From: Fibrisoma limi BUZ 3
GTDB taxonomy: Bacteria > Bacteroidota > Bacteroidia > Cytophagales > Spirosomataceae
Direction of reading: 5' to 3'
NCBI RefSeq assembly: GCF_000296815.2
Contig: NZ_CAIT01000004.1
Location: 186,001-250,000 of the forward strand
DNA: 64,000 nucleotides
The translations under genes were made by a program, and so were the position numbers. Each line of letters opens with the position of its first letter. The first letter of the stretch is position 1. This document shows positions 1 through 64,000 of the stretch, one piece after another. The notes under the pieces were generated by a model, which worked only from the letters and a program-made list of their open reading frames with translations, did not search any database and was not told the DNA's origin.

Positions 1-191
1 TACTGCAGGTCATGAATAAGTTCTTCGATTCGTTTCTGGAAGTCAGGATTAAAACTGCTCTCCCACTCAGTCTCCAGCAGGGGGATCATCTGACCGCCCA
101 TTTGCCGGATGCGCTGCTCGACGTGCTCCACCACTTCCTTGTCCTCGTCGTCTAAGAGCGAGATGAGCGCTTTTAATTCGTTGTCGTTCAT
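1..191 (-). CDS. N-terminal part of a probable SirB1/transglutaminase-like family protein (partial)
   Basis: The gene starts at the ATG at 191 and runs off the left edge, so only about 63 N-terminal residues are visible. The peptide begins MNDNELKALISLLDDED and is acidic and helical, with two alpha-helical segments and the motif NPDFQKRIEELIHDLQ. From memory, Bacteroidota proteins carrying a transglutaminase-like core (SirB1 type) often begin this way, with a HEAT-like helical N-terminus. The catalytic domain lies outside the window, so the family call is an inference from the N-terminus alone. The gene is divergent from galE; about 130 bp separate the two starts. Confidence 0.5.
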   Translation of the reverse strand, partial: MNDNELKALISLLDDEDKEVVEHVEQRIRQMGGQMIPLLETEWESSFNPDFQKRIEELIHDLQ

Positions 192-235
192 GCGTTTTTA
201 TGGATGATCCGGGTGACCCCAGGATAAATACTACT

Positions 236-265
236 TTTGGAAACCTCCTGAATATACTACTTTTG
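236..265 (+). promoter_or_regulatory. Candidate Bacteroidota sigma-A promoter of galE
   Basis: A TTTG at 236-239 is followed after 18 bp by TACTTTTG at 258-265, fitting the Bacteroidota consensus TTTG...TAnnTTTG. The -33 element is itself the end of a first TACTTTTG copy at 232-239, so the octamer occurs twice, 26 bp apart. Transcription would start near 272, about 50 bp before the galE start codon. Confidence 0.6.
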
Positions 266-321
266 TCGGGTTTCAAAGCCTGCTACTCAAAAGTAACAAC
301 AAAAATTTTATAAAAAACGAT

Positions 322-1362
322 TTGAATCCAACAGGCAATCTCCCCAAAATCCTGGTTACCGGTGGTGCGGGTTTCATTGGTTCCCACACGGTCGTTTCGC
401 TGGTAGAGGCCGGTTTTGAGCCGGTTATCGTTGACAACTTCTCCAATTCTGAACGTGGTGTGCTCGATGGTCTGCGGGGTATTCTGGGACGCGACGTTAT
501 CGCCTACGAAGCGGATTGCAACGACGCCGGCGCTATGGAAGACATCTTCCAGAAAGAAGCGTTTATCGGTGTTATTCACTTTGCGGCTTTCAAGGCGGTG
601 GGTGAGTCGGTTCAGCAGCCGCTGAAGTACTACCGCAACAACATTGATTCGCTGCTGTTGCTGCTCGAACTGATGCCGAAATACAAGGTGCATAACCTGG
701 TGTTTTCGTCGTCATGCACCGTGTACGGACAACCTGAGCACTTGCCTGTTACGGAAGAAACGCCCCGGTTGCCGGCGCAGTCGCCCTATGGTAACACCAA
801 GGCCATTTGTGAGGACATTATCCGGGACGCCGTGCGGTCGCAAGTACCGGTCAAATCCATTGCACTGCGGTATTTCAACCCAATTGGCGCCCATCCGTCC
901 GGATTGATCGGGGAACTGCCACGGGGGGTACCAGGCAACCTGGTGCCGTTCATTACGCAGACAGCCGCTGGCCTGCGCGACCAGCTCACCGTGTTCGGGA
1001 ATGACTACGATACGCCCGACGGCACCTGTGTCCGGGATTTTATTCACGTCATGGATCTGGCGGAGGCCCACGTGCAGGCCCTTCGCAAACTCAACGAAAC
1101 GAACGCCGACGCGTACTATGATGTGTTTAATATCGGAACCGGCCGGGGCGAAACCGTACTGGAGGTGATCAATACGTTTGAGCGTGAAACGGGCGTTTCG
1201 GTCAATTATACCATCGGTCCGCGACGGGCGGGCGATGTGGAAAAGATTTACGCCGACGTTACGAAAGCAACGCGCTCACTTGGCTGGGAGGCTAGTCGGT
1301 CGCTGGCTGATTCGCTGCGGGATGCGTGGCGCTGGCAGCAGAAATTAGGGCAGGAAGTTTGA
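322..1362 (+). CDS. galE: UDP-glucose 4-epimerase
   Basis: Cytoplasmic extended SDR enzyme of 346 residues that interconverts UDP-glucose and UDP-galactose with bound NAD. The Rossmann motif [10 protein letters not shown] lies near residues 14-23, and SSSCTVYG and the catalytic YGNTK follow. The ALRYFNPIGAHPSG stretch and the C-terminal GTGRGETV and RRAGDVEKIYAD motifs are typical of GalE. The start is a TTG at 322; no ATG occurs in frame before the Rossmann strand, and the length fits the family. It leads a same-strand run with rfbB and rfbA, which points to cell-surface polysaccharide precursors. Its stop codon is embedded in a repetitive intergenic sequence. Confidence 0.93.
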   Translation: MNPTGNLPKILVTGGAGFIGSHTVVSLVEAGFEPVIVDNFSNSERGVLDGLRGILGRDVIAYEADCNDAGAMEDIFQKEAFIGVIHFAAFKAVGESVQQPLKYYRNNIDSLLLLLELMPKYKVHNLVFSSSCTVYGQPEHLPVTEETPRLPAQSPYGNTKAICEDIIRDAVRSQVPVKSIALRYFNPIGAHPSGLIGELPRGVPGNLVPFITQTAAGLRDQLTVFGNDYDTPDGTCVRDFIHVMDLAEAHVQALRKLNETNADAYYDVFNIGTGRGETVLEVINTFERETGVSVNYTIGPRRAGDVEKIYADVTKATRSLGWEASRSLADSLRDAWRWQQKLGQEV

Positions 1363-1409
1363 TGTTTACAGTCAGAAGTTTGACGTCAGTTCACCTCAAG
1401 CTTCAAACC
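1355..1409. repeat. Weak intergenic inverted repeat, galE-rfbB gap (AAGTTTGA words)
   Basis: The galE-rfbB gap contains AAGTTTGA twice (from 1355 and from about 1376) and the reverse-complement words TCAAG and TTCAAACC at its right end. The galE TGA is part of the first AAGTTTGA. Pairing is short, so this is the weakest member of the group of intergenic word-palindromes in this window. Confidence 0.4.
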
Positions 1410-1417
1410 ATAATACC

Positions 1418-2476
1418 ATGAAAACCATTCTCATCACCGGCGGTGCCGGCTTCATCGGATCGCATGTGGTCCGGCTGTTCGTTACCAAGTATCCTGAATA
1501 TCGGATCTATAACCTCGATAAACTGACCTACGCCGGTAACCTGGCGAACCTGTCGGACATCGAAGACGCTCCCAACTATACGTTCATCAAAGGGGATATT
1601 ACCGACGCGAAGTTTCTGGAAGACCTGTTCGCGGAGGTACCCGTCGACGGGGTGATCCACCTGGCGGCCGAATCACACGTTGACCGGTCTATCACCGATC
1701 CGATGGCGTTTGTAATGACGAACGTAGTAGGCACGGTGAATCTGCTCAACGCGGCCAAGAATTCGTGGGTAGCAAATGGATTTGACGGCAAGCGGTTCTA
1801 TCACGTATCAACCGACGAGGTATACGGATCGCTGCACAACCCTGAGGAATTCTTTACGGAAGAAACGCCGTATGATCCGCAGTCGCCGTATTCGGCGTCC
1901 AAGGCCGCTTCCGACCACTTCGTACGGGCCTATGGCAATACGTATAAAATGCCAGTGGTACTCTCGAACTGTTCGAATAACTACGGTCCGAACCACTTCC
2001 CCGAAAAGTTGATTCCGCTGATGATCCATAACATCCGGAACAATAAGCCCCTGCCGGTTTATGGCAAAGGCGAGAACGTTCGGGACTGGCTCTACGTAGT
2101 CGATCACGCCCGGGCTATCGATACGATCTTCCACAACGGCAAACTGGGCGAAACCTACAACATCGGCGGGTTCAACGAGTGGCGGAATATCGACCTGGTC
2201 AATCTGCTGTGCTCGATCATGGACCGCAAGCTGGGTCGGCCGGAAGGGACTTCTGCCCAACTGATCACTTACGTAACCGATCGTGCCGGCCACGACCTCC
2301 GCTACGCCATCGACGCCCACAAGATCATGAACGAACTCGGCTGGGAACCGTCGCTGCAATTTGAAGAAGGCTTGGAGAAGACCGTCGACTGGTTCCTCAA
2401 CAACCAGGAATGGCTCGACAACGTAACCTCGGGCAACTATCAGTCTTATTACGAATCCATGTACGCAAACCGATAA
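1418..2476 (+). CDS. rfbB: dTDP-glucose 4,6-dehydratase
   Basis: Cytoplasmic NAD-dependent extended SDR enzyme of 352 residues that converts dTDP-glucose to dTDP-4-keto-6-deoxyglucose, the second step of dTDP-rhamnose synthesis. Visible are the N-terminal [23 protein letters not shown], the active-site VSTDEVYG, the catalytic [15 protein letters not shown] and [15 protein letters not shown]. The ATG at 1418 gives the usual family length. It lies 55 bp after galE and 77 bp before rfbA. The later enzymes RfbC and RfbD are not in the window, so the final sugar product cannot be told from here. Confidence 0.95.
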
Positions 2477-2478
2477 TT

Positions 2479-2540
2479 GCAAGGGGCGAAGGGTATAGGG
2501 CTGGGGGTGTATCCTATGCCCTATGCCCTTCGCCCCTTGC
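2479..2540. repeat. Long intergenic palindrome, rfbB-rfbA gap (GGGC/AAGGGG words)
   Basis: The arms at 2479-2501 and 2518-2540 are 23 nt each and pair at every position except one T:G wobble, around a 16-nt centre. The arms consist of short related words (AAGGGG, GAAGGG, TATAGGG). The element fills almost the whole 77-nt gap, beginning 3 nt after the rfbB stop and ending 13 nt before the rfbA start. The rfbA reading frame is open through it. There is no T tract, so it does not look like a standard terminator. Confidence 0.85.
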
Positions 2541-2553
2541 CCTATGCATTATT

Positions 2554-3414
2554 ATGAAAGGTATCATCCTCGCCGGAGGCTCCGGCACCCGACTTCATCC
2601 GCTGACGCTGGCCGTATCGAAGCAGTTAATGCCAGTGTACGATAAGCCGATGATTTATTACCCACTGTCGATTCTGATGTTGGCCGGTATCCGGGACATC
2701 CTGATTATCTCAACCCCCCACGATCTGCCGCATTTCGAAAAGCTGCTCGGCGACGGCTCCCGCATTGGTTGCCAGTTCAGCTACGCCGTACAACCCAGCC
2801 CGGATGGTCTGGCGCAGGCATTTATCATCGGCGAAGAGTTTGTCGGCAACGATAAGGTAGCGCTGGTGCTGGGCGACAACATCTTCTACGGCTCCGGCCT
2901 GTCAAAACTGCTGCAATCCAACAACGACCCGGATGGGGGCGTCGTATTCGCTTATCAGGTACAGGACCCCGAGCGCTACGGCGTTGTTGAGTTTGACGGT
3001 GGCTTCAAGGTATTGTCCATTGAAGAGAAACCGGCCAACCCAAAGTCGAACTATGCGGTGCCGGGTTTGTACTTCTACGACAACGAAGTCGTCGACATCG
3101 CCAAAAATATTCAGCCATCACCCCGGGGCGAACTGGAGATCACGGACGTAAACCGGGTGTATCTGGAACAAGGCAAGCTAAAAGTTGGGGTACTTGACCG
3201 CGGTACGGCCTGGCTCGACACCGGTACGTTCGCGTCGCTGATGCAGGCTGGCCAGTTCGTGCAGGTGATTGAAGAGCGGCAGGGGCTTAAAATCGGCTGT
3301 ATTGAAGAGATTGCTTACCGTATGAAATTCATAAATGCCGAGCAACTGGAGGCCGTAGCGCGCCCGCTGGTAAAGAGTGGATACGGTCAGTATCTGCTGA
3401 ATATACTAAAGTAG
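2554..3414 (+). CDS. rfbA: Glucose-1-phosphate thymidylyltransferase
   Basis: Cytoplasmic nucleotidyltransferase of 286 residues that makes dTDP-glucose from dTTP and glucose-1-phosphate, feeding RfbB. The N-terminal signature [11 protein letters not shown], the [11 protein letters not shown] substrate loop, [29 protein letters not shown] and [10 protein letters not shown] are all present. The ATG at 2554 sits directly before the KGIILAGG strand and gives the standard RfbA length; the reading frame is open further upstream through the intergenic palindrome, but that would add non-homologous residues. A strong terminator follows. Confidence 0.95.
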
Positions 3415-3463
3415 CTGACTGGTGGAGTTGGTATAATACGGCACCACCTGATTGTGCATATTG

Positions 3464-3492
3464 GCCCGGAAGTTCTGATTCCGGGCTTTTTT
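3464..3492 (+). terminator. Rho-independent terminator of the galE-rfbB-rfbA run
   Basis: GCCCGGAA (3464-3471) pairs perfectly with TTCCGGGC (3479-3486) around a 7-nt loop and is followed by six T residues. It lies 50 bp after the rfbA stop. Confidence 0.9.
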
Positions 3493-3523
3493 ATGGTCTA
3501 CAGATTCGTGATCGAATCATCGT

Positions 3524-3580
3524 AAAACAACGATGACTTGCCAATCAGATTGTCGGCAAGCCATTCGCAACCTAACCTAT
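3524..3580. repeat. 57-bp palindrome-containing repeat, copy 1
   Basis: The stretch matches 6721-6777 at 52 of 57 positions; all five differences are transitions (C to T or G to A going from this copy to the other). Its middle holds a hairpin-forming core: TTGCC...GGCAA arms and an inner CAATC-A-GATTG. Together with copy 2 it brackets a 3.1-kb accessory segment. Confidence 0.85.
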
Positions 3581-3625
3581 TTATTGAAAAGCAAAATTTA
3601 GTAAGAAGTAAAGCTGGGCTTATGT

Positions 3626-4033
3626 TTAACCGGCTGTGGCTACCAGATTAGTACGGGTCCACAACGGGCGGAGTTGGCTGATAAACTGAACGGCCTGGGA
3701 GCACGAAGTCAGGGGTGGCAGAAAACGGCAACGTTCCATCGGGCCGTCTTCCCGCACATGTTGACTCAGGTAACCGGCCACCCGGGTAACGAACGCGGGA
3801 ATGAGCCGCGCCTGTGCAATGGGCTGACTGCTGTGAGACCGCGGACTTTGTAAGCCATCGGTCAGGATCAGGTGTGGTTTATCCTGCGTTAAGGTCAGGT
3901 GTTCGAGCAGTTCGTCGTACGTACTGAAGAAATATAGGACGCAGTCGGGGGCGGTGCGGCTGAAGGCCCGTAGCAGTAAAAGTTGCGTGTCTTCCTCCAC
4001 GCCGATCACGTAAATTAAATAGGGCTTAGTCAT
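3626..4033 (-). CDS. Receiver-like protein with degenerate phosphorylation site
   Basis: Predicted cytoplasmic protein of 135 residues from the ATG at 4033 (MTKPYLIYVIG). It has the strand-helix pattern of a response-regulator receiver domain: YLIYVIGVEEDTQLLLLRAF at the N-terminus, then a strand PHLILTDGLQ where the phospho-acceptor Asp of LLD would stand. The acidic pocket appears as EED and the acceptor position as TDG, so phosphorylation is uncertain. The C-terminal half (RLIPAFVTRVAGYLSQHV) is helical. No output domain is present. The family assignment is moderate and rests on pattern only. It lies inside the segment bracketed by the 57-bp repeats. Confidence 0.5.
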   Translation of the reverse strand: MTKPYLIYVIGVEEDTQLLLLRAFSRTAPDCVLYFFSTYDELLEHLTLTQDKPHLILTDGLQSPRSHSSQPIAQARLIPAFVTRVAGYLSQHVREDGPMERCRFLPPLTSCSQAVQFISQLRPLWTRTNLVATAG

Positions 4034-4416
4034 AGTAAGGTTGGGTTTACAGGAATAAGGCATCAATGAACGAGATTCTAACTATTTGTACTGAATAAAG
4101 CAACGACCAACCGCCGGTGCAGTTGGTCGCTCGCCCGCTCCATTTTCAATGATGTGCATGTCGAGCGAAAAGCTGCCCTTAACAAAATTGGTAATATCTG
4201 CTTAAAATGAAGGATTTTACTGCTTAGAAAAATATTAGAAAGGGAACGGGCTGGATCAGAACTCACTATGTTGTCTCGGTAAATCAAACGAAGATCGGAC
4301 TTGGCGCAAATAATGGGTGCATTATGGATAGCTTGTGTACTTAGGGTTGCACTAAATTTTCTTACATTTAGTGCAACCCTAAGCTCATTTGTTTAACCCT
4401 TCTAACCATATAAGTT
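4034..4416. other. Intergenic region without a supported gene
   Basis: This 383-bp gap lies between the divergent receiver-like gene and the TlpA-like gene. The only clear structure is the 17-bp perfect inverted repeat at 4340-4383. A 69-codon open frame on the minus strand has no recognisable features. It is more AT-rich than the neighbouring genes, as expected for a divergent promoter region. Confidence 0.6.
4340..4383. promoter_or_regulatory. Perfect 17-bp inverted repeat upstream of the TlpA-like gene
   Basis: CTTAGGGTTGCACTAAA (4340-4356) and its exact reverse complement (4367-4383) flank a 10-nt TTTTCTTACA centre. It ends 33 bp before the ATG at 4417. No T tract follows on the plus strand, so an operator or 5'-leader hairpin seems more likely than a terminator of plus-strand transcription; on the minus strand it would sit at the far end of the divergent intergenic region. 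Confidence 0.75.
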
Positions 4417-6099
4417 ATGAAAGCCTGCATCACAGTTTGGTTGTTACTTACGGCTATTGGTACGGGCCTTTCACAACCGGTTGGCGTTGTCGCTATCGAA
4501 GATCCACAATTTGATGCCCAGTTTTCAAAACGGAAAATACCCCAAGTCACCGGTAAACTCCTCCACATAAGCCCACAGGAAATAAAGGAAACCACCATCA
4601 AATATACGCTCGTTACACTTTTAGGACAGAAAACGAAAACCGCTCACTTAGCAGCGGACGGAAGCTTTCAACTGGAACTGGACTATCCGTTGCCTTACCA
4701 GCAGATCTGGGTACATTTCGGCGAACTGTTTTATACCGGTCTCTACGCCAACAAACAGCTCTATGTCGAGTTAGACGTCACCAAACTAAAAGCAGCCGGA
4801 AAGGAGCTTGCTTTTAAAGCAGACGGGGTTCGGTACCTAGGCGAAGATGGGCCACTAAACGAGTACATGAATGAGTACATCCTCTTCAAACGGGCCGACC
4901 AGCTGGCCCTTTCTTCTCGCATACAGCAGATTCCCCAGTCTAAACACCCAGTGGCCAGCGAAGTGCTTGCTACTTTAACCCCTGTTTTCGATTCGATGAA
5001 AACGATTCAGGCTGAGTTTGCCGCTACTCATCCGTCTCCCTACGCCTGGCTACTGGAGAATGAGCGCCTGTCCGAGTTTTATAGCCAGCTTTGTCTTCAT
5101 CACTGGGGGCATCCGATGGAACCGGCTCTTTTCGATCAGATTAAGGCGCATAAGACCTATCTAGTATCCAATAGCAGTATGTTATTTCGCCTATACCTGT
5201 CCACTTATTTCCGCCAGCTTCCCGCCGATCGAGTGACGGTCAGTTGGCAGGACGTTGCTCGTTTGCCTGATCTTACAGAGGAGGAAAAGGCCGTCCTTGA
5301 TTCCTTACGGAGTACGGAACCGATTTCGCCCGCTCGTGCCCAGTGGGCCAAACAGTTGAGGCCAAGAATGGAAGAGGTGTTCCAGAATCAGAGGGTTGCC
5401 CGAGGTATTCATTGGCTGGATAGTCTCTATTCCCCCTCTAGGGCCGACATCATGAAGTTGCAGTTGAACGATAGTAAGGATATTGCCGAACAGAAAGCGG
5501 CCCTGGAACAAATCCTGCCCAGTATGTCTACTAATTGGTGTAAGGTAGTAGCCCAAAAAGAATATGATCATGCTGTTGAGCAGCTAGCCTCGGTGAACAG
5601 GGCACTGGCCGCTTCGGGAAATTCACCCACCGCAGCCAGTTTCGGCAGCCCTTTACAACAAACTGATTTTGGGGCAACGTTGTATAAGCTCTCCGGAATG
5701 AGCGGGGCGGATTTTTTAGCCAAACTCAAGCAGAGTTTCGAAGGCAAGGCCATCGTCCTTGACCGGTGGGCTACCTGGTGCGCGCCCTGCTTACAAGAAA
5801 TGCCACATAGTAAACAGTTGCAGCAGGACGCCAAAGAGTTGCCAGTAGTCTTTGTATACATTTGCACAGCCCGAGGTTCAGACGAGGACAAGTGGAAGCG
5901 AAAAGTAGCTGAGTTAAAACTGCCTGGCATTCATATCTTTATTGATGAAGCTCTGGATGCGAAACTGGGGGAGATGTTCTCTTTCAGGGGTTACCCAGGG
6001 TATGCCTTCATCGATCAAAAGGGGGTCTATAAGCCAGGAGCTATCACCAGGATATCAGCGATAAGAGACAGTACTGCCCTGGCAGCACTGCTAGAGTAA
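4417..6099 (+). CDS. TlpA-family thioredoxin-like protein, exported
   Basis: Protein of 560 residues with an N-terminal signal peptide (KACITVWLLLTAIGTGLSQ), so it acts in the periplasm. The N-terminal 400 residues form a beta domain plus a helical stalk typical of large Bacteroidota redoxin proteins. The C-terminal thioredoxin domain carries the CxxC active site WCAPC (Cys455 and Cys458), followed by PVVFVYICTARGSDEDKW and the cis-Pro region RGYPGYAFID. It probably reduces or isomerises disulfides in envelope proteins; substrates are unknown. It lies between the two 57-bp repeats. A similarly sized paralogue at 18376-20043 lacks the cysteines. Confidence 0.85.
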   Translation: MKACITVWLLLTAIGTGLSQPVGVVAIEDPQFDAQFSKRKIPQVTGKLLHISPQEIKETTIKYTLVTLLGQKTKTAHLAADGSFQLELDYPLPYQQIWVHFGELFYTGLYANKQLYVELDVTKLKAAGKELAFKADGVRYLGEDGPLNEYMNEYILFKRADQLALSSRIQQIPQSKHPVASEVLATLTPVFDSMKTIQAEFAATHPSPYAWLLENERLSEFYSQLCLHHWGHPMEPALFDQIKAHKTYLVSNSSMLFRLYLSTYFRQLPADRVTVSWQDVARLPDLTEEEKAVLDSLRSTEPISPARAQWAKQLRPRMEEVFQNQRVARGIHWLDSLYSPSRADIMKLQLNDSKDIAEQKAALEQILPSMSTNWCKVVAQKEYDHAVEQLASVNRALAASGNSPTAASFGSPLQQTDFGATLYKLSGMSGADFLAKLKQSFEGKAIVLDRWATWCAPCLQEMPHSKQLQQDAKELPVVFVYICTARGSDEDKWKRKVAELKLPGIHIFIDEALDAKLGEMFSFRGYPGYAFIDQKGVYKPGAITRISAIRDSTALAALLE

Positions 6100-6214
6100 G
6101 CGGGTGAAGAAAAGATTTCTATTTTACAGCTTAGCCTACTCAATCCTTATTCAGAATAATTCAGTAACCAAACCATTTATTTATTCCCACACAATCCGCC
6201 CTCGTGAGATAATG

Positions 6215-6240
6215 AAAACTGCCCTTAAATGGGGCGTTTT
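6215..6240 (+). terminator. Probable terminator after the TlpA-like gene
   Basis: AAAAC(T)GCCC at 6215-6224 pairs with GGGCGTTTT at 6232-6240, with one bulged T. The TTTT run at 6237-6240 provides a short U tract. It lies about 115 bp past the stop at 6099 and 30 bp before the barstar-like gene. Confidence 0.55.
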
Positions 6241-6269
6241 ATGACCCTATCTAACTGGTCCAGCATCGA

Positions 6270-6665
6270 ATGATGGTCAAACAAATAGCGATTGAGGGAA
6301 ACGCCATCAACGACATTGCCTCCTTTTATGAGGAGATCAACCGGGTATTTATGATGGAAGAAAGCTGGACGATCGGCCCAAGCCTTGACGCGTTCAATGA
6401 TCTACTGTATGGGGGCTATGGTGCCCTACAAGGAGCCCAATGGGTTGAACTTTTCTGGCGTCATATGGACCACAGCCACAAAGCGTTAGGATATCAAACG
6501 ACCCGAAACTACTATCTGGATAAGCTTAGGCCTGGATCGCCCTATAACAGGAAACTATTTGCCGAAAAGCTGGGCGCTCTCGATAGTGGCCATGGCGAAA
6601 CGTATTTTGACAGCGTCATGGCTATTCTTGCTGAGCATCCGAGGATTCGGGTGGTTAGTGCGTGA
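6270..6665 (+). CDS. Barstar-like ribonuclease inhibitor family protein
   Basis: Small cytoplasmic acidic protein of 131 residues (128-131 depending on which of two adjacent ATGs starts). It follows the barstar pattern: an IAIEGNAINDIASFYEEIN strand-helix start, then WTIGPSLDAFNDLLYGGYG, the loop-helix that in barstar binds the nuclease active site. Barstar itself is about 90 residues; the C-terminal 40 residues here are extra. No barnase-like nuclease is encoded next to it, so it is an orphan inhibitor or has taken another role. It lies inside the repeat-bracketed segment. Confidence 0.75.
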   Translation: MMVKQIAIEGNAINDIASFYEEINRVFMMEESWTIGPSLDAFNDLLYGGYGALQGAQWVELFWRHMDHSHKALGYQTTRNYYLDKLRPGSPYNRKLFAEKLGALDSGHGETYFDSVMAILAEHPRIRVVSA

Positions 6666-7061
6666 AGATACGGGTGGTAATCACGACTTCAGTTGTTAGA
6701 TTCCCCAGCGTTGCAGATATAAAACAACAATGACTTGCCAATCAGATTGTTAGCAAGTCATTCGTAACCTAACCTATGAGATGATCGGACCGCCGAAGCG
6801 GAAAATCGTTCTGATCTGAACCGTTTAAGTGCTCGATCAAGTACGTTACAAAGGTATAGCTGGGTTGCAAAGTATATGAGCGCAGAAACCCCTTTTTTGG
6901 GCATTTGGCGCAAAACAGGCAGAAATCCGCACTTTGGTACGTAGTTCTACGTATTCGATTCACGATATAGCCCGAAAAGGGCATATGGTTCCATAGTCGA
7001 TTGACAAGCCCGAGAATAAGTGATAGTTTTCAGCGGTTAATTATCACTAGTTCACGTACAT
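6666..7061. other. Intergenic region carrying the second 57-bp repeat
   Basis: This 396-bp gap holds repeat copy 2 (6721-6777). The remainder is AT-rich and has no convincing gene on either strand; a 71-codon minus-strand frame at 6769-6984 has no recognisable domain. No clear promoter match was seen before the gene at 7062. Confidence 0.5.
6721..6777. repeat. 57-bp palindrome-containing repeat, copy 2
   Basis: Direct-orientation copy of 3524-3580 with five transitions. Here the outer stem GACTTGC...GCAAGTC is perfect, whereas copy 1 has an A:C mismatch in it and instead extends the pairing TTGCC...GGCAA. Confidence 0.85.
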
Positions 7062-7469
7062 ATGCCAGTTTTTACTAAAGATGCCGGTCGGTTTCTGGCG
7101 TCAGAAGAAGTAGTTCCGCTTAAAGAAGCGTACCAGAAGCGCAAGGCCGAATCTGGTCTTGCCAAGGATAAAGTAGTCCAGTCGGAGTTTTTTGGAATAG
7201 ATCAGATTCAGCGGTTGCTCAGCCAGCCGGGTTGCGTTGGTTTGCGAATTCACCATGCCAAACGGTGGGAGGATGAAAATGGTCGGCCTACGGCACCGGG
7301 GAAAGGCGATCTGAAGCCCCGGGTCCTGCTGACGGCCGTAGATAGTGCCGGTCGGGACCTGCCGCTCAGGTCGGCTAACGGCGGACTGAAGGATAGTATG
7401 GGAAGGACGGAGGCTTTGGGGGATGGGCCCGTCTGCCCACGGCATTGCGCCGAAGACGATATACAATGA
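7062..7469 (+). CDS. Conserved hypothetical protein with C-terminal GDGPVCPRHC motif
   Basis: Predicted soluble protein of 135 residues with no signal peptide. It begins MPVFTKDAGRFLASEEV, has a basic central part (KEAYQKRKAES), a FFGIDQIQRLLSQPGCVGLRIHHAKRWEDENG segment resembling proteins I have seen in Cytophagales genomes without assigned function, and ends with a Cys/His-containing GDGPVCPRHCAEDD tail that could bind metal. It lies 14 bp before the membrane protein at 7483 and is on the same strand as the following two-component genes, so cotranscription is plausible. Confidence 0.6.
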   Translation: MPVFTKDAGRFLASEEVVPLKEAYQKRKAESGLAKDKVVQSEFFGIDQIQRLLSQPGCVGLRIHHAKRWEDENGRPTAPGKGDLKPRVLLTAVDSAGRDLPLRSANGGLKDSMGRTEALGDGPVCPRHCAEDDIQ

Positions 7470-7482
7470 TGTACAATACGGT

Positions 7483-8160
7483 ATGTGGGAAAAGTTTATT
7501 GAGCTTAGTAGTAAATACCCGTTAGACACGCTTTCTCACGCTGCCAGTTTATTGCCGGTCTTGATTGGTCTTACCTTTCTGAACCAGTTGAGACCGGCAG
7601 CCAGGCTAATGGTACTGCTTGTAGGCTTGTTCTTTCTGAAAGATTCAGTTGCCTTATACCATAGCCTGCGCAGTGAAAGCAATTTGTATTTATATAATCT
7701 TCAATCCTTTGTTGAAATTGGCGTGGTAGGGGCCGCATACGCAGTTGTATCGCCTGTTTCGATAAAGAAGGTAATTATAAGTAGTGCGATAGCGTGTTTA
7801 GTAGTTAATGTGATCTTTTACAGTAGCCTCGAATTGTCCCCGGGTAATCTGACCGTTGCCCGGCTATTTATGTTAGCTGTCGTGCTGATGTATCTGACCA
7901 GAATCACAAATCAGGTCATTGTGCGTAATATCATGACGCACGATTTATTCTGGTTTAGTGCGGGATTGCTGGTTTACATTGCGGGAACGTTCTTTATATT
8001 TTTGTTTGGGCATTACTTGTTTGAAGAAACAACGTCTCTTGATACGTTTAATTTATACTGGAACATACAGCAGGTGATTTACATTATTTTTTGTGTCATC
8101 TCTGCTGTAGGTTTGTGGATGAGTCGGTTCGAGCGCGTTAAGCCGCTCCCGGCCTTGTAA
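7483..8160 (+). CDS. Multi-pass membrane protein upstream of a two-component system
   Basis: Integral membrane protein of 225 residues from the ATG at 7483 (MWEKFIELSSKYPLDTL), with about seven hydrophobic segments and no soluble domain. The longer open frame starting at 7423 overlaps the previous gene and adds non-hydrophobic residues, so it was not chosen. The DNA is visibly more AT-rich than its neighbours. Its place directly before a kinase with only one membrane segment and no sensor domain suggests it may be the membrane sensor for that kinase; this is inference from context only. Confidence 0.65.
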   Translation: MWEKFIELSSKYPLDTLSHAASLLPVLIGLTFLNQLRPAARLMVLLVGLFFLKDSVALYHSLRSESNLYLYNLQSFVEIGVVGAAYAVVSPVSIKKVIISSAIACLVVNVIFYSSLELSPGNLTVARLFMLAVVLMYLTRITNQVIVRNIMTHDLFWFSAGLLVYIAGTFFIFLFGHYLFEETTSLDTFNLYWNIQQVIYIIFCVISAVGLWMSRFERVKPLPAL

Positions 8161-8260
8161 ATGATTAGCTGTTTTAGCCACCGCAAGGGTGGATCGCCTG
8201 AGAGACGTATCGTTTGGGTAAGTTCAGAAGAGAATGGTTGATCATCAGTAATTTACAGTT

Positions 8261-9076
8261 GTGGACGCTTACACAGTTAAATTGTATATCGCCATGGGAA
8301 CCGCCGTACTGTTGATGATGGTCTTGTTCATCATCATCTTTGTGGCCTATTACCAGCAAAAACAGGTGAAGCAGCAACTGGCGTTTAAAGAACTTCAGGA
8401 ACAGCATCGGCGCGAACTGATGGCCGCTACCTTTCGGGGCCAGGAAGAAGAGCGCCGTCGGCTGGCGGCTGAGTTGCACGATGGAATCGGCACGATGCTG
8501 TCGGTGACCAAAATGAGTTTGAATCAGGTAGAGCGACAATTAGGCGGGGAGGTCCGGGTGGGGTTACAGTTTCAGAAAACTCGCTTTATGCTTGATGAAA
8601 CCATGACCAACGTTCGGCGGATTAGCCGTGACCTGGTGCCGACTACTCTTGAACGGTTCGGGTTTCTGGCCGCGCTGGAAGAGCTGGCCGAACGGGCTAC
8701 CGATTCCGACCTGCAGGTGCATCTGGACTGCCCTGAGTCAGTGGCTCAACTGACAGCACCGCTGGAACTGATGCTGTACCGGATTGCGCAGGAACTGCTT
8801 AACAATGCCATTCGTCACGCCCGGGCTCACCACATTACGATTCAGTTGTATTGCCAGGCCGACGAAATCCGGTTGTCGGTACTGGACGATGGCGTCGGCT
8901 TCGATTTTGATGCCATCATGGAAGATAAACAGCGTGGTTTAGGACTGCGCAACATTGAGAGTCGCCTGAGCGTGGTCAACGGCCACGTGACCTTCGACGT
9001 GGCCCCCGGCCGCGGTTCGCAAATTCATGTACAGATTCCGCTCAGCGATCCTAAACCCGTCGCGTTAATGTCCTGA
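8261..9076 (+). CDS. NarL-type sensor histidine kinase (HisKA_3)
   Basis: Membrane histidine kinase of 271 residues. One transmembrane segment (about residues 12-31) is followed by a coiled-coil (QKQVKQQLAFKELQEQ) and the HisKA_3 dimerisation box EERRRLAAELHDGIGTML, with His73 as phosphorylation site. The HATPase domain shows ELLNNAIRHARA (N box), DDGVGFD and GLGLRNIESRL. There is no periplasmic sensor domain. The GTG at 8261 gives this length; an ATG at 8294 would still keep the membrane segment. It pairs with the LuxR-type regulator 23 bp downstream. Confidence 0.87.
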   Translation: MDAYTVKLYIAMGTAVLLMMVLFIIIFVAYYQQKQVKQQLAFKELQEQHRRELMAATFRGQEEERRRLAAELHDGIGTMLSVTKMSLNQVERQLGGEVRVGLQFQKTRFMLDETMTNVRRISRDLVPTTLERFGFLAALEELAERATDSDLQVHLDCPESVAQLTAPLELMLYRIAQELLNNAIRHARAHHITIQLYCQADEIRLSVLDDGVGFDFDAIMEDKQRGLGLRNIESRLSVVNGHVTFDVAPGRGSQIHVQIPLSDPKPVALMS

Positions 9077-9099
9077 CCAACCGCTCTTCAACCTATCCA

Positions 9100-9765
9100 A
9101 TGAGTATGCGTAAGATTAAACTGGCGCTTTGCGACGACCATACCCTGTTCCGGGTTGGGATGTCTACGATTCTTGGCCAGATTCACGATTTTGAACTGAT
9201 CCTGGAGGCTGCCAACGGGCAGGAACTAATTGATAAGCTACCCCGCAAAACCCCCGACGTTGTATTGCTTGATCTCCAGATGCCGGTCATGGACGGTACC
9301 GCTACGGCCGACTACCTGCGCGAAAATTATCCGCTGGTCAAGATCGTCGTACTAACCATGCACGACGAAGACCGGATGGTGCTGCACTTGCTCGAAAAGG
9401 GGGTGAGCGGCTACCTGCTGAAAGATGCCGAAGCCGGCGAGGTTGAGAAAGCAGTGCGCAAGGTGATGGACGAGGGCGTTTACCTCAACGAGTTTGTCTC
9501 GAAAGCCATGCTACGGAAAATGACCAATAAAACGACCGTAGCTAAACCGGCTAACCCGTTTTATAACAGCAAGGTGCTACTGTCGGAGCGCGAAAAAGAA
9601 GTACTCCGCCTGATCTGCGAGGGGTTATCAACGAACGAAATCAGCGAGCGGGTCTTCCTGAGTCCACGTACCGTCGAAGGGCACCGCCTGCGTATTCTCG
9701 AAAAAACCGGCACCAAAAACACGGCCGGTATGGTTGCCTACGCGTTTAAGAATGGCTTAATTTAA
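9100..9765 (+). CDS. NarL/LuxR-family response regulator
   Basis: DNA-binding response regulator of 221 residues. The receiver domain has the acidic pair Asp12-Asp13, phospho-acceptor Asp58 (VVLLDLQMPVMDG) and the conserved KDA lysine. The C-terminal LuxR-type HTH shows LSEREKEVLRLICEGL, then STNEISERVFLSPRTVEGH and a final helix ending KNGLI. It forms the cognate pair with the HisKA_3 kinase just upstream. Target genes cannot be told from the window. Its TAA stop at 9763-9765 lies inside the purine-rich intergenic palindrome shared with the convergent SDR gene. Confidence 0.92.
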   Translation: MSMRKIKLALCDDHTLFRVGMSTILGQIHDFELILEAANGQELIDKLPRKTPDVVLLDLQMPVMDGTATADYLRENYPLVKIVVLTMHDEDRMVLHLLEKGVSGYLLKDAEAGEVEKAVRKVMDEGVYLNEFVSKAMLRKMTNKTTVAKPANPFYNSKVLLSEREKEVLRLICEGLSTNEISERVFLSPRTVEGHRLRILEKTGTKNTAGMVAYAFKNGLI

Positions 9766-9849
9766 AGGAGGAAAGGGAGGAGGGAGAAAAGGAGAAAGGT
9801 AACGGTCACCGCTAAAGCCTTTCCTCCCTTCGCCCTTTCCTCCTTTTTC
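9764..9849. repeat. Long intergenic palindrome between convergent genes (GGAGGAAAGG words)
   Basis: A left arm of reiterated AAAGGAGGAAAGGG/GGAGAAAGG words (9764-9799) faces a right arm of CCTTTCCTCCC/CCCTTTCCTCC words (about 9818-9846). The outer 14 bp pair perfectly. The element covers the entire gap and overlaps the stop codons of both flanking convergent genes. It could act as a two-way terminator, but without a proper T tract on either side except TTTTT at 9844-9848. Confidence 0.85.
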
Positions 9850-10636
9850 AAAGACTTCCCGTCTTTCCGCCATCCACCGGGATGTTGATGCCGCTGATCG
9901 ATGCGGCTGCGGGTGTGCATAGGAATGCTGCGGCCGCGGCCACTTCCTCAGCCGTAGCAAAACGACCAATCGGAATTTCGCTTTCCATCTGGGCCGCTAC
10001 TTCTTCCTCCGTTTTGCCCGACGATTTTGCCCGCATGGCCAACACCGCATCCAGTCGGGCCGTACGGGTGTAGCTCGGCAGTACGTTGTTGACCGTAATG
10101 CCATACTTGCCCAGTTCGAGCGACAGTGTTTTGGCCCATTGGGCCACTGCCCCCCGGATGGTATTGGATACGCCCAGGCCAACAATAGGCTGCTTTACCG
10201 ACGTACTGATGATGTTGACAATACGGCCGTAGCCTGCCTGCTTCATCGCCGGAACGACGGCCTGCACGAGCGTCTGGTTGTTGAGCAGGTGGTTGTGAAA
10301 CGTTTGGATAAACTCTTCGGGTTTGGCGTCGATTAACGGGCCACCGGCTGGGCCGCCCGTATTGTTGATTAGAATATGCACATCGGGATATTGCTGTAAA
10401 TGCTGCGTAATGGCCGTCTGCACAGCCCCCGGTTGGCTGAAGTCAGCAACGAGGTAGCGGTGGGTTTGGCCCTGCCGTGTGTCAAGCTCGTTGAGGGTTG
10501 CGCCGAGCGCTTCTTCGTTGCGGGCAATTAGCACTACGTTGGCACCCAGCAGGGCCAGTTCTATCGCCGTTGCCCGGCCGATGCCCTGTGTGCTACCACC
10601 TACCAGGGCGGTTTTTCCGGTCAAATCAAGATTCAT
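9848..10636 (-). CDS. SDR-family oxidoreductase with atypical catalytic site
   Basis: Cytoplasmic short-chain dehydrogenase/reductase of 262 residues from the ATG at 10636 (MNLDLTGKTALVGG). The cofactor motif GGSTQGIGRATA, the LINNTGGPAGG strand and the C-terminal GINIPVDGG are normal for FabG-like proteins. At the active site the usual YxxxK is replaced by VSNTIRGAVAQWAKTL, so both the catalytic Tyr and Lys are missing. A recognisable SDR subgroup shares this change; its chemistry is not firmly established to my knowledge. Substrate unknown. Confidence 0.85.
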   Translation of the reverse strand: MNLDLTGKTALVGGSTQGIGRATAIELALLGANVVLIARNEEALGATLNELDTRQGQTHRYLVADFSQPGAVQTAITQHLQQYPDVHILINNTGGPAGGPLIDAKPEEFIQTFHNHLLNNQTLVQAVVPAMKQAGYGRIVNIISTSVKQPIVGLGVSNTIRGAVAQWAKTLSLELGKYGITVNNVLPSYTRTARLDAVLAMRAKSSGKTEEEVAAQMESEIPIGRFATAEEVAAAAAFLCTPAAASISGINIPVDGGKTGSL

Positions 10637-10698
10637 GTGCTTGTTGGTGTATGATGGTTGACTCGTTCGGAGCCAAACCTTTTGTAAAGGACTGGCGT

Positions 10699-11514
10699 AT
10701 GTATGTAAAAACTGTATCACTCATGACCAAGATAGGAAACCTGACGCGGGCCTGTTTGTTGATTGGCCTGCTACTCATACTTTCTCCGGCCCTGACCGGC
10801 CCACCTACTGCATGGGCTGATGCCACAAGTAGCGGCCCTGTCGATCACAGCATCTACGATCAACTGCTGAAAAAGTACGTCGATGAGCGCGGGCAAGTTA
10901 ACTACAAAGGCTTCAGGAAGGACCAGGCCGAGTTTAAAAAATACCTTGATCTGCTCAGCAAAAACCCTCCGGCAGCTTCGTGGAGTAAAAACGAGCAGAT
11001 GGCTTACTGGATCAATGCGTACAATGCTTTCACAATTCAGTTGATTCTGGACCACTACCCCGTTCAGAGCATCAAGGATATTGGCAGCAAAATCCAGATT
11101 CCGTTCGTGACTACCCCCTGGGCTGTTAAGTTTATCCCTATTGGCAAGGAGAAGATTAGCCTCGACAACATTGAGCACGGTACGCTCCGGAAGAAATTTG
11201 ATGATCCCCGCATTCACTTCGCGCTGGTGTGTGCGTCGAAGTCGTGCCCGCGGTTACGGAACGAAGCGTACACGGCCGATAAGCTCGACACCCAGCTTAA
11301 TGATCAGGGCCGTGACTTCCTGAATAACCCGGCCAAAAACGCCATTACGCCCAAACAGGCCAGCTTGTCGAAGTATTTCGACTGGTACAAGGGCGACTGG
11401 AAAGACAACGGCAAATCCATTGAAGAATGGGTCAATCGGTATTCAAACACGAAGATCAATAGTAATACGAAGATCTCGTTCATGGACTACAACTGGAACC
11501 TGAACGAGCAGTAA
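10699..11514 (+). CDS. DUF547 domain-containing exported protein
   Basis: Protein of 271 residues with an N-terminal hydrophobic signal segment (CLLIGLLLILSPAL) and therefore probably periplasmic. The DUF547 hallmarks are clear: QMAYWINAYNAFTIQLIL near residues 98-115 and IHFALVCASKSCPRLRNEAY, the latter with two conserved cysteines. The domain's function is unknown. The start at 10699 is preferred because the 67 codons upstream run antisense through the SDR gene; an internal ATG at 10723 would also keep the signal sequence. Convergent with the NHL-repeat gene, 7 bp away. Confidence 0.85.
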   Translation: MYVKTVSLMTKIGNLTRACLLIGLLLILSPALTGPPTAWADATSSGPVDHSIYDQLLKKYVDERGQVNYKGFRKDQAEFKKYLDLLSKNPPAASWSKNEQMAYWINAYNAFTIQLILDHYPVQSIKDIGSKIQIPFVTTPWAVKFIPIGKEKISLDNIEHGTLRKKFDDPRIHFALVCASKSCPRLRNEAYTADKLDTQLNDQGRDFLNNPAKNAITPKQASLSKYFDWYKGDWKDNGKSIEEWVNRYSNTKINSNTKISFMDYNWNLNEQ

Positions 11515-11521
11515 GGCAGGC

Positions 11522-12577
11522 TTAATTAGTTCGCTTGGCGATTGTCGTAACCATACCATCGGCCGATAAGCGCCGGATGCAGTCGTTGCCCCCATCGAGT
11601 ATGTAGATGTTCTGTCGGCTGTCGATGGAAACGGCGCAGCGTTGGGGGAAGTTGAACAGGGCAGCCAATGCCTTTCCATCTTTGTAGCCTTCTTTCGACC
11701 GGCCACCCATGTTGACGTTGTTAGGTTGAATCTCGCTGTTACCGGCCAGGGTCGCTACGGTTTGGTTGGCAACCTTGATGATGCGGTTCAGGCGACCATC
11801 GGCGAAGATAACGGCCCCAGTACGGTCGATTAGAATGTCCTCGGGTGCCATTAACTCCGCTTTACTAATAGTACCCTGTACGTAGACGGGGTGGAATTCA
11901 CGCTTGCCGCAAAGCCCCGCTACGGTACTGATGATACCGTTGGAAGCCACTTTTTTAATGCATCGGCCGTCGCCATCACTAATGTACAGGTTGCCCTGGG
12001 AGTCAATCCCCATGCCGGCAAGCCATCTGGATTTGAAGGCCGGATTATCGCGGGTGTTGAACAGTGTGGTCACCATACCATTCGTGTCGATTTTGCGGAT
12101 GAGGTAAAAGTCACCGAGGTTGTCTTTGTTGGTATTGTCCCGTTCGGCTACGTAGATCGTCCCGGTCGCGTCGACCTCCAGGAACTCAATACTGCGGAAC
12201 TGGGCGGTTGCAACAGGGCCATCCTTGACGGTGGTGGTAAACGGCACCCCGGCAAACAGGGTAACTTTTCCATCGGGCGTCATCTTCCAGATCTTCTCAC
12301 CATCGGCCATGTAAACGTTGTCGCGGGTGTCGATGGCCATGGCGTTGCAACTCGGATAAGGCGACTTTTTGATGTCTTTGCGGATGTCATCAGTAACGAC
12401 GGACAAGTTACCGGCTGGGGAGAGCTTGAGAATCCGTCCCCGGTATACATGGATGATCAGGTTATCCTGGCTATCGACCACGAACGCCATGGGTGAGGAG
12501 GGCAATTTAGCGATGGGCGGCTGTGCCAGAGCCGTACCGGCTAGTAGCGAGATGACGATTAATGCCTTGATAGTCAT
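11522..12577 (-). CDS. NHL-repeat beta-propeller protein, exported
   Basis: Protein of 351 residues from the ATG at 12577, with a signal peptide (MTIKALIVISLLAGTALA). The rest is a series of NHL/SMP-30-like propeller blades, each with a pattern such as AIDTRDNVYMADG, GIDSQGNLYISDGDGR and SIDSRQNIYILDGGNDCIRRLS, ending in DGMVTTIA. Such proteins are secreted or periplasmic binding or scaffold modules; no catalytic residues are visible, so no activity is proposed. The upstream region (12578-12719) is shared with the divergent cryptochrome gene. Confidence 0.83.
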   Translation of the reverse strand: MTIKALIVISLLAGTALAQPPIAKLPSSPMAFVVDSQDNLIIHVYRGRILKLSPAGNLSVVTDDIRKDIKKSPYPSCNAMAIDTRDNVYMADGEKIWKMTPDGKVTLFAGVPFTTTVKDGPVATAQFRSIEFLEVDATGTIYVAERDNTNKDNLGDFYLIRKIDTNGMVTTLFNTRDNPAFKSRWLAGMGIDSQGNLYISDGDGRCIKKVASNGIISTVAGLCGKREFHPVYVQGTISKAELMAPEDILIDRTGAVIFADGRLNRIIKVANQTVATLAGNSEIQPNNVNMGGRSKEGYKDGKALAALFNFPQRCAVSIDSRQNIYILDGGNDCIRRLSADGMVTTIAKRTN

Positions 12578-12636
12578 GTTGGTTGGTGGGTAAACTGCTA
12601 AGGTACAGAGAGGAAGTAAAGATAAGTCGGCGCGTT

Positions 12637-12719
12637 TAGTAAACGGTGTGGGCAGTAAACATAATCGGGGCTTCGGCGTTGACAATGTATAGTTACTTTA
12701 CGATTACTGCTTACTACTT
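12637..12719. repeat. Possible degenerate word-palindrome upstream of the cryptochrome gene
   Basis: Words of the AGTAAAC and GCAGTAA...AATCG type on the left (12637-12670) are matched by CGATTACTGCTTACTACTTA directly before the ATG at 12720. Pairing is interrupted, so membership in the intergenic palindrome group is tentative. Confidence 0.35.
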
Positions 12720-14168
12720 ATGCCCAAACGAATCCTGTACTGGTTCCGGAACGATTTGCGTCTGCACGATAACGAAGGGTTCGCCCGGGCCGTTGCTGAT
12801 GCTGATGAAGTCCTGCCTGTTTTTGTGTTCAATCCCCGTTTGTTCGCCGAGGTCCATAACCTTGGCTTCAAGAAAACGGGTATTTACCGGGCCAGCTTCC
12901 TGCTCGAAAGCGTGGCCGATCTTCGTCAATCGATACGGGCAAAAGGAGGAGAATTGATTATTCGCATTGGAGAGCCCGCCAACATTCTGGCCGAACTGGC
13001 CGAATCTGCCGACGTTGCGGCTGTGTACGCCAGCAAGGAAGTGACACAGGAAGAAACTGATGCGGAGTCGAACCTAAGTAAGCGGCTGAAACCCCTCAAC
13101 ATCGATCTTGACCTGTTCTGGGTGGCGACACTTTACCATGTGCGGGACCTGCCGTTCGAAATTTCGAAGCTGCCGGATATTTTCACCCAGTTTCGTACCC
13201 GAATTGAAAAGTACGGAAAAGTACGGCCAACAATTCCTGCTCCCGAACAAATTCGAATCATGTCGGAAGTTGAAGCCGGCGATATACCAACCCTGGCCAC
13301 CTTTGGCTTTGCGCCCGACGTAGCGCCGGATATTCGGGCCGCCGTGCCGTTTAAAGGGGGCGAAACCGTAGCGCTCGAACGGCTCAACCGCTACGTGTGG
13401 GAACGCGAACTCATTCGCACCTACAAGGAAACCCGCAACGGGATGCTGGGCGAAGACTACTCGTCTAAGTTTTCGGCCTGGCTGGCGCTGGGATGCCTGT
13501 CGCCCCGGCTGATCTACGAAGAGGTAAAGCGCTACGAGGATGAACGCGTCAAAAATGAATCGACGTACTGGCTTATATTTGAACTGCTCTGGCGGGACTT
13601 CTTCCGGTTTGTTGCCCTTCGGTACGGTACCCGGCTGTTTAAACCCAGCGGTATCCGTCATGACTTTAATCGAAAATGGCGACGCGATACCGACGTGTTC
13701 ATCCGCTGGGCTGAGGGAGAAACTGGTATCCCCTTTGTTGATGCCAATATGCGGGAGATGAACGCGACCGGCTTCATGTCGAACCGTGGGCGGCAAAACG
13801 TCGGTAGCTTTCTGGTAAAAGACCTTGGCATCGACTGGACCTGGGGAGCGGCCTACTTTGAAAGCCTGCTGGTCGATTATGACGTTTGCAGCAACTGGGG
13901 CAACTGGAACTACGTAGCCGGGGTGGGCAACGATCCCCGCGAAGACAGGTACTTCAACATCTATTCTCAGGCTACCCGCTACGATGAACAGGGCGATTAC
14001 GTCAAACACTGGCTCCCGGAAATAGCGGGCGTGCCGGCCGATAAGATACATCTGGTGTCGAATCTGACCAGGGCCGAACAGGAGCAATTTGGGGTGGCGT
14101 TGGGCGACACGTACCCCTTGCCGATTGTCAATCCAAACAAGTGGCTCAGGCCAGAAAAGAGCCACTGA
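12720..14168 (+). CDS. Cryptochrome of the DASH family
   Basis: Flavoprotein of 482 residues related to photolyases. The N-terminal Rossmann-like antenna domain begins KRILYWFRNDLRLHDNEGF. The FAD-binding domain contains YSSKFSAWLALGCLSPR, FELLWRDFFRF, GETGIPFVDANMREMNATGFMSNRGRQNV and the DYDVCSNWGNWNYVAGVGNDPRE region, all diagnostic of DASH cryptochromes. Known members repair CPD lesions in single-stranded DNA under blue light and bind MTHF; whether this one signals is unknown. It is monocistronic and divergent from the NHL gene. Confidence 0.92.
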   Translation: MPKRILYWFRNDLRLHDNEGFARAVADADEVLPVFVFNPRLFAEVHNLGFKKTGIYRASFLLESVADLRQSIRAKGGELIIRIGEPANILAELAESADVAAVYASKEVTQEETDAESNLSKRLKPLNIDLDLFWVATLYHVRDLPFEISKLPDIFTQFRTRIEKYGKVRPTIPAPEQIRIMSEVEAGDIPTLATFGFAPDVAPDIRAAVPFKGGETVALERLNRYVWERELIRTYKETRNGMLGEDYSSKFSAWLALGCLSPRLIYEEVKRYEDERVKNESTYWLIFELLWRDFFRFVALRYGTRLFKPSGIRHDFNRKWRRDTDVFIRWAEGETGIPFVDANMREMNATGFMSNRGRQNVGSFLVKDLGIDWTWGAAYFESLLVDYDVCSNWGNWNYVAGVGNDPREDRYFNIYSQATRYDEQGDYVKHWLPEIAGVPADKIHLVSNLTRAEQEQFGVALGDTYPLPIVNPNKWLRPEKSH

Positions 14169-14268
14169 CACCATTTTTTGAAAACAAATCGATAGTTTTA
14201 TTCAGTTTTGTCCTAGAAAACATGTGTGAAGAGTACCATCCTTCATGCATAACCTATACACTAAAACC

Positions 14269-14850
14269 ATGTCACGAACCTTAATCATTGTCGTTGTTAT
14301 TGCCGTACTGCTGGGTATGTACGGTTGTAGTTCTTACAATGGCTTAGTCGAGAAAGATACACAGGTTGAAAACGCCTGGGCCAATGTGCAAACACAGTAC
14401 CAGCGCCGGGCCGACCTGATCCCGAACCTTGTTCGGACGGTACAGGGGGTTGCTAACTTTGAAAAAAGTACGCTCACGGCCGTTCAGGAAGCTCGTTCGC
14501 GGGCAACCGGCATCAACCTCTCCGCCGATCAGCTGACGCCCGAAAATCTGCAGCGGTTTCAGCAGGCACAGGATCAGTTAGGCGGGTCGCTGTCGCGGTT
14601 GCTGGCGGTAGCCGAAAACTATCCGCAGCTCCGGGCCACGCAGAACTTTTCGGAGTTGCAGGCACAGCTCGAAGGCACCGAAAACCGGATCGCTGTAGCA
14701 CGTAATGATTTCAACGGCGTTGCGACCAGCTACAACCAGTCGGTGCGATCCTTCCCGAACAACATCTTTGCTGGCCTCTTTGGCTTCGAGCGCAAGGGCT
14801 TGTTTGAGGCCAGTCAGGCTGCTCAGCAGGCACCAACGGTTCAGTTTTAA
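14269..14850 (+). CDS. LemA family protein
   Basis: Membrane-anchored protein of 193 residues from the ATG at 14269 (an ATG 24 bp upstream is possible). The N-terminal hydrophobic segment ends in the lipobox-like MYGCSS (Cys20), so it may be a lipoprotein. Family motifs SYNGLVEKDTQVENAWANVQ, YQRRADLIPNLVRTV and AVAENYPQLRATQNF are present. LemA proteins form long helical domains; their role is not settled. It heads an operon with two TPM-domain genes, a frequent arrangement in Bacteroidota. Confidence 0.92.
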   Translation: MSRTLIIVVVIAVLLGMYGCSSYNGLVEKDTQVENAWANVQTQYQRRADLIPNLVRTVQGVANFEKSTLTAVQEARSRATGINLSADQLTPENLQRFQQAQDQLGGSLSRLLAVAENYPQLRATQNFSELQAQLEGTENRIAVARNDFNGVATSYNQSVRSFPNNIFAGLFGFERKGLFEASQAAQQAPTVQF

Positions 14851-14852
14851 TT

Positions 14853-14934
14853 GCGCGGGGAATTGGGCTTAGCGCTCCGGGTAACGATACCCAGCTCGCT
14901 AGGCCCAACGCCCCAAGCCCTTTGCCCCAGCGCC
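14853..14934. repeat. Intergenic palindrome, lemA-TPM gap (TTGGGC/TAGCG words)
   Basis: GGGGAATTGGGCTTAGCG (from 14857) pairs with the reverse complement of GCTAGGCCCAACGCCCC (14898-14914) with few mismatches. Extra GCCC/GCCCC words continue to the next start codon at 14935. The element fills the 84-nt gap, and the frame of the downstream gene is open through it. Confidence 0.75.
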
Positions 14935-15369
14935 ATGCAAGCGAATCCCTTCTCTGCTGAGCAGCAGCAGCGCATCATTGAAGCCATTCGGCAGGCCGAG
15001 AAAGCCACATCCGGCGAAATCCGGGTACACATTGAGCCGCAATGCCCAAATCCGGATCCCGTTCAGCGGGCTATCGAGGTCTTTGCGAGGTTAGGTATGC
15101 ACCAGACCAAAGAGCAGAATGGGGTTCTGTTTTATCTGGCTCATGCCGACCGTAAGTTCGCCGTTATTGGCGATACGGGCATTGACGTAAAAGTCCCGGC
15201 CGACTTCTGGGAAAGCACAAAAAATATTCTCCGCAGTCACTTCGCAACAGGTGATTACACTGAAGGGCTTTGCCGGGGTATTGAACGGGCCGGTCAGCAG
15301 TTGAAGCAGTTTTTTCCATACGCCAGCGACGACACTAACGAACTCGCCGACGATATTTCGTTTGACTAA
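14935..15369 (+). CDS. TPM-domain protein (cytoplasmic form)
   Basis: Protein of 144 residues from the ATG at 14935 with no signal peptide or membrane segment. It begins FSAEQQQRIIEAIRQAEKATSGEIRVHIE, the usual start of the TPM domain, followed by NGVLFYLAHADRKFAVIGDTGID and FATGDYTEGLCRGIERAGQQL. TPM domains occur in proteins linked to photosystem repair (Psb32, TLP18.3), with phosphatase activity reported for the plant form; the bacterial role is unclear. It sits between lemA and a second TPM gene, whose start overlaps its stop. Confidence 0.85.
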   Translation: MQANPFSAEQQQRIIEAIRQAEKATSGEIRVHIEPQCPNPDPVQRAIEVFARLGMHQTKEQNGVLFYLAHADRKFAVIGDTGIDVKVPADFWESTKNILRSHFATGDYTEGLCRGIERAGQQLKQFFPYASDDTNELADDISFD

Positions 15370-16198
15370 CACTTCCGTGAACGTACCCATTCTGACAACA
15401 TATACCGTCCGGACCGTCAGTTTGTGGATGCTGGTATTCCTGCTGGCTTTCACGACTGGGTTGCGGGCACAAAACCTCCCGTCGACGGCCGATTCGGTGA
15501 TTCCGAACCGACCCAGCCCCCCCCGGCTGGTCAACGACTTCGTGGGCATTTTAAATCCAGGTGACCGGGCGCAACTGGAGCAAAAACTACGGGCTTACAA
15601 TGACTCTACCTCCACGCAGATCACCATTGTGATCGTTCGGACAACCGAACCCTACCCGATTGGTGATTTTGCGTTTCAGGTTGGCCGCAAATGGGGCGTC
15701 GGGCAGCAGGGGAAAAATAACGGCCTCGTGATTGCCTGGGCCACGCAAACCCGCAAAGTCTTTATTGCAACGGGCTATGGGCTTGAAGGAGCCATCCCTG
15801 ACGCCATTGCCAAGCGTATCATCAGCAACACCATTGTTCCTAATTTCAAGCAGGAGCAGTATTATCAGGGACTGGATCAGGCCACTACCGAAATCATTCG
15901 GCGAGCCAGCGGAGAATATGACGCCGAGCCATCGGAGGATGGGGGCGGGGGTGGCTTCATCGTCTTTGTCATCCTGGCCATCATCATCTTCGCCATTATC
16001 TGGGGCCGTCGAAATGGCGGTGGAGGCACCCGCTACCGGGGTGGTGGCTGGGGTGGTCCTGTCTTCTTCCCTACGTCTACTTTCTCCGGCTGGGGATCAT
16101 CCGGCGGGGGCGGCTGGAGTGGTGGGGGCGGAGGTGGCGGCTTCGGTGGTTTTGGGGGCGGTAGCTTCGGGGGTGGTGGTGCCGGTGGCGATTATTAA
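15362..16198 (+). CDS. TPM-domain protein with C-terminal membrane segment and glycine-rich tail
   Basis: Protein of up to 278 residues. A hydrophobic signal segment (LWMLVFLLAFTTGLRAQ) precedes a TPM domain (VNDFVGILNPGDRAQLEQKL, NNGLVIAWATQTRKVFIATGYGLEG), then a transmembrane helix (FIVFVILAIIIFAIIWG) and a Gly/Ser-rich tail with GGG runs. The TTG at 15362 overlaps the previous stop by 8 nt and was chosen for coupling; a GTG at 15377 or an ATG at 15428 is possible. The topology suggests a periplasmic TPM domain anchored in the inner membrane with LemA as functional neighbour. Confidence 0.85.
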   Translation: MTNTSVNVPILTTYTVRTVSLWMLVFLLAFTTGLRAQNLPSTADSVIPNRPSPPRLVNDFVGILNPGDRAQLEQKLRAYNDSTSTQITIVIVRTTEPYPIGDFAFQVGRKWGVGQQGKNNGLVIAWATQTRKVFIATGYGLEGAIPDAIAKRIISNTIVPNFKQEQYYQGLDQATTEIIRRASGEYDAEPSEDGGGGGFIVFVILAIIIFAIIWGRRNGGGGTRYRGGGWGGPVFFPTSTFSGWGSSGGGGWSGGGGGGGFGGFGGGSFGGGGAGGDY

Positions 16199-16205
16199 GC
16201 CACCG
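16183..16205. terminator. Possible two-way hairpin between convergent genes
   Basis: CGGTGGC (16183-16189) pairs with GCCACCG (16199-16205) around a 9-nt loop that contains the stop codon of the TPM gene; it abuts the stop codon of the minus-strand lipoprotein gene. No T tract, so termination is tentative. Confidence 0.3.
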
Positions 16206-16778
16206 CTACTGAACGACCCCTTCTACCCGAAACTCGTTCTTGTCGAAGTACGAGAGTTGCTGAAAACCGGAAAGCTGATAATGCTGCACCTGCCACTGGC
16301 TGTCGCTGGCCGGGCCACTTTCGAGCAGCAGGCGACGTTCGGAGGTGTAAAGTGGATTACCGGTACGTAGAACAGCCTCAATCCGGCGGGGTTGCTGCGT
16401 GGTGGGATCAAGCTGCACCCGTAGCGACCGAACCGTCAGTTTTTCTTCCCCTTTTTTCAGCGTGTATTGATACGTCAGCGAATCGGGCCGGGAAATCTGG
16501 TAGCTGTTGCGCAGCGCTGGTTTGTTGATGTCGGCTTGCGAAAACAGCTCCAGCTCACGATTCCAGTTGATGTTGCGGGTAGCCTGTCGGCTGCGCTCTC
16601 CTTTAATCTGAGTAGCTTTGTTGACCAATGGTTTATGCTGCGAAAGCAGCGTAATCTGGCGTTGCACAAATCCCGCTACGTCGTAGTATACATTGGGTTG
16701 CGTCTGTTGAGCAGGATTGTTGCAGCCGGCCAGAAAAAACAGCGCTGAAAAGGCGAAGAGGATACGATTGGATTGCAT
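16206..16778 (-). CDS. Hypothetical lipoprotein
   Basis: Protein of 190 residues from the ATG at 16778. The signal sequence ends in the lipobox FFLAGCNN with Cys19, so the mature protein is lipid-anchored. The mature part alternates helical (QRQITLLSQHKPLVNKAT) and beta segments with charged residues; a run RVQLDPTTQQPRRIEAVLRTGN suggests a lipocalin- or LolA-like beta sheet, but I do not recognise the family. It is convergent with the TPM gene (7 bp between stops) and divergent from lpdA. Confidence 0.72.
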   Translation of the reverse strand: MQSNRILFAFSALFFLAGCNNPAQQTQPNVYYDVAGFVQRQITLLSQHKPLVNKATQIKGERSRQATRNINWNRELELFSQADINKPALRNSYQISRPDSLTYQYTLKKGEEKLTVRSLRVQLDPTTQQPRRIEAVLRTGNPLYTSERRLLLESGPASDSQWQVQHYQLSGFQQLSYFDKNEFRVEGVVQ

Positions 16779-16848
16779 GGATGAGGTACTGACTACCCTC
16801 CCGAAGGAGGTCATTACTGAACCACCAACACGAATTTCGGTAAATCAG

Positions 16849-16878
16849 TTTGGTCTATCGAAATCTGAACCAATTTTG
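16849..16878 (+). promoter_or_regulatory. Candidate promoter of lpdA
   Basis: TTTG at 16849-16852 and CAATTTTG at 16871-16878 are 18 bp apart, the same spacing as the galE promoter. The -7 element differs from TAnnTTTG by one base. It would start transcription about 35 bp upstream of the lpdA ATG. Confidence 0.45.
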
Positions 16879-16919
16879 CATCAACAATGCTTACTAATTA
16901 GCTAACTATCGAACCTCAT

Positions 16920-18320
16920 ATGGAATATGACGTTATCGTCATTGGCTCCGGGCCAGGCGGTTACACCGGCGCAATCCGTTGCGCTCAGTTAGGCTTAAAA
17001 ACAGCCATCATTGAGAAATATCCCACCCTCGGCGGTACGTGTCTGAACGTAGGTTGCATTCCGTCCAAGGCGATGCTCGATTCGTCGGAGCATTTCTACA
17101 ATGCAGCACACACCTTCGCTGAACATGGTATCCAGCTCGCTGATCTGAAAGTGGACCTTAACCAGATGGTGGTCCGCAAACAGGGCGTGGTTGACCAGAC
17201 GACGAAGGGCGTGGCGTTCCTGATGAAGAAAAACAAGATCGACGAGATTCACGGCGTTGGGTCGTTCGTTGATCCGCATACCATTAAAATCTCTAAAGCC
17301 GACGGTTCTGAGCAGACTATTACGGGGAAGAACATCGTCATTGCGACGGGTTCAAAACCGCTGTCCTTTCCGTCGATGCCCATCGATAAAAAACGCGTCA
17401 TTACGTCGACAGAGGCCCTAACGCTGGAGCAGGTACCCAAGCACCTGATCATCATTGGCGCGGGTGTGATCGGTGCCGAACTGGGCTCGGTATACGCCCG
17501 GCTTGGTGCCAAAGTGTCGTTTGTGGAGTTTGCTGATGCCATGATCCCGACTATGGACCGGACCATGGGTAAAGAACTTCAGAAAGCTATCAAAAAACTG
17601 GGGGCTGATTTTTACTTCAACCATAAAGTCACCAGCGTTGAGAATAAAGGCGAGGAGGTCGTTGTCAACATCGACACCCCGAAAGGCCAGCAGATGACGC
17701 TGACCGGCGACTACTGCCTGGTATCCGTTGGTCGCCGTCCCTACACGGATGGCCTGAACCTCGAAGCCGCCGGACTTAGCGCTGACTCGCGCGGAAAAAT
17801 TGACGTGGATAACCACCTGCGCACGAAGGTGCCGCATATTTATGCCCTGGGCGACGTAATCCGGGGAGCTATGCTGGCGCACAAAGCCGAAGAAGAGGGG
17901 GTGTTCATTGCCGAAACGATCGTGGGGCAGAAGCCGCACATCAACTACAAACTGATTCCGAACGTAGTCTATACCTGGCCTGAAGTGGCGGCCGTGGGCT
18001 ACACGGAAGAAGAACTGAAGCAGGAAGGTATTCCCTACAAAACCGGGTCGTTCCCGTTCAAGGCGCTGGGTCGGGCTCGGGCCAGTATGGATATAGACGG
18101 TTTGGTAAAAGTGTTGGCGCACAAAGAAACCGACGAATTACTGGGGGTTCACATCATCGGACCGCGTGCGGCCGATATGATTGCCGAAGCCGTAGTGGCG
18201 ATGGAATTCCGGGCTTCAGCCGAGGACGTATCGCGGATGTCGCACGCGCACCCAACGTACACCGAAGCGTTTAAAGAGGCCTGTCTGGCGGCTACCGACA
18301 ACCGGTCTATCAACATGTAA
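16920..18320 (+). CDS. lpdA: Dihydrolipoyl dehydrogenase (E3)
   Basis: Cytoplasmic FAD disulfide oxidoreductase of 466 residues that reoxidises dihydrolipoyl groups of 2-oxoacid dehydrogenase complexes with NAD. Visible are the FAD motif GSGPGGYTGA, the redox pair GGTCLNVGCIPSK (Cys41 and Cys46), the NAD motif IIGAGVIGAELGSVYARLG, the second FAD motif IYALGDVIRGAMLAHKAEEEG and the C-terminal catalytic HAHPTYTEAFKEA. Length and motifs are standard. No E1 or E2 genes adjoin it, so one E3 likely serves several complexes. Confidence 0.96.
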   Translation: MEYDVIVIGSGPGGYTGAIRCAQLGLKTAIIEKYPTLGGTCLNVGCIPSKAMLDSSEHFYNAAHTFAEHGIQLADLKVDLNQMVVRKQGVVDQTTKGVAFLMKKNKIDEIHGVGSFVDPHTIKISKADGSEQTITGKNIVIATGSKPLSFPSMPIDKKRVITSTEALTLEQVPKHLIIIGAGVIGAELGSVYARLGAKVSFVEFADAMIPTMDRTMGKELQKAIKKLGADFYFNHKVTSVENKGEEVVVNIDTPKGQQMTLTGDYCLVSVGRRPYTDGLNLEAAGLSADSRGKIDVDNHLRTKVPHIYALGDVIRGAMLAHKAEEEGVFIAETIVGQKPHINYKLIPNVVYTWPEVAAVGYTEEELKQEGIPYKTGSFPFKALGRARASMDIDGLVKVLAHKETDELLGVHIIGPRAADMIAEAVVAMEFRASAEDVSRMSHAHPTYTEAFKEACLAATDNRSINM

Positions 18321-18325
18321 AAATA

Positions 18326-18354
18326 AGCCTCACCGGTACCATATCGGTGGGGCT
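18326..18354. terminator. Terminator between lpdA and the convergent thioredoxin-fold gene
   Basis: AGCCTCACCG (18326-18335) pairs with CGGTGGGGCT (18345-18354), with one T:G wobble. It starts 6 bp after the lpdA stop and is followed by GTTTGCT on the plus strand. On the minus strand ATTTTTACA follows the stem, so it could terminate both genes. Confidence 0.75.
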
Positions 18355-18375
18355 GTTTGCTACATTGTTGAACGG

Positions 18376-20043
18376 CTAAAAACTTTTGTCCAGAATTTTC
18401 TGAAGTTCCTCAGACGCGTCCGGTAAGGGCGCGTTTCGTTTTATGATCTTACCGGTTCGGTTGATGACCGTTGCCGAGATTTCCTCCTCTGGTCGCAGTT
18501 GTTCAATGATGTCCGAAAACTGTCCTTCCGTTGCCAGTACGTGATCGCCGGACAGATTATACCGGGTACTGATTTCAGGCCAGAGGGTTTTCTCGGTGTT
18601 AGGCATAGGTACGTACACCAACGCAAAATCGCGGGCGCGGTACTGATTACGTAGTCGTTGGGCGTCGATAGCCGCCTGCCTGCCCGCGTCGGTTGTCGGC
18701 GATGTCATCAGCACGTAGATGACTTTTCCCCGATTGGCGTTAAGCACCTGGTTCAGTAACGTGAAGCCATCTGAGCCAGTACTCTGACTAACAAATACAC
18801 CCGGCGAGATTTCCAGACTCTGTGCTGTTGAGCCGGCTTTGGTTAACTTCCGGATGGCCGTTCGAATGCGCGTGCTATCGTTTATCTGAAGCTGATACAA
18901 TTCGTTGAGCGACGCGACCAGTTGCGGGTTATTTAGCTTGGGCTGCACGTAGTTATACAGCAAATCGGCGTAGTTAAGCGTCAGGCCAGGCAGGGCTTGT
19001 GCCAGCCAGTACGCTGCTACGTATTCCATCGACGTACTGTCAAAATCCTGCCGCCCCCGCTGAAGCAGGGCTTCGTAATTCACCAGCCGGGTAAGCGTAT
19101 CGGCATTTCGGCGGAGCAACGTATCAAAGAAGCGCAGGTCCGATGCCTTCGCCGAATTTTTGGTTTTGTACTCCTGAAGCCGATCCCGGTCGCTCGCGCT
19201 CAGGTTGCGACCATACTGTTCCAGCAGCGTGGCTAGTGCCCGTACCGAAAGGCCGTTGTTACGCCCTGAGACTGGCGAAGATGCCTGCTGTACAACGTAA
19301 TCCGAGAACCGGTTGGTAGCCGCAGCCCGGGCCGCCGTCAAAAGTGGTTCTCTACGAGGACGGAGCGAGTCCTCCAGTGCTACCGTACTGCCTTCAAAAG
19401 CTGCTTTGTCGTACAAAAACGCAACGGCATTGTACCGGTTATTGGCCGTGATCCATTGGGTCAGTAAGGGAAACGGCTTCTCCTGCGCGGCAAATGCACG
19501 AAACGGGGCGCTGTACGCATCAAACAGAACGGAGTAGGCCCGACTGTCGCTCATGCCGGTTACCTGCCGGGATAGTTTCTTGGTGTCAGGTTTGTTGGTA
19601 TAACCCGCTTCAAACGCTTTGTAGCGGGCGTACTGCTGGTTTACCTGGGCATTTGCCCCCCTGAATCGGAAAGGAACGGCGGCCGTGAACAGCGAGTCAG
19701 CGTCGAGGGTAATGGTGATAGACCCAGGCGCGGCCAGAAAAGCGGTGGAAATGCGGCCATAGTTGAAGTACAACTCTTCCTGCGGATAGAGCAGCGGAAC
19801 GGATACCCGGAACGTTCCGTCGGCATTGAGCTGAGCAGGTCGTACGAGTTCGCGGCTGGCCTGTAGAATATTATTGCGGCTGATTAATACCTGCGGGGAT
19901 TCGCGGTACAGCCGGGCCGTCAGGTGGTCAATGCGCCCCGACACAAGAACCGAATCAGGCTGGGCGACAGAAGGCGTAGTGATTAAAAAGCAGACTGCCG
20001 TGAGTAACAGGCACACGCAACAGACTCGAAATGAATTTCTCAT
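18376..20043 (-). CDS. Thioredoxin-fold exported protein lacking the CxxC motif
   Basis: Protein of 555 residues from the ATG at 20043, with a signal peptide (VCLLLTAVCFLITTPSVAQ) and therefore periplasmic. Its plan matches the large TlpA-like proteins of Bacteroidota: N-terminal beta domain (VLVSGRIDHLTARLY), long helical middle, C-terminal thioredoxin fold. At the active-site position after strand GKVIYVLMT it reads SPTTDAG, without cysteines, while the following strand FALVYVPMP and the ATVINRTGKII region are kept. It is probably not a redox enzyme and may bind protein or a ligand. It shares overall architecture with the WCAPC protein at 4417-6099. Confidence 0.72.
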   Translation of the reverse strand: MRNSFRVCCVCLLLTAVCFLITTPSVAQPDSVLVSGRIDHLTARLYRESPQVLISRNNILQASRELVRPAQLNADGTFRVSVPLLYPQEELYFNYGRISTAFLAAPGSITITLDADSLFTAAVPFRFRGANAQVNQQYARYKAFEAGYTNKPDTKKLSRQVTGMSDSRAYSVLFDAYSAPFRAFAAQEKPFPLLTQWITANNRYNAVAFLYDKAAFEGSTVALEDSLRPRREPLLTAARAAATNRFSDYVVQQASSPVSGRNNGLSVRALATLLEQYGRNLSASDRDRLQEYKTKNSAKASDLRFFDTLLRRNADTLTRLVNYEALLQRGRQDFDSTSMEYVAAYWLAQALPGLTLNYADLLYNYVQPKLNNPQLVASLNELYQLQINDSTRIRTAIRKLTKAGSTAQSLEISPGVFVSQSTGSDGFTLLNQVLNANRGKVIYVLMTSPTTDAGRQAAIDAQRLRNQYRARDFALVYVPMPNTEKTLWPEISTRYNLSGDHVLATEGQFSDIIEQLRPEEEISATVINRTGKIIKRNAPLPDASEELQKILDKSF

Positions 20044-20109
20044 GAATTGACAGTATCGGTTCACAAGGTAATAACAAATGAAACCACAAAACTGCCGATT
20101 GACAAAGGA

Positions 20110-20601
20110 TTACTGATTGCGGATGCCGTGATATTCGTCTATTTCCTGATAATCCGTTCGGAGTGGATGCCCAACCCAGTCGGTGGGCAGCAGAATTCGG
20201 CGGAGGTCAGGGTGCCCCTCGAAGCGGATGCCAACCAGGTCAAATGCTTCGCGTTCGTGCCAGTCGGCCGTTCGCCAGATCGATGTAACGCTCGGTACAC
20301 TCGGAAGCGGTTCCCCCGCCTGGTTGCGCGGGACAGTCACGTAGAGAGACAGGTTCTGCTCGTACGGGATTGACGTGAGGTTGTAAATTACGTCCATCGT
20401 GGCGGTTGCCGGGCCGTTGTCGATGGCTGTAACGCAGGCCAGCAGATCAAAAAATAGCCGGTTATCATCGCGCAGGAATTGACACACGTCAACTAATCGA
20501 TCAGTCGGAACGACAAGATACGGCTGTGGGTTCTGCGTACTTACCTGAAAAATCTGACCAAACTGGTCTTCGAGTAGGGCCTGTATATCAGTAAAGGTCA
20601 T
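20110..20601 (-). CDS. nuoC: NADH-quinone oxidoreductase subunit C
   Basis: Subunit C (30-kDa type) of respiratory complex I, 163 residues, in the peripheral arm on the cytoplasmic face. The N-terminal part (DIQALLEDQFGQIF) and the core strands NRLFFDLLACVTAIDNG are followed by the family signature ERE-containing WRTADWHEREAFDLVGIRFEGHPDLRRILLPTDW and the end HPLRTDYQE. It follows nuoB with a 77-bp gap. NuoD, which normally comes next, is absent; the next gene on this strand is the thioredoxin-fold protein, so the nuo cluster is cut here. Confidence 0.93.
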   Translation of the reverse strand: MTFTDIQALLEDQFGQIFQVSTQNPQPYLVVPTDRLVDVCQFLRDDNRLFFDLLACVTAIDNGPATATMDVIYNLTSIPYEQNLSLYVTVPRNQAGEPLPSVPSVTSIWRTADWHEREAFDLVGIRFEGHPDLRRILLPTDWVGHPLRTDYQEIDEYHGIRNQ

Positions 20602-20678
20602 GCGTTATTCGAATGGATTGGTATCGGGGTTGCTGCGGGGGGCTAACAAACCCAACAGCCGACTAAAACTAAGCCTAT

Positions 20679-21212
20679 TTAAGCCGTCTTGTTCTCTTCG
20701 GCGGGGGTGGGTATCGCTGGTGTTGGCTTGTCACCAGTCAGCGGGTGTTCGGCTCGAATCTTCTCCTGCAATTTTAGAAAACCGTCGATCAGCGCTTCAG
20801 GTCGCGGAGGACAGCCGGGTACGTATACATCGACGGGAATGATCTTGTCGACGCCTTTGACCACGTGATAGCCATGCTGCCAGTACGGGCCACCGCAGTT
20901 GGCGCAGGAACCCATCGAGATGACGTAGCGCGGCTCCGACATCTGCTCGTACAGCCGCCGAATCCGGTCGGCCATCTTATAGGTTACGGTTCCTGACACA
21001 ATCATAATGTCCGACTGCCGGGGCGAAGGCCGCGGAAAGATACCGAAGCGCTCAAGGTCGTAGTTAGACGCCATAGCCCCCATCATCTCGATCGCGCAGC
21101 AGGCCAGACCGAACGTCAGCGGCCACAGCGACGAGGACCGCGACCAGTTCAGTAACTCCTCGGAGGTGATAAAAAATACACTGGCTTCGCCGGATTTGTT
21201 GGATGGATTCAT
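20679..21212 (-). CDS. nuoB: NADH-quinone oxidoreductase subunit B
   Basis: Complex I subunit of 177 residues that carries the terminal iron-sulfur cluster N2. The four ligands are in place: Cys38 and Cys39 ([10 protein letters not shown]), Cys103 (GSCANCGG) and Cys134 ([14 protein letters not shown]). The [10 protein letters not shown] and [22 protein letters not shown] motifs are typical. The C-terminal tail (about residues 155-177) is Pro/Thr-rich. It lies 30 bp downstream of the small exported protein that separates it from nuoA. Confidence 0.96.
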
Positions 21213-21242
21213 GAGTACTAAAGCTACGTAATGACAAACGTT

Positions 21243-21797
21243 TCAGGGTTGCGGGTAGTTCAGTTGCTCCTGCTGGTAGCGGTACGTGAAAGGCAGGAGT
21301 CGTCGGCGGAGGTTCTCATTCTGGTCGGCCTGATCGCGTTTCAATGGTCGGATAACCCGCCGACCACTCCCGCTGACGGCGTGACCCAGCAACGCACCGG
21401 TCGCGGCCCCGCCCCCTATGCCCATCACCAGATTAATACCGTACAGAGTTGGACTACGGAATGGACTTTTCCGGGCCGACCGAACAACTACCAAACCCGT
21501 AAGCAAACCGCCAATGATAGCTCCCTGAAGGGTGTACCGGTGATTACTAGCCCGTTTCAGCACAATCTTTCTGACCAGGGCCAGGGGGACGCGACCGCCC
21601 GACCGCCATTGCCACGAGCCATTGGGTGCATTATCAATCAGCAGGGCTGTTTCATCAACATCGGCCAGTACGCCCTGCAGGCGGCCACCGTTCGTCATCA
21701 CCACCCGAACCAGGTATGCGTCTACTTCCGACGACTGCGCCAGCGTTATTGAGCCTGTCAGCAACAAGAACAGTGTCAGGATCGTGGACTTTATCAA
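21243..21797 (-). CDS. Hypothetical exported protein inserted between nuoA and nuoB
   Basis: Protein of 184 residues that starts at a TTG at 21797, overlapping the nuoA stop in a TTGA, so translation is probably coupled. It has a signal sequence (LTLFLLLTGSITLAQ), a beta-rich LVRVVMTNGGRLQGVLADVDETALLID segment, and a glycine-zipper-like stretch (GAIIGGLLTGLVV, GIGGGAATGALLG) that may insert in a membrane, then a basic tail. I do not recognise the family. Its position inside the nuo cluster suggests either a lineage-specific complex I accessory role or a simple insertion. Confidence 0.68.
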   Translation of the reverse strand: MIKSTILTLFLLLTGSITLAQSSEVDAYLVRVVMTNGGRLQGVLADVDETALLIDNAPNGSWQWRSGGRVPLALVRKIVLKRASNHRYTLQGAIIGGLLTGLVVVRSARKSPFRSPTLYGINLVMGIGGGAATGALLGHAVSGSGRRVIRPLKRDQADQNENLRRRLLPFTYRYQQEQLNYPQP

Positions 21798-22270
21798 CGT
21801 TGTGGGCGGCTGTACTTGTCGTTGATCCGCTGGTACAGATCCGCTGGTACGTTCGTATCGACTTGAGGAATTTTGGGCTGCGGTTTTACCCAGTCGAGGT
21901 AACCTTTGGCCCATACGTACGCCAGACCCAGGCCCAGAATAACCACGAACAAAACGGCTTCTGTCAAAGCGAACCAGCCCCAGGTGCCGTTGGTCTCGTT
22001 GATGAGCCTGGCCTGGCCAAACACGGTGGCCCACGGAAACAGAAAAACCAGTTCGACATCGAACAGCACGAAGACCAGCGCTACTACGTAGTACCGGATG
22101 TTGAACTGGATATTGGCATTTCCGATTGGCTCCTCGCCCGATTCATACGTACTGTTCTTTTCCGGATTTGGGCGGTGGGGCCGGAGCAGCCGTGCCACAA
22201 AGAGCACAACGGCAATGAACGCGAAGGCGGCCAGAATGAACAGCAGAATGATGCCGAAGTCGGAGAGCAT
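21794..22270 (-). CDS. nuoA: NADH-quinone oxidoreductase subunit A
   Basis: Membrane subunit of complex I, 158 residues with three transmembrane helices: FGIILLFILAAFAFIAVVLF, YYVVALVFVLFDVELVFLFPW and ALTEAVLFVVILGLGLAYVW. The family motif KNSTYESGEEPIGNANIQF joins helices 1 and 2, and FDVELVFLFPWA is the conserved acidic helix. The C-terminus is longer than usual by about 30 residues (KPQPKIPQVDTNVPADLYQR). First gene of the truncated nuo cluster. Confidence 0.94.
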   Translation of the reverse strand: MLSDFGIILLFILAAFAFIAVVLFVARLLRPHRPNPEKNSTYESGEEPIGNANIQFNIRYYVVALVFVLFDVELVFLFPWATVFGQARLINETNGTWGWFALTEAVLFVVILGLGLAYVWAKGYLDWVKPQPKIPQVDTNVPADLYQRINDKYSRPQR

Positions 22271-22314
22271 GTTCAGGGAAAGTTAGTGCCCGATGAAGGG
22301 GGATGTCCCGCCCA

Positions 22315-22926
22315 TCAGTTTTTCTTTTTCTCTTTAGGGTACAGATTATACACAATGCCTACCTGCAGCGTTCGGTTTTTGTAGGTTGCCAGCGGCTCTG
22401 GCGATACGTTGTTCAGGCCGTATACATACCGGACATGCAGGCTGAATTTGTCGAGAAAATCCAGGAAATCATAGTGAGCGCCCACGGCGATACCAACATC
22501 AGTGCGGTTACCGGGGCCGTTTGTCTGGCCCGCGTTGAGGGCATAGCTAAATTCAGGACCCGCCTGAAGCGTTATACCTTCGGTCGGGATAAAACCCAGC
22601 AGCACCGGGACGCTGGCGTACAAATACCGGTTCCGGATGGTTTCGCGCTGGCCAAGCCGTTCGATCTGGAAGCTACCGCCCTTGCTGGAAAGAAGAAGCT
22701 CCGGCTGAAGCACAAAACGCTGGAAGCGGTATCGATACATTACGCCCAGATGAGGGTCCAGCGTACGTTTGGGAATGTAAGGACTTATACCCGAAACGGC
22801 CAGTTGCGTAAGCGTCGGCCCCGCTTTAAGGCCAAAGTGGCCACCTCGGGGATTATTGCTCTGCGCTCGGGCCAGCAGGGGGGAAACAAGGAAAAAGACA
22901 AAAACGAGTAGTCGGTTGCTGCGCAT
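22315..22926 (-). CDS. PorT-like outer-membrane beta-barrel protein
   Basis: Protein of 203 residues with signal peptide (LLVFVFFLVSPLLARA) and alternating amphipathic strands: HFGLKAGPTLTQLAV, YRYRFQRFVLQPELLLSSKGG, LYASVPVLLGFIP, QAGPEFSYALNAG and a final RTLQVGIVYNLYP. This resembles the PorT/outer-membrane beta-barrel family of Bacteroidota, small eight-stranded barrels. Only a basic Lys tail follows the last strand. Function unknown; related proteins include a type IX secretion factor, but no other such genes are nearby. Confidence 0.8.
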   Translation of the reverse strand: MRSNRLLVFVFFLVSPLLARAQSNNPRGGHFGLKAGPTLTQLAVSGISPYIPKRTLDPHLGVMYRYRFQRFVLQPELLLSSKGGSFQIERLGQRETIRNRYLYASVPVLLGFIPTEGITLQAGPEFSYALNAGQTNGPGNRTDVGIAVGAHYDFLDFLDKFSLHVRYVYGLNNVSPEPLATYKNRTLQVGIVYNLYPKEKKKN

Positions 22927-23010
22927 AATTGAATGTCAGGACGGGGATAACCTTCCCATAACGCTTGGTTAGCCGACAAAATTGGTTAAAAAAAGTTAAA
23001 GGTGACCGAG

Positions 23011-23571
23011 TTAATTTAACCGCGGGTCGACCGGGTAGTTGGCAATGGCTTTGTATTCGCCCCCCATGCGCTTCAGTACACCCCGCCAGAACTGATCGGA
23101 AGGGGTATCGAACAGGAAATCAGCATCGGTCCGGGTCACGATCCAGGCTTTCTGCTCAAGCTCATCTTCCAGTTGGCCTTCGCTCCAGCCCGAGTAACCG
23201 ACAAAGAACCGGGCGTCGCGTTCGGTGAGGGTACCTAGATTAACAGCCCGCTTAATTTCATCAAAATCGCCACTCCAGAACAAACCCTCCATAATCCGGA
23301 TCGAATTATCGATCAGGTCGGGACGGCGGTGAATAAAATGAAGGGTGTTTTGTTGTACTGGTCCGCCCACAAACAGGGGTACATCGGCATAAATATCCTC
23401 AATTACGTCGCTCAGATGCAGGTTAGTCTGCTGATTCATGACGAGCCCAAAGGTACCGGCTTCACTGTGTTCGCATACCAGCACAACACTACGCTCAAAA
23501 TTGGAGTCGCCCAGGAAAGGCTCGGCAACTAACAGATTTCCGTTCGTAACAGGGGGCGTATGGGTGTTCAT
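23011..23571 (-). CDS. YqgE/AlgH family protein
   Basis: Cytoplasmic protein of 186 residues of the DUF179 family. Signature stretches are NGNLLVAEPFLGDSNFERSVV, CEHSEAGTFGLVMNQ, VPLFVGGPVQQNTLHFIHRRPDL, FWSGDFDEIK and the near C-terminal RFFVGYSGWSEGQLEDEL. The fold is known but the biochemical role is not. It appears monocistronic, with 85-140-bp gaps on both sides. Confidence 0.92.
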   Translation of the reverse strand: MNTHTPPVTNGNLLVAEPFLGDSNFERSVVLVCEHSEAGTFGLVMNQQTNLHLSDVIEDIYADVPLFVGGPVQQNTLHFIHRRPDLIDNSIRIMEGLFWSGDFDEIKRAVNLGTLTERDARFFVGYSGWSEGQLEDELEQKAWIVTRTDADFLFDTPSDQFWRGVLKRMGGEYKAIANYPVDPRLN

Positions 23572-23712
23572 AAGCGTAGCATTGTTGTCTGCCTAAAAAA
23601 CCGGCTTTACTAAGCCGATGTTATCGAAAAATGCCGGAAATATGAATTTCCTTCATATAATGTTTCTGAATGGACGAACCTGGTGTCCACACTAAAGACC
23701 CGGCCGGATTAA

Positions 23713-24306
23713 TCAGGGTTGGAACACCAGCACCACCTTGCGGCCTGACACTCGTTCGAGCAGTGGCCGCAGCAGGGGAGCGGCATTCTGGCGAGTCTGT
23801 TCCAGGATGTTGCTGCGCAGCGCCGATTGCCGAATCTGTCGCTCGGCCTGGCGGTAGGCGTCACTCACCAGTTGCGATTCATCCAGAAACGCAAACCGGG
23901 TGTCATATACCCGCGACCGGTCGTGGTTGACCTTCCAGCCACACAGCTCAGGGCGGGGCAGGTGTACGACAACAGAATCGCCTTCGATACGAATATCGTC
24001 GGGTTTGATCTTCGTCAGGTCGAGACAACCCGTTGCTTCACCTTCCACGATCAGGACAGCGCTGGAATTAGGCCAGAAGGTTTTATTCTGCTCATGCTCG
24101 ACGATATCCCGGAAGGTGTACTTGACCAGTTCGAGTCGTCCCAGTGAGGTAATTTCCCGAATAATAACGCTCTGGTTCACCGAATCATTACGCCGAAAGC
24201 GGCTCAGGTACTCGCTGGTACGAACCTGCTCCCATACCGCAACCAGACCGGCGACAAGAACCGCCAGCAGAAAGACACGAAGCAGGGCATTGATGAGTCG
24301 GGACAT
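23713..24306 (-). CDS. DUF4230 domain-containing membrane-anchored protein
   Basis: Protein of 197 residues with one N-terminal transmembrane helix (LLRVFLLAVLVAGLVAVW) and an extracytoplasmic domain. Features of DUF4230 are the REITSLGRLELVKYTFRDIVE stretch, VLIVEGEATGCLDLTKIKPDDIRIEGDSVVVHLPRPEL, and DAYRQAERQIRQSALRSNILEQ. The middle strands resemble a SPFH-like beta sheet. Function unknown. It lies downstream of hemA on the same strand but beyond the hemA terminator. Confidence 0.87.
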   Translation of the reverse strand: MSRLINALLRVFLLAVLVAGLVAVWEQVRTSEYLSRFRRNDSVNQSVIIREITSLGRLELVKYTFRDIVEHEQNKTFWPNSSAVLIVEGEATGCLDLTKIKPDDIRIEGDSVVVHLPRPELCGWKVNHDRSRVYDTRFAFLDESQLVSDAYRQAERQIRQSALRSNILEQTRQNAAPLLRPLLERVSGRKVVLVFQP

Positions 24307-24397
24307 TCGTATGCGTCAGGTAACGTTGATATAACGAATTTGAAAGGCTTTTTCATCCAAATCGAGCTTTATTTTTGATAAGCTGCGTATAAAGAAA

Positions 24398-24425
24398 AGC
24401 CCCGGATCAAGGCTGACCCGGGGCT
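24398..24425 (-). terminator. Rho-independent terminator of hemA
   Basis: AGCCCCGG (24398-24405) and CCGGGGCT (24418-24425) pair perfectly with a 12-nt loop. Read on the minus strand, the stem is followed by TTTCTTTAT. It lies 21 bp past the hemA stop. Confidence 0.85.
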
Positions 24426-24446
24426 CCTTAAACAACATTATATGGC

Positions 24447-25736
24447 TTAGTACGTGCGCTTATGCTCTGCATCAGCAGCGGGCTGGCGCTCGAGATCAAA
24501 CAGGTCGTTCAGAACGTCGATCAAGGTTTCGGCTTCACCGCGTTTGCAGGCTGCCTTCAGTTGCAGCACGGGCAGCTTGATGATCTTCTGCATGATGCCC
24601 CGCGTAATTTTATCTATCTTCTCCGACTCTTCGGTGGTCAGGTGCTTCAGATGGCGGGCAATCTCGTCCCGGCGGATTTGCTCCAGGGCGTTTTTGAGCT
24701 TGTTGATCGTCGGCGAAACGATCATCTCTTTCGACCAATCCCCGAATTCAATCAGTGACTGGGTAATAATGGCTTCGACCTGCGGAATAGCAGCCAGCCG
24801 CTGGTTCAGGGCTTCGTCGGCTCGGTTCCGGATATGGTCGATGTTGTAAACCAGCACGCCCGGAATCTGCTCAACGGCCGCATCAACACTGCGCGGTACC
24901 GACAGATCAATGAAATATTTGTACGTCAGTACGTTCAGATCATGCAGCAACGTCGGCGTAATAAGCGGCTCATCGCGCATCACTGACGAGATGATAACAT
25001 CGGCTTTCCGAATCTCATCGGTCAGGTTGTCGAAGTTTGCCACCCGAAAACCGTATTCGGCCGCCATTGCTTCTGCCTTGGCATAGGTACGGTTGCAAAG
25101 CGTAATATTTTTCAGGCTATGATCAGCCAGGTTCTTGCACACATCTGTGCCGATCTCACCCAGACCGATCACCAGTACGTTCGGATTCTGGTGAGTGCCA
25201 ACCAGTTCCTCAATCAGCTCAACGGCTGCGTACGAAACCGAAGCGGCCCCGCCGCGGAACGATGTTTCCTGGGCGACCCGCTTGTTGGTGAAGAAAATCG
25301 TGTGCATCAGCCGGTGCAGAAATGGCCCGGCCATGTCCAGATCTGCCGACCATTGGTAGGACTGCTTCACCTGGTTAGGAATCTGCATATCGCCAACTAC
25401 CTGCGAGTGCAGTCCGACACATACCTCAAACAAGTGACGCACCGCGTCGTCGTGGGCACTGAACAACTGAAAATAAGGCAGGTACTGGTCGGTATCGGTT
25501 AGTCCCTTCTCAATCAGTAACAGCCGGGCAATGTCGGCGTTCAGGTCCTGGTCAAACGCGTAATAAACTTCCGTACGGTTACAGGTGGAAATAACGAGAA
25601 GATCGGACAACCCGAAAAAGTCGCGCAGCCGAAGCATTAATCGCTTGGCTTCCTCTTCGTTCAATGCAATTAGCTCCCGCACACGGAGAGGTGCCGTCTT
25701 ATGGGATAAACTAATTGATTTAAAAGTGTCTAACAT
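24447..25736 (-). CDS. hemA: Glutamyl-tRNA reductase
   Basis: Cytoplasmic NADPH-dependent enzyme of 429 residues that converts glutamyl-tRNA to glutamate-1-semialdehyde, the first committed step of C5 tetrapyrrole synthesis. The N-terminal catalytic domain has SLSHKTAPLRVRE and STCNRTEVY with nucleophile Cys52; the NADPH domain shows NVLVIGLGEIGTDVCKNLA and SSVMRDEPLIT; a helical dimerisation domain follows. The ATG at 25736 gives family length; the open frame extends 26 codons further upstream without homology. Heme made by this pathway would feed the heme oxygenase at 41811. Confidence 0.95.
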   Translation of the reverse strand: MLDTFKSISLSHKTAPLRVRELIALNEEEAKRLMLRLRDFFGLSDLLVISTCNRTEVYYAFDQDLNADIARLLLIEKGLTDTDQYLPYFQLFSAHDDAVRHLFEVCVGLHSQVVGDMQIPNQVKQSYQWSADLDMAGPFLHRLMHTIFFTNKRVAQETSFRGGAASVSYAAVELIEELVGTHQNPNVLVIGLGEIGTDVCKNLADHSLKNITLCNRTYAKAEAMAAEYGFRVANFDNLTDEIRKADVIISSVMRDEPLITPTLLHDLNVLTYKYFIDLSVPRSVDAAVEQIPGVLVYNIDHIRNRADEALNQRLAAIPQVEAIITQSLIEFGDWSKEMIVSPTINKLKNALEQIRRDEIARHLKHLTTEESEKIDKITRGIMQKIIKLPVLQLKAACKRGEAETLIDVLNDLFDLERQPAADAEHKRTY

Positions 25737-25771
25737 ACTTTCAACTGACGCTAATTGACCTTTAGCCAGCA

Positions 25772-25779
25772 CAAAATTA
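25772..25779 (-). promoter_or_regulatory. Candidate -7 element of the hemA promoter
   Basis: On the minus strand this reads TAATTTTG, an exact match to TAnnTTTG, about 36 bp upstream of the hemA ATG. A GTTTCA lies about 19 bp further upstream where a TTTG would be expected, so the -33 box is imperfect. Confidence 0.45.
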
Positions 25780-25932
25780 CTGCACAATCGCTGGACGTGA
25801 AACGTTCTGGGCAATCGGTTTGGTTATTTAGAAATTGTATAAATAATCAGGCCGATTTCTTACTTAAATTCTACTATAAACAGAACACAACAGCCGGGCT
25901 GTGCGTTCTGAAATGCACCATGAAGTACGTTT

Positions 25933-25967
25933 TTTCGTTATCAATTGCCTAGTAATTTCGTTATCAA
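25933..25967. promoter_or_regulatory. 12-bp direct repeat upstream of the sensor kinase gene
   Basis: TTTCGTTATCAA occurs at 25933-25944 and again at 25956-25967, 23 bp apart, about two helical turns. It lies 60-90 bp before the kinase ATG at 26027, in the gap to the divergent hemA, and has the layout of a tandem regulator-binding site. No experimental basis. Confidence 0.45.
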
Positions 25968-26026
25968 CCGTATAGATTGTCCGTTGAAACAGGCAGGTCG
26001 CCCGATGAAGTGAATAGCAAAGCCTT

Positions 26027-27265
26027 ATGCTTAAGTCATTTGATATATATAATCAGAACAACGTTCTGAAAATCATCGTTGCGCTGAATCTACTGCTGGT
26101 TGGAACGGCGTCATTGCTATACACTAACCGGCTTATTAACCGGCTGGAAGAACGCGAGGAGCGTTACGTCCAACTCTACGCCAAAGCCATATCCTATCTC
26201 GTTGATCCGTCTCATAACAACTCGGGCGATATAACGTTTGTAACGAACGAGATTCTGACGGTTAATCATTCGGTGCCGGCTATCTATGTTGATCCAGAAG
26301 GTAATATCTCTATCTATCGAAATTTTGAACTTCCAGAGGGTACGCCAGAGCAACAACAGCAATTTCTGCGTAGTAAAAAGGCAGAAATGCGGGAAAGCCA
26401 TGTACCGATTGTGGTAGAAGTGGGCGGAGGGCGACGTGGTTTAGTCTACTTCAACAATTCAACGTTGTTACGTCAATTACGATATTTTCCATATGCCCTG
26501 CTGGTCATTCTCGGGGTGCTGGGCGTATTGGCTTATCTGGCCTTCAGTTCGTCGCGGAGGGCTGAGCAGAACCGCGTCTGGGTGGGACTGGCCAAGGAAA
26601 CGGCGCACCAGCTCGGTACGCCCATGTCGTCGCTGATGGCCTGGGTGGAGTACATGCGCTCCGATCCGCAGCAGTACGACGAGAGCATTACTGACGAACT
26701 AGAAAAGGACGTCCGGCGACTGGAAACCATCACGGCTCGTTTCTCCAGCATTGGCTCAATTCCTACGTTGAAGGAAGAAAACCTGAGCGAGGTTGTGTTT
26801 CAGTTTACCGACTACCTGGCCAGACGTATTTCGACCAAGGTTAACATGACCGTGACGAGTCAGTTGCCGGCTGGGCAGATGGTGAAGATTAACAAACTGC
26901 TGTTTGAGTGGGTGATTGAAAACATCTGTAAAAATGCCGTTGATGCGATGGGGGGCGTTGGGGCGTTACGGATCAATATGCTGCTGCTGCCGCACCAGGA
27001 AATTGGCATCGACATCACCGATACGGGTAAGGGGATTTCAAAAGCGAACCTACAGAAAGTGTTCTCGCCAGGCTACAGTACTAAAAAGCGGGGCTGGGGA
27101 CTGGGCCTGACGCTGGCCAAGCGGATCGTGGAGGAATATCACAACGGCAAACTCTTTGTCAAACACTCGGAAGTGGGGAAAGGCACTACGTTCCGGATTG
27201 TATTGAAGACTGAACAAACAACGAAAGCTGTGCAACCACAGCTTTCAACAGTTGAAAAAACGTGA
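26027..27265 (+). CDS. Membrane sensor histidine kinase
   Basis: Kinase of 412 residues with two transmembrane helices (about residues 13-33 and 152-173) enclosing a periplasmic sensor region of about 115 residues. The dimerisation box is VGLAKETAHQLGTPMSSLMAWVEYM with His194 as phospho-acceptor; the ATPase part shows NICKNAVDAMGG, DTGKGISKANL and KKRGWGLGLTLAKRI. This AHQLGTP type of kinase is common in Bacteroidota. No response regulator directly follows; the NtrC-type regulator at 29020 is a candidate partner by proximity only. A perfect 10-bp hairpin (27223-27246) lies within its 3' end. Confidence 0.9.
   Translation: MLKSFDIYNQNNVLKIIVALNLLLVGTASLLYTNRLINRLEEREERYVQLYAKAISYLVDPSHNNSGDITFVTNEILTVNHSVPAIYVDPEGNISIYRNFELPEGTPEQQQQFLRSKKAEMRESHVPIVVEVGGGRRGLVYFNNSTLLRQLRYFPYALLVILGVLGVLAYLAFSSSRRAEQNRVWVGLAKETAHQLGTPMSSLMAWVEYMRSDPQQYDESITDELEKDVRRLETITARFSSIGSIPTLKEENLSEVVFQFTDYLARRISTKVNMTVTSQLPAGQMVKINKLLFEWVIENICKNAVDAMGGVGALRINMLLLPHQEIGIDITDTGKGISKANLQKVFSPGYSTKKRGWGLGLTLAKRIVEEYHNGKLFVKHSEVGKGTTFRIVLKTEQTTKAVQPQLSTVEKT
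27223..27257. terminator. Hairpins within the kinase 3' end, near the convergent lipoprotein stop
   Basis: GAAAGCTGTG (27223-27232) and CACAGCTTTC (27237-27246) pair perfectly around CAAC, and TTTCAAC/GTTGAAA (27243-27257) form a second, overlapping palindrome. On the plus strand GAAAAAACG follows; on the minus strand the stem is followed by GTTGTTTGTT. They may act as a terminator for the minus-strand lipoprotein gene, but they lie within the kinase coding sequence. Confidence 0.35.
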
Positions 27266-27274
27266 AATAACGCG

Positions 27275-27823
27275 CTATTGCTCCAGTAGCGGAACGCTGA
27301 CGGTATCCGTTTCGATTTCGTTGCTGACGTTGAGCGCCCGGTCACGAATCTGTATTCTGAACCGTACAGGGTATTTTCTGGAAGCCGAGGTATAGAAATA
27401 GATTTGTCGGAATTCGAGCGTTCCTTCAATCGGGCCTTTCTGTCCCTCACGGGTCAGTCGGGGAAATACCAGGAAATTGTTTTCAGTTAGCTGGACTTCC
27501 TGTTCCTGACCTCTGACCACCTTGAACGTTCGAATCCGGTAATTGCCCCAGTTACCATTTCGTAGATACCGATTCTGCGTGGCGGTATCAAGCGGAATAT
27601 TATCACCGAGGTCACCATCGCCGTCCTTAAAACCGATGGTGATAATAACCGAGTCACGGGCAGCCTGTCCGATGCCCGTTCCCCCGGGAATGAAAAAAGG
27701 CGGAGTCACTTCCTTATACTCAATCTCAGGGGAGTTTGGAAAGTCCGGCTCGTTGAAGCAGGCCGTCAGCGATAAGGCTAACCCTATTATGAAGAGACCC
27801 TGGTGAATTTGTCGCCGTTGCAT
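27275..27823 (-). CDS. Hypothetical lipoprotein
   Basis: Protein of 182 residues from the ATG at 27823, with lipobox SLTACFN (Cys22). The mature part begins with a Pro-rich stretch (NEPDFPNSPEIEYKEVTPP) and contains SVIITIGFKDGDGDLGDN, an Asp-rich loop of the kind seen in Bacteroidota surface lipoproteins that may bind calcium, and a C-terminal beta domain (YPVRFRIQIRDRALNVS). Convergent with the kinase (9 bp between stops) and divergent from the LuxE-like gene. Function unknown. Confidence 0.75.
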   Translation of the reverse strand: MQRRQIHQGLFIIGLALSLTACFNEPDFPNSPEIEYKEVTPPFFIPGGTGIGQAARDSVIITIGFKDGDGDLGDNIPLDTATQNRYLRNGNWGNYRIRTFKVVRGQEQEVQLTENNFLVFPRLTREGQKGPIEGTLEFRQIYFYTSASRKYPVRFRIQIRDRALNVSNEIETDTVSVPLLEQ

Positions 27824-27862
27824 ACTGTTGTATCGGTAACGCAATAAAAAGCTGTTTTACAA

Positions 27863-28939
27863 TTGTCTGATTCTCGTTTATTCTCCGCCGAAGTGGCTGC
27901 CCAGCGGCAAACGCTTCGAACGCGCATTCTGAACGCTGCCGCAGCCGACTTTGATTCGCTGGCCCTGGCGGTGTTTTACTACCAGGCGGCTCATAATCCG
28001 GTCTATGCTACGTATCTGGGTCACCTGCGCGTTCGGCCTGAGCAGGTTTCGAGGCTGTCGCAGATACCGTTCATGCCGATCGGCTTTTTCAAGCGCCACG
28101 CCGTGCTGACCGGGATCGAAACGCCACCCGATACGGCCGTCACCTTCGCCAGCAGTGGCACAACCGGCTCGCAGACCAGCCGGCACTACGTGCCTGATGC
28201 TGCTTTGTACGATGCCATCAGCACCCGAATCTTTGAGCAAACATACGGTCCGCTCACCGACTTTCACATACTGGCTCTGCTGCCGTCTTACCTTGAACGA
28301 AATAACTCGTCGCTGGTGTATATGGTTCAGCAATTTATGGCCAAAACGGGTTCCAGCCAATCGGGATTTTACCTCCATAACGTGGAGGAGTTAACCGAGC
28401 GGTTGCACCAACTGCGGACTGCGCCTGATAGACGGAAGGTGCTGCTCATCGGTGTTACGTTTGCCTTGCTCGATTGGGCCGAATCGAATGCCGACGTATC
28501 ATTGCCTGCTGATTTAATCGAAAAATTGGTGGTGATGGAAACGGGTGGTATGAAAGGACGCCGACAGGAACTCCTCCGCGAGGAAGTGCATCAGATGTTG
28601 ACCAGTCGGCTGGGCGTTCCGGCTATCCACTCCGAATACGGTATGACTGAACTGTTGTCGCAGGCGTATTCAAAAGGGGAGGGAGTATTCGAACCAAGTG
28701 CTACGTTGCGGGTGTTCCTGCGCGACATCAACGATCCATTCCACCTGTTTGCGCCCGGTCAGGCGGTTCGACAAACCCAGACGGGCGGCATCAACGTAAT
28801 CGATCTGGCTAATTTGGACTCCTGCTCGTTCATCGAAACGCAGGACCTGGGCCAGTACGTTGGCACTGAAGGCGCGTTTCGCGTGATCGGCCGCTTCGAC
28901 AACTCCGACATCCGGGGATGTAATTTGATGGTGGTATAA
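27863..28939 (+). CDS. LuxE-like acyl-protein synthetase / adenylate-forming enzyme
   Basis: Cytoplasmic protein of 358 residues starting at a TTG. Motifs of the LuxE superfamily are visible: IPFMPIGFFKRHAVLTG, the ATP-binding loop TFASSGTTGSQTSRHYV, METGGMKGRRQELLREEV and HSEYGMTELLSQAYS, ending with FRVIGRFDNSDIRGCNLM. LuxE activates fatty acids in luminous bacteria, but no luxCDAB genes are present, so bioluminescence is not implied. Bacteroidota homologues are thought to activate an unidentified acyl substrate for cell-envelope or natural-product use. Confidence 0.83.
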   Translation: MSDSRLFSAEVAAQRQTLRTRILNAAAADFDSLALAVFYYQAAHNPVYATYLGHLRVRPEQVSRLSQIPFMPIGFFKRHAVLTGIETPPDTAVTFASSGTTGSQTSRHYVPDAALYDAISTRIFEQTYGPLTDFHILALLPSYLERNNSSLVYMVQQFMAKTGSSQSGFYLHNVEELTERLHQLRTAPDRRKVLLIGVTFALLDWAESNADVSLPADLIEKLVVMETGGMKGRRQELLREEVHQMLTSRLGVPAIHSEYGMTELLSQAYSKGEGVFEPSATLRVFLRDINDPFHLFAPGQAVRQTQTGGINVIDLANLDSCSFIETQDLGQYVGTEGAFRVIGRFDNSDIRGCNLMVV

Positions 28940-29022
28940 AAGGGGGGAGGAAAGGAGGAGAAAAGGGAGGAGAGGAGGAAGGGGCCCTTGAATTCCTTTC
29001 CTCCCTTTTCTCCCCTTATTTA
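28938..29022. repeat. Long intergenic palindrome between convergent genes (GGAGAAAAGGGAGG words)
   Basis: The left arm repeats GGAGGAAAGGAGGAG, AAAAGGGAGGAG and AGGAGGAAGGGG; the right arm CCTTTCCTCCCTTTTCTCCCC is its near reverse complement, meeting at a GGGCCC-centred core. The element covers the complete gap and includes the stop codon regions of both convergent genes. It uses nearly the same vocabulary as the element at 9764-9849, also between convergent genes. Confidence 0.8.
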
Positions 29023-30171
29023 AGCATACAACTTCACATCATCGAGGGTGATGATGTCGCCACACATGATTACCAGGCGTTCGACGACGTTGCGTAGCTC
29101 GCGGACGTTACCAGTCCAGGGGAGCGATTGCAGGTACGCCATACCAGCGGGGTCAATGTCTTTGGCCGGAGAGCCGTATTCGTTCGCAATGTCCTGCAGG
29201 AATTTGTCGGCCAGCAGCGGAATATCGGAGCGACGCTCAGCCAGGGGCGGCACGTGGATCGGAATGACACTCAGGCGGTGGAACAAGTCTTCGCGGAAGT
29301 TACCGTTGGCAATCTCCTGACGCAGGTCTTTGTTGGTAGCCGCAATCACCCGAACGTTAACCTTAATTTCCTTGTCGCCCCCGACGCGTGTAATCTTGCT
29401 TTCCTGCAACGCCCGCAACACCTTGGCCTGCGCCGACAGGCTCATGTCGCCGATCTCGTCGAGGAACAGTGTACCGCCATCAGCCTGCTCGAATTTGCCC
29501 ACTCGCCGGGCGTGGGCACCCGTAAAGGCACCTTTTTCGTGACCAAACAGTTCGCTCTCGATTAACTCGCCGGGAATGGCCGCGCAGTTTACTTCGACCA
29601 GCGGCATGGTGGCCCGGTTGCCTTTTTCGTGGATCTGCTTGGCAACCATCTCTTTACCGGAGCCATTCGGCCCGGTGATCAGCACCCGGGCTTCGGTAGC
29701 CGCTACCCGGTTGATGGTTTCCTTGACCTTTCGGATTGGCTCAGAATCGCCAACGATCTCGTTGAGCTTGTAGATGCGCCGTTTCAGGGTTTTTGTCTCC
29801 TGCACCAGTTTCGACCGTTCAATGGCGTTGCGGACCGTAACGAGCAGGCGGTTCAGATCGGGTGGCTTGGTGATAAAATCGAAGGCACCCCGTTTGGTAG
29901 CTTCAACGGCATTCTCCACATTACCGAAGGCCGAGATCATCACAAACTGAGTTCCTTTTTCAGCCTGACTGGATTTAAGCAGCAATTCGAGGCCATCCAT
30001 TTTGGGCATTTTGATGTCGCAGAGCGCAACATCGTAGCTGGATTTAAGAATCATGTCCAGGCCTTCTTCGCCATCTTTAGCTTCGTCGACTTCGTAGCCT
30101 TCATATTCTAAAATGTCACGGAGGGCAGCCCGGATACTCTTTTCGTCGTCAACGATTATTAATCTGGCCAT
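29020..30171 (-). CDS. NtrC-type sigma-54 activator lacking the DNA-binding domain
   Basis: Response regulator of 383 residues. The receiver domain carries Asp8-Asp9 and phospho-acceptor Asp52 (VALCDIKMPKMDG). The AAA+ domain shows a Walker A GPNGSGKEM, the sigma-54 contact loop ELFGHEKGAFTGAHARR, Walker B GGTLFLDEIGDM, and the R-finger region ENLFHRL-like FREDLFHRLSVIPIHVPPL, ending in WTGNVRELRNVVERL. It stops at DDVKLYA, about 60-80 residues short of typical family members, so the Fis-type HTH is absent. No frame continuing the HTH was found downstream. It could activate sigma-54 promoters from solution. Confidence 0.92.
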   Translation of the reverse strand: MARLIIVDDEKSIRAALRDILEYEGYEVDEAKDGEEGLDMILKSSYDVALCDIKMPKMDGLELLLKSSQAEKGTQFVMISAFGNVENAVEATKRGAFDFITKPPDLNRLLVTVRNAIERSKLVQETKTLKRRIYKLNEIVGDSEPIRKVKETINRVAATEARVLITGPNGSGKEMVAKQIHEKGNRATMPLVEVNCAAIPGELIESELFGHEKGAFTGAHARRVGKFEQADGGTLFLDEIGDMSLSAQAKVLRALQESKITRVGGDKEIKVNVRVIAATNKDLRQEIANGNFREDLFHRLSVIPIHVPPLAERRSDIPLLADKFLQDIANEYGSPAKDIDPAGMAYLQSLPWTGNVRELRNVVERLVIMCGDIITLDDVKLYA

Positions 30172-30690
30172 AAATACAAATGGTGGCGCGGTTATGAATT
30201 CTGAAGATTGCGGTGGAAAGTAAACGGATAGGTTCTGTCAACACAAGCACAATTTAAATTTTTATTCGCAACTTATTAATAAATGAGCCGATGATACAAC
30301 TGCGCAATAAGAATTCACATACCATAACATTGAGTTGTCGGGCTCCTGGTGAGTAATAGTTGGCTGTTACCCAGACGAGTTAAAATCTAACAAATTTATT
30401 TAAAAATTTAAGTCTAAATTGTAATAAAGCAAAGATTTGTGATACTATTTTAAGTGAAAGAGATACATTTAGCAGTATACAATATCCGTAAAAATAACTA
30501 CAAATTTGGCATAGTCTGAAATCATATAGGCTTGATATTCAGTAGTATTTATAAAATTTCTTATAAACCATCCTGTAAAAGATTTAACAATTTTGATGTG
30601 TTTTTACAGTAAAATTTAAGTAGGTTTGGTTTCTGGTAAAAAAAGCAGATAAAATTGCCTTATTTGATTAATTCTTCATGTTCCAAACCC
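30172..30690. other. AT-rich intergenic region upstream of susC
   Basis: This 519-bp gap between the divergent NtrC-type gene and susC has no supported gene. It is strongly AT-rich, especially 30380-30650. A TAGGTTTG at 30621-30628 matches the -7 consensus TAnnTTTG 62 bp before the susC ATG, but no TTTG stands at the expected distance (a TTTTG lies at 30591-30595, 25 bp away). Confidence 0.5.
30621..30628 (+). promoter_or_regulatory. Candidate -7 element for susC
   Basis: TAGGTTTG fits TAnnTTTG exactly. The nearest TTTG-type -33 element is 25 bp upstream instead of about 18, so the call is tentative. Confidence 0.35.
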
Positions 30691-33600
30691 ATGATACAAC
30701 TCTACTTTATTTCAAAACGAGGCTCTATACTACCCCTGTTGCTCTGGGCGGTATTGGGGTTAGCGGTAACGAGCTATGCTCAGGACCGGCGGGTGACCGG
30801 ACGCGTTGTGTCTGGTTCCGATCAGCAGGCAATTCCGGGTGTTAACATCCTGCTAAAAAACACCCAAACCGGTACGACTACCGATGCCAACGGTAATTTT
30901 ACCCTGAATGTCCCGGCAAATGCTACCTTAATCTTCAGCGCCATTGGTTTCGTTGGGCAGGAGGTGGAAGTGGGTAACCGTGCCAATCTTACCGTAACCT
31001 TACAACAATCTGAACAAGCCCTGAACGAAGTCGTCGTGACGGCTCTGGGTATCAAGAAAGAAGCCAAAACCCTGGGGTATGCCACGGCCACGGTCAACCC
31101 CGAACAGATCACCACCAACCGGACGGTGAACTTCGTGAATGCCCTGCAGGGGAAGATCGCGGGGGTAAACATCTCCAGCCTGGGTACAGGAGCCGCTGGT
31201 ACGAGTAAAATCCGGATTCGGGGGCAATCGTCGTTCTCGGGGCAAAACAACCCGCTCATTGTCGTGAATGGAGTGCCCATCGACAATACCAACTTCGGCC
31301 AGAACAACGGTAATACCGGGGGCGATAACTCCATCGGTAACCGCGACCGAAACTACTCGGACGGGGGCGATGGTCTGTCGTCGATCAACCCGGATGATAT
31401 TGAGCAAATGACCGTTCTGAAGGGCGGTACGGCCGCGGCTCTGTACGGATCACGCGCGAAAGATGGTGCTATCCTGATTACGACGCGGACCAGGGCGGCC
31501 GGTCAGGGTATTGGCGTGATCTACAATACGAACTTCACGACCGATCAGCCGCTGGATTTCACCGACTTTCAGTACGAGTACGGCCAGGGGGAATACGGCG
31601 TTCGGCCTACCGCGCCCAACCCGACCTCGGGCGTATGGAGCTTTGGGGAGCGATTTGCCGGGCAGACGCAGGTACTCTTCGATGGCGTAACGGTGCCGTA
31701 TCAGCCCGTTTACGACCGGATTCGTAAATTCTACCGTACCGGTTCAACCTGGACGAACTCCGTAGCGGTTTCGTCGGGTAACGAAAAAGGTGGTTTTAAC
31801 CTATCGGTGTCCAATACGGATAATAAAGGCATTACCCGTAACAACACCTACAACCGGAAAACGATTAACTTGGGTTTCAGCTACAACCTGTCGCCGAAAC
31901 TGAACGTAACGGGGTCTATGAACTATTCGAACGAGTACAACAAAAACCCGCCCCAGATCGCTCAGCAGGACAATAGTACGCCCACGGTCGTTTACACGCT
32001 GGCGAACTCTATGCCGCTCGATTTGCTGGAAGCCAAGCAGATCAATCCCGCTACGGGCAACGAGTTTGTGTACTCGCGTTTCATGAACCGTACGAACCCG
32101 TATTTCGTCCTGAACAACAAGTTTGAGAACATCCGCCGGGACCGCCTGTTCGGTAACCTGACGGCTCGTTATAATTTCACCGACTGGTTGTATCTGCAAG
32201 GACGCGTCGGTCAGGACTTCTGGGCGCGTGATCAGGACTACAACTTCCCAACCGGTCAGGCGTCGCTGGCGGCAGCACCGGCCGGGTTTGTCAACGGGGC
32301 TTACGTACAGGAGGCTCGCCGGTTCCGGGAGATCAACGCCGACTTCCTGATTGGAGCCAACCGACAGTTCGGTAAATTCGGTGTCAACATCAACGCCGGG
32401 GGTAACCAACTCTATCGGCGGAGCGACCTGAACAGTGTGCAGGTGACGGACTTCATCGTGCGCGGGCTGTACGTACCCCAGAACGGTCGGGTAAAAGACC
32501 CCACTTTCGGCCTGAGCGAACGGAAAGTAAATTCGCTGTATGCAGCCGCCGAATTTTCGTACAACGACTACCTGTACATCAACGCCACGGCTCGTAACGA
32601 CTGGTTCTCTACCCTCGCGCCGGGTAACCGTAGCATCCTGTACCCCTCAGTCACGGGTAGCTTTGTGTTCTCGCAGGCGTTCAACACCCTGCCGGCCTGG
32701 GTAAACTTTGGTAAGATTCGGGCGGCTTATGCGGAAGTTGGTAGCGATGGCGACGTAGCGCCGTACTCGAACAACCTGTTCTACGGCGTGGCGGCAAACC
32801 TGTTCCCGAACCCCGCCGGTCAGGGACAACCCGTTGGTTTTATCACGTCGAATACCGTGCCGAGTGCTACGCTGAAACCGAGCCGTACGGCCGAAGCGGA
32901 AGTAGGTCTGGAGTTGAAGCTGTTCAATAACCGGTTCGGTATTGACCTGACGTACTACAACAAGATTACGAGCGACCAGATCGTAGCAGCCCAGTCGTCG
33001 GACGCGTCGGGCTATACGAATACGCTGATCAACAGTGGTCAGAGCCGTAACCGGGGCGTTGAATTGTTGCTGAGCTTCGCGCCGGTCCGGACCAAAGACT
33101 TCTCCTGGGACGTAACGTTCAACGGTTCCTACAATGAAACCAAACTGTTGAAGCTGCTGACCGATGATGACGGTTCGCCGGCGAAAGACTATAACAAAGA
33201 CGGCCAGCCGGAACAGATCATCGTTGGTAACGGGGTCTTCATCGGCGATCTGCGGCAGGTGGTAGGTAAGCCGCTGGGTCAGTTGTATAGCTTCGGATAC
33301 GCCCGTGTACAAAATACCAATCCTCAAGCTCCTTACTATGACGCTTCCGGTAGATTGGTTGGCCAGATCGTGCATGGTAACGACGGCCTGCCTAACCGTA
33401 CGGCAACGCCGATTTCGTTTGGATCGGCCCTGCCAAAATACGTGGGTGGTATCACCAATAGCTTTAACTACCGTGGTATCGCTTTGTCGTTCCTGATCGA
33501 TTTCAAGCTGGGTGGTAAGATGCTGTCGGGTACGAACCTCAACCTGTTCCGCCACGGTCTTCAGAAGGAAACGCTGGTTGGGCGGGGCGATCCCGACAAC

Positions 33601-33963
33601 CGAATGGTGGGTGTTGGCGTAAATGAGCGGTTAGAACCCAACGCGGTTCGGGCTACCGTGCAGGACTACTACTCGGTTGGTCGTTCAAAAAGCCTGGGTG
33701 AGCAGGTGGTGTATGATGCCGGTTTCTGGAAGCTCCGTCAGGTTACACTTGGCTATGACTTTACCAAGTTCCTGCCCAAATCGCTGTTCATCAAAGGTGT
33801 ACGGCTGAACGCTGTGGCTAATAACGTAGCGATTCTGAAGAAATGGGTGCCAAATATCGATCCTGAGTCATTCGGCTTCAGTTCCGACAACCTCGTTGGT
33901 CTGGAGTCGACCGGCCTGCCGACCACCCGTAGCATTGGTTTCAACCTGAACGTACGATTCTAA
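30691..33963 (+). CDS. SusC/RagA-type TonB-dependent outer-membrane transporter
   Basis: Large outer-membrane protein of 1090 residues from the ATG at 30691. A signal peptide (LPLLLWAVLGLAVTSYAQ) is followed by a carboxypeptidase-like regulatory domain (VTGRVVSGSDQQAIPGVNI), the SusC box region NEVVVTALGIKKEAKTLG, the plug (INPDDIEQMTVLKGGTAAALYGSRAKDGAILITT) and a 22-strand-type barrel ending in GFNLNVRF. SusC proteins import large substrates with a SusD lid, here encoded 52 bp downstream. The substrate is unknown; no glycoside hydrolase, sigma or anti-sigma gene adjoins. Confidence 0.95.
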   Translation: MIQLYFISKRGSILPLLLWAVLGLAVTSYAQDRRVTGRVVSGSDQQAIPGVNILLKNTQTGTTTDANGNFTLNVPANATLIFSAIGFVGQEVEVGNRANLTVTLQQSEQALNEVVVTALGIKKEAKTLGYATATVNPEQITTNRTVNFVNALQGKIAGVNISSLGTGAAGTSKIRIRGQSSFSGQNNPLIVVNGVPIDNTNFGQNNGNTGGDNSIGNRDRNYSDGGDGLSSINPDDIEQMTVLKGGTAAALYGSRAKDGAILITTRTRAAGQGIGVIYNTNFTTDQPLDFTDFQYEYGQGEYGVRPTAPNPTSGVWSFGERFAGQTQVLFDGVTVPYQPVYDRIRKFYRTGSTWTNSVAVSSGNEKGGFNLSVSNTDNKGITRNNTYNRKTINLGFSYNLSPKLNVTGSMNYSNEYNKNPPQIAQQDNSTPTVVYTLANSMPLDLLEAKQINPATGNEFVYSRFMNRTNPYFVLNNKFENIRRDRLFGNLTARYNFTDWLYLQGRVGQDFWARDQDYNFPTGQASLAAAPAGFVNGAYVQEARRFREINADFLIGANRQFGKFGVNINAGGNQLYRRSDLNSVQVTDFIVRGLYVPQNGRVKDPTFGLSERKVNSLYAAAEFSYNDYLYINATARNDWFSTLAPGNRSILYPSVTGSFVFSQAFNTLPAWVNFGKIRAAYAEVGSDGDVAPYSNNLFYGVAANLFPNPAGQGQPVGFITSNTVPSATLKPSRTAEAEVGLELKLFNNRFGIDLTYYNKITSDQIVAAQSSDASGYTNTLINSGQSRNRGVELLLSFAPVRTKDFSWDVTFNGSYNETKLLKLLTDDDGSPAKDYNKDGQPEQIIVGNGVFIGDLRQVVGKPLGQLYSFGYARVQNTNPQAPYYDASGRLVGQIVHGNDGLPNRTATPISFGSALPKYVGGITNSFNYRGIALSFLIDFKLGGKMLSGTNLNLFRHGLQKETLVGRGDPDNRMVGVGVNERLEPNAVRATVQDYYSVGRSKSLGEQVVYDAGFWKLRQVTLGYDFTKFLPKSLFIKGVRLNAVANNVAILKKWVPNIDPESFGFSSDNLVGLESTGLPTTRSIGFNLNVRF

Positions 33964-34015
33964 ATAAACCTGTTGTCCAATAGCCGCAACCTGGTGGTTA
34001 AACGAACTATAGTTT

Positions 34016-35548
34016 ATGAAAAAAATATTGTTGTCAATATCGACGATCGCCTTGCTTCTCGGGGCGAGCAGTTGCGAAAAAGGGTTTGATGAGCTCAACA
34101 TAAACCCGACGGCCGCTACGGCGCTAAATCCTGTTTTTACCTTTAACAACGCGTTGATCAACAGTACGTTCCCTGGCTCAACGCTGGTGTTCGAACATCC
34201 GATCGTTCAGCAGATGTTCTCGCCTAACTCGGGGGTACTGGCCGGCGGAAACTTTAACATCGATAACCGCGGGCCCACCGGGCCGAATGCCGGTCTCTGG
34301 CAGCGGTACTACCGGGACGTAGTGCGCTACCTGATCGATGTCCAGAATCAGACCAAAGCAGACCCAAACCGGTCGAATTTGTACAACATGACCCGAATCT
34401 GGCGGTCATATATTTCAATGGTGCTGACGGATTCGTATGGCGATGTGCCGTATTCGGAGGCCGGTCTCGGCTTTATTGGGGCTAACATTTCGCCCAAATA
34501 CGATACGCAGGAAAGCATCTACAACGACATCCTGAAGGAACTGACCGAGGCTACGGCCGCCCTGGATGACAAGAAGGCAACCGAAGCCGGTGAGGTGCTC
34601 TATGGTGGTAACATCACTAAATGGAAACGCCTGGGATATTCCCTAATGCTGCGGGCCGGTATGCGGCTGGTAAAGGTCAATCCGACCCTGGCCCAGTCGA
34701 CCGTGCAGAAAGCCGTAGCGGGCGGACTGATGCAGGGCAATGCCGACAACGCCTTTATCAGGAACAACGCCAACTACACCAATCCAGTAGGCGCTACGCT
34801 CAACTCGACGGAAGCCGCTAACTACTACCTGACTGGTAACTTTGTCGATTATTTAAAAACGACTAAAGACCCCCGGCTGGGGTCGATTGCGGTACGGTAC
34901 GTGGGTGCCAAAAGTGGTCCGGAGCAAACCGCTGCGCGCGCCAATCGTGACCCGTCTATTCAGATTGGTATGCCCCTCGGCTTCGACAACGGTACCATTC
35001 CGGCGCAGGCCACCAAAGATGGTCTGGCGAGCTTCTACGATTATACGCAGTTGGACCGTACGCGGATGGGTAGCCAGTTTGCACCTACGTTCTTTGTGAC
35101 GTATGCCCAAACGCAGTTGCTGCTGGCCGAAGCCGCCCAACGTGGCTGGACAACCGGCAATCCAGCTGATTTTTATAATGCTGGTATAACGGCGCACATG
35201 CAGCAACTGGGCGAATATGACGCAACGTCGCTCGTACCAGCGGCTGCCATAACAACTTATCTTCAGGCGAATCCGTACGTTGCCGCCAGAGGGTTGGAAT
35301 TAATCAACACGCAGTACTGGGTAGCGTCGTATCTGAACGGGCCGGAGGTGTTTGCTAACTTCCGCCGGAGTGGGTTCCCGGCCCTGAAGCCAAATCCGTA
35401 TCCAGGCAAGGAGATCAAAGGTGATTTCATCCGTCGGTTGTCGTACCCAGACCTTGAAATTTCTGTCAACCTGGCCAAGGTAACCGAAGCCATCACGCGC
35501 CAGGGACCGGATAACCTCGACACCCGCGTCTGGTGGGATAAACAATAG
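34016..35548 (+). CDS. SusD/RagB-family lipoprotein
   Basis: Outer-membrane lipoprotein of 510 residues with lipobox LLLGASSCEKG (Cys20). It resembles the SusD-like group 2 family: after ELNINPTAA comes a helical TPR-like scaffold (RYYRDVVRYLIDVQNQ, MTRIWRSYISMVLTDSYGDVPYSEA), NDILKELTEATAALDD, YGGNITKWKRLGYSLMLRAGMRL, and a C-terminal RRLSYPDLEISVNLAKVTEA. It caps the SusC barrel and binds substrate. Followed by a terminator. Confidence 0.93.
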   Translation: MKKILLSISTIALLLGASSCEKGFDELNINPTAATALNPVFTFNNALINSTFPGSTLVFEHPIVQQMFSPNSGVLAGGNFNIDNRGPTGPNAGLWQRYYRDVVRYLIDVQNQTKADPNRSNLYNMTRIWRSYISMVLTDSYGDVPYSEAGLGFIGANISPKYDTQESIYNDILKELTEATAALDDKKATEAGEVLYGGNITKWKRLGYSLMLRAGMRLVKVNPTLAQSTVQKAVAGGLMQGNADNAFIRNNANYTNPVGATLNSTEAANYYLTGNFVDYLKTTKDPRLGSIAVRYVGAKSGPEQTAARANRDPSIQIGMPLGFDNGTIPAQATKDGLASFYDYTQLDRTRMGSQFAPTFFVTYAQTQLLLAEAAQRGWTTGNPADFYNAGITAHMQQLGEYDATSLVPAAAITTYLQANPYVAARGLELINTQYWVASYLNGPEVFANFRRSGFPALKPNPYPGKEIKGDFIRRLSYPDLEISVNLAKVTEAITRQGPDNLDTRVWWDKQ

Positions 35549-35577
35549 CCATACGTTTTAATCATGCGCGAGTGAAA

Positions 35578-35609
35578 AGCAGGTTCATATAATTTGAGCC
35601 TGCTTTTTT
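35578..35609 (+). terminator. Terminator after susD
   Basis: AGCAGGTTCA (35578-35587) pairs with TGAGCCTGCT (35595-35604) with one wobble, followed by a run of T at 35604-35609. It separates susD from the haloperoxidase-like gene, so the latter may have its own promoter or depend on read-through. Confidence 0.8.
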
Positions 35610-35683
35610 GCATTTGTGTTACAACGGTTTGGGCTCAGATTGTATCTTGTTACCAAAGAACAGCGGAACTCATTAAAGGGCGT

Positions 35684-37102
35684 ATGGCCAGGAATTGTTT
35701 TCGAAGTATGTGGAAGCCAGCCTGCCTCTGGCTGTGGTTACTGGGTGGTGTCTGGCTGATGCAGGGATGTTCCTCGCCGGAGCCGGACCCAGAACCGGAT
35801 TTTGTGCCTGAACCGACGTATCCGAAGGGCGTCCGTACGAATACCTACGATGCCAGGCTGGCTGTGCATTGGGCGAATATGGCTCTTCGCATTACCGCTG
35901 GAACGCCCGGTAACTCGCCAACCTACGCGTCGCGGGAGTTTGGTTATCTGGGGCTGGCCATGTACGAAACAACCGTGTATGGCATCGCCGACCGGCAGTC
36001 GCTGGTGGGGCAATTGAAAGGCATCAAGGCGTTCCCAACGCCTAAGACCGATAGCGTCTACAACTGGCCGCTGGCCCTGAATGCGGCTCAGGCGTTTCTG
36101 CTCAAAAATCTGTACGAACATACGTCGGCGTTCAACAAAACCAGCATCGATTCGCTCGACATGGCGATGCGCACAGCCTTTGGCGATACGCTTAAAGATA
36201 AGGCGGTGGTGGCCCGGTCCATTGCGTTCGGGCAGGCCGTGGGGGCGGCCATCTACGAGTGGTCGAAAACCGACGGTGGACATCAGGGCTATAAAAATCC
36301 CTTCCCTGAAAACTATGTGCTGTCCACGACGCCCGGCTCGTGGAGTCCCCCCTTTGATGGGCAGGTGGCGATCCGGCGGGCACTCCATCCGTACTGGGGC
36401 CGCAACCGAACCTTCGTCCCCGCGAATAGTAGTCTGGAAATGCCCAAGCCGGCACCGTATTCAACTGATCCCAACTCCGCGTATTACAAGTTGTACAAAG
36501 CCGTTTACGACAAAAACCTCCGGCTGACACAGACGGAGAAAGAAATCGCCATGTGGTGGGGCGACGATCCGAGCCAGACCTTTACGCCCCCCGGCCATTC
36601 GTACAACCTGGCTACGATTACGGTAAAAACCGCCGGGGCAAACCTGGCTAAAGCCGTTGAAACCTACGCCCGCGTGGGGATGGCCGTAGCCGATGCGTTC
36701 ATCAACTGCTGGAAGTGTAAGTATACCTACCACAATGAGCGGCCATCTTCGTTCATCCGGGCCAATGTGGATAGAACGTGGTCGCCGTTCTGGCCGGAAC
36801 CCCCCTTCCCGGCGTTTTCGTCGGGACACGCTACGCAGGCGTCGGCAACGGCAACGGTGCTGACCGACCTTTACGGCGAAAACTTCGGGCTGGTCGACAA
36901 TTCACACGTTAGCCGGCCAAAGGATTTCGGTCGAAACGTGGAGTACAAAGCCCGTACGTTTGCGTCGTTGTGGGCTACGGCCGAAGAATGTGCCCACTCG
37001 CGGTTTCTGGGTGGTATTCACACCCAGCAGGACAATGATACGGGCCTGAAAGAAGGAAAGGTCATCGGCGGGAACATCAACGCCCTGCAATGGAAGAAAT
37101 AA
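35684..37102 (+). CDS. Vanadium-dependent haloperoxidase / PAP2-family lipoprotein
   Basis: Predicted lipoprotein of 472 residues from the ATG at 35684 with lipobox LMQGCSS (Cys29). The vanadate or phosphate site of the PAP2 superfamily is complete: a lysine/arginine segment KYTYHNERPSSFIRA, the FSSGHA motif, and AHSRFLGGIHTQQDN with Arg and His. N-terminal helices (ARLAVHWANMALRI) match vanadium haloperoxidases. It could oxidise halides or act as an acid phosphatase; the motifs do not decide. The position behind susC-susD suggests an envelope role. A strong hairpin terminator starts at its stop codon. Confidence 0.85.
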   Translation: MARNCFRSMWKPACLWLWLLGGVWLMQGCSSPEPDPEPDFVPEPTYPKGVRTNTYDARLAVHWANMALRITAGTPGNSPTYASREFGYLGLAMYETTVYGIADRQSLVGQLKGIKAFPTPKTDSVYNWPLALNAAQAFLLKNLYEHTSAFNKTSIDSLDMAMRTAFGDTLKDKAVVARSIAFGQAVGAAIYEWSKTDGGHQGYKNPFPENYVLSTTPGSWSPPFDGQVAIRRALHPYWGRNRTFVPANSSLEMPKPAPYSTDPNSAYYKLYKAVYDKNLRLTQTEKEIAMWWGDDPSQTFTPPGHSYNLATITVKTAGANLAKAVETYARVGMAVADAFINCWKCKYTYHNERPSSFIRANVDRTWSPFWPEPPFPAFSSGHATQASATATVLTDLYGENFGLVDNSHVSRPKDFGRNVEYKARTFASLWATAEECAHSRFLGGIHTQQDNDTGLKEGKVIGGNINALQWKK

Positions 37103-37132
37103 CAAACGCCCGGCTTCATAGCCGGGCGTTTG
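37103..37132. terminator. Strong two-way terminator
   Basis: CAAACGCCCGGCT (37103-37115) and AGCCGGGCGTTTG (37120-37132) are perfect complements around a TCAT loop, immediately after the TAA of the haloperoxidase-like gene and 10 bp from the stop of the minus-strand small gene. No long T tract, but GTTTG/CAAAC ends on each side. Confidence 0.8.
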
Positions 37133-37141
37133 ACGTATCGT

Positions 37142-37363
37142 TTATTGGTCAGCGTCAGCGGGCTCGCCGTCGCCGACCGGACCTGCTCCCGTATCCGACG
37201 TACCGCCGAGTGTATTGCTCTCAATATCGGCGTTGTCGTCTTCATTCGGCAGTGGTTCCATGCCGGCCATCTGTTCCGTGGTCATACCACCATTGAACGT
37301 ACCTTCACCTTCTACCCGACCGCCACCGCTATCGGGGTCGCCGTCAATCATCCGTCTGTTCAT
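37142..37363 (-). CDS. Small acidic Gly/Asp-rich protein
   Basis: Possible protein of 73 residues from the ATG at 37363 (MNRRMIDGDPDSGGGRVEGEG). It is rich in Asp, Glu, Gly and Met, with GMTTEQMAGMEPLPNEDDNADIE in the middle, and lacks cysteines and hydrophobic segments, so it is probably disordered. Support: it ends 10 bp from a clear terminator, the composition is unlike random translation, and it lies on the strand of the following small genes. A longer frame upstream (to 37534) is antisense-like and was not used. Confidence 0.45.
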   Translation of the reverse strand: MNRRMIDGDPDSGGGRVEGEGTFNGGMTTEQMAGMEPLPNEDDNADIESNTLGGTSDTGAGPVGDGEPADADQ

Positions 37364-37442
37364 GGGATCTCCTATGGTTTTGTTTATTCTGTAACGGGAC
37401 GACCGACGCATTGTTCGCGACCCCGAGCCAATGGAATGGGCG

Positions 37443-37859
37443 CTAAATAGCGGTTGTGGTCGGGTCCTGCTGAGCCTGCCCGGGTTGTTCAGGCTGAGCG
37501 CCCCGCCACTCGCGACCGTAGCGCCCTCCGCCACACCGGTTGCGCCACTGCTGCCGGAACTGCTCGCGTTCTTCGGGCGTCATGGTCTGCCAGCGTTCGG
37601 CCATTTTCTGCTTCCAGGCATGACCACGGGGGCCATAGCCTCTCCGCCAGCCGGGACCCCCGTAGCCACGGAAGCCACCGAACAGCAGCCTGCTCAGTAG
37701 CAACAAGCCAAGAGCCTGCCCAAAGTTTATCGCTGATACACCCAGAATAGCGGGTAACAGCGCATTCCAGAGTGCCATGACGGCCAGACCAGCCAGGCCG
37801 ACAAAGAGTATGGCGAAGCCGAGAAACCGAAGGCCCCGGCGAATCCAAAATCGTTTCAT
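37443..37859 (-). CDS. Small membrane protein with Gly/Arg-rich region and MTPEE motif
   Basis: Protein of 138 residues. Two hydrophobic segments (LRFLGFAILFVGLAGLAVMAL and INFGQALGLLLLSRLLF) are followed by a glycine/arginine-rich hinge (FGGFRGYGGPGWRRGYGPRG) and a charged helical tail with AERWQTMTPEEREQFRQQW, reminiscent of the LTPEQ-type helices of Spy/metal-resistance proteins. It shares the FxQALGLxxLxRLLFG segment with the next gene, so the two are paralogues. Both lie directly downstream of an ECF-like sigma gene. Confidence 0.7.
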   Translation of the reverse strand: MKRFWIRRGLRFLGFAILFVGLAGLAVMALWNALLPAILGVSAINFGQALGLLLLSRLLFGGFRGYGGPGWRRGYGPRGHAWKQKMAERWQTMTPEEREQFRQQWRNRCGGGRYGREWRGAQPEQPGQAQQDPTTTAI

Positions 37860-37862
37860 TGG

Positions 37863-38204
37863 TTAGTTATTCGTTTGATACGTAACATTCATAATATGAG
37901 ATGGATAGTAAGCCGACTGACTTGTATTCTCCTTCTCCGGCCGGGGTTCAACCCGGTGCTGTTCATGCCGCCAGTGGTTGTGCTGGCCGCGATAACCGTA
38001 GCCACCCCGCCCGAAGCCAAATCCGAATAGCAGTCGGGCCAGGAAGAACAGCCCCAGTGCCTGAACAAAACGCAGCCGCGGCCCATTGAACAGCGATGGC
38101 ACCAGCCAGTTCCAAAGCCGCATCACCACATACGTAGCGAGTAAAAACACCGCAATACCAAGTGCGGCAAATCCAATTCCTTTTAAGATCCACATGGTTT
38201 CCAT
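37863..38204 (-). CDS. Small membrane protein, paralogue of the downstream gene
   Basis: Protein of 113 residues with two hydrophobic segments (FAALGIAVFLLATYVVMRLW and LRFVQALGLFFLARLLFGFGF), a Gly-rich turn (GRGGYGYRG) and a His/charged tail (QHNHWRHEQHRVEPRPEKE). It is shorter than its paralogue and lacks the MTPEE helix. It ends 3 bp before the next gene. The spacer to the sigma gene is filled by the word-palindrome at 38211-38303. It may be a partner or target of that sigma factor. Confidence 0.68.
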   Translation of the reverse strand: METMWILKGIGFAALGIAVFLLATYVVMRLWNWLVPSLFNGPRLRFVQALGLFFLARLLFGFGFGRGGYGYRGQHNHWRHEQHRVEPRPEKENTSQSAYYPSHIMNVTYQTNN

Positions 38205-38210
38205 TGTTTT

Positions 38211-38303
38211 AAAGAGTGAAAGAGCGAATTAGTAGTGCTTCCCTGAAATTCACATTCGCTTACATGGCCGGTCAAGATTCACTCTTTCGCTCATTCACTC
38301 ATT
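38211..38303. repeat. Intergenic palindrome, sigma gene-membrane protein gap (GAGTGAAAGAGCG words)
   Basis: AAAGAGTGAAAGAGCGAA (38211-38228) pairs with TTCGCTCATTCACTCATT (38286-38303) at 16 of 18 positions, with further partial copies (ATTCACATTCGC, ATTCACTCTTTCGC) between. The stop codon of the sigma gene lies inside the right arm. It fills the gap between two same-strand genes. Confidence 0.8.
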
Positions 38304-38927
38304 GAATAAATCCTCGTACAGGTCGCGTAGTCGTTCGCGGAGGTGCAGCACCGCATATCGTTTCCGCGACAGCAGCGTGTTGACGGGAACGTTCCATTCG
38401 GCAGCCATCTCCTTAAAACTCTGTCCTTCCAGTTCGTGCCGGACAAATACGTCGCGCTGGTCGGCGGGTAGTTCGGCGAGGGCCTCGGTGAGCGCTTCGT
38501 AAAGCGTTTCGCGAAAGAACTCGCTTTCTGGCCCCGTATCGTCGGCCGCAGCCAGCCACTGACCCAGCACCGGCACCTCGCCGTCATCGTCGGTTGTAAA
38601 ATCTGACGTATCGAGCGAAACCGTCTGCACCCCGTTGGGCCGGGCTTTTCGGTACCAGTCGCTAATTTTATTCCGGGCCACCGCAAACAGCCACGACGCC
38701 ACGCGCTCTATGGGTTTGGCGAGCTGATAGGCTTCGGTCAACTCCACGAATACATCCTGCAGTACGTCTTCGGCTTCGTCCGGATCGGGCAACCGCCGAC
38801 GAATGAACTCGAGCAGCCGCGACCGTTCCCGGCGAACCGTTTCGCTCAAAGCCGCATTCGGTGGTTCCGGAGCGGGTGTTTCGGCCGTGGAGCTGCTGAG
38901 TGATAAGTTGATACGTAATGCGTTCAC
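38295..38927 (-). CDS. ECF-like RNA polymerase sigma factor
   Basis: Sigma-70 family protein of 210 residues. Region 2 is recognisable by RRRLPDPDEAEDVLQDVFVEL and VASWLFAVARNKISDWYRK; a linker of about 40 residues rich in Asp and Thr follows; region 4 is ALAELPADQRDVFVRHELEGQSFKEMAAEWNVPVNTLLSRKRYA. No FecR-type anti-sigma or adjacent SusC is present; instead two small membrane proteins follow, which might control its activity. Start at the ATG at 38927; the N-terminal 30 residues are Ser/Pro-rich. Confidence 0.88.
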   Translation of the reverse strand: MNALRINLSLSSSTAETPAPEPPNAALSETVRRERSRLLEFIRRRLPDPDEAEDVLQDVFVELTEAYQLAKPIERVASWLFAVARNKISDWYRKARPNGVQTVSLDTSDFTTDDDGEVPVLGQWLAAADDTGPESEFFRETLYEALTEALAELPADQRDVFVRHELEGQSFKEMAAEWNVPVNTLLSRKRYAVLHLRERLRDLYEDLFNE

Positions 38928-39163
38928 GATTCTGCTTGCTATACAGCAGGGTAGTCGGAAGCAAAAGGAAAATATTGTAGAGAAGGTGTCGATGAGGTAA
39001 ATAAAAAGGATAAGAGGAAGAAAAAAGGGTAGAGCGGTCAGGGTAAATGACGTATTTTATCATATACGAAAAAGACGTATATTGCAAACCGTTTATGTAG
39101 CTGATTATGGTGATCTTCTCGCTGATTACTTACTTTTTAGTCAGTTGATTGCTCCAACTGTTT

Positions 39164-41401
39164 ATGACACTCAACGTTGATCTCACTTCCTGTGAACAGG
39201 AGCCTATCCATATTTTGGGGCATGTCCAGTCCCACGGCTATCTGGTTGCCATTAAGCCGGAGACATACTCCATTGTTCATGCCAGCGCCAATGTGGCCGA
39301 GCTTGTTGGACAACCCATTAGTGAACTACTCGGGCAGTCGCTCGATGCGCTACTGGCTAAAACGGACCTTCCCGTCAATAACCTGAAGGAACTGCTGAAC
39401 GTTGGTCGGCGCGGTGGCTCCTGGGATACCATCAACCCGCACCAGGTCAGGATTGGCGGTCGGCTCTTCAACCTGATTATTCACGAACACGACGGGCTGT
39501 TGCTGCTTGAGTGGGAACCTACCGGCGATACGTCCAACCTACCGTTCAACCAACGGTTGATTGCCGAAGCCCTGAACGAAGTTCAATCCAGCCGCCAGCT
39601 CACCGATCTGCTTCAGAATACCGCCCGGCGGGTTAAAGAGATCATTGGTTTTGACCGGGTCATGGTCTATCGATTCGGAGCCGACTGGCACGGGCAGGTC
39701 ATTGCCGAAGCGAAGGAGCCGCAGCTCGAGTCGTTTCTGGGGTTGCATTACCCCGCATCCGATATTCCACGGCAGGCCCGCGAGTTGTACAAGATCAATC
39801 TCGTACGGCTCATTGCCGATGTCGGCAGTACGCCCTCCCCAATTCTGTCCAGTCCGGAACTGTCAGAGGACCGGCCCCTGGACCTCACACATTCGACCTT
39901 GCGGGCCGTTTCGACGGTTCATATCGAGTACCTCAGAAACATGGGCGTTCAGGCCTCGATGAGCATTTCGCTGCTATACCGTGGTGAACTCTGGGGGTTG
40001 ATGTCGTGCCATCATTATTCGCCACGTTTGGTCGACTACTCGGCCCGGCAGTCGGCCCGGTTTGTTAGTCAGCTATTGTCGGCGGCACTTGAGTTTCGTC
40101 GGGATGCCGAAGACCAGCAGCAGCTTCAGCAAAGCCGGGAGTACGGCCAGCAACTGCACGAGCAGTTGATTGCAGACGATGACGTGGTGCGGGCGCTGAC
40201 CAAGCGAGCGGTAACGGCTCTTGATCTAAATTCGGCCACGGGGCTTGTACTGCTGTTTAACAATCAACAGTATCACTTGGGCAAAACGCCCGACGAAGCG
40301 GCTATCCGGGACTTAACTACCTGGTTGAAAACGGCCAACCCCAATACGTTCATGGAGACCAACCAGCTACCGGTACTATATCCGCCCGCCGAAGCGTATG
40401 CGGGGGTGGGAGCTGGGTTGCTGGCCATTGAGCTATCGCGGGAGTTAAACGAATACCTGCTCTGGTTCAAGCCCGAACGGATTCAGCAGGTAACCTGGGC
40501 CGGTAATCCGGAAAAGCCCGTTTCAGTAAGCGAGAATGGCGAAGTGCGGCTGAGTCCGCGTAAAAGCTTCGCGGCATGGACCGAACTGGTACGTAACACG
40601 ACCGACCCCTGGACCGAAGTTGAAGTGTCGGCGGCCGTGAAACTGCGGGAAGATATCCTGCAGATTGTGACGCGGCAGGCTAACGAAATCCGGTTACTTA
40701 ACCAGCGGCTACAGGCCGCTTATGAGGAACTGGATGCCTTCAGCTATACCGTATCGCACGACCTCCGAACTCCCCTGTCGTCGATCCGGTGTTACGCCGA
40801 AATTCTGCTGGAGGAATACGGGCAGGACTTCAACCCTGACGCCCGGGCGTTGTTCCAGAAGATCATGGATTCGACCGACAAGATGCGGGCGCTGATTCGG
40901 CACATCCTCTATTATTCCCGCATGGGGCGTACGGAGATCAATGCTCAGCCGATCGACATGCGGAAACTGCTCGAAAGCATTCGGGAAGAAGTGCTGATTT
41001 CTGAAAAAGACCGGGCGCTGAAAATTGAGCTGGACGATACGCCCTCGTTCAATGCCGACCCGACCATGGTCACGCAGTTGTTCACCAATCTGGTTGCTAA
41101 CGCAGCTAAGTATACGCGGCCCAGGCCGGAAGGGTTTGTGCGCGTTAGTGGGCAACAGAATGGCGATGAAGTGGTTTATCAGGTTGCCGACAATGGTATC
41201 GGTTTCGACATGAAAGAAGCCGGTAAAATGTTTGATCTGTTCAAGCGGCTGGAAAATGCCCGATCTATCAAGGGGTCTGGCGTAGGGCTGGCCATTGTAA
41301 AGCGTATCGTTAGCCGTCACAAGGGCAAAATCTGGTACCACAGTGAGCCGAACCGGGGGGCTACCTTCTTTATCTCGTTTCCGATAGATCCGGCTGATTG
41401 A
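39164..41401 (+). CDS. Bacteriophytochrome histidine kinase
   Basis: Red/far-red photoreceptor kinase of 745 residues from the ATG at 39164. The N-terminal PAS domain begins LTSCEQEPIHILGHVQSHG; Cys10 is in the usual position for biliverdin attachment. The GAF domain has the chromophore motif HYPASDIPRQAR near residue 195-205 and a PHY domain follows to about 510. The kinase core has YTVSHDLRTPLSSIRCY with His532, then LVANAAKYTR, DNGIGFDM and GSGVGLAIVKRI. It is cotranscribed with a receiver protein (2 bp gap) and a heme oxygenase, a complete light-sensing unit. Confidence 0.95.
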   Translation: MTLNVDLTSCEQEPIHILGHVQSHGYLVAIKPETYSIVHASANVAELVGQPISELLGQSLDALLAKTDLPVNNLKELLNVGRRGGSWDTINPHQVRIGGRLFNLIIHEHDGLLLLEWEPTGDTSNLPFNQRLIAEALNEVQSSRQLTDLLQNTARRVKEIIGFDRVMVYRFGADWHGQVIAEAKEPQLESFLGLHYPASDIPRQARELYKINLVRLIADVGSTPSPILSSPELSEDRPLDLTHSTLRAVSTVHIEYLRNMGVQASMSISLLYRGELWGLMSCHHYSPRLVDYSARQSARFVSQLLSAALEFRRDAEDQQQLQQSREYGQQLHEQLIADDDVVRALTKRAVTALDLNSATGLVLLFNNQQYHLGKTPDEAAIRDLTTWLKTANPNTFMETNQLPVLYPPAEAYAGVGAGLLAIELSRELNEYLLWFKPERIQQVTWAGNPEKPVSVSENGEVRLSPRKSFAAWTELVRNTTDPWTEVEVSAAVKLREDILQIVTRQANEIRLLNQRLQAAYEELDAFSYTVSHDLRTPLSSIRCYAEILLEEYGQDFNPDARALFQKIMDSTDKMRALIRHILYYSRMGRTEINAQPIDMRKLLESIREEVLISEKDRALKIELDDTPSFNADPTMVTQLFTNLVANAAKYTRPRPEGFVRVSGQQNGDEVVYQVADNGIGFDMKEAGKMFDLFKRLENARSIKGSGVGLAIVKRIVSRHKGKIWYHSEPNRGATFFISFPIDPAD

Positions 41402-41403
41402 GT

Positions 41404-41814
41404 ATGGTTGATATATTGTACGTTGAAGATAACGCGGACGATGCGGATATCTTCAGTCGTTTGTTGCGTAAGTACGAGGAGCCGGTAACCTATTCAATTC
41501 TTACGAGTGGCTCTGAAGCTATCGAATTTCTACAACAGGCGAAAACACTTCCCAAACTGGTCCTGTTAGATTTGAACCTGATCGGCCTGAGTGGATTTGA
41601 TGTATTGGAAACCATCCGCAAGAACCACCATACCCGTCGACTGCCGGTCGTCGTGTTCAGCACGTCGGATAACCCCAGCGATATTCGAATGGCTTATGAA
41701 TCCGGCGTCAACGCGTATCTGGTGAAACCCGGCACGTATCAGGCTACCGGGCGGCTTATTCAGCGGCTGTGCCAATTCTGGCTGGAGGATAACACGCAAA
41801 CCAACGAACGATGA
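41404..41814 (+). CDS. Single-domain response regulator of the phytochrome kinase
   Basis: Receiver-only protein of 136 residues of the Rcp1/CheY type. Acidic residues Glu8-Asp9, phospho-acceptor Asp56 (KLVLLDLNLIGLSG), Ser86/Thr87 and Lys108 (VKPG) are in place; no output domain. It begins 2 bp after the phytochrome gene stop and overlaps the heme oxygenase start by 4 bp (ATGA), so it is almost certainly the phytochrome's phospho-partner. A TTG at 41398 in the same frame is less likely as start. Confidence 0.93.
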   Translation: MVDILYVEDNADDADIFSRLLRKYEEPVTYSILTSGSEAIEFLQQAKTLPKLVLLDLNLIGLSGFDVLETIRKNHHTRRLPVVVFSTSDNPSDIRMAYESGVNAYLVKPGTYQATGRLIQRLCQFWLEDNTQTNER

Positions 41815-42404
41815 AAACGCTACTGGAACGACTGCGCGACGAAACCCGGCTTCAGCACGAGCAAACCGAACAACTGCTGTATACGAGCGAGCTGCGCGGT
41901 GGAACACTATCGGCAGAACAGTACGTTCATCTGTTACTCACCCACCTGGCTTTTCACCAGGCGCTGGAGGGTGCCATCAGCGAGTATCCTGATTTTTTTG
42001 AGCCGTATGAGCCGCAGAAGCGCCGGAAAACGCCCTGGCTGCTGGCCGATCTGACAACCCTTGGTGTCCCGTTGCCGACCACTACGCCTGTTTTTGCCGG
42101 TTGGTCGCCCGAGGACTTACTGGGGGCAGCCTACGTTGGTGAAGGCTCGATGCTCGGTGGAAAAACTGTGTGGCACTATCTCCAGCAAAATCCGGCCTTA
42201 CAGCCTTTGTTGGTCCAGGCCCGTTTTTACCGGGGGTATGGTGCTGAAACCGGGCCTAACTGGCGGGCGTTTGGCCAATTTGCGATGGAACGGGGGGCTG
42301 GGCTGGAAGACCGCGTGGTGGCGGCTGCCGGACGGGCTTTTACAACGTACCAGCAACTGTTTCGGCAACGGCAACCGGAGGCAAACCGCTACGCTTTGTC
42401 CTGA
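41811..42404 (+). CDS. Biliverdin-producing heme oxygenase
   Basis: Heme oxygenase-like protein of 197 residues. The proximal-helix motif LRDETRLQHEQTEQLLY contains His16 as likely heme ligand, and the distal-helix region AAYVGEGSMLGGKTVWHYL matches the flexible GS.LGG helix of the BphO group. It opens heme to biliverdin, the chromophore of the phytochrome encoded two genes upstream. Start overlaps the receiver gene stop (ATGA). Its last 16 bp overlap the 3' end of the convergent PAS kinase gene. Confidence 0.9.
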   Translation: MKTLLERLRDETRLQHEQTEQLLYTSELRGGTLSAEQYVHLLLTHLAFHQALEGAISEYPDFFEPYEPQKRRKTPWLLADLTTLGVPLPTTTPVFAGWSPEDLLGAAYVGEGSMLGGKTVWHYLQQNPALQPLLVQARFYRGYGAETGPNWRAFGQFAMERGAGLEDRVVAAAGRAFTTYQQLFRQRQPEANRYALS

Positions 42405-43930
42405 TAAACCGGTAAAAAGACTTTGAATGTAGAGCCTACGTTGGGTTGGCTGCTTACGTCGATTGCTCCGCCATGACTTTCGGCCACTCGCTGACAGATG
42501 GCCAGGCCAATACCGGTTCCGCTAAAGGCAGATGTATCGTGCAGCCGCTGGAAGGGATGAAAAATTCGGTCTTTGTATTTCTCTTCGAACCCCAGGCCAT
42601 TATCCGTGACACTGATGAGCCAGAAGGATGATGTTGTCTGGTTGTGTAGGGTGGCCGGTAATTCGTTGGCAGCAGCCAGCCGCGCAGCAAACTGAATTAC
42701 CGGCGACTGGTTAGCTTTTTTAAACTTCAGTGAGTTGGCAATCAGGTTCTGAAATAGTTGCCGTAGCCGCGACGGACTACCCAGTATGGTGGGCAGGTGG
42801 GATACCTGCACGGTGGCGTTTTTTTCGGAGACGGCTATTTCCAGGTCACTCAGCACGTCGCGAATTACGTCATTCAGGGCTACCGGCTCAAACGGGTCGC
42901 GTTGCGAAGCCAGTTGTGAGTATGCCAGCAAATCCTTGATGAGCATCTGCATCCGTTTGGCTGATCGCTGAATCCGCCGGATCATATCGCGTTCGCCATC
43001 CGCCAGATTGTCTTCAAATTGATTCTGAAGAATATCGCCGAAGGTTTGAATCTTTCGCAGCGGCTCCTGTAGGTCATGGCTGGCCACCTGTGCAAACTGA
43101 CGCAGGTTTTCATTGCTCTGGCGCAGTTCAAATACCATCCGGTGCTGAAGCTCGTTCTGTTCTTTCAGCCGCAGTTCACTCCGCTTTCGGGCGGTGATCT
43201 CCATCCCCGTGACGATGCAGCCGTCGTTCAGTTTGGTGATTGACGTATCGTACCAGACCTGCGGTTTAGGGTAATAGATCTCCAGACGAAAGGGCTCCCC
43301 GGTTTCAATCACCCGAACGCAGTGATTGAACTGGCCCATCTCACGCGACTGAGGGTAGATGTCCAGGAGAGTGTTTCCAATTGCTTCCTTACCCATGTAG
43401 GTTTTCACATCCTGAACGGCCTTCTCGTTCGCAAACCGGATATAAAAATCCTGAATCACTCCGTTTTCATCCCGAATGGCTTCGTAGACGAATATATTTC
43501 CCAGCGATGCGTTTAATACGTTGGTGATCCACTGAAGCTGGCCGTCCGGCGCCGGCTGAGGTGTGTCCCGGATCGTAATCAGCACCCCATCGGTAATCGG
43601 AGAAATCCGCAGATTGGTCGATGGGAAAAGAGAATCACTCAGCGAATAGTTGACTGTTTGCCCTGTTTCAACAACTTCCTTGCAGTGGTCAGCGATTGGC
43701 TGCCAGCGTGCTGTTTTATCAGCATCGCCGGTCAGCATCTGCTCGTTGGCAGCCAGTTGGCAGTCAGCAGGCATCAACTCCTGAAACAGGGCATTGGCAT
43801 AGACCAATTTGAAGTCGGTGATGAAACCGTTGTGGCGAACGGCCTCGTAGCTGGCGACCCCGTCCGGTAATTGATCGAGAATGGCAGTTGACACTGCAGA
43901 CAATCTAAATTTAGTGGTTACTAATGACAT
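42389..43930 (-). CDS. PAS-domain sensor histidine kinase (soluble)
   Basis: Kinase of 513 residues without membrane segments. Two PAS-like domains (about residues 16-125 and 130-250) precede a helical linker, the dimerisation box LRQFAQVASHDLQEPLRKIQTFG with His285, and an ATPase domain with LIANSLKFKKA, DNGLGFEEKYKDRIF and GTGIGLAICQRVAE. This SHDLQEP architecture is close to phytochrome-type kinases but has no GAF-PHY or chromophore motif. It converges on the phytochrome operon and shares its last 16 bp with the heme oxygenase gene. Ligand unknown. Confidence 0.9.
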   Translation of the reverse strand: MSLVTTKFRLSAVSTAILDQLPDGVASYEAVRHNGFITDFKLVYANALFQELMPADCQLAANEQMLTGDADKTARWQPIADHCKEVVETGQTVNYSLSDSLFPSTNLRISPITDGVLITIRDTPQPAPDGQLQWITNVLNASLGNIFVYEAIRDENGVIQDFYIRFANEKAVQDVKTYMGKEAIGNTLLDIYPQSREMGQFNHCVRVIETGEPFRLEIYYPKPQVWYDTSITKLNDGCIVTGMEITARKRSELRLKEQNELQHRMVFELRQSNENLRQFAQVASHDLQEPLRKIQTFGDILQNQFEDNLADGERDMIRRIQRSAKRMQMLIKDLLAYSQLASQRDPFEPVALNDVIRDVLSDLEIAVSEKNATVQVSHLPTILGSPSRLRQLFQNLIANSLKFKKANQSPVIQFAARLAAANELPATLHNQTTSSFWLISVTDNGLGFEEKYKDRIFHPFQRLHDTSAFSGTGIGLAICQRVAESHGGAIDVSSQPNVGSTFKVFLPVYQDKA

Positions 43931-44036
43931 TACCGCTCTGGGGAAACAGAGCTAAAGTAACGAATATTCAGCAATACATGAGGTACGTCCGTTGGAGTTT
44001 ATGGTAATCCATCCTGTTTTGTTAGCCACTGGCAAC

Positions 44037-45119
44037 TTACTGTTTCTGAAAGATCACGTCTGCAAAATACTCTTTGCAGTCGGTGAACCAGTTGGTTAAC
44101 GAAAATCCGGTTTCGTTCGCGAGTTGTTCGAGCTGAGTACGCGTAAACTTGCGCGAGATTTCGGTATGAATGACCTCGCCGTATGCGAACGGTACCGTTA
44201 TACTCAACGCCCGAATCTGTACCTGCTGTGCTTTCTGGCTGACCAGATAACTGCGGGCTTCCCCCGACTCGGGGTCGTAGGTTTCGTAGTGGTCAAATGC
44301 CGACAAGTCGAAGTTGGCGTCCAGTTCACGGTTAATGCGCCGAAGCAGATTCAGGTTGAACGCACGGGTCAGGCCCTGGCGGTCGTTGTAGGCCGCGTGG
44401 ATAACGGCCGGGTGTTTTTGCAGGTCAACGCCGGTTAGGACCAGGTCGCCCGGTAGCAGCCGACTGCTGATGCTCCGGTAAAAATGGATGGTCTCGCTGG
44501 TGGTGAAGTTGCCGATGTTGGAGCCCAGAAACAGTACGACCCGCCGGGTAGGTGCCCGGTGCGGGCGGGTTTCGCCGGACAGGCGTTCGAGAGCCGTAAA
44601 GTAGTCGCTGTGCTGCGGTCGTACAGTCATGGAAGGCCACTGTTGGCGGAGGGTACCGACAAGCCCTTCCAGGGCATCTTCCGAAATATCGACCGGAACG
44701 TAGCGAAACGCCACCTGGTTTTCCCACAGGTGTTCGAGCAGTAATTTTGTTTTCAGGCCGTCGCCAGCCCCCAGCTCGATCAGGTCCACTTCGTAGCCAC
44801 CCGCTGCAAACAGCCTCGCCAGATCCGATTTGTGCGTGTCCAGTATTTCATACTCCGACCGGGTCAGATAGTACTCGGGCGCGTGCATGATTTCCTGGAA
44901 AATCCGGCTTCCTTCGGCATCGTAAAAAAATCGGGAAGACAGCCGCTTGGGAGTTTTTGCCAGTCCGGTGCGTACTTCCTCTGCAAGGGGCGATGGGCTA
45001 AGGGCTTGGGGTGAAGGGCTTAGGGATAAAGAATCAACTCCAAGCCCCTTGCCCTCAGCCCTACGCTCTACGCCCCCAGCCCTTACCCCATCACCATTCG
45101 TATTCCCGTGAACTGCCAT
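44037..45119 (-). CDS. egtD: L-histidine N-alpha-methyltransferase (EgtD-type) with repeat-encoded N-terminus
   Basis: SAM-dependent methyltransferase of up to 360 residues that would trimethylate histidine to hercynine, first step of ergothioneine synthesis. Homology begins near residue 45 (LAEEVRTGLAKTPKRLSSRFFYD); SAM-binding ELGAGDGLKTKLLLEHL, RVVLFLGSNIGNFTTSE and TGVDLQKHPAVIHAAYND follow. The only in-frame ATG is at 45119, inside egtB; no ATG, GTG or TTG occurs between it and the conserved part. Residues about 11-45 are thus encoded by the intergenic palindrome and read as low-complexity sequence (SLSLSPSPQALSPSP). Confidence 0.85.
   Translation of the reverse strand: MAVHGNTNGDGVRAGGVERRAEGKGLGVDSLSLSPSPQALSPSPLAEEVRTGLAKTPKRLSSRFFYDAEGSRIFQEIMHAPEYYLTRSEYEILDTHKSDLARLFAAGGYEVDLIELGAGDGLKTKLLLEHLWENQVAFRYVPVDISEDALEGLVGTLRQQWPSMTVRPQHSDYFTALERLSGETRPHRAPTRRVVLFLGSNIGNFTTSETIHFYRSISSRLLPGDLVLTGVDLQKHPAVIHAAYNDRQGLTRAFNLNLLRRINRELDANFDLSAFDHYETYDPESGEARSYLVSQKAQQVQIRALSITVPFAYGEVIHTEISRKFTRTQLEQLANETGFSLTNWFTDCKEYFADVIFQKQ
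44986..45088. repeat. Long word-palindrome translated within egtD (GGGCTAAGGG words)
   Basis: Left words GGGCTAAGGGCTTGGGG and GAAGGGCTTAGGG (44990-45027) face right words CCAAGCCCCTTGCCC, CAGCCCTACGC and CCCCCAGCCCTTACCCC (45039-45088), its imperfect reverse complement. The egtB stop codon (TAA, 45083-45085 on the minus strand) is one of the words. The vocabulary resembles the elements at 2479-2540 and 14853-14934. Here the element is in frame with egtD. Confidence 0.8.
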
Positions 45120-46264
45120 TGTTTATCAGGTTGAAAGAAATTGCGATAAGTCGGCCGCGCATGGCCGTCGGGTGTGGCAACAGATGCTCCCCGGAGCACC
45201 ATCTGCCCACTCATAAATTTGCCGTTGTATTCGCCGACTGCCCCGTCGGCGGTGGTGAAGCCGGGGTAAGGCAGATAAGCCGAGTTTGTCCATTCCCAAC
45301 GCTGGCCCCAGCGAAGCGATTCGTTGTGCACAGCCGCCGTTTCCCATTCAAATTCGGTGGGTAGCCGTTGCCCCCGCCAGCGGGCAAAGGCGTCGGCTTC
45401 GTAATAGCTGACGTGGCAAACCGGCGCATCCGGCTCCACTGGGTTCAGCCCGTCGAAGGTATACACGTACCAATCGCCCTCAACGCGGTGCCAGTATAGG
45501 GGAGCCTGTACGTGATGGACATTGACCCAGGCCCAGCCGTCAGATAACCAGTACCGGAAATGCTGGTAGCCGCCAGCTTCAATGAATGCCATGTATTCGG
45601 CGTTGGTAATCAGCGAACCGGCCAGCGTTGTTTCATTGAGGTACACGTTATGGACGCCCAGTTCATTATCAAAACAGAAACCATTGCCCTGATAGCCAAT
45701 CGTATACACGCCTTCCTGTACCGTCACAGCTTTACCGGCTGCGGGAGAAGTATCCGACAGGGCCGGCATCTCGATGGCCGGAAACAGGGGATTGTGGCCC
45801 AGTATGTATTTAATATCTGTAATCAGCAACTCCTGGTGCTGTTGCTCGTGGTTCAGCCCCAGGTCGAGGAGTGGAATGAGGTTCGAATCGGCCTCTGCCA
45901 GGAAACGGCTCATGTGTTCATCGACGTATGCCCGGTAGCGATAGACATCGGCCACGGTCGGTCGGCTGAGATTCCCCCGGTTCGTACGTAACACACGCCG
46001 GCCAACGCTTTCGTAATAGCTATTGAAAACGAAGCTAAAATCCTCATGAAAAATTTGATAGCCAGGCAGATGAGGAACGAGTACGAAGGTTTCCCAGAAC
46101 CATGTCGTATGACCCAGATGCCACTTAGGCGGACTGACATCGGCAATCGGCTGAACTACATAATCTTCTGTTTCGAGGTGGCGGCAGATTAACTCGGTAT
46201 GCGCTCGGATTTGCTGATAGCGGTCTACTAAAAAAGCCGTAGCCGATGGGTTAAGCACAAGCAT
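45083..46264 (-). CDS. egtB: Ergothioneine biosynthesis protein EgtB (hercynine oxygenase)
   Basis: Non-heme iron sulfoxide synthase of 393 residues (ATG at 46264; an ATG at 46339 would add 25 residues). The DinB-like N-terminal domain has PPKWHLGHTTWFWETFVL and LGLNHEQQHQELLITDIKY, supplying the three iron-binding histidines. The C-terminal formylglycine-enzyme-like domain ends CHVSYYEADAFARWRGQRLPTEFEWE, LRGASVATPDGHARPTYRNFF and TGIRMVMG. It acts after EgtD, coupling hercynine to a thiol donor; together they suggest an ergothioneine-type antioxidant pathway. EgtA, C and E are not adjacent. Confidence 0.9.
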   Translation of the reverse strand: MLVLNPSATAFLVDRYQQIRAHTELICRHLETEDYVVQPIADVSPPKWHLGHTTWFWETFVLVPHLPGYQIFHEDFSFVFNSYYESVGRRVLRTNRGNLSRPTVADVYRYRAYVDEHMSRFLAEADSNLIPLLDLGLNHEQQHQELLITDIKYILGHNPLFPAIEMPALSDTSPAAGKAVTVQEGVYTIGYQGNGFCFDNELGVHNVYLNETTLAGSLITNAEYMAFIEAGGYQHFRYWLSDGWAWVNVHHVQAPLYWHRVEGDWYVYTFDGLNPVEPDAPVCHVSYYEADAFARWRGQRLPTEFEWETAAVHNESLRWGQRWEWTNSAYLPYPGFTTADGAVGEYNGKFMSGQMVLRGASVATPDGHARPTYRNFFQPDKQWQFTGIRMVMG

Positions 46265-46483
46265 AGTAAACAAGAAGTGTGGTGACCTATCAGTAAAACG
46301 ATCGAAACCGGCATTTGGATTTAAAATATTTGCCTCCATTCATCACATTTATTTTGTAATTGAATGATCCTGTATCCAAATTTGAGATTTGTAGACTAAT
46401 TTGTTCGATTTGCCGCTGGTTTTGGTGAATTCTTACCAAATTTTCTACTGAATTAGATTTTTACAATATAACCTATTCTATTG

Positions 46484-48127
46484 ATGAAGAGAAGAGATTT
46501 CATGCAGTTGTCGGGCATGGGAATTGGCGCGCTGATGGGTGCATCGGTTCCGGTGTTGGGCAACGCCGTTCCGCTGGAGTACCTGCTGGAGCCACGGGCC
46601 GATGCCGCTACGAAAAAGAAGCTGGCTGACGTTGCCCTCAACGCGGCCAAGAGCAAAGGAGCTACGTACACCGATGTTCGGATTGGGCGATACCTGCAAC
46701 AATTTCTGTTCACGCGGGAAAACAAAGTGCAGAACATTGTGAATGCCGAATCGTATGGGGTGGGGATTCGGGTGCTGGCTAACGGAACCTGGGGGTTCTC
46801 AGCCACCAGCGACGTAACGCCCGACGGCATTGCCCGGGCCGCCGAAACCGCCGTGGCCATTGCCAAAGCCAACGCCAAGATCCAGAAAGAGCCCGTAACG
46901 CTGGCTCCGCAGAAGGGCGTAGGCGAAGTGACCTGGAAGACGCCGATCAAGAAAAATGCCTTCGAAATTCCGGTGCAGGAAAAGATCGACCTGCTGATGA
47001 AAGTCAACGGCGAGGCCATGAAAAACGGTGCGGCTTTCGTTACATCCAATCTCTTCTTTGTCAACGAACAAAAGTATTTTGCCTCAACCGACGGTTCATA
47101 CATCGACCAGGACGTTCATCGCATCTGGCCGACCTTCACCGTTACGGCCGTTGATCGGCAGGCCGGTGGGTTCAAAACCCGCGATGCGCTCAGCTCACCG
47201 ATGGGCATGGGCTACGAATACCTCGATGGGGTAGCCACGGAAAAGATTCCCGGACCCAATGGTTTAGTGGGCTACCGTAACTCCTACGATATGGTCGAAG
47301 ATGCGATCCTGGCCGCCAAACAGGCCAAGGAAAAGCTGACCGCCAAATCCGTACAGCCGGGCAAATATGACCTCGTGCTGGACCCTAACCACCTCGGCCT
47401 GACCATTCATGAATCGGTGGGTCACCCCACGGAGCTGGACCGCGTGCTGGGCTACGAAGCCAACTACGCCGGTACGTCGTTCGCGACGCTGGACAAGTGG
47501 AAAACCAAGAGCTTCAACTACGGCAGCAAACTGGTCAATATCGTTGCCGACAAAACCCAGCCTTACACCCTCGGTACGGTCGGCTACGACGACGAAGGCG
47601 TACCGTGCAAAGAATGGGATCTGATTAAGGACGGCGTTCTGGTCAATTACCAGGCTATTCGCGACCAGGCCAGCATCATCGGCGAGAAAGAATCGCACGG
47701 CTGCTGCTACGCCGACAACTGGAGTTCGGTGCAGTTCCAGCGGATGCCGAACGTATCGCTGCGTCCCGGTACGGAAAAGCGGAGCGTTGCCGACATGATC
47801 AAGGGCGTCGACAAAGGTATCTACATCATCGGTCGCGGTTCGTATTCCATTGATCAGCAGCGGTATAACTTCCAGTTTGGCGGGCAGTTGTTCTATGAAA
47901 TCAAGAATGGTGAAATTGCCGGGATGCTCGACGACGTAGCGTATCAGGCCAACACCCAGGAATTCTGGAACTCATGCGCTCAGCTCTGCGACAAAGACGA
48001 CTACCGCACCTTCGGGTCATTCTTCGACGGGAAAGGCCAGCCCTCGCAGGTCAGCGCCGTGTCGCACGGCTGCCCGACTACGCGCTTCAACGGTGTCAAT
48101 GTGATCAATACGGGACGGAAGATATAG
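46484..48127 (+). CDS. TldD-type metalloprotease with Tat signal, copy 1
   Basis: Protein of 547 residues from the ATG at 46484. A twin-arginine signal (MKRRDFMQLSGMGIGAL) predicts export. The zinc motif of the TldD family is HESVGHPTELDRVLG (His309, Glu310, His314). Other family stretches are AKSKGATYTDVRIGRY, NEQKYFASTDGSYIDQDVHRIWPTFTVTA and GQPSQVSAVSHGCPTTRFNGV. It pairs with the PmbA-type gene downstream. E. coli TldD-TldE matures peptides and is cytoplasmic; an exported form suggests a different substrate. A paralogous copy lies at 51854. Confidence 0.92.
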   Translation: MKRRDFMQLSGMGIGALMGASVPVLGNAVPLEYLLEPRADAATKKKLADVALNAAKSKGATYTDVRIGRYLQQFLFTRENKVQNIVNAESYGVGIRVLANGTWGFSATSDVTPDGIARAAETAVAIAKANAKIQKEPVTLAPQKGVGEVTWKTPIKKNAFEIPVQEKIDLLMKVNGEAMKNGAAFVTSNLFFVNEQKYFASTDGSYIDQDVHRIWPTFTVTAVDRQAGGFKTRDALSSPMGMGYEYLDGVATEKIPGPNGLVGYRNSYDMVEDAILAAKQAKEKLTAKSVQPGKYDLVLDPNHLGLTIHESVGHPTELDRVLGYEANYAGTSFATLDKWKTKSFNYGSKLVNIVADKTQPYTLGTVGYDDEGVPCKEWDLIKDGVLVNYQAIRDQASIIGEKESHGCCYADNWSSVQFQRMPNVSLRPGTEKRSVADMIKGVDKGIYIIGRGSYSIDQQRYNFQFGGQLFYEIKNGEIAGMLDDVAYQANTQEFWNSCAQLCDKDDYRTFGSFFDGKGQPSQVSAVSHGCPTTRFNGVNVINTGRKI

Positions 48128-48128
48128 C

Positions 48129-48207
48129 ATAGTTCGTAATTGGTGGTTTGTCGTCTGCGGTCCACAGCCGCCACTCAGCCACGAACTACGAACCAAAAAC
48201 TACAAAT
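48129..48207. repeat. Intergenic palindrome, tldD-pmbA copy 1 gap (GTAGTTCG/GTGG words)
   Basis: Left AGTTCGTAATTGGTGG (from 48131) and right CCACGAACTACGAACC (48179-48194) pair imperfectly; inner words CTGCGG and CCGCCA also pair. It fills the gap from just after the tldD stop to 7 bp before the next ATG. Confidence 0.75.
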
Positions 48208-48213
48208 TGACAG

Positions 48214-49530
48214 ATGGCAATCTTAAGCAAAGAAGAAGCTAAAAAGATAATCGATAAAGTACTGTCGTTCTCGAAGGCCGACGAGATGAGCGTTAACCTT
48301 GGCGGTGGGCGGACGGGCAACATCCGGTACGCCCGTAACTCGGTGTCGACCAGTGGCGAATCCAACAACCTGTCGCTGGGCATAACGGCCGTTTTCGGCA
48401 AGCGCTCCGGTACGGCCACCATCAACGAGTTCGACGATGCATCGCTGGAAAAAACGGTCCGTCGGGCGGAGGAGATCGCGCGGCTGGCCCCCGAAAACCC
48501 GGAGTATGTACCGGCGCTGGGGCCGCAGCAGTACGTCGATACCAAAGCGTACGTGGAAAGCACGGCTAAAATTGATCCCGCCTACCGGGCTCAGGCTGCC
48601 TTCGACAGCATTGATCTGTGCAACAAGAAGAACCTGACGGCTGCGGGCTATCTCGAAGACAGCGCCGGTTTTTCAGCCATCGGCAACAGCAAAGGCCTGT
48701 TCGGCTATAATCCGGCGACCTCCGTTGATTTCTCGATCACGGTCCGGACGGCCGACGGTACGGGTTCCGGCTACGCCATTCGCGATGTGAATGACGTATC
48801 GAAACTGAGCACGAAATCCGCCACGGACGTAGCGGTGCAGAAGGCGCTGGCGTCAACGTCGGCCAAGGCGCTGGAACCGGGTAAATACACCGTTATTCTG
48901 GAACCGGCCGCGTCGGTTGATCTGCTTCAGAACATGATGCGCAGCATCGACGCCCGCAACGCCGACGAGGGCCGTTCGTTCCTGAGCAAGAAAGGGGGTG
49001 GTACCCGCCTGGGCGAAAAGCTCTACGACGAGCGGGTGACGATCTACTCTGACCCAACCAACGCCGATATTCCGGGTTCACCGTACTCCGGCGACGGTCG
49101 GCCGCAGGAAAAAATCGTCTGGGTCGATAAGGGCGTCGTGAAAAACATGACGTATTCGCGCTTCTGGGCCGAAAAAAAAGGCGTGAAGGCCGTGCCGTCA
49201 CCGTCGGGTTTTATCATGGAAGGTGGCACGCAATCGCTGGCTGATCTGATCAAAAGCACCGAGAAAGGGATTCTGGTGACGCGGTTCTGGTATATCCGCT
49301 TCGTGGACCCACAGACGCTGTTGTACACCGGCCTGACCCGCGACGGAACGTTCTACATCGAGAACGGCCAGATCAAATTTCCGGTCAAGAATTTTCGTTT
49401 CAACGAGAGCCCGGTCATTATGCTCAACAACCTCGAAGCCATGGGACGGCCGGTACGTGTGAGCGGCAACATGGTTCCCCCGCTGAAGATTCGGGACTTT
49501 ACCTTCACGAGTCTGTCGGACGCTGTTTAG
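48214..49530 (+). CDS. PmbA/TldE-type protein, copy 1
   Basis: Protein of 438 residues, partner type of TldD. It has no signal peptide (MAILSKEEAKKIIDKVLSFSKADEMSV) and lacks the HExxxH motif, as expected for the non-catalytic TldE subunit. Family stretches: GNIRYARNSVSTSG, INEFDDASLEKTVRRAEEIARLAPENPEY, RNADEGRSFLSKKGGG, GTRLGEKLYDERVTIYSDP, and the C-terminal DGTFYIENGQIKFPVKNFRFNESPVIMLNNLEA. Its exported partner raises the question how the two meet; co-export as a passenger is one option. Confidence 0.9.
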   Translation: MAILSKEEAKKIIDKVLSFSKADEMSVNLGGGRTGNIRYARNSVSTSGESNNLSLGITAVFGKRSGTATINEFDDASLEKTVRRAEEIARLAPENPEYVPALGPQQYVDTKAYVESTAKIDPAYRAQAAFDSIDLCNKKNLTAAGYLEDSAGFSAIGNSKGLFGYNPATSVDFSITVRTADGTGSGYAIRDVNDVSKLSTKSATDVAVQKALASTSAKALEPGKYTVILEPAASVDLLQNMMRSIDARNADEGRSFLSKKGGGTRLGEKLYDERVTIYSDPTNADIPGSPYSGDGRPQEKIVWVDKGVVKNMTYSRFWAEKKGVKAVPSPSGFIMEGGTQSLADLIKSTEKGILVTRFWYIRFVDPQTLLYTGLTRDGTFYIENGQIKFPVKNFRFNESPVIMLNNLEAMGRPVRVSGNMVPPLKIRDFTFTSLSDAV

Positions 49531-49594
49531 GAATACAACCGCACCACCAGTTCAGGCTGGTGGTGCATTAATTTTTCAACAAACTTCTCACTCT

Positions 49595-51718
49595 ATGAAA
49601 GTTATGCTTATTCTGCTGCTATCGACCGTTTTCCTGTCGGCATTCGTGCTGATCGACAATCCGCCGGTTGCAGATAATCCCTTCTTTGAAGAATACGATA
49701 CGCCGTTTGGCGTACCGGCCTTCGACAAAATTAAGCCCGAGCACTTTGAGCCGGCGTTTGAAGAGGGAATGAAGCGGCATCAGGCCGAGATTACGGCCAT
49801 TACAAAGCAAACGGCTGCACCTACGTTTGCCAATACCATTGAGGCTATGGAAGCCAGTGGTGAACTGCTGAGTCGGGTCAGTACGGTTTTTTTCAACCTG
49901 AACAGCGCCAATACCAGCGACGCTATCCAGAAAATTGCGCAGACGATCGCGCCTAAACTGTCGAAGCACAACGACGACATATCGCTTGATCCGGCTTTGT
50001 TCCAACGCGTCAAGGCGGTGTACGACCAGCGGACCAAACTGAAACTGACTGGCGATCAGCAGCGGCTGCTCGAAAAAATGTACAAAAACTTTGTGCGCAG
50101 TGGTGCAGCTCTGTCGCCCGAGAAGCAGGAGCGTCTGCGTAAAATCAACGGCGAACTGTCGGTGCTGACCCTGAAGTTTGGTCAGAACGTACTGGCCGAG
50201 AATAATGCCTACACACTCGTCATCGACAAACAGGAGGATTTAAGCGGCCTGCCTGCTTCGGTAGTGGCCGCGGCTGCTGAGGAAGCTAAGAAACGAAAGC
50301 TGGCGGGCGATAAGTGGGTCTTTACCCTGCAGAACCCGAGCATTATGCCGTTCCTGCAATACGCCGACAACCGGGCGCTGCGGGAGCAGCTATTCAAGGC
50401 TTACCTCGAACGAGGCAATCACAACGATGCGCGCGACAACAAGAAAATAATGGCCGACATGGTGGCCTTGCGGGCCGAAAAAGCACGCTTGCTCGGTTAC
50501 GAAAACCACGCGGCTTATGTGTTAGAAGAAAGCATGGCCAGCACCCCCGCCAAAGCCCGCGAACTCCTGGACCGGCTCTGGACGGCTACCGTGCCCGTAA
50601 CGAAGCAGGAAGCTGCCGAACTGCAAAGTGTGATGGATCGCGCGGGAAAAAACGAAAAGCTGGCCGGCTGGGACTGGCGGTACTACGCCGAAAAACTGCG
50701 CAAAGAGAAATACGCCCTCGATGAGCAGGAATTACGGCCGTATCTGTCGCTGGACAACGTACGGGAGGGAATATTTACCCTCAGCAACCGGCTCTACGGC
50801 CTGCGTTTCGAAAAACTGACGAACGTACCGACCTACCACGAAGAAGTCGTGACGTACGAGGTCAAAGAAGCCGACGGACGGCACGTAGGTATTTTGTACA
50901 TGGATTTCTTTCCCCGGGCCAGCAAACGCGGTGGTGCCTGGATGACCAGCTACCGGCGGCAGGAGGTTAAGAACGGCAAGAAAGTAACGCCGGTGGTTTC
51001 GATCGTCTGCAACTTCCCCCGACCCGCTGGCAATGCCCCCGCGCTGCTTAATCTGGAGGAGACCAGTACGTTCTTCCACGAGTTCGGCCACGCTTTGCAC
51101 GGTCTGCTGTCGAATGTCCGTTACAGCAGCCAATCGGGTACGGCTGTTCCCCGCGACTTCGTCGAGTTGCCGTCGCAGATCATGGAGAACTGGGCCGAGG
51201 AGCCTGAAATGCTGAAGCTCTACGCCAAGCATTATCAGACCGGCGAGGTGATTCCCGACGCGCTCATCGAAAAAGTAAAGAAAAGCAGCCTGTTCAATCA
51301 GGGTTTTGCAACGACCGAATACCTGGCCGCTTCGTTGCTGGATATGGATTACCACACGCTTGCACCGGGTCAAGCACCGAAGGACGTACTGGCGTTTGAA
51401 AAGCAATCGATGGATAAAATTGGCCTGATTGAGCAGATTCCGCCCCGCTACCGGAGTACGTACTTCCAGCATATCTTCTCGGGAGGGTACTCGGCCGGAT
51501 ACTACAGCTACATCTGGTCGGCGGTGCTTGATGCCGATGCGTTCGAGGTGTTCAAGCAGAAAGGGCTTTTCGATCAGAAGTCGGCCTTATCGTTCCGGAA
51601 AAATGTGCTGGAGCGGGGCGGCACCGACGAGCCGATGAAGCTGTACCAGAATTTCCGCGGTGCCGAGCCTGACATCCGGCCGTTGCTTCGGCGGAGAGGG
51701 CTGGATAAGGCGTTGTAG
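49595..51718 (+). CDS. M3-family metallopeptidase (peptidyl-dipeptidase Dcp-like), exported
   Basis: Zinc peptidase of 707 residues with signal sequence (MKVMLILLLSTVFLSAFVL), so periplasmic or membrane-associated. N-terminal part NPFFEEYDTPFGVPAFDKIKPEHF is typical of Dcp. The active site is TSTFFHEFGHALHGLLS, HEFGH at 495-499, followed by DFVELPSQIMENWA with the third zinc ligand Glu, and the YRSTYFQHIFSGGYSAGYYSY substrate-binding segment. It cleaves dipeptides from short peptides. It sits between two tldD-pmbA pairs, which suggests a shared role in peptide processing. Confidence 0.94.
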   Translation: MKVMLILLLSTVFLSAFVLIDNPPVADNPFFEEYDTPFGVPAFDKIKPEHFEPAFEEGMKRHQAEITAITKQTAAPTFANTIEAMEASGELLSRVSTVFFNLNSANTSDAIQKIAQTIAPKLSKHNDDISLDPALFQRVKAVYDQRTKLKLTGDQQRLLEKMYKNFVRSGAALSPEKQERLRKINGELSVLTLKFGQNVLAENNAYTLVIDKQEDLSGLPASVVAAAAEEAKKRKLAGDKWVFTLQNPSIMPFLQYADNRALREQLFKAYLERGNHNDARDNKKIMADMVALRAEKARLLGYENHAAYVLEESMASTPAKARELLDRLWTATVPVTKQEAAELQSVMDRAGKNEKLAGWDWRYYAEKLRKEKYALDEQELRPYLSLDNVREGIFTLSNRLYGLRFEKLTNVPTYHEEVVTYEVKEADGRHVGILYMDFFPRASKRGGAWMTSYRRQEVKNGKKVTPVVSIVCNFPRPAGNAPALLNLEETSTFFHEFGHALHGLLSNVRYSSQSGTAVPRDFVELPSQIMENWAEEPEMLKLYAKHYQTGEVIPDALIEKVKKSSLFNQGFATTEYLAASLLDMDYHTLAPGQAPKDVLAFEKQSMDKIGLIEQIPPRYRSTYFQHIFSGGYSAGYYSYIWSAVLDADAFEVFKQKGLFDQKSALSFRKNVLERGGTDEPMKLYQNFRGAEPDIRPLLRRRGLDKAL

Positions 51719-51780
51719 TTCGTGGTTTGTAGTTCGTAGTTGCGCTGCTCGATCGAACTACGACCACAAACTACAAACCA
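51714..51780. repeat. Intergenic palindrome, dcp-tldD copy 2 gap (GTAGTTCG/GTGGTTTG words)
   Basis: Left words TTGTAGTTCGTGGTTTG and TAGTTCGTAGTTGC (51714-51741) face right words CGAACTACGACCACAAACTACAAACCA (51754-51780), its imperfect reverse complement. The M3 peptidase stop codon TAG is one of the words. The downstream frame is open through the element and contains an ATG at 51740 within it. Confidence 0.8.
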
Positions 51781-51853
51781 TGCGTGCAACGCCGACACAC
51801 CGCTTTACATCATTTATCAAACGAATCTCCAACCTAAAACCACAATACAATCC

Positions 51854-53494
51854 TTGAATCGTCGCGATTTTCTTCAATTAACGGGTATGGGTGCCGGGGC
51901 TGTGATGCTTCCCAACCTGTCGGCCTGGGGCCGTCCCGTTGCGCCTGAAGCCTTACTGGAGCCGGGTATAGACGTAGCCGTCAAGAAGCGCCTGGCTGAT
52001 GCCGCGCTGAATGCGGCAAAATCGAAAGGAGCCTCCTATGCGGATGTGCGGATTGGTCGGTACCTACGGCAGTTTGTCATTACGCGCGAAGACAAAGTGC
52101 AGAACATTGTCAATACCGAGTCATTCGGGGTGGGGGTACGGGTTATCGCGGATGGATGCTGGGGCTTTGCGGCCGTGGTTGACGCCAAAAACGAGAACGA
52201 TACCGCCAAAGCCGCTGAGAACGCCGTGGCCATTGCCAAAGCCAATGCTAAGCTGATGAAGGAGCCGGTAAAACTGGCCCCACAGAAAGGCTTTGGGGAG
52301 GTAAGCTGGCAGACGCCAATCAAAAAGAATGCGTTTGAGGTGCCGATCAAAGAAAAGGCCGACCTGCTGCTTGGGGTGAACGCTGCCGCCATGAAAAACG
52401 GAGCCAACTACGTAAACTCCGTGCTGTTCATGGTCAACGAGCAGAAGTATTTTGCCTCGACCGACGGCTCGTACATCGACCAGGACGTTCACCGCATCTG
52501 GCCGACCTTCACTGTTACAGCCATCGACCCGAAGTCCGGCAAGTTTGAAACCCGCGACTCGCTGAGTGCGCCGGTAGGCATGAGCTACGAGTATCTGCAG
52601 GCGAACCCTTCCGACAAGGTGACCGGCATCACGACCCGCTACAACAAGGGGTACGATATGCTGGAGGACGTAGTGGCTGCGGCTAAACAGGCTAAACAGA
52701 AGCTAACGGCCAAATCGGTCGAAGCCGGGAAGTACGACCTGATTCTCGACCCTTCGCACCTCTGGCTGACCATTCACGAGTCGGTTGGGCACCCGCTCGA
52801 ACTGGACCGCGTATTGGGCTACGAAGCCAATTTTGCCGGTACGTCCTTCGCCACGCTGGATAAGTGGCAGTCGAAAAATTTCAACTACGGCAGTAACATC
52901 GTAAATCTCTTCGCCGACAAAACGCAGGTGGGTTCGCTGGGCGCCGTTGGCTGGGACGATGAGGGCGTGAAAACTAAAAAATGGGATCTGGTTAAGGACG
53001 GTACGTTGGTCAATTACCAGGCCATTCGGGATCAGGTACACATCATCGGCGAAGACGAATCGCAGGGATGTTGCTATGCCGATAACTGGGGATCAGTACA
53101 GTTCCAACGGATGGCGAACGTATCGCTGGCGGCCGGTAAGCAACCCCTCTCGGTCGACCAACTGATCAAGGACGTCAAGAAAGGTATCTACATCATCGGC
53201 GACGGTTCGTTTTCGATTGACCAGCAGCGCTACAACTTCCAGTTTGGCGGGCAGTTGTTCTACGAGATCAAGGACGGTAAGATTGCCGGGATGCTCAAGG
53301 ACGTAGCCTATCAGTCGAACACGCAGGAGTTCTGGAACTCCTGCACCCAGATCTGCGATGATCGCGACTATCGGTTAGGCGGCTCGTTTTTCGATGGGAA
53401 AGGCCAGCCCGGTCAGGTCAGCGCCGTATCGCACGGCAGCTCCACGGCTCGTTTCAACGGCGTGAATGTGATTAATACCGCAAGGAAGATATAG
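51854..53494 (+). CDS. TldD-type metalloprotease with Tat signal, copy 2
   Basis: Protein of 546 residues, closely similar to copy 1 over its whole length. The TTG at 51854 was taken as start because the Tat signal (NRRDFLQLTGMGAGAVML) follows at once, as in copy 1; the in-frame ATG at 51740 lies inside the palindrome and would bury the signal behind 38 residues. The zinc motif is HESVGHPLELDRVLG (His308 to His313). NEQKYFASTDGSYIDQDVHR and SIDQQRYNFQFGGQLFYEIK are shared with copy 1. It pairs with PmbA copy 2. Confidence 0.9.
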   Translation: MNRRDFLQLTGMGAGAVMLPNLSAWGRPVAPEALLEPGIDVAVKKRLADAALNAAKSKGASYADVRIGRYLRQFVITREDKVQNIVNTESFGVGVRVIADGCWGFAAVVDAKNENDTAKAAENAVAIAKANAKLMKEPVKLAPQKGFGEVSWQTPIKKNAFEVPIKEKADLLLGVNAAAMKNGANYVNSVLFMVNEQKYFASTDGSYIDQDVHRIWPTFTVTAIDPKSGKFETRDSLSAPVGMSYEYLQANPSDKVTGITTRYNKGYDMLEDVVAAAKQAKQKLTAKSVEAGKYDLILDPSHLWLTIHESVGHPLELDRVLGYEANFAGTSFATLDKWQSKNFNYGSNIVNLFADKTQVGSLGAVGWDDEGVKTKKWDLVKDGTLVNYQAIRDQVHIIGEDESQGCCYADNWGSVQFQRMANVSLAAGKQPLSVDQLIKDVKKGIYIIGDGSFSIDQQRYNFQFGGQLFYEIKDGKIAGMLKDVAYQSNTQEFWNSCTQICDDRDYRLGGSFFDGKGQPGQVSAVSHGSSTARFNGVNVINTARKI

Positions 53495-53497
53495 CAT

Positions 53498-53570
53498 CAG
53501 TTTTCAGTTGGTTAATTTTCGGTAGCTTCTGCTTTAATGCCTGATTTAGGCACTGGTAACCTGAAAACTG
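53498..53570. repeat. Intergenic palindrome, tldD-pmbA copy 2 gap (CAGTTTTCAG)
   Basis: CAGTTTTCAG (53498-53507) and CTGAAAACTG (53561-53570) pair perfectly. GGTTA/TAACC continue the stem and GCCTGATTTAGGC (53539-53551) forms an inner hairpin. It starts 4 bp after the tldD stop. The words differ entirely from those at the matching position in copy 1 of the gene pair. Confidence 0.75.
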
Positions 53571-53594
53571 TGAACTAAATACCATAACCCGTTT

Positions 53595-54944
53595 ATGTCC
53601 ATCATACTCACTGAGGCAGAAGCAAAGGCGCTGCTGCAAAAAGTCCTGAGCTATTCCAAGGCGGACGAATGCGAGGTGAACCTGCTCGGCGAAGAGCGGG
53701 GGAACCTGCGCTACGCCCGTAACGAAGTATCAACGAGTGGTTCGCTCATCAATCAGAACCTGCAGGTGCAGTCGGCGTTTGGTAAAAAAGTCGGCGTGGC
53801 GACCATTGATGAATTCGACGATGCTTCGCTAGAAAAGGTAGTGCGTCGGTCGGAAGAACTGGCGCGCCTGGCTCCCGAAAATCCCGAATACGTTGGCATG
53901 CTTGGCCCACAGCAATACCTGAAATCAAACGGATTCTTTGAATCAACGGCTAAAGTTGATCCGGCAGCCCGGGCGGAAGCGGTGGCCAAAAGCCTGCAGC
54001 TAACCCGGGAGAGCGGCAGTAATGCCAAACTGACGGCGGCCGGCTTTCTGGACGACCGGCGGGGCTACACGGCCATGATGAATTCTAAAGGGCTGTTCGC
54101 GTATTACCCCGATACGAACGTCAACTTCTCGCTGACCGTCCGCACTGAAGACGGAAAAGGGTCGGGTTACGTAACGCGGGGTTACAGCGATTTTGCCAAA
54201 CTGGATACGGCCGACGCTACCAAAGTAGCCATTCAGAAGTGTGTCGGGTCGGTAGGCGCGCGGGCGCTGGAGCCGGGTAAATACACCGTCATTCTGGAGC
54301 CAACGGCCGGAGCCGTACTGCTCGAAAACATCTTCTTCAGCATGGACGCCCGGAGCGCCGACGAAGGCCGGTCGTTCCTGAGCAAGCCGGGCGGGAAAAC
54401 CAAATTAGGTGAAAAGATCGTGGACGAACGCGTAACGATCTATTCCGATCCGACGAACCCCGACTTGCCGGCTTCACCCTGGTCGGGCGATGGTCGGCCG
54501 CAGGAAAAGGTGAACTGGATTGATAAAGGCGTCGTTAAAAATCTGGCGTATTCGCGTTTCTGGGCGCAGAAGAAGGGCGTGAAAGCCGTCCCCTTTCCCA
54601 ACAACGTAATCATGGCCGGGGGAACGCAATCGCTGGACGAGATGATCAAAAGCACCCAGCGGGGTATTCTTGTGACCAAGCTCTGGTACATCCGCTCCGT
54701 TGACCCGCAGACGCTGCTCCTGACCGGTCTGACCCGCGACGGAACGTTCTACATCGAGAACGGCCAGATTAAGTACCCGGTCAAGAACTTCCGCTTCAAC
54801 GAAAGCCCGGTCATCATGCTTAACAACCTCGAAGCGCTGGGTAAGCCGGAGCGGGTGGTGAGCACCGAGTCGGATAATAACTACCTGATTCCGCCGATGA
54901 AGATTCGGGAGTTTACGTTCACGAGTCTGTCGGATGCGGTGTAA
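53595..54944 (+). CDS. PmbA/TldE-type protein, copy 2
   Basis: Protein of 449 residues, paralogue of 48214-49530, again without signal peptide or zinc motif. Shared stretches include RYARNEVSTSGS, DEFDDASLEKVVRRSEELARLAPENPEY, GARALEPGKYTVILEP, SADEGRSFLSKPGGKTKLGEKI and DGTFYIENGQIKYPVKNFRFNESPVIMLNNLEA. The C-terminus has an extra loop (RVVSTESDNNYLIPPMKIREF). With its tldD partner it forms the second complete pair; the duplication includes gene order and spacing but not the intergenic sequence. Confidence 0.9.
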   Translation: MSIILTEAEAKALLQKVLSYSKADECEVNLLGEERGNLRYARNEVSTSGSLINQNLQVQSAFGKKVGVATIDEFDDASLEKVVRRSEELARLAPENPEYVGMLGPQQYLKSNGFFESTAKVDPAARAEAVAKSLQLTRESGSNAKLTAAGFLDDRRGYTAMMNSKGLFAYYPDTNVNFSLTVRTEDGKGSGYVTRGYSDFAKLDTADATKVAIQKCVGSVGARALEPGKYTVILEPTAGAVLLENIFFSMDARSADEGRSFLSKPGGKTKLGEKIVDERVTIYSDPTNPDLPASPWSGDGRPQEKVNWIDKGVVKNLAYSRFWAQKKGVKAVPFPNNVIMAGGTQSLDEMIKSTQRGILVTKLWYIRSVDPQTLLLTGLTRDGTFYIENGQIKYPVKNFRFNESPVIMLNNLEALGKPERVVSTESDNNYLIPPMKIREFTFTSLSDAV

Positions 54945-54956
54945 ACAATAAGTCTT

Positions 54957-55026
54957 TAGTTGACAATCGTTAGTCATTTATGTTAGATAGTATTCCAATC
55001 AATCGGTGACTTTTGACTGTCAACTA
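54957..55026. repeat. Intergenic palindrome, pmbA copy 2-DUF4159 gap (TAGTTGACA words)
   Basis: Twenty-nt arms at 54957-54976 and 55007-55026 pair at 16 of 20 positions (outer TAGTTGACA perfect), around a 30-nt centre. It fills the gap to the ATG at 55038. Confidence 0.78.
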
Positions 55027-55037
55027 CTGACCGTATT

Positions 55038-55658
55038 ATGAGACCTTTCATTTTCACCCGTATCCAGTATACCTCCGGCGATTGGGACACCGACCAGCGG
55101 ATGCCGACCAATCTGCTGCACTCGCTGGTGGAGTACACCACGATTCCGGTTGACCAGAAAGAAAAGGTGGTACAACTGAGCAGTAATGAGCTGTTTAAAA
55201 GCCCGTTCTGCTACCTGAGCGGGCATAAACTGGTGGAGTTCTCAAGTCAGGAGCGGGACCATTTTCAGCGCTACGTCCAGAACGGCGGCTTTGTGTTCGT
55301 AGACGATTGCAACCACGATATCGACGGCCTGTTCGCGAAATCGTTTGAGCAGGAAATGGCCCGAACGTTCGGACCCAAGGCGTTGCAGCGGATTCCGAAT
55401 AATCACCCGCTGTATACCTGCTTTTTCAAATTTGAAGATGGCCCGCCTACTACGTCGTTTGAACTGAACGGCTGGGGCGACGACCTCGTCCATGATTACC
55501 TCAAGGCCATCGTCGTCAACGGGCGGATCGGGGTGCTGTATAGTAACAAAGATTATGGCTGTGAGTGGGATTACGATTTTCGTAACAAGCGCTTTCTGGC
55601 CGAAGACAATACCAAGTTTGGCGTCAACATCGTGACCTACGCGTTGACAACCGTATGA
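55038..55658 (+). CDS. DUF4159 domain-containing protein
   Basis: Protein of 206 residues without signal peptide. Typical DUF4159 stretches are FTRIQYTSGDWDTDQRMPTNLLHSLVEYTTI, HKLVEFSSQERDHFQRYVQNGGFVFVDDCNHDID and IGVLYSNKDYGCEWDYD. The fold resembles the glutamine-amidotransferase-like or VWA-adjacent domains found next to MoxR and BatA proteins. It heads the MoxR-DUF58-BatA cluster, a common arrangement. Catalytic residues are not evident. Confidence 0.88.
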   Translation: MRPFIFTRIQYTSGDWDTDQRMPTNLLHSLVEYTTIPVDQKEKVVQLSSNELFKSPFCYLSGHKLVEFSSQERDHFQRYVQNGGFVFVDDCNHDIDGLFAKSFEQEMARTFGPKALQRIPNNHPLYTCFFKFEDGPPTTSFELNGWGDDLVHDYLKAIVVNGRIGVLYSNKDYGCEWDYDFRNKRFLAEDNTKFGVNIVTYALTTV

Positions 55659-55670
55659 ATACAAACCTGA

Positions 55671-55758
55671 AACGCAGAGAGGCAGAGAAAAACGCAGAGG
55701 TTGCAGAGTAACTCAATAAACTCTGTGTTCTCTGCGTTTCCCTCTGCTCCTCTGCGTT
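55671..55758. repeat. Intergenic palindrome, DUF4159-moxR gap (ACGCAGAG words)
   Basis: Arms of 39 nt at 55671-55709 and 55720-55758 pair at 31 of 39 positions with a 10-nt loop. Each arm consists of reiterated ACGCAGAG, GGCAGAG and TGCAGAGT words; the mismatches fall at matching spots between words. It fills nearly the entire gap between the two genes. Confidence 0.88.
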
Positions 55759-55777
55759 AAACAAACGTAAACTTGAT

Positions 55778-56761
55778 TTGGAAACACAGGAACTGACGCA
55801 TTACAAAACACTTGTCGCCAAGCTCCCATCGCTACGCAACGAGATTGGTAAGGTAATCGTCGGTCAGCATGAGGCTGTCAGCGAAATTCTGATCGCCCTG
55901 CTGGCCGGTGGGCATTGTCTGCTGGAAGGCGTACCGGGCCTTGCCAAAACCCTTATGGTCAAAACCATGGCCGAGGCCCTGGACATGAGCTTCAAGCGTA
56001 TTCAGTTTACGCCCGACCTCATGCCCGGCGACATTGTCGGCACCGAAATCCTGGAAGAAGACCACGATACGGGTAAGAAATTTTTTAAATTTAATTACGG
56101 ACCCATCTTCGCCAACGTAGTCCTGGCCGACGAGATCAACCGGACGCCCCCCAAAACGCAGGCGGCTTTGCTCGAAGCCATGCAGGAATACAAGGTGACG
56201 TACGGTGGCTCGGATTACCCGCTACCCCGGCCGTTCCTGATCATTGCTACCCAGAACCCCATCGAGCAGGCCGGTACGTATCCGCTGCCCGAAGCGCAGC
56301 TCGACCGCTTCCTGTTGTATATCCGGCTTAACTATCCCTCAGAGCAGGAAGAACTGGACGTACTGAAAAGCACGACCGGCACCAAACGGCCGCAACTGCA
56401 AACCGTGCTGACCGATCAGGACATCATCGAACTGCAAAGCCTTACCCGGCAGGTACACATCAGCGACGATCTGATCAGCTACATCAACCGGCTGGTGCGG
56501 GCAACCCGACCCGATGGCAGTCCGTCGGCCTTCGTCAGGCAGTGGTGCGACTGGGGGGGCGGGCCGCGGGCAGGGCAGGCACTGGTCCTCTGCGCCAAAG
56601 CACGGGCCGTTCTGAACGGACGTTTTTCCGTTGTTCCGGAAGATATCCAGACGTTGGCGTATCCCATTCTACGCCACCGTATCGCTCTGAATTTCCGTGC
56701 CGAAGCAGAAGCGGTAACGACCGATCAGGTGGTTCAGGAGTTGTTGAAGACGGTGAAATAG
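55778..56761 (+). CDS. MoxR-family AAA+ ATPase
   Basis: Cytoplasmic ATPase of 327 residues that starts at a TTG. Walker A is LLEGVPGLAKTLMV; FTPDLMPGDIVGTEI, the Walker B VVLADEINRTPPKTQAALLEAMQE, and PFLIIATQNPIEQAGTYPLPEAQLDRFLLY are diagnostic of MoxR. MoxR ATPases act as chaperones that insert cofactors or assemble complexes with VWA-domain partners. It is followed by DUF58 and BatA-domain genes in one direction. Confidence 0.95.
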   Translation: METQELTHYKTLVAKLPSLRNEIGKVIVGQHEAVSEILIALLAGGHCLLEGVPGLAKTLMVKTMAEALDMSFKRIQFTPDLMPGDIVGTEILEEDHDTGKKFFKFNYGPIFANVVLADEINRTPPKTQAALLEAMQEYKVTYGGSDYPLPRPFLIIATQNPIEQAGTYPLPEAQLDRFLLYIRLNYPSEQEELDVLKSTTGTKRPQLQTVLTDQDIIELQSLTRQVHISDDLISYINRLVRATRPDGSPSAFVRQWCDWGGGPRAGQALVLCAKARAVLNGRFSVVPEDIQTLAYPILRHRIALNFRAEAEAVTTDQVVQELLKTVK

Positions 56762-56779
56762 AGAACGTGAAGTGTAGAG

Positions 56780-56809
56780 GTGACGCCAGTTTTAAGAAAC
56801 TGACGTCAC
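56780..56809. repeat. Hairpin between moxR and the DUF58 gene
   Basis: GTGACGCCAGTTT (56780-56792) pairs with AAACTGACGTCAC (56797-56809) with one mismatch and a TAAG loop. It lies in the 74-bp gap before the DUF58 ATG. Shorter than the other intergenic palindromes, but at a comparable position. Confidence 0.7.
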
Positions 56810-56835
56810 TCGAAGTAGACGATACTCATACGAAT

Positions 56836-57702
56836 ATGGCGCAACTGGCCACGGAATTAATCAAACTCAACAACCTGCAACTGGCCGGGAAACTGGTCAG
56901 CGACGAGCTGTTGCTGGGCATTCATTCCAGTAAACGCTCGGGGTCGGGGACGGAGTTTGAACAGTACCGCCACTACCAGCCCGGTGACGATCCCAAACGA
57001 ATTGACTGGAAGCTGTTCGCCCGGACGGATAAGCACCTGGTACGGGAATCGGCGACGGAGAGTAATCTGCAAATCCGGCTTCTGCTCGATTTGTCGGGTT
57101 CGATGAATTACACTGAGCAGGGGGTAACGCGCCTGAACTACGCCAAGATTCTGCTGGCGTCGCTGGCGTACCTCGGTTATCGGCAAAGCGATCAGATGAG
57201 TTTGTATGCGCTTCAGCAGGGTGCCTTACAGACACTCGTACCGGCTGGAACGCAGGGATTCCAGAAGATTCTGTACGCCCTCCAAAACGCGCAGGCAGCC
57301 GGTCAGTGGCTCAATACCGAGCCGAAGTTTCCCGAATTTTATCAGAAGCAGAAAGAACTACTCGTGCTGGTGTCGGATTTTCTGCAGGTGGGCGATGAGT
57401 GGTTGCGCTTGATTCGAAGCATAGCCAGTCCGCGCCGGGAAATCGTCATTTTTCAGGTATTGGGCGATCAGGAACTGGCATTTAACCTGAGTGGGTTTTA
57501 CCGCTTTCAGGACCTGGAAACGGGCAAAGAAATCGAATTGCAGGCGGAGAACGTCCGTCAGACGTTTCGGGAAACGGCCGTTCAGTACCTGCAAAACCTG
57601 GACGAAGCGCTGCGAATACCGCATGTTCAGTTGATTCGCGTCAAGCTCAGTGACCCCATTGCGATGGTGTTGCGGGAGTTTTTAGCCAAAAGAAAAGTCT
57701 GA
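56836..57702 (+). CDS. DUF58 domain-containing protein
   Basis: Cytoplasmic protein of 288 residues from the ATG at 56836. The DUF58 core is FEQYRHYQPGDDPKRIDWKLFARTDKHLVRE, followed by a VWA-like fold with LLLDLSGSMNY (MIDAS-type Asp-x-Ser-x-Ser) and LVLVSDFLQVGDEWL. It usually works with MoxR. Upstream codons in frame belong to the moxR 3' end read in another frame and were excluded. Its stop overlaps the next start by one base (TGATGG). Confidence 0.92.
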   Translation: MAQLATELIKLNNLQLAGKLVSDELLLGIHSSKRSGSGTEFEQYRHYQPGDDPKRIDWKLFARTDKHLVRESATESNLQIRLLLDLSGSMNYTEQGVTRLNYAKILLASLAYLGYRQSDQMSLYALQQGALQTLVPAGTQGFQKILYALQNAQAAGQWLNTEPKFPEFYQKQKELLVLVSDFLQVGDEWLRLIRSIASPRREIVIFQVLGDQELAFNLSGFYRFQDLETGKEIELQAENVRQTFRETAVQYLQNLDEALRIPHVQLIRVKLSDPIAMVLREFLAKRKV

Positions 57703-58892
57703 TGGAGTTCATACAACCGGGTTTGTTATGGGGGGCGCTGGCCGTTGTGATTCCGATCGCGATTCACATCTGGCATCAGAAAAAAGGGCAGCTTTTGCCC
57801 TGGGCGGCTACTCATTGGCTGATCGAGAAAGAGCAGCAGCAACACCGCGGACTCCGGCTTGAAAACCTGCTCCTTCTACTCCTGCGTTGCCTGTTGCTGC
57901 TGTTGCTGGCGTTCTTATTGAGCCAGCCGATTCTAAACTGGCTGAATAAGCCCAATACAGTGCAGCGCATCCATCTGGTTCAACCCGACGCGCTTCTGAT
58001 TAATAACTTTCGGTTTGAACTTGAAGAAGCACTGAAAAAAGGCGAACCCGTTTATTGGATCGATGAAAGAACGCCATCGGCATCGGCGCTTACGTCACCG
58101 CCCGCGTCAAACGGCGCTAACGCATTGACGCTGCAGACAGCTATTAACCGCGTTCGTAAAAACGAAGCCGAACTGCACCTGTACGTACTGAATCAACAGC
58201 AATGGGCCGATGTACCGGCTATTTATGTGCCGTCCCAGTTCCGGCTTCATGCGGTGGTAGATTCAGCCCGGCGACCGGTGCAGGCTTACCTGGATGGGGG
58301 AAGTAAAAAACTCTTTGTAAACGCGGCCAACCAGTTGACCAGCAGCTCTACGTTGCCGACGGAGGGACGGTTTAAGCCAGCCCCGGTACGTACAGGACCA
58401 TTGGCCGTGCTGGTCGAGTACCGTAATTCCGCTGAACGGCAAACCGTTGTTGCTGCGTTAAAGGCACTGGCCGATGTGTATGGTCTTGAACTGGCCATTG
58501 AACTCGAACGTAGTGCCGCCAAACCGTACGATTGGGTGTTAACGGATCAGCTACCTACCCGGTCATCGGCTCAGGCGCTGTACGTTGTTTCGGGTGTGCA
58601 GCGGGAACCGGTGTCGACCAACGTAGTGTATACCGGCGAATCGTTGACGCCCCAAACCTCCGAACGGGTAGCCAGTGGGCAGTTGCCGGAGTGGTTGGGT
58701 GAGCAATTTGTCCGGCATTTTGGGCTTCAATCGGTACAGCGCCCCCTGAGCCGGCAGCAACTTGCCGGACTATTTGTGCCGTCGTCCCAGAAAAATACGA
58801 AGCACCAGGAACAGGTGCAGCAACTGTTAACCGCTCTGTTTATCGTTTTGATAGCAATTGAGCGGTGGATCGCTTTGAGGAAGAACGCATGA
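57702..58892 (+). CDS. BatA-domain membrane protein
   Basis: Protein of 396 residues. The N-terminal BatA domain (MEFIQPGLLWGALAVVIPIAIHIWHQKKG, then LENLLLLLLRCLLLLLLAFLLSQP) has two membrane segments; a periplasmic or cytoplasmic domain of about 270 residues follows, and a C-terminal helix (LLTALFIVLIAIERWIAL) ends in the membrane. No MIDAS motif is seen, so it is not a complete BatA VWA protein. Its end overlaps the start of the next gene by 4 bp. Confidence 0.87.
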   Translation: MEFIQPGLLWGALAVVIPIAIHIWHQKKGQLLPWAATHWLIEKEQQQHRGLRLENLLLLLLRCLLLLLLAFLLSQPILNWLNKPNTVQRIHLVQPDALLINNFRFELEEALKKGEPVYWIDERTPSASALTSPPASNGANALTLQTAINRVRKNEAELHLYVLNQQQWADVPAIYVPSQFRLHAVVDSARRPVQAYLDGGSKKLFVNAANQLTSSSTLPTEGRFKPAPVRTGPLAVLVEYRNSAERQTVVAALKALADVYGLELAIELERSAAKPYDWVLTDQLPTRSSAQALYVVSGVQREPVSTNVVYTGESLTPQTSERVASGQLPEWLGEQFVRHFGLQSVQRPLSRQQLAGLFVPSSQKNTKHQEQVQQLLTALFIVLIAIERWIALRKNA

Positions 58893-61111
58893 ACGAGTTA
58901 CGGAAAGCCATATCGTCGGTCACGAACCAATTGTACCTGAATGCTTGGCTAAAGACATTGCTCCTGGGGGTAACGCTCAGAATCTTGACCCAGACAGTAG
59001 GACTGGAAGGACGTGTCATGGCCGCATTAAGCACGGGAGTAGGCATGGTTATTGGTCTCTGGGCTACCAGACCTTTTAGTAATAAAAAACCGCGGGCCAT
59101 TTCGATTATTCACCGGTCGGTGGGCGATGCAGAATATAGTCTGCCACTGCTCGATAAGGCGGAACTGAATCTGGCCGAACAACTGCAACTGGAGCGGCTG
59201 AACGAACGGATTCAGCGGGTGTCGGTGCCGACCGTTATCTTTTCCAGATTAGGCGTGTATGGCCTGTTGCTGGCCGCAGCAGTCGCCATTCATCTGGCAT
59301 ATCCACTGCTTCAGTCTGATCTAACACCCTCGCCAACCAAATCGGTAAATCGGACGGTAATGCCAAACGCTGAAGAGCAGACTATACCAGCGTTTGAATC
59401 AGCTACGTTGCGAGTGCAGCCGCCTGCCTACACTCGATTGCCCGAACGGCGCTCGGCGGATTTGAACGTAACGGCCATCAGCGGGTCACAACTGACGTGG
59501 CAGGTGCAGTTGTCGAGCAGCCAGGACGTAACGGTGCGACTGTCCAACAGTCGGGGTGAAGAGCGGCCGTTCAAGAAGGCGGGGGAGCAGTTTGCCTATA
59601 GTGATCGGCTGGTTAACTCCGGTCTGTACACCATCAAAGCCTACTGGAACGATTCATTGATTTACCAGTCGGATCTGTACCGGCTGGAAGCGCAGCCCGA
59701 CCTGGCCCCAAAGATCGAACCGGCTTCGAAAGAACTGTATCGGTATCATTACCTAAAAGACCCTAAAACCATCAACGTTTCGGCCAAAATCAGCGACGAT
59801 TTCCTGGTCAGTCAGGCGTTTATTGTCGCGACGGTAGCGCGGGGCTCGGGTGAGAACGTCAAGTTTCGGGAGGTCAAACTACCCCTCGGACAGGCTAACT
59901 TTAAAGAGTCACGCATCACAAAAAGCATTGACCTGAAGGCTCTCAATTTTGCGCCCGGCGATGAGCTTTACTACTACTGGGCCGCGTTCGACAACCGGCA
60001 GCCGGAGCCAAATTTCGCCAAATCGGATACGTATTTTATCGTCTACAAAGACACGACGAAGATGGACGAAGCCGAACTGGCGACGATGGCCGTTAACGTC
60101 ATGCCCGAATACTTCCGGAGTCAGCGGCAGATTATTATTGATACCGAGAAGCTGATCGCCAAACGGAGTAAGATACCGGCCAAGCCCTTCAATAGTACGT
60201 CCAATGAGATTGGCTTTGACCAGAAAGTACTGCGGCTGCGTTACGGGCAGTACCTGGGCGAAGAATTTGAAACATCCATTGGTGGTCACGGCGGCCCGGA
60301 AGGGGGCGGGGATGGCGATCCGCTGGAGGGATTCATGCACAAACACGATTCGGGCGAGGGCGAACACGAGCATGACCACGATCACGACGATAAACACGAA
60401 GCGCACGAAGAGTCACACGATCATGGCCATTCGCACGGGGGAAATCAGAACCCGGCCGAGGAGAAAGACCCGATTGCGGCCATGATGGAACAGTACGTCC
60501 ACTCCCACGACGACGGCGAAGCAAATACCTACTACGAACAATCAACGCGGAGCCTGCTGAAAATGGCGCTTGAGCAGATGTGGCAGTCGGAGCTGCACCT
60601 GCGGCTGTATGAACCTGAAAAGGCGTTGCCGTACGAGAAAAAGGCCCTGGAGTTTTTGAAAGCTGCCCAGCAGAAAGCGCGGACGTTCGTGAAGAAGACC
60701 AGCTTCGATCCGCCACCGATCAAAGAGCAGGAAAAACGCCTGACGGGTGAGTTGAAAAACGTGAACCCCCGGTTCAGCCAGCAGCGCACGTACGACCAGC
60801 AGCGAGTTGGGCAACTGGCCGCGGAGGTGCTGGGCTATCTGGACCAATCGAACGAACTCAATGCCGCCCAGCGCCAGGCGGTCCAGCAGTTGGGCACGGC
60901 CCTCACTGATCGGGTCATGAACAGCGGCCTGCGCAACTGGTCGGTCTTGAGCAGTTTGCAGAAACTGGTGGGCGGGCAGTCGCTCTCTGAGTCAGAAGAA
61001 AACCAATTGAAAACGAAGCTGGCTGAATTGACGGGCGTAACCATCCGCACTAACCGTTCGTATTCCAGCGAACGCAAACTGGAGCAGGCCTTCTGGAAGC
61101 GCCTGAAATAA
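58889..61111 (+). CDS. Large membrane-anchored protein with His-rich insert (DUF4175-like)
   Basis: Protein of 740 residues from the ATG at 58889 (ATGA overlap; a GTG at 58865 is possible). N-terminal helices (LNAWLKTLLLGVTLRIL, MAALSTGVGMVIGLWAT, GVYGLLLAAAVAIHLAY) are followed by an extracytoplasmic beta-rich region (ESATLRVQPPAYTRLPERRSADLNV), and a helical C-terminal third. A histidine- and acid-rich insert (residues about 483-517) contains about 15 His in 35 residues. The plan resembles DUF4175-type proteins that sit beside BatA genes; the family call is moderate. Role unknown. Confidence 0.75.
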   Translation: MNELRKAISSVTNQLYLNAWLKTLLLGVTLRILTQTVGLEGRVMAALSTGVGMVIGLWATRPFSNKKPRAISIIHRSVGDAEYSLPLLDKAELNLAEQLQLERLNERIQRVSVPTVIFSRLGVYGLLLAAAVAIHLAYPLLQSDLTPSPTKSVNRTVMPNAEEQTIPAFESATLRVQPPAYTRLPERRSADLNVTAISGSQLTWQVQLSSSQDVTVRLSNSRGEERPFKKAGEQFAYSDRLVNSGLYTIKAYWNDSLIYQSDLYRLEAQPDLAPKIEPASKELYRYHYLKDPKTINVSAKISDDFLVSQAFIVATVARGSGENVKFREVKLPLGQANFKESRITKSIDLKALNFAPGDELYYYWAAFDNRQPEPNFAKSDTYFIVYKDTTKMDEAELATMAVNVMPEYFRSQRQIIIDTEKLIAKRSKIPAKPFNSTSNEIGFDQKVLRLRYGQYLGEEFETSIGGHGGPEGGGDGDPLEGFMHKHDSGEGEHEHDHDHDDKHEAHEESHDHGHSHGGNQNPAEEKDPIAAMMEQYVHSHDDGEANTYYEQSTRSLLKMALEQMWQSELHLRLYEPEKALPYEKKALEFLKAAQQKARTFVKKTSFDPPPIKEQEKRLTGELKNVNPRFSQQRTYDQQRVGQLAAEVLGYLDQSNELNAAQRQAVQQLGTALTDRVMNSGLRNWSVLSSLQKLVGGQSLSESEENQLKTKLAELTGVTIRTNRSYSSERKLEQAFWKRLK
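60338..60437 (+). other. Histidine-rich coding segment
   Basis: Codons here spell HKHDSGEGEHEHDHD followed by HDDKHEAHEESHDHGHSHGG. Such runs bind Zn, Ni or Co in zinc transporters and metallochaperones. They lie between the beta-rich part and the helical C-terminus of the protein at 58889-61111. Confidence 0.85.
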
Positions 61112-61116
61112 CGTAC

Positions 61117-62754
61117 ATGATCGACGTAACAATCAACTGGTCTGATCCTGCGAACTGGTTCATTCTGCCCGGATTAGTTGCTCTGCTGGGCATGCAGGTC
61201 TGGCTGGTAGTAAGAAACCCCCATCTTTCGGCGGGTCGGAAACGGATTCGGCTGGCCTTGAACGGACTGCTGTGGCTGGTGCTGCTCGGGTATGTGGTGC
61301 AGCCGGTCTGGCGGGAAAGCGCCCGAACTACCCACGCCCTGATTGTGGGGGAGGAGGTGCCTTCGGCGGTGGGTCGGCGGGTGCAGGACAGCCTGGGCAT
61401 TCGTCGGCGGTTTACGCCCGGTACGTTCAAGGGGCAGTTCGATTCAGTCACGCTGCTGGGGCAACAGTACCCGCCGGAGTTATTGGGTCGGCTGAGTCGG
61501 TCGGCAATACGTTGGCTGCCGTATCAGCAACCCGATCACCTACAGGCCATACGATGGAAAGGGATTGTGCGTCAAGGTGAAATGCAGCGGATAACGGGGC
61601 GCCTTGTTTCCTCGCGAAAGCAGGCACTCACAATCCGGTATGGCGGCCGAACGCTGGACAGCCTGGCCTTGCAGGAAGGCACCAATACGTTTACGCTGCA
61701 ATTCCCGGCGTTTGTCCGAGGGCGAACGGCAGTCACATTGATTCTGGGAGAAACACCAATCGATACGGTCCGTTTCTTTGCCCGGCCAACCGCTCCGCTA
61801 ACGTACCAGTTTGTGTTGAACAGCCCGGATTTCGAAAGCAGGACGCTGGCCGACTGGCTGGGAAAGCAGGGGCATACCGTCCGCGTGACCAGTACCCTCT
61901 CGAAAGACATCAGCAGCAATCTGACTCTTAACGAGGGGGGACGTAAAAACCCTAAACCCGATGTTGTCATTACCGATCCGTCCAATGCCGCTGATCCGCT
62001 GGTTCGGCGGGCAGTTGCCGACGGCAAGTCGGTTCTGTTTATTAATACGACGGAACCCGAAGCCGAAACCCGGCGTATCAATCAGGCCCTGGGTAGTAGC
62101 TGGCAGGTTCGAAAGACGTCAACGGAGTCAACGGTACCGGTAGGAAATGGGCTGACCGCGTTGCCGTATGCTATCACTACTTCCATCAATCAGTTCCCGG
62201 TACCCGGCTACCCGGTGGCGGTGCAGCAGGGAGCGGGCAAGGTGGGCCTGAGTCTGATTAGTGAAACGTATCCCCTTAAACTCAGTGGCGACAGCGTTAC
62301 GTACGACCGGATCTGGACGGCGATTCTGGCTCTGCTGCAACCTGCCGGCGTCAACAACGTAATCGTCGATGCACCGGCGATTGCGGGCCTGCCGACTGGC
62401 GTGCGGCTCAATAACGTACCGACCCGGCCTGCCACGCTGGCCGTCAGCCGCGATACGGCTGTGCTGGCCTACTCTCCCCTCAACGGGCTATCGGCACAGG
62501 CTACGTACCGGTTCAATCGGCCGGGCTGGCATACAATTCAGGATTCGTTGGCCGTGTATGCCTACGATCCGCAACGGGTAGGGTCGGTGGCCGGCAACCA
62601 GTTACTGAATCAGTACGTTCGGGTGCATGCTGCCTATCAATCGGGCAGGGAAGTAACCGAGGCCGTGATTGACAATTCGGTTCCGAACTGGGTCTGGCTG
62701 GTGCTGCTGCTGACTTGTCTGACGGCCCTCTGGCTTGAGCCGAAGCTGGGCTAA
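61117..62754 (+). CDS. Hypothetical membrane protein of the MoxR-BatA cluster
   Basis: Protein of 545 residues with two N-terminal membrane helices (WFILPGLVALLGMQVWLVV and LNGLLWLVLLGYVV) and one C-terminal (WVWLVLLLTCLTALWL); the middle part is predicted to be extracytoplasmic. It contains a Rossmann-like section (TYQFVLNSPDFESRTLADWLGKQGH ... PDVVITDPSNAADPLVRRAVADGKSVLFINT) as in the glutamine-amidotransferase-like domains of BatA-associated proteins. No catalytic Cys is visible. It is the last gene of the cluster, 5 bp after the previous one. Its 3' end is 10 bp from the convergent DUF819 gene. Confidence 0.72.
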   Translation: MIDVTINWSDPANWFILPGLVALLGMQVWLVVRNPHLSAGRKRIRLALNGLLWLVLLGYVVQPVWRESARTTHALIVGEEVPSAVGRRVQDSLGIRRRFTPGTFKGQFDSVTLLGQQYPPELLGRLSRSAIRWLPYQQPDHLQAIRWKGIVRQGEMQRITGRLVSSRKQALTIRYGGRTLDSLALQEGTNTFTLQFPAFVRGRTAVTLILGETPIDTVRFFARPTAPLTYQFVLNSPDFESRTLADWLGKQGHTVRVTSTLSKDISSNLTLNEGGRKNPKPDVVITDPSNAADPLVRRAVADGKSVLFINTTEPEAETRRINQALGSSWQVRKTSTESTVPVGNGLTALPYAITTSINQFPVPGYPVAVQQGAGKVGLSLISETYPLKLSGDSVTYDRIWTAILALLQPAGVNNVIVDAPAIAGLPTGVRLNNVPTRPATLAVSRDTAVLAYSPLNGLSAQATYRFNRPGWHTIQDSLAVYAYDPQRVGSVAGNQLLNQYVRVHAAYQSGREVTEAVIDNSVPNWVWLVLLLTCLTALWLEPKLG

Positions 62755-62764
62755 GAGGGGCCGG

Positions 62765-63976
62765 TCAGCGCAGCATCTCCGCGACCAGAATACCCAGGTA
62801 CGTACCGATAGCGTTGCCGAGCGTGCCGACCAGGACGGCCGGCAGTTGCAGGTCAGCGCGGTTCAGACTCCTGGCCAGGGCCAGCGCCGACGTAGCGCCC
62901 CCGATGTTAGCCTGCGACGCAATGCCCAGCACATCCCAATCCTGACGAAACAACGCCCCGAGTCCAAACAGCAGAACGGCGTGTATCAGCACCAGCAGCA
63001 AAATCATTCCGAACAGCACCAGGGCCAGTTCACCGTCGCGAAGCAGGGCCGCTACGTCGCAGTACGCCCCAATCACAGCCAGGAAAACATATATACCGAA
63101 TAGGCCGAGTAATTTGCTTCCGCTCAGGTTGTTGACGACGCGAAACTGTGCCAGAATCAGGGCTATGGTTGTCAGAACCAGAACGAACGGTAGGGTAGGA
63201 AACCAGGCTGCAATCTGTTTCGCGAGAAAAATAGCCGCAAATCCCAGTGCCAGCAGCAGGGCCAGGTCAGTGGGGCGGATGGTTTCAGCATCGGAGAACA
63301 GCGGTTGAGGAGCCGACCCGTCCTTCAAACCACTTGCGGGGGTTGCCAGTGGGGCCGGATTGACAACAGACGAAGGTAACTGGCGCGGAAACCGGCGCTG
63401 TAGCAGGCGGGGCAAGGCCAGCGTAGCCATCATCCAGAGCGTTGTCAGGATGTTGTCGGCGGCCGTGGCAGCAATAAACAGATTCCCGGCTTTCGATACG
63501 TTGTAATGGAGCGCGAGGGCGTGAAAGTTGATGCTGCCACCAATGTACGTGCCGGTAAACATACCGGCCAGCGCATAATGCAGTTCGCCTACCGTTTGCG
63601 GAGCCGCGAATACCCAAACACTTGTAAACACGCCGATGACCACACCCGCCGAGCCTATCAGGTACATGGTCAGCATGGGTAGGCCCGCCTGCCGAAGGTC
63701 TTTCAGGTTGACGCTGAGCAGAAGCAAAAACAGCGCAAACGGAGCCACGTAGCTGAAAATACCGTCGTACACGGGCGTTTCAGTCGTTGGAATAAGGCGC
63801 AGGTTTGCTTCAATGGCCGTGAGGACAATGACAAGCAGGGCGGTGCCCAGGTGCCGGAAGAACCGGCGCTGGCATAGCCATTCACAAACAACGACGTTCA
63901 GGCAAAGAACGAAGAGGATAAATAGCGAGTCTGTCAAGGAGAAGGCGGATTTGCAGTGGGCAGATGATTGCCACAA
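62765..63976 (-). CDS. DUF819 family membrane protein
   Basis: Integral membrane protein of about 403 residues with roughly ten helices. Family features are VAPFALFLLLLSVNLKDLRQAG, GMFTGTYIGGSINFHALAL, ATAADNILTTLWMMA and DWDVLGIASQANIGGATSALALA. The repeated GGSxNF / NIGGATSA motifs resemble the sodium-dependent transporters of the BASS/GltS type. The TTG at 63976 is the furthest start seen, and the frame stays open to the window edge, so the true start might lie outside; a TTG at 63937 is also possible. Confidence 0.87.
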   Translation of the reverse strand: MWQSSAHCKSAFSLTDSLFILFVLCLNVVVCEWLCQRRFFRHLGTALLVIVLTAIEANLRLIPTTETPVYDGIFSYVAPFALFLLLLSVNLKDLRQAGLPMLTMYLIGSAGVVIGVFTSVWVFAAPQTVGELHYALAGMFTGTYIGGSINFHALALHYNVSKAGNLFIAATAADNILTTLWMMATLALPRLLQRRFPRQLPSSVVNPAPLATPASGLKDGSAPQPLFSDAETIRPTDLALLLALGFAAIFLAKQIAAWFPTLPFVLVLTTIALILAQFRVVNNLSGSKLLGLFGIYVFLAVIGAYCDVAALLRDGELALVLFGMILLLVLIHAVLLFGLGALFRQDWDVLGIASQANIGGATSALALARSLNRADLQLPAVLVGTLGNAIGTYLGILVAEMLR

Positions 63977-64000
63977 TCTACTTATTTTCCGCCAACTGCC

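Follow-up and report, generated by a model that had tools for sequence, protein, structure and literature searches.

The doubled tldD–pmbA locus

The window, by which we mean the whole 64,000-nt stretch of DNA analysed (Fibrisoma limi BUZ 3, contig NZ_CAIT01000004.1, positions 186,001 to 250,000), carries two tldD–pmbA pairs with an M3 peptidase gene between them, as outlined in Table 1. The order read in the first-pass annotation, with all five genes on the plus strand, is borne out by gene calling, and the HESVGHP(T/L)ELDRVLG motif that it saw in both TldD copies was found in each, as HESVGHPTELDRVLG and HESVGHPLELDRVLG. No tRNA genes were found within the window, and an Rfam scan of positions 45000–56500 gave no match at gathering scores.

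Table 1. Genes and palindromic gaps of the tldD–pmbA locus, in window coordinates; p values are against 400 dinucleotide shuffles.
Feature	Position	Strand	Basis or palindromy
tldD1, TldD copy 1 with Tat signal	46484–48127	+	gene call and domain match
tldD1–pmbA1 spacer, imperfect palindrome of AGTTCGT/GTGGTTTGT words	48128–48213		score 10.0, p = 0.0075
pmbA1 (TldE-like), signal peptide not seen	48214–49530	+	
pmbA1–M3 gap, GCACCACCAG hairpin	49531–49594		p = 0.0025
M3 peptidase, Dcp-like (closest NCBIfam model: Dcp)	49595–51718	+	
M3–tldD2 gap, palindrome	51719–51853		score 13.0, p = 0.0025
tldD2, TldD copy 2 with Tat signal, TTG start	51854–53494	+	
tldD2–pmbA2 spacer, CAGTTTTCAG palindrome	53495–53594		score 10.0, p = 0.0125
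pmbA2 (TldE-like), signal peptide not seen	53595–54944	+	
pmbA2–DUF4159 gap, imperfect palindrome with TAGTTGACAATC arms	54945–55037		p = 0.015
Gap 3' of DUF4159 gene, CGCAGAG-word palindrome	55659–55777		score 19.0, p = 0.0025

The two TldDs are 71.7% identical and the two PmbAs 68.0% (72% and 69% at the DNA level), and each of the four proteins has three PmbA_TldD Pfam domains above cut-off. The HExxxH motif is found in TldD, including both window copies, and not in PmbA; its histidines H309 and H314 are present in 76 of 76 TldD rows. A twin-arginine motif likewise occurs in 76/76 TldDs versus 0/70 PmbAs. Both TldD lineages are conserved and both have export signals, and a Tat-signalled TldD with an unsignalled PmbA partner suggests an exported, hitchhiking heterodimer. 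According to the available part of PMC5810440, Cys454 is the third metal ligand of E. coli TldD. The locus resembles the TldD/TldE system described there in joining an HExxxH TldD to a TldE/PmbA partner gene, but here TldD is Tat-signalled, doubled in tandem and, by alignment, apparently without Cys at the Cys454 place, where the loop reads FFDGKGQ in both window TldDs. Further TldD cysteines are C407 and C498 (76/76 rows) and C502 (75/76). An AlphaFold2 model of TldD1, built from an alignment of TldD1 and TldD2 alone, reached a mean pLDDT of 29 and was discarded.

The duplication itself is old and ordinary. In both the TldD tree (76 rows) and the PmbA tree (70 rows), a single branch parts copy 1 from copy 2 (support 82/96 and 100/99, respectively), and three families (f1, f5 and f19) have members on both sides of it, so that the doubling of the pair predates the diversification of the family. 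Separate acquisition of the two pairs, which would have undone the idea of a duplication, was looked for in these trees and not found. The pairs may, as the first reading also proposed, have specialised in peptide processing. The M3 gene lies between the two pairs in 2 of 41 stretches, namely the window and its sister genome (G001).

Palindromes in the gaps of the locus

Both tldD–pmbA spacers are palindromic beyond chance, as first noted, though modestly: each is only of medium strength, its score falling below the threshold of 13 used in the survey that follows. They are also mutually unrelated in sequence, in agreement with the first reading, and it is the M3–tldD2 gap that shares AGTTCGTAG/TTTGTAG words with the first spacer. 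The palindromes of the pmbA1–M3, M3–tldD2 and pmbA2–DUF4159 gaps had previously gone unnoticed. The outcome of comparison with the sister genome differs between sites. In the tldD1–pmbA1 spacer and in the CGCAGAG-word palindrome, the words are kept while letters or arms have changed; the pmbA1–M3 hairpin has identical arms and an altered 6-nt loop; the central 20 nt of the M3–tldD2 palindrome are the exact reverse complement of those of the sister, and its arms differ on both sides; and the tldD2–pmbA2 site is occupied instead by 651 nt that include a PIN-toxin gene. Among relatives, 31 of 71 tldD–pmbA spacers measure 45 nt or less (14/38 of the tldD1 type and 17/33 of the tldD2 type), a count of plus-strand pairs (minus-strand pairs, L067, being left out) that lie clear of contig ends.

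Palindromes across 430 kb and between sister species

A survey of 430 kb, with genes from a codon-based caller, found strong inverted repeats (score of at least 13) in 64 of 244 gaps, against 0.8 in shuffles. They lie mostly just behind genes, with median distances past the upstream stop codon of 11 and 14.5 nt, and their frequency follows gene orientation: 22/36 convergent gaps are palindromic, 19/87 and 18/76 of those between two plus-strand or two minus-strand genes, and 5/45 divergent gaps. In the genome G038, the corresponding figures are 18/26 convergent and 0/29 divergent. When 166 gaps were mapped to the sister genome, a palindrome was present in both species in 34 and in one only in 12 and 15; in a second sister pair, G038/G003 (flank identity 92.4%), 114 mapped gaps gave 25 shared palindromes, with 6 and 7 confined to one of the two species. 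Between species, arm identity is low, with a median of 0.62 versus 0.79 in 76 palindrome-free gaps for the first pair and 0.71 versus 0.93 in 57 plain gaps for the second, yet within one genome the arms remain 93–96% paired, a figure inflated by selection on score. The proposal that such spacers turn over much faster than their flanks while keeping their palindromic form thus holds genome-wide in two sister-species pairs, and at the tldD2–pmbA2 spacer itself in G038/G003; the common ancestral spacer that came with it is not supported, as discussed below.

Replacement can be complete. Sister species can have unrelated palindromes at one site, for example GAGTGAAAGAGCGAAAG versus TAATGAATAATGGATAATGG, and same-site palindromes with unalignable arms number 14/42 and 10/32 in the two pairs, totals that include some false alarms (at -120189, 134394 and 139071 the short arms are almost identical) and, at -101330, a comparison with a palindrome that has an 887-nt loop; the evidence is accordingly taken from individual examples and not from these totals. 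Flipped loops are scarce, which weighs against the copying model proposed below: they were seen in 4 of 10 alignable cases, in 3 of 9 under a stricter test and in 0 of 3 in G038/G003. Only the flip at 51719 is clean, because the loop of the candidate at -116836 is a quasi-palindrome in its own right, the candidate at -7056 is weak, and the one at 86374 falls within a small REPIN-like family that has a RAYT-like gene. Tandem words within arms were considered and rejected, a significant internal direct repeat being found in 3/38 arms and 3/108 control segments.

Some of these palindromes share short words that are specific to a lineage. Palindromes of GGAGGAAAGG number 11 in G000, 20 in G001, 12 in G003, 8 in G038 and 1 in G009 and are absent from the remaining 74 of 79 genomes, and those of GTTTGTRGTT number 27 in G000, 52 in G001, 8 in G005 and 1–2 in three others, with none in 73 of 79. 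Such families are a minority, since a crude word sort placed 26 of the 64 survey palindromes in named classes and 38 under other. A scan for GTTTGTRGTTN{5,35}AACYACAAAC across phyla matched at least 113 stretches; among the 80 matches listed, 24 loci were inspected, and the cyanobacterial and Desulfobacterota ones are usually one unit framing other sequence, for which reason no sharing of word palindromes across phyla is claimed.

How the palindromes may change

We think it probable that an old tandem duplication has been overlaid by copying and flipping of palindrome arms at the DNA level, together with gain and loss of lineage-specific palindromes, leaving the spacers as separate occupants. 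The tandem doubling of the tldD–pmbA pair preceded the diversification of the family, with both copies retained, and the gaps behind genes serve as settling places for hairpin-forming palindromes, mostly a few bases past the stop codon. Once settled, a palindrome would be rewritten with one arm as template for the other, through template switching during replication or, alternatively, recombination between the arms. Because one arm is copied from the other, changes, insertions and losses would appear in both, and the loop could be flipped. What is seen in template-switch systems is seen here as well: arms paired within a genome though diverged between genomes, and spacer inversion, clean at 51719. 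Gain, loss and replacement of palindromes are seen as well, the new ones probably stemming in part from the lineage-specific families that share short words, by a route of arrival that we infer. Given rewriting, gain, loss and replacement, the two window spacers look like later, fairly recent and separate occupants of each gap, and not like remnants of one ancestor.

Alternatively, the palindromes could be transcription terminators or mRNA 3'-end hairpins under RNA selection, their letters drifting while compensatory mutation restores pairing. This is on balance unlikely, but terminators would account for the strong bias towards convergent gaps, which leaves room for hairpin selection, as do the position just past stop codons and some simple, well-conserved hairpins that resemble ordinary terminators, such as GCCCGTCAGGTATCTGGCGGGC at 69905 (5.9 kb beyond the window). 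RNA selection alone is disfavoured because the arm mismatches show no excess of G·U, with 33 G–T versus 45 A–C in co-directional transcripts and 30 versus 43 and 8 versus 22 in the mapped sets (38 versus 65 in sum). In addition, an inverted loop and insertions that match between the arms point to changes made in DNA, and a hairpin is missing from many orthologous tldD–pmbA spacers, given the short lengths noted above.

Somewhat less likely again is that the palindromes are REP/REPIN-type mobile elements, moved by a RAYT or another enzyme, and that the differences between species reflect independent insertions. The lineage-specific distribution of the two word patterns would agree with this, and a RAYT-like gene is indeed flanked by its own inverted pairs (GCCAAGC). 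However, the genome has just two Y1_Tnp matches, both weak; the GCCAAGC family is REPIN-like, with fixed stems, and amounts to 7 pattern matches; and the RAYT-like locus has none of the four word strings that were tried. The word palindromes differ from one copy to the next, unlike the near-identical, fixed-stem copies by which REP/REPINs are defined, and inspection of one-sided sites by eye gave no clean case of target duplication. Common descent of the two spacers from a single palindromic ancestor duplicated with the genes, as first proposed from their palindromic form and equivalent place in each pair, is highly improbable given the short, hairpin-free spacers common in relatives of both types, the PIN-toxin stretch in the sister, and a duplication older than the family beside spacers that already differ between sister species.

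Comparison with known systems

Inverted repeats in Proteobacteria were reportedly the subject of a 2018 study. The published systems closest to arm-to-arm copying, as far as the available parts of the cited papers go, are those in which template switching homogenises short inverted repeats and inverts their spacers, in yeast coding genes and RNA genes (PMC8604942, PMC8794818); the authors of PMC8604942 also state that they found conserved short repeats in proteobacteria. Arms homogenised on both sides, new perfect stems and inverted spacers are common to those systems and ours, whereas here the process would reach a sizeable fraction of the gaps between genes, within a single bacterial genus, and would rewrite whole arms. 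The GGGAATC heptamers of Xanthomonas, in what is accessible of PMC4692102, are likewise intergenic inverted pairs that vary in length and sequence between close species while their arrangement is kept, but they consist of one G-rich word in tandem copies; here there are several words and many unique palindromes, with no general tandem structure in evidence. TAACTGA heptamers, described in the available text of PMC4679880 from Beggiatoaceae, Cyanobacteria and five Bacteroidetes, are also lineage-patchy, intergenic short words, some of them in Bacteroidota, but are direct repeats near start codons instead of inverted repeats past stop codons. REP/REPINs and their RAYTs, so far as the consulted part of PMC3733652 describes them, are similarly dispersed intergenic palindromes, and one small family here adjoins a RAYT-like gene; the word palindromes differ in having variable arms and no transposase link that we found. 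In the mitochondrial coding palindromes of Nematomorpha (available part of PMC6649704), complementary arms also evolve in concert, though inside animal mitochondrial genes and not in bacterial gaps. Our literature search, with many subscription papers beyond its reach, gave no description of such palindromes in relatives of Spirosoma.

Implications

A broader proposal, which we offer tentatively and hold to be doubtful as a whole, is that many gene 3' ends in this family are palindrome slots, in which the form is inherited and the sequence is not. Sister species could then have unrelated palindromes of lineage words in the same gap, with symmetry maintained by DNA-level copying from arm to arm and refilling by a putative spreading process. 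Compensatory change between the arms of a hairpin is usually taken to prove that selection acts on an RNA structure. In the present case the arms stay paired although no G·U signature is seen, a loop has been flipped, and entire arms have been replaced within a few per cent divergence. If the proposed copying is real, covariation in such genomes can come from DNA copying alone. With two species pairs and strain-level genomes, the rates at which palindromes are gained, lost, rewritten and flipped are directly measurable.

Gene order and spread of the duplicated pair

The gene order and coordinates in the first-pass annotation, which placed an M3 peptidase gene between two tldD-pmbA pairs, are correct (see table), and the gene pair itself is ordinary. 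Pairwise comparison of the window's two copies gives 71.7% identity for TldD and 68.0% for PmbA. A single branch parts copy 1 from copy 2 both in the TldD tree (76 rows, support 82/96) and in the PmbA tree (70 rows, support 100/99), and members of three families (f1, f5 and f19) fall on both sides of it. A TldD1 relative is present in 35 of 79 genomes, own genome counted; in 26 of the 40 stretches taken around such genes, tldD1-pmbA1-tldD2-pmbA2 stand in the same order and strand. Of 41 stretches, 2 have the M3 gene placed between the two pairs: the window and the stretch from its sister genome, G001. Additional copies of later origin also occur (e.g., in stretches L033, L046, L053, L056, L061 and L068). 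In the third pairs of L033 and L046 the tldD is of copy-2 type and the pmbA of copy-1 type, a combination that hints at mixing of partners.

Features discussed. Positions are window coordinates; values <1 or >64000 in the text lie on the same contig outside the window (G000:C11 position minus 186000), and those prefixed A38 are counted from G038:C1:3405101
Feature	Location	Strand	Evidence
tldD1	46484-48127	+	TIGR01409 (Tat signal) over cut-off
pmbA1	48214-49530	+	
M3 peptidase	49595-51718	+	
tldD2	51854-53494	+	TIGR01409 (Tat signal) over cut-off
pmbA2	53595-54944	+	
PIN-family putative toxin gene, preceded by small gene, between tldD2 and pmbA2 of G001	L032 2010-2631	minus	profile match
RAYT-like Y1_Tnp gene, flanked by GGCCAAGCTCCCGCTTGGCC in inverted pairs	L092, G000:C6 ~748 kb		weak Y1_Tnp match

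Export signals and metal ligands

An RRx motif followed by a hydrophobic residue is found within the first 40 residues of all 76 TldD rows from relatives, and TatC is encoded in the genome. Neither this motif nor a hydrophobic stretch (by our own cut-off) was found in any of 70 PmbA rows. A signal on TldD and none on its PmbA partners suggests that the folded heterodimer may be exported through Tat by hitchhiking on the signal of TldD. In E. coli the third metal ligand is Cys454; where the window TldDs align to it, neither has a Cys. All 76 rows keep C407 and C498, and 75 of 76 keep C502. Beside the missing equivalent, C498, C502 and H528 were noted in TldD1.

Palindromes between genes

Each of the five gaps between tldD1 and the DUF4159 gene is more palindromic than its dinucleotide shuffles (p 0.0025 to 0.015), and this includes both tldD-pmbA spacers, whose palindromic form, reported from a first reading, is thereby borne out. 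The M3-tldD2 and tldD1-pmbA1 gaps have words in common. In a survey of gaps of at least 30 nt, controlled by ten rounds of dinucleotide shuffles, 430 kb of the window's genome (G000) held a strong palindrome (inverted-repeat score >=13) in 64 of 244 gaps, versus 0.8 on average in shuffles. By orientation, these were 22/36 convergent, 19/87 ++, 18/76 -- and 5/45 divergent gaps, with a median distance from upstream stop to arm start of 11 nt (++) or 14.5 nt (--). For 200 kb of G038, a member of a second close pair with G003, the count was 34/130 (convergent 18/26, ++ 11/41, -- 5/34, divergent 0/29).

Among 71 tldD-pmbA spacers of relatives in plus orientation, 31 are <=45 nt, 13 score >=13, 6 score 10 to 13, and the remaining 21 exceed 45 nt but lack a strong repeat; the palindrome words change from genome to genome. 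The tldD2-pmbA2 spacer of G001, 651 nt long, codes for a PIN-domain protein over the cut-off of a putative toxin model. Between the same two genes, G038 and G003 carry palindromes that differ from each other (scores 13.5 and 12.0, p 0.005 and 0.010), with unalignable arms.

Pattern scans of the genomes show two word patterns to be lineage-specific; in one scan, the reversed-pattern control gave one match in each of three genomes. Both Y1_Tnp matches in the genome are weak. The GGCCAAGCTCCCGCTTGGCC pairs around one of them (inverted pairs in L092: GCCAAGCTCCNGCTTGGC) look like a REPIN with its RAYT; this family has 7 pattern matches in G000 and makes the palindrome at 86374 (window +22.4 kb), which has its loop in the opposite orientation in G001. 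As a source of the word palindromes, the family does not account for them. At 45011-45119, the beginning of gene 44037-45119 on the reverse strand, the translation reads SLSLSPSPQALSPSPL, which would fit a short-word repeat running across the annotated start.

Symmetric rewriting of arms between sister genomes

G000 and G001 are syntenic, most aligned blocks being 83 to 91% identical. Of 166 mapped gaps, 34 score >=13 in both, 12 in G000 only, 15 in G001 only and 105 in neither, and median arm identity is 0.62, versus 0.79 in 76 gaps scoring <10 in both. G038 and G003 (flanks 92.4%) gave 25 in both, 6 and 7 one-sided and 76 in neither among 114 mapped gaps, with arm identity of 0.71 versus 0.93 in 57 plain gaps. 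Were the arms evolving separately, intragenomic mismatch should approximate intergenomic divergence; within genomes, arms pair at 1596/1725 aligned positions in 70 co-directional palindromes and 844/881 in 37 convergent ones, figures inflated by the score threshold. At 147867 both G001 arms are extended on the outside by matching letters, at -163495 each G001 arm has an extra 7-nt word, and at 113205 arms are perfect in both genomes with likeness limited to the core. One gap of the second pair, A38 128835, reads GAGTGAAAGAGCGAAAG versus TAATGAATAATGGATAATGG. A 32-bp-arm element, ACCCCAAACCCCTGAAGGGGCTTAGCGCTGC, at 121567 and -81271 in G000 is missing from the same gap of G001; arms at -101330 are similar to its own.

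Loops can also differ in orientation. At 51719, in the M3-tldD2 gap, the loop GTTGCGCTGCTCGATCGAAC stands against its exact reverse complement in G001. Of 22 G000/G001 loops first tried, 10 were alignable (6 same, 4 inverted); under a stricter test 6 kept their orientation and 3 were inverted (-116836, 51719 and 86374), and none of 3 was inverted in the second pair. Inversion is free of doubt at 51719 only.

Selection acting on RNA is expected to favour G·U. On the transcribed strand, co-directional palindromes hold 33 G-T and 45 A-C mismatches; the mapped sets hold 30 and 43, and 8 and 22, with fewer events than counts because homologous palindromes of both genomes are counted. Symmetric rewriting of the palindromes can be explained by known mechanisms, and the window's spacers are a good example of unusually fast palindrome turnover.
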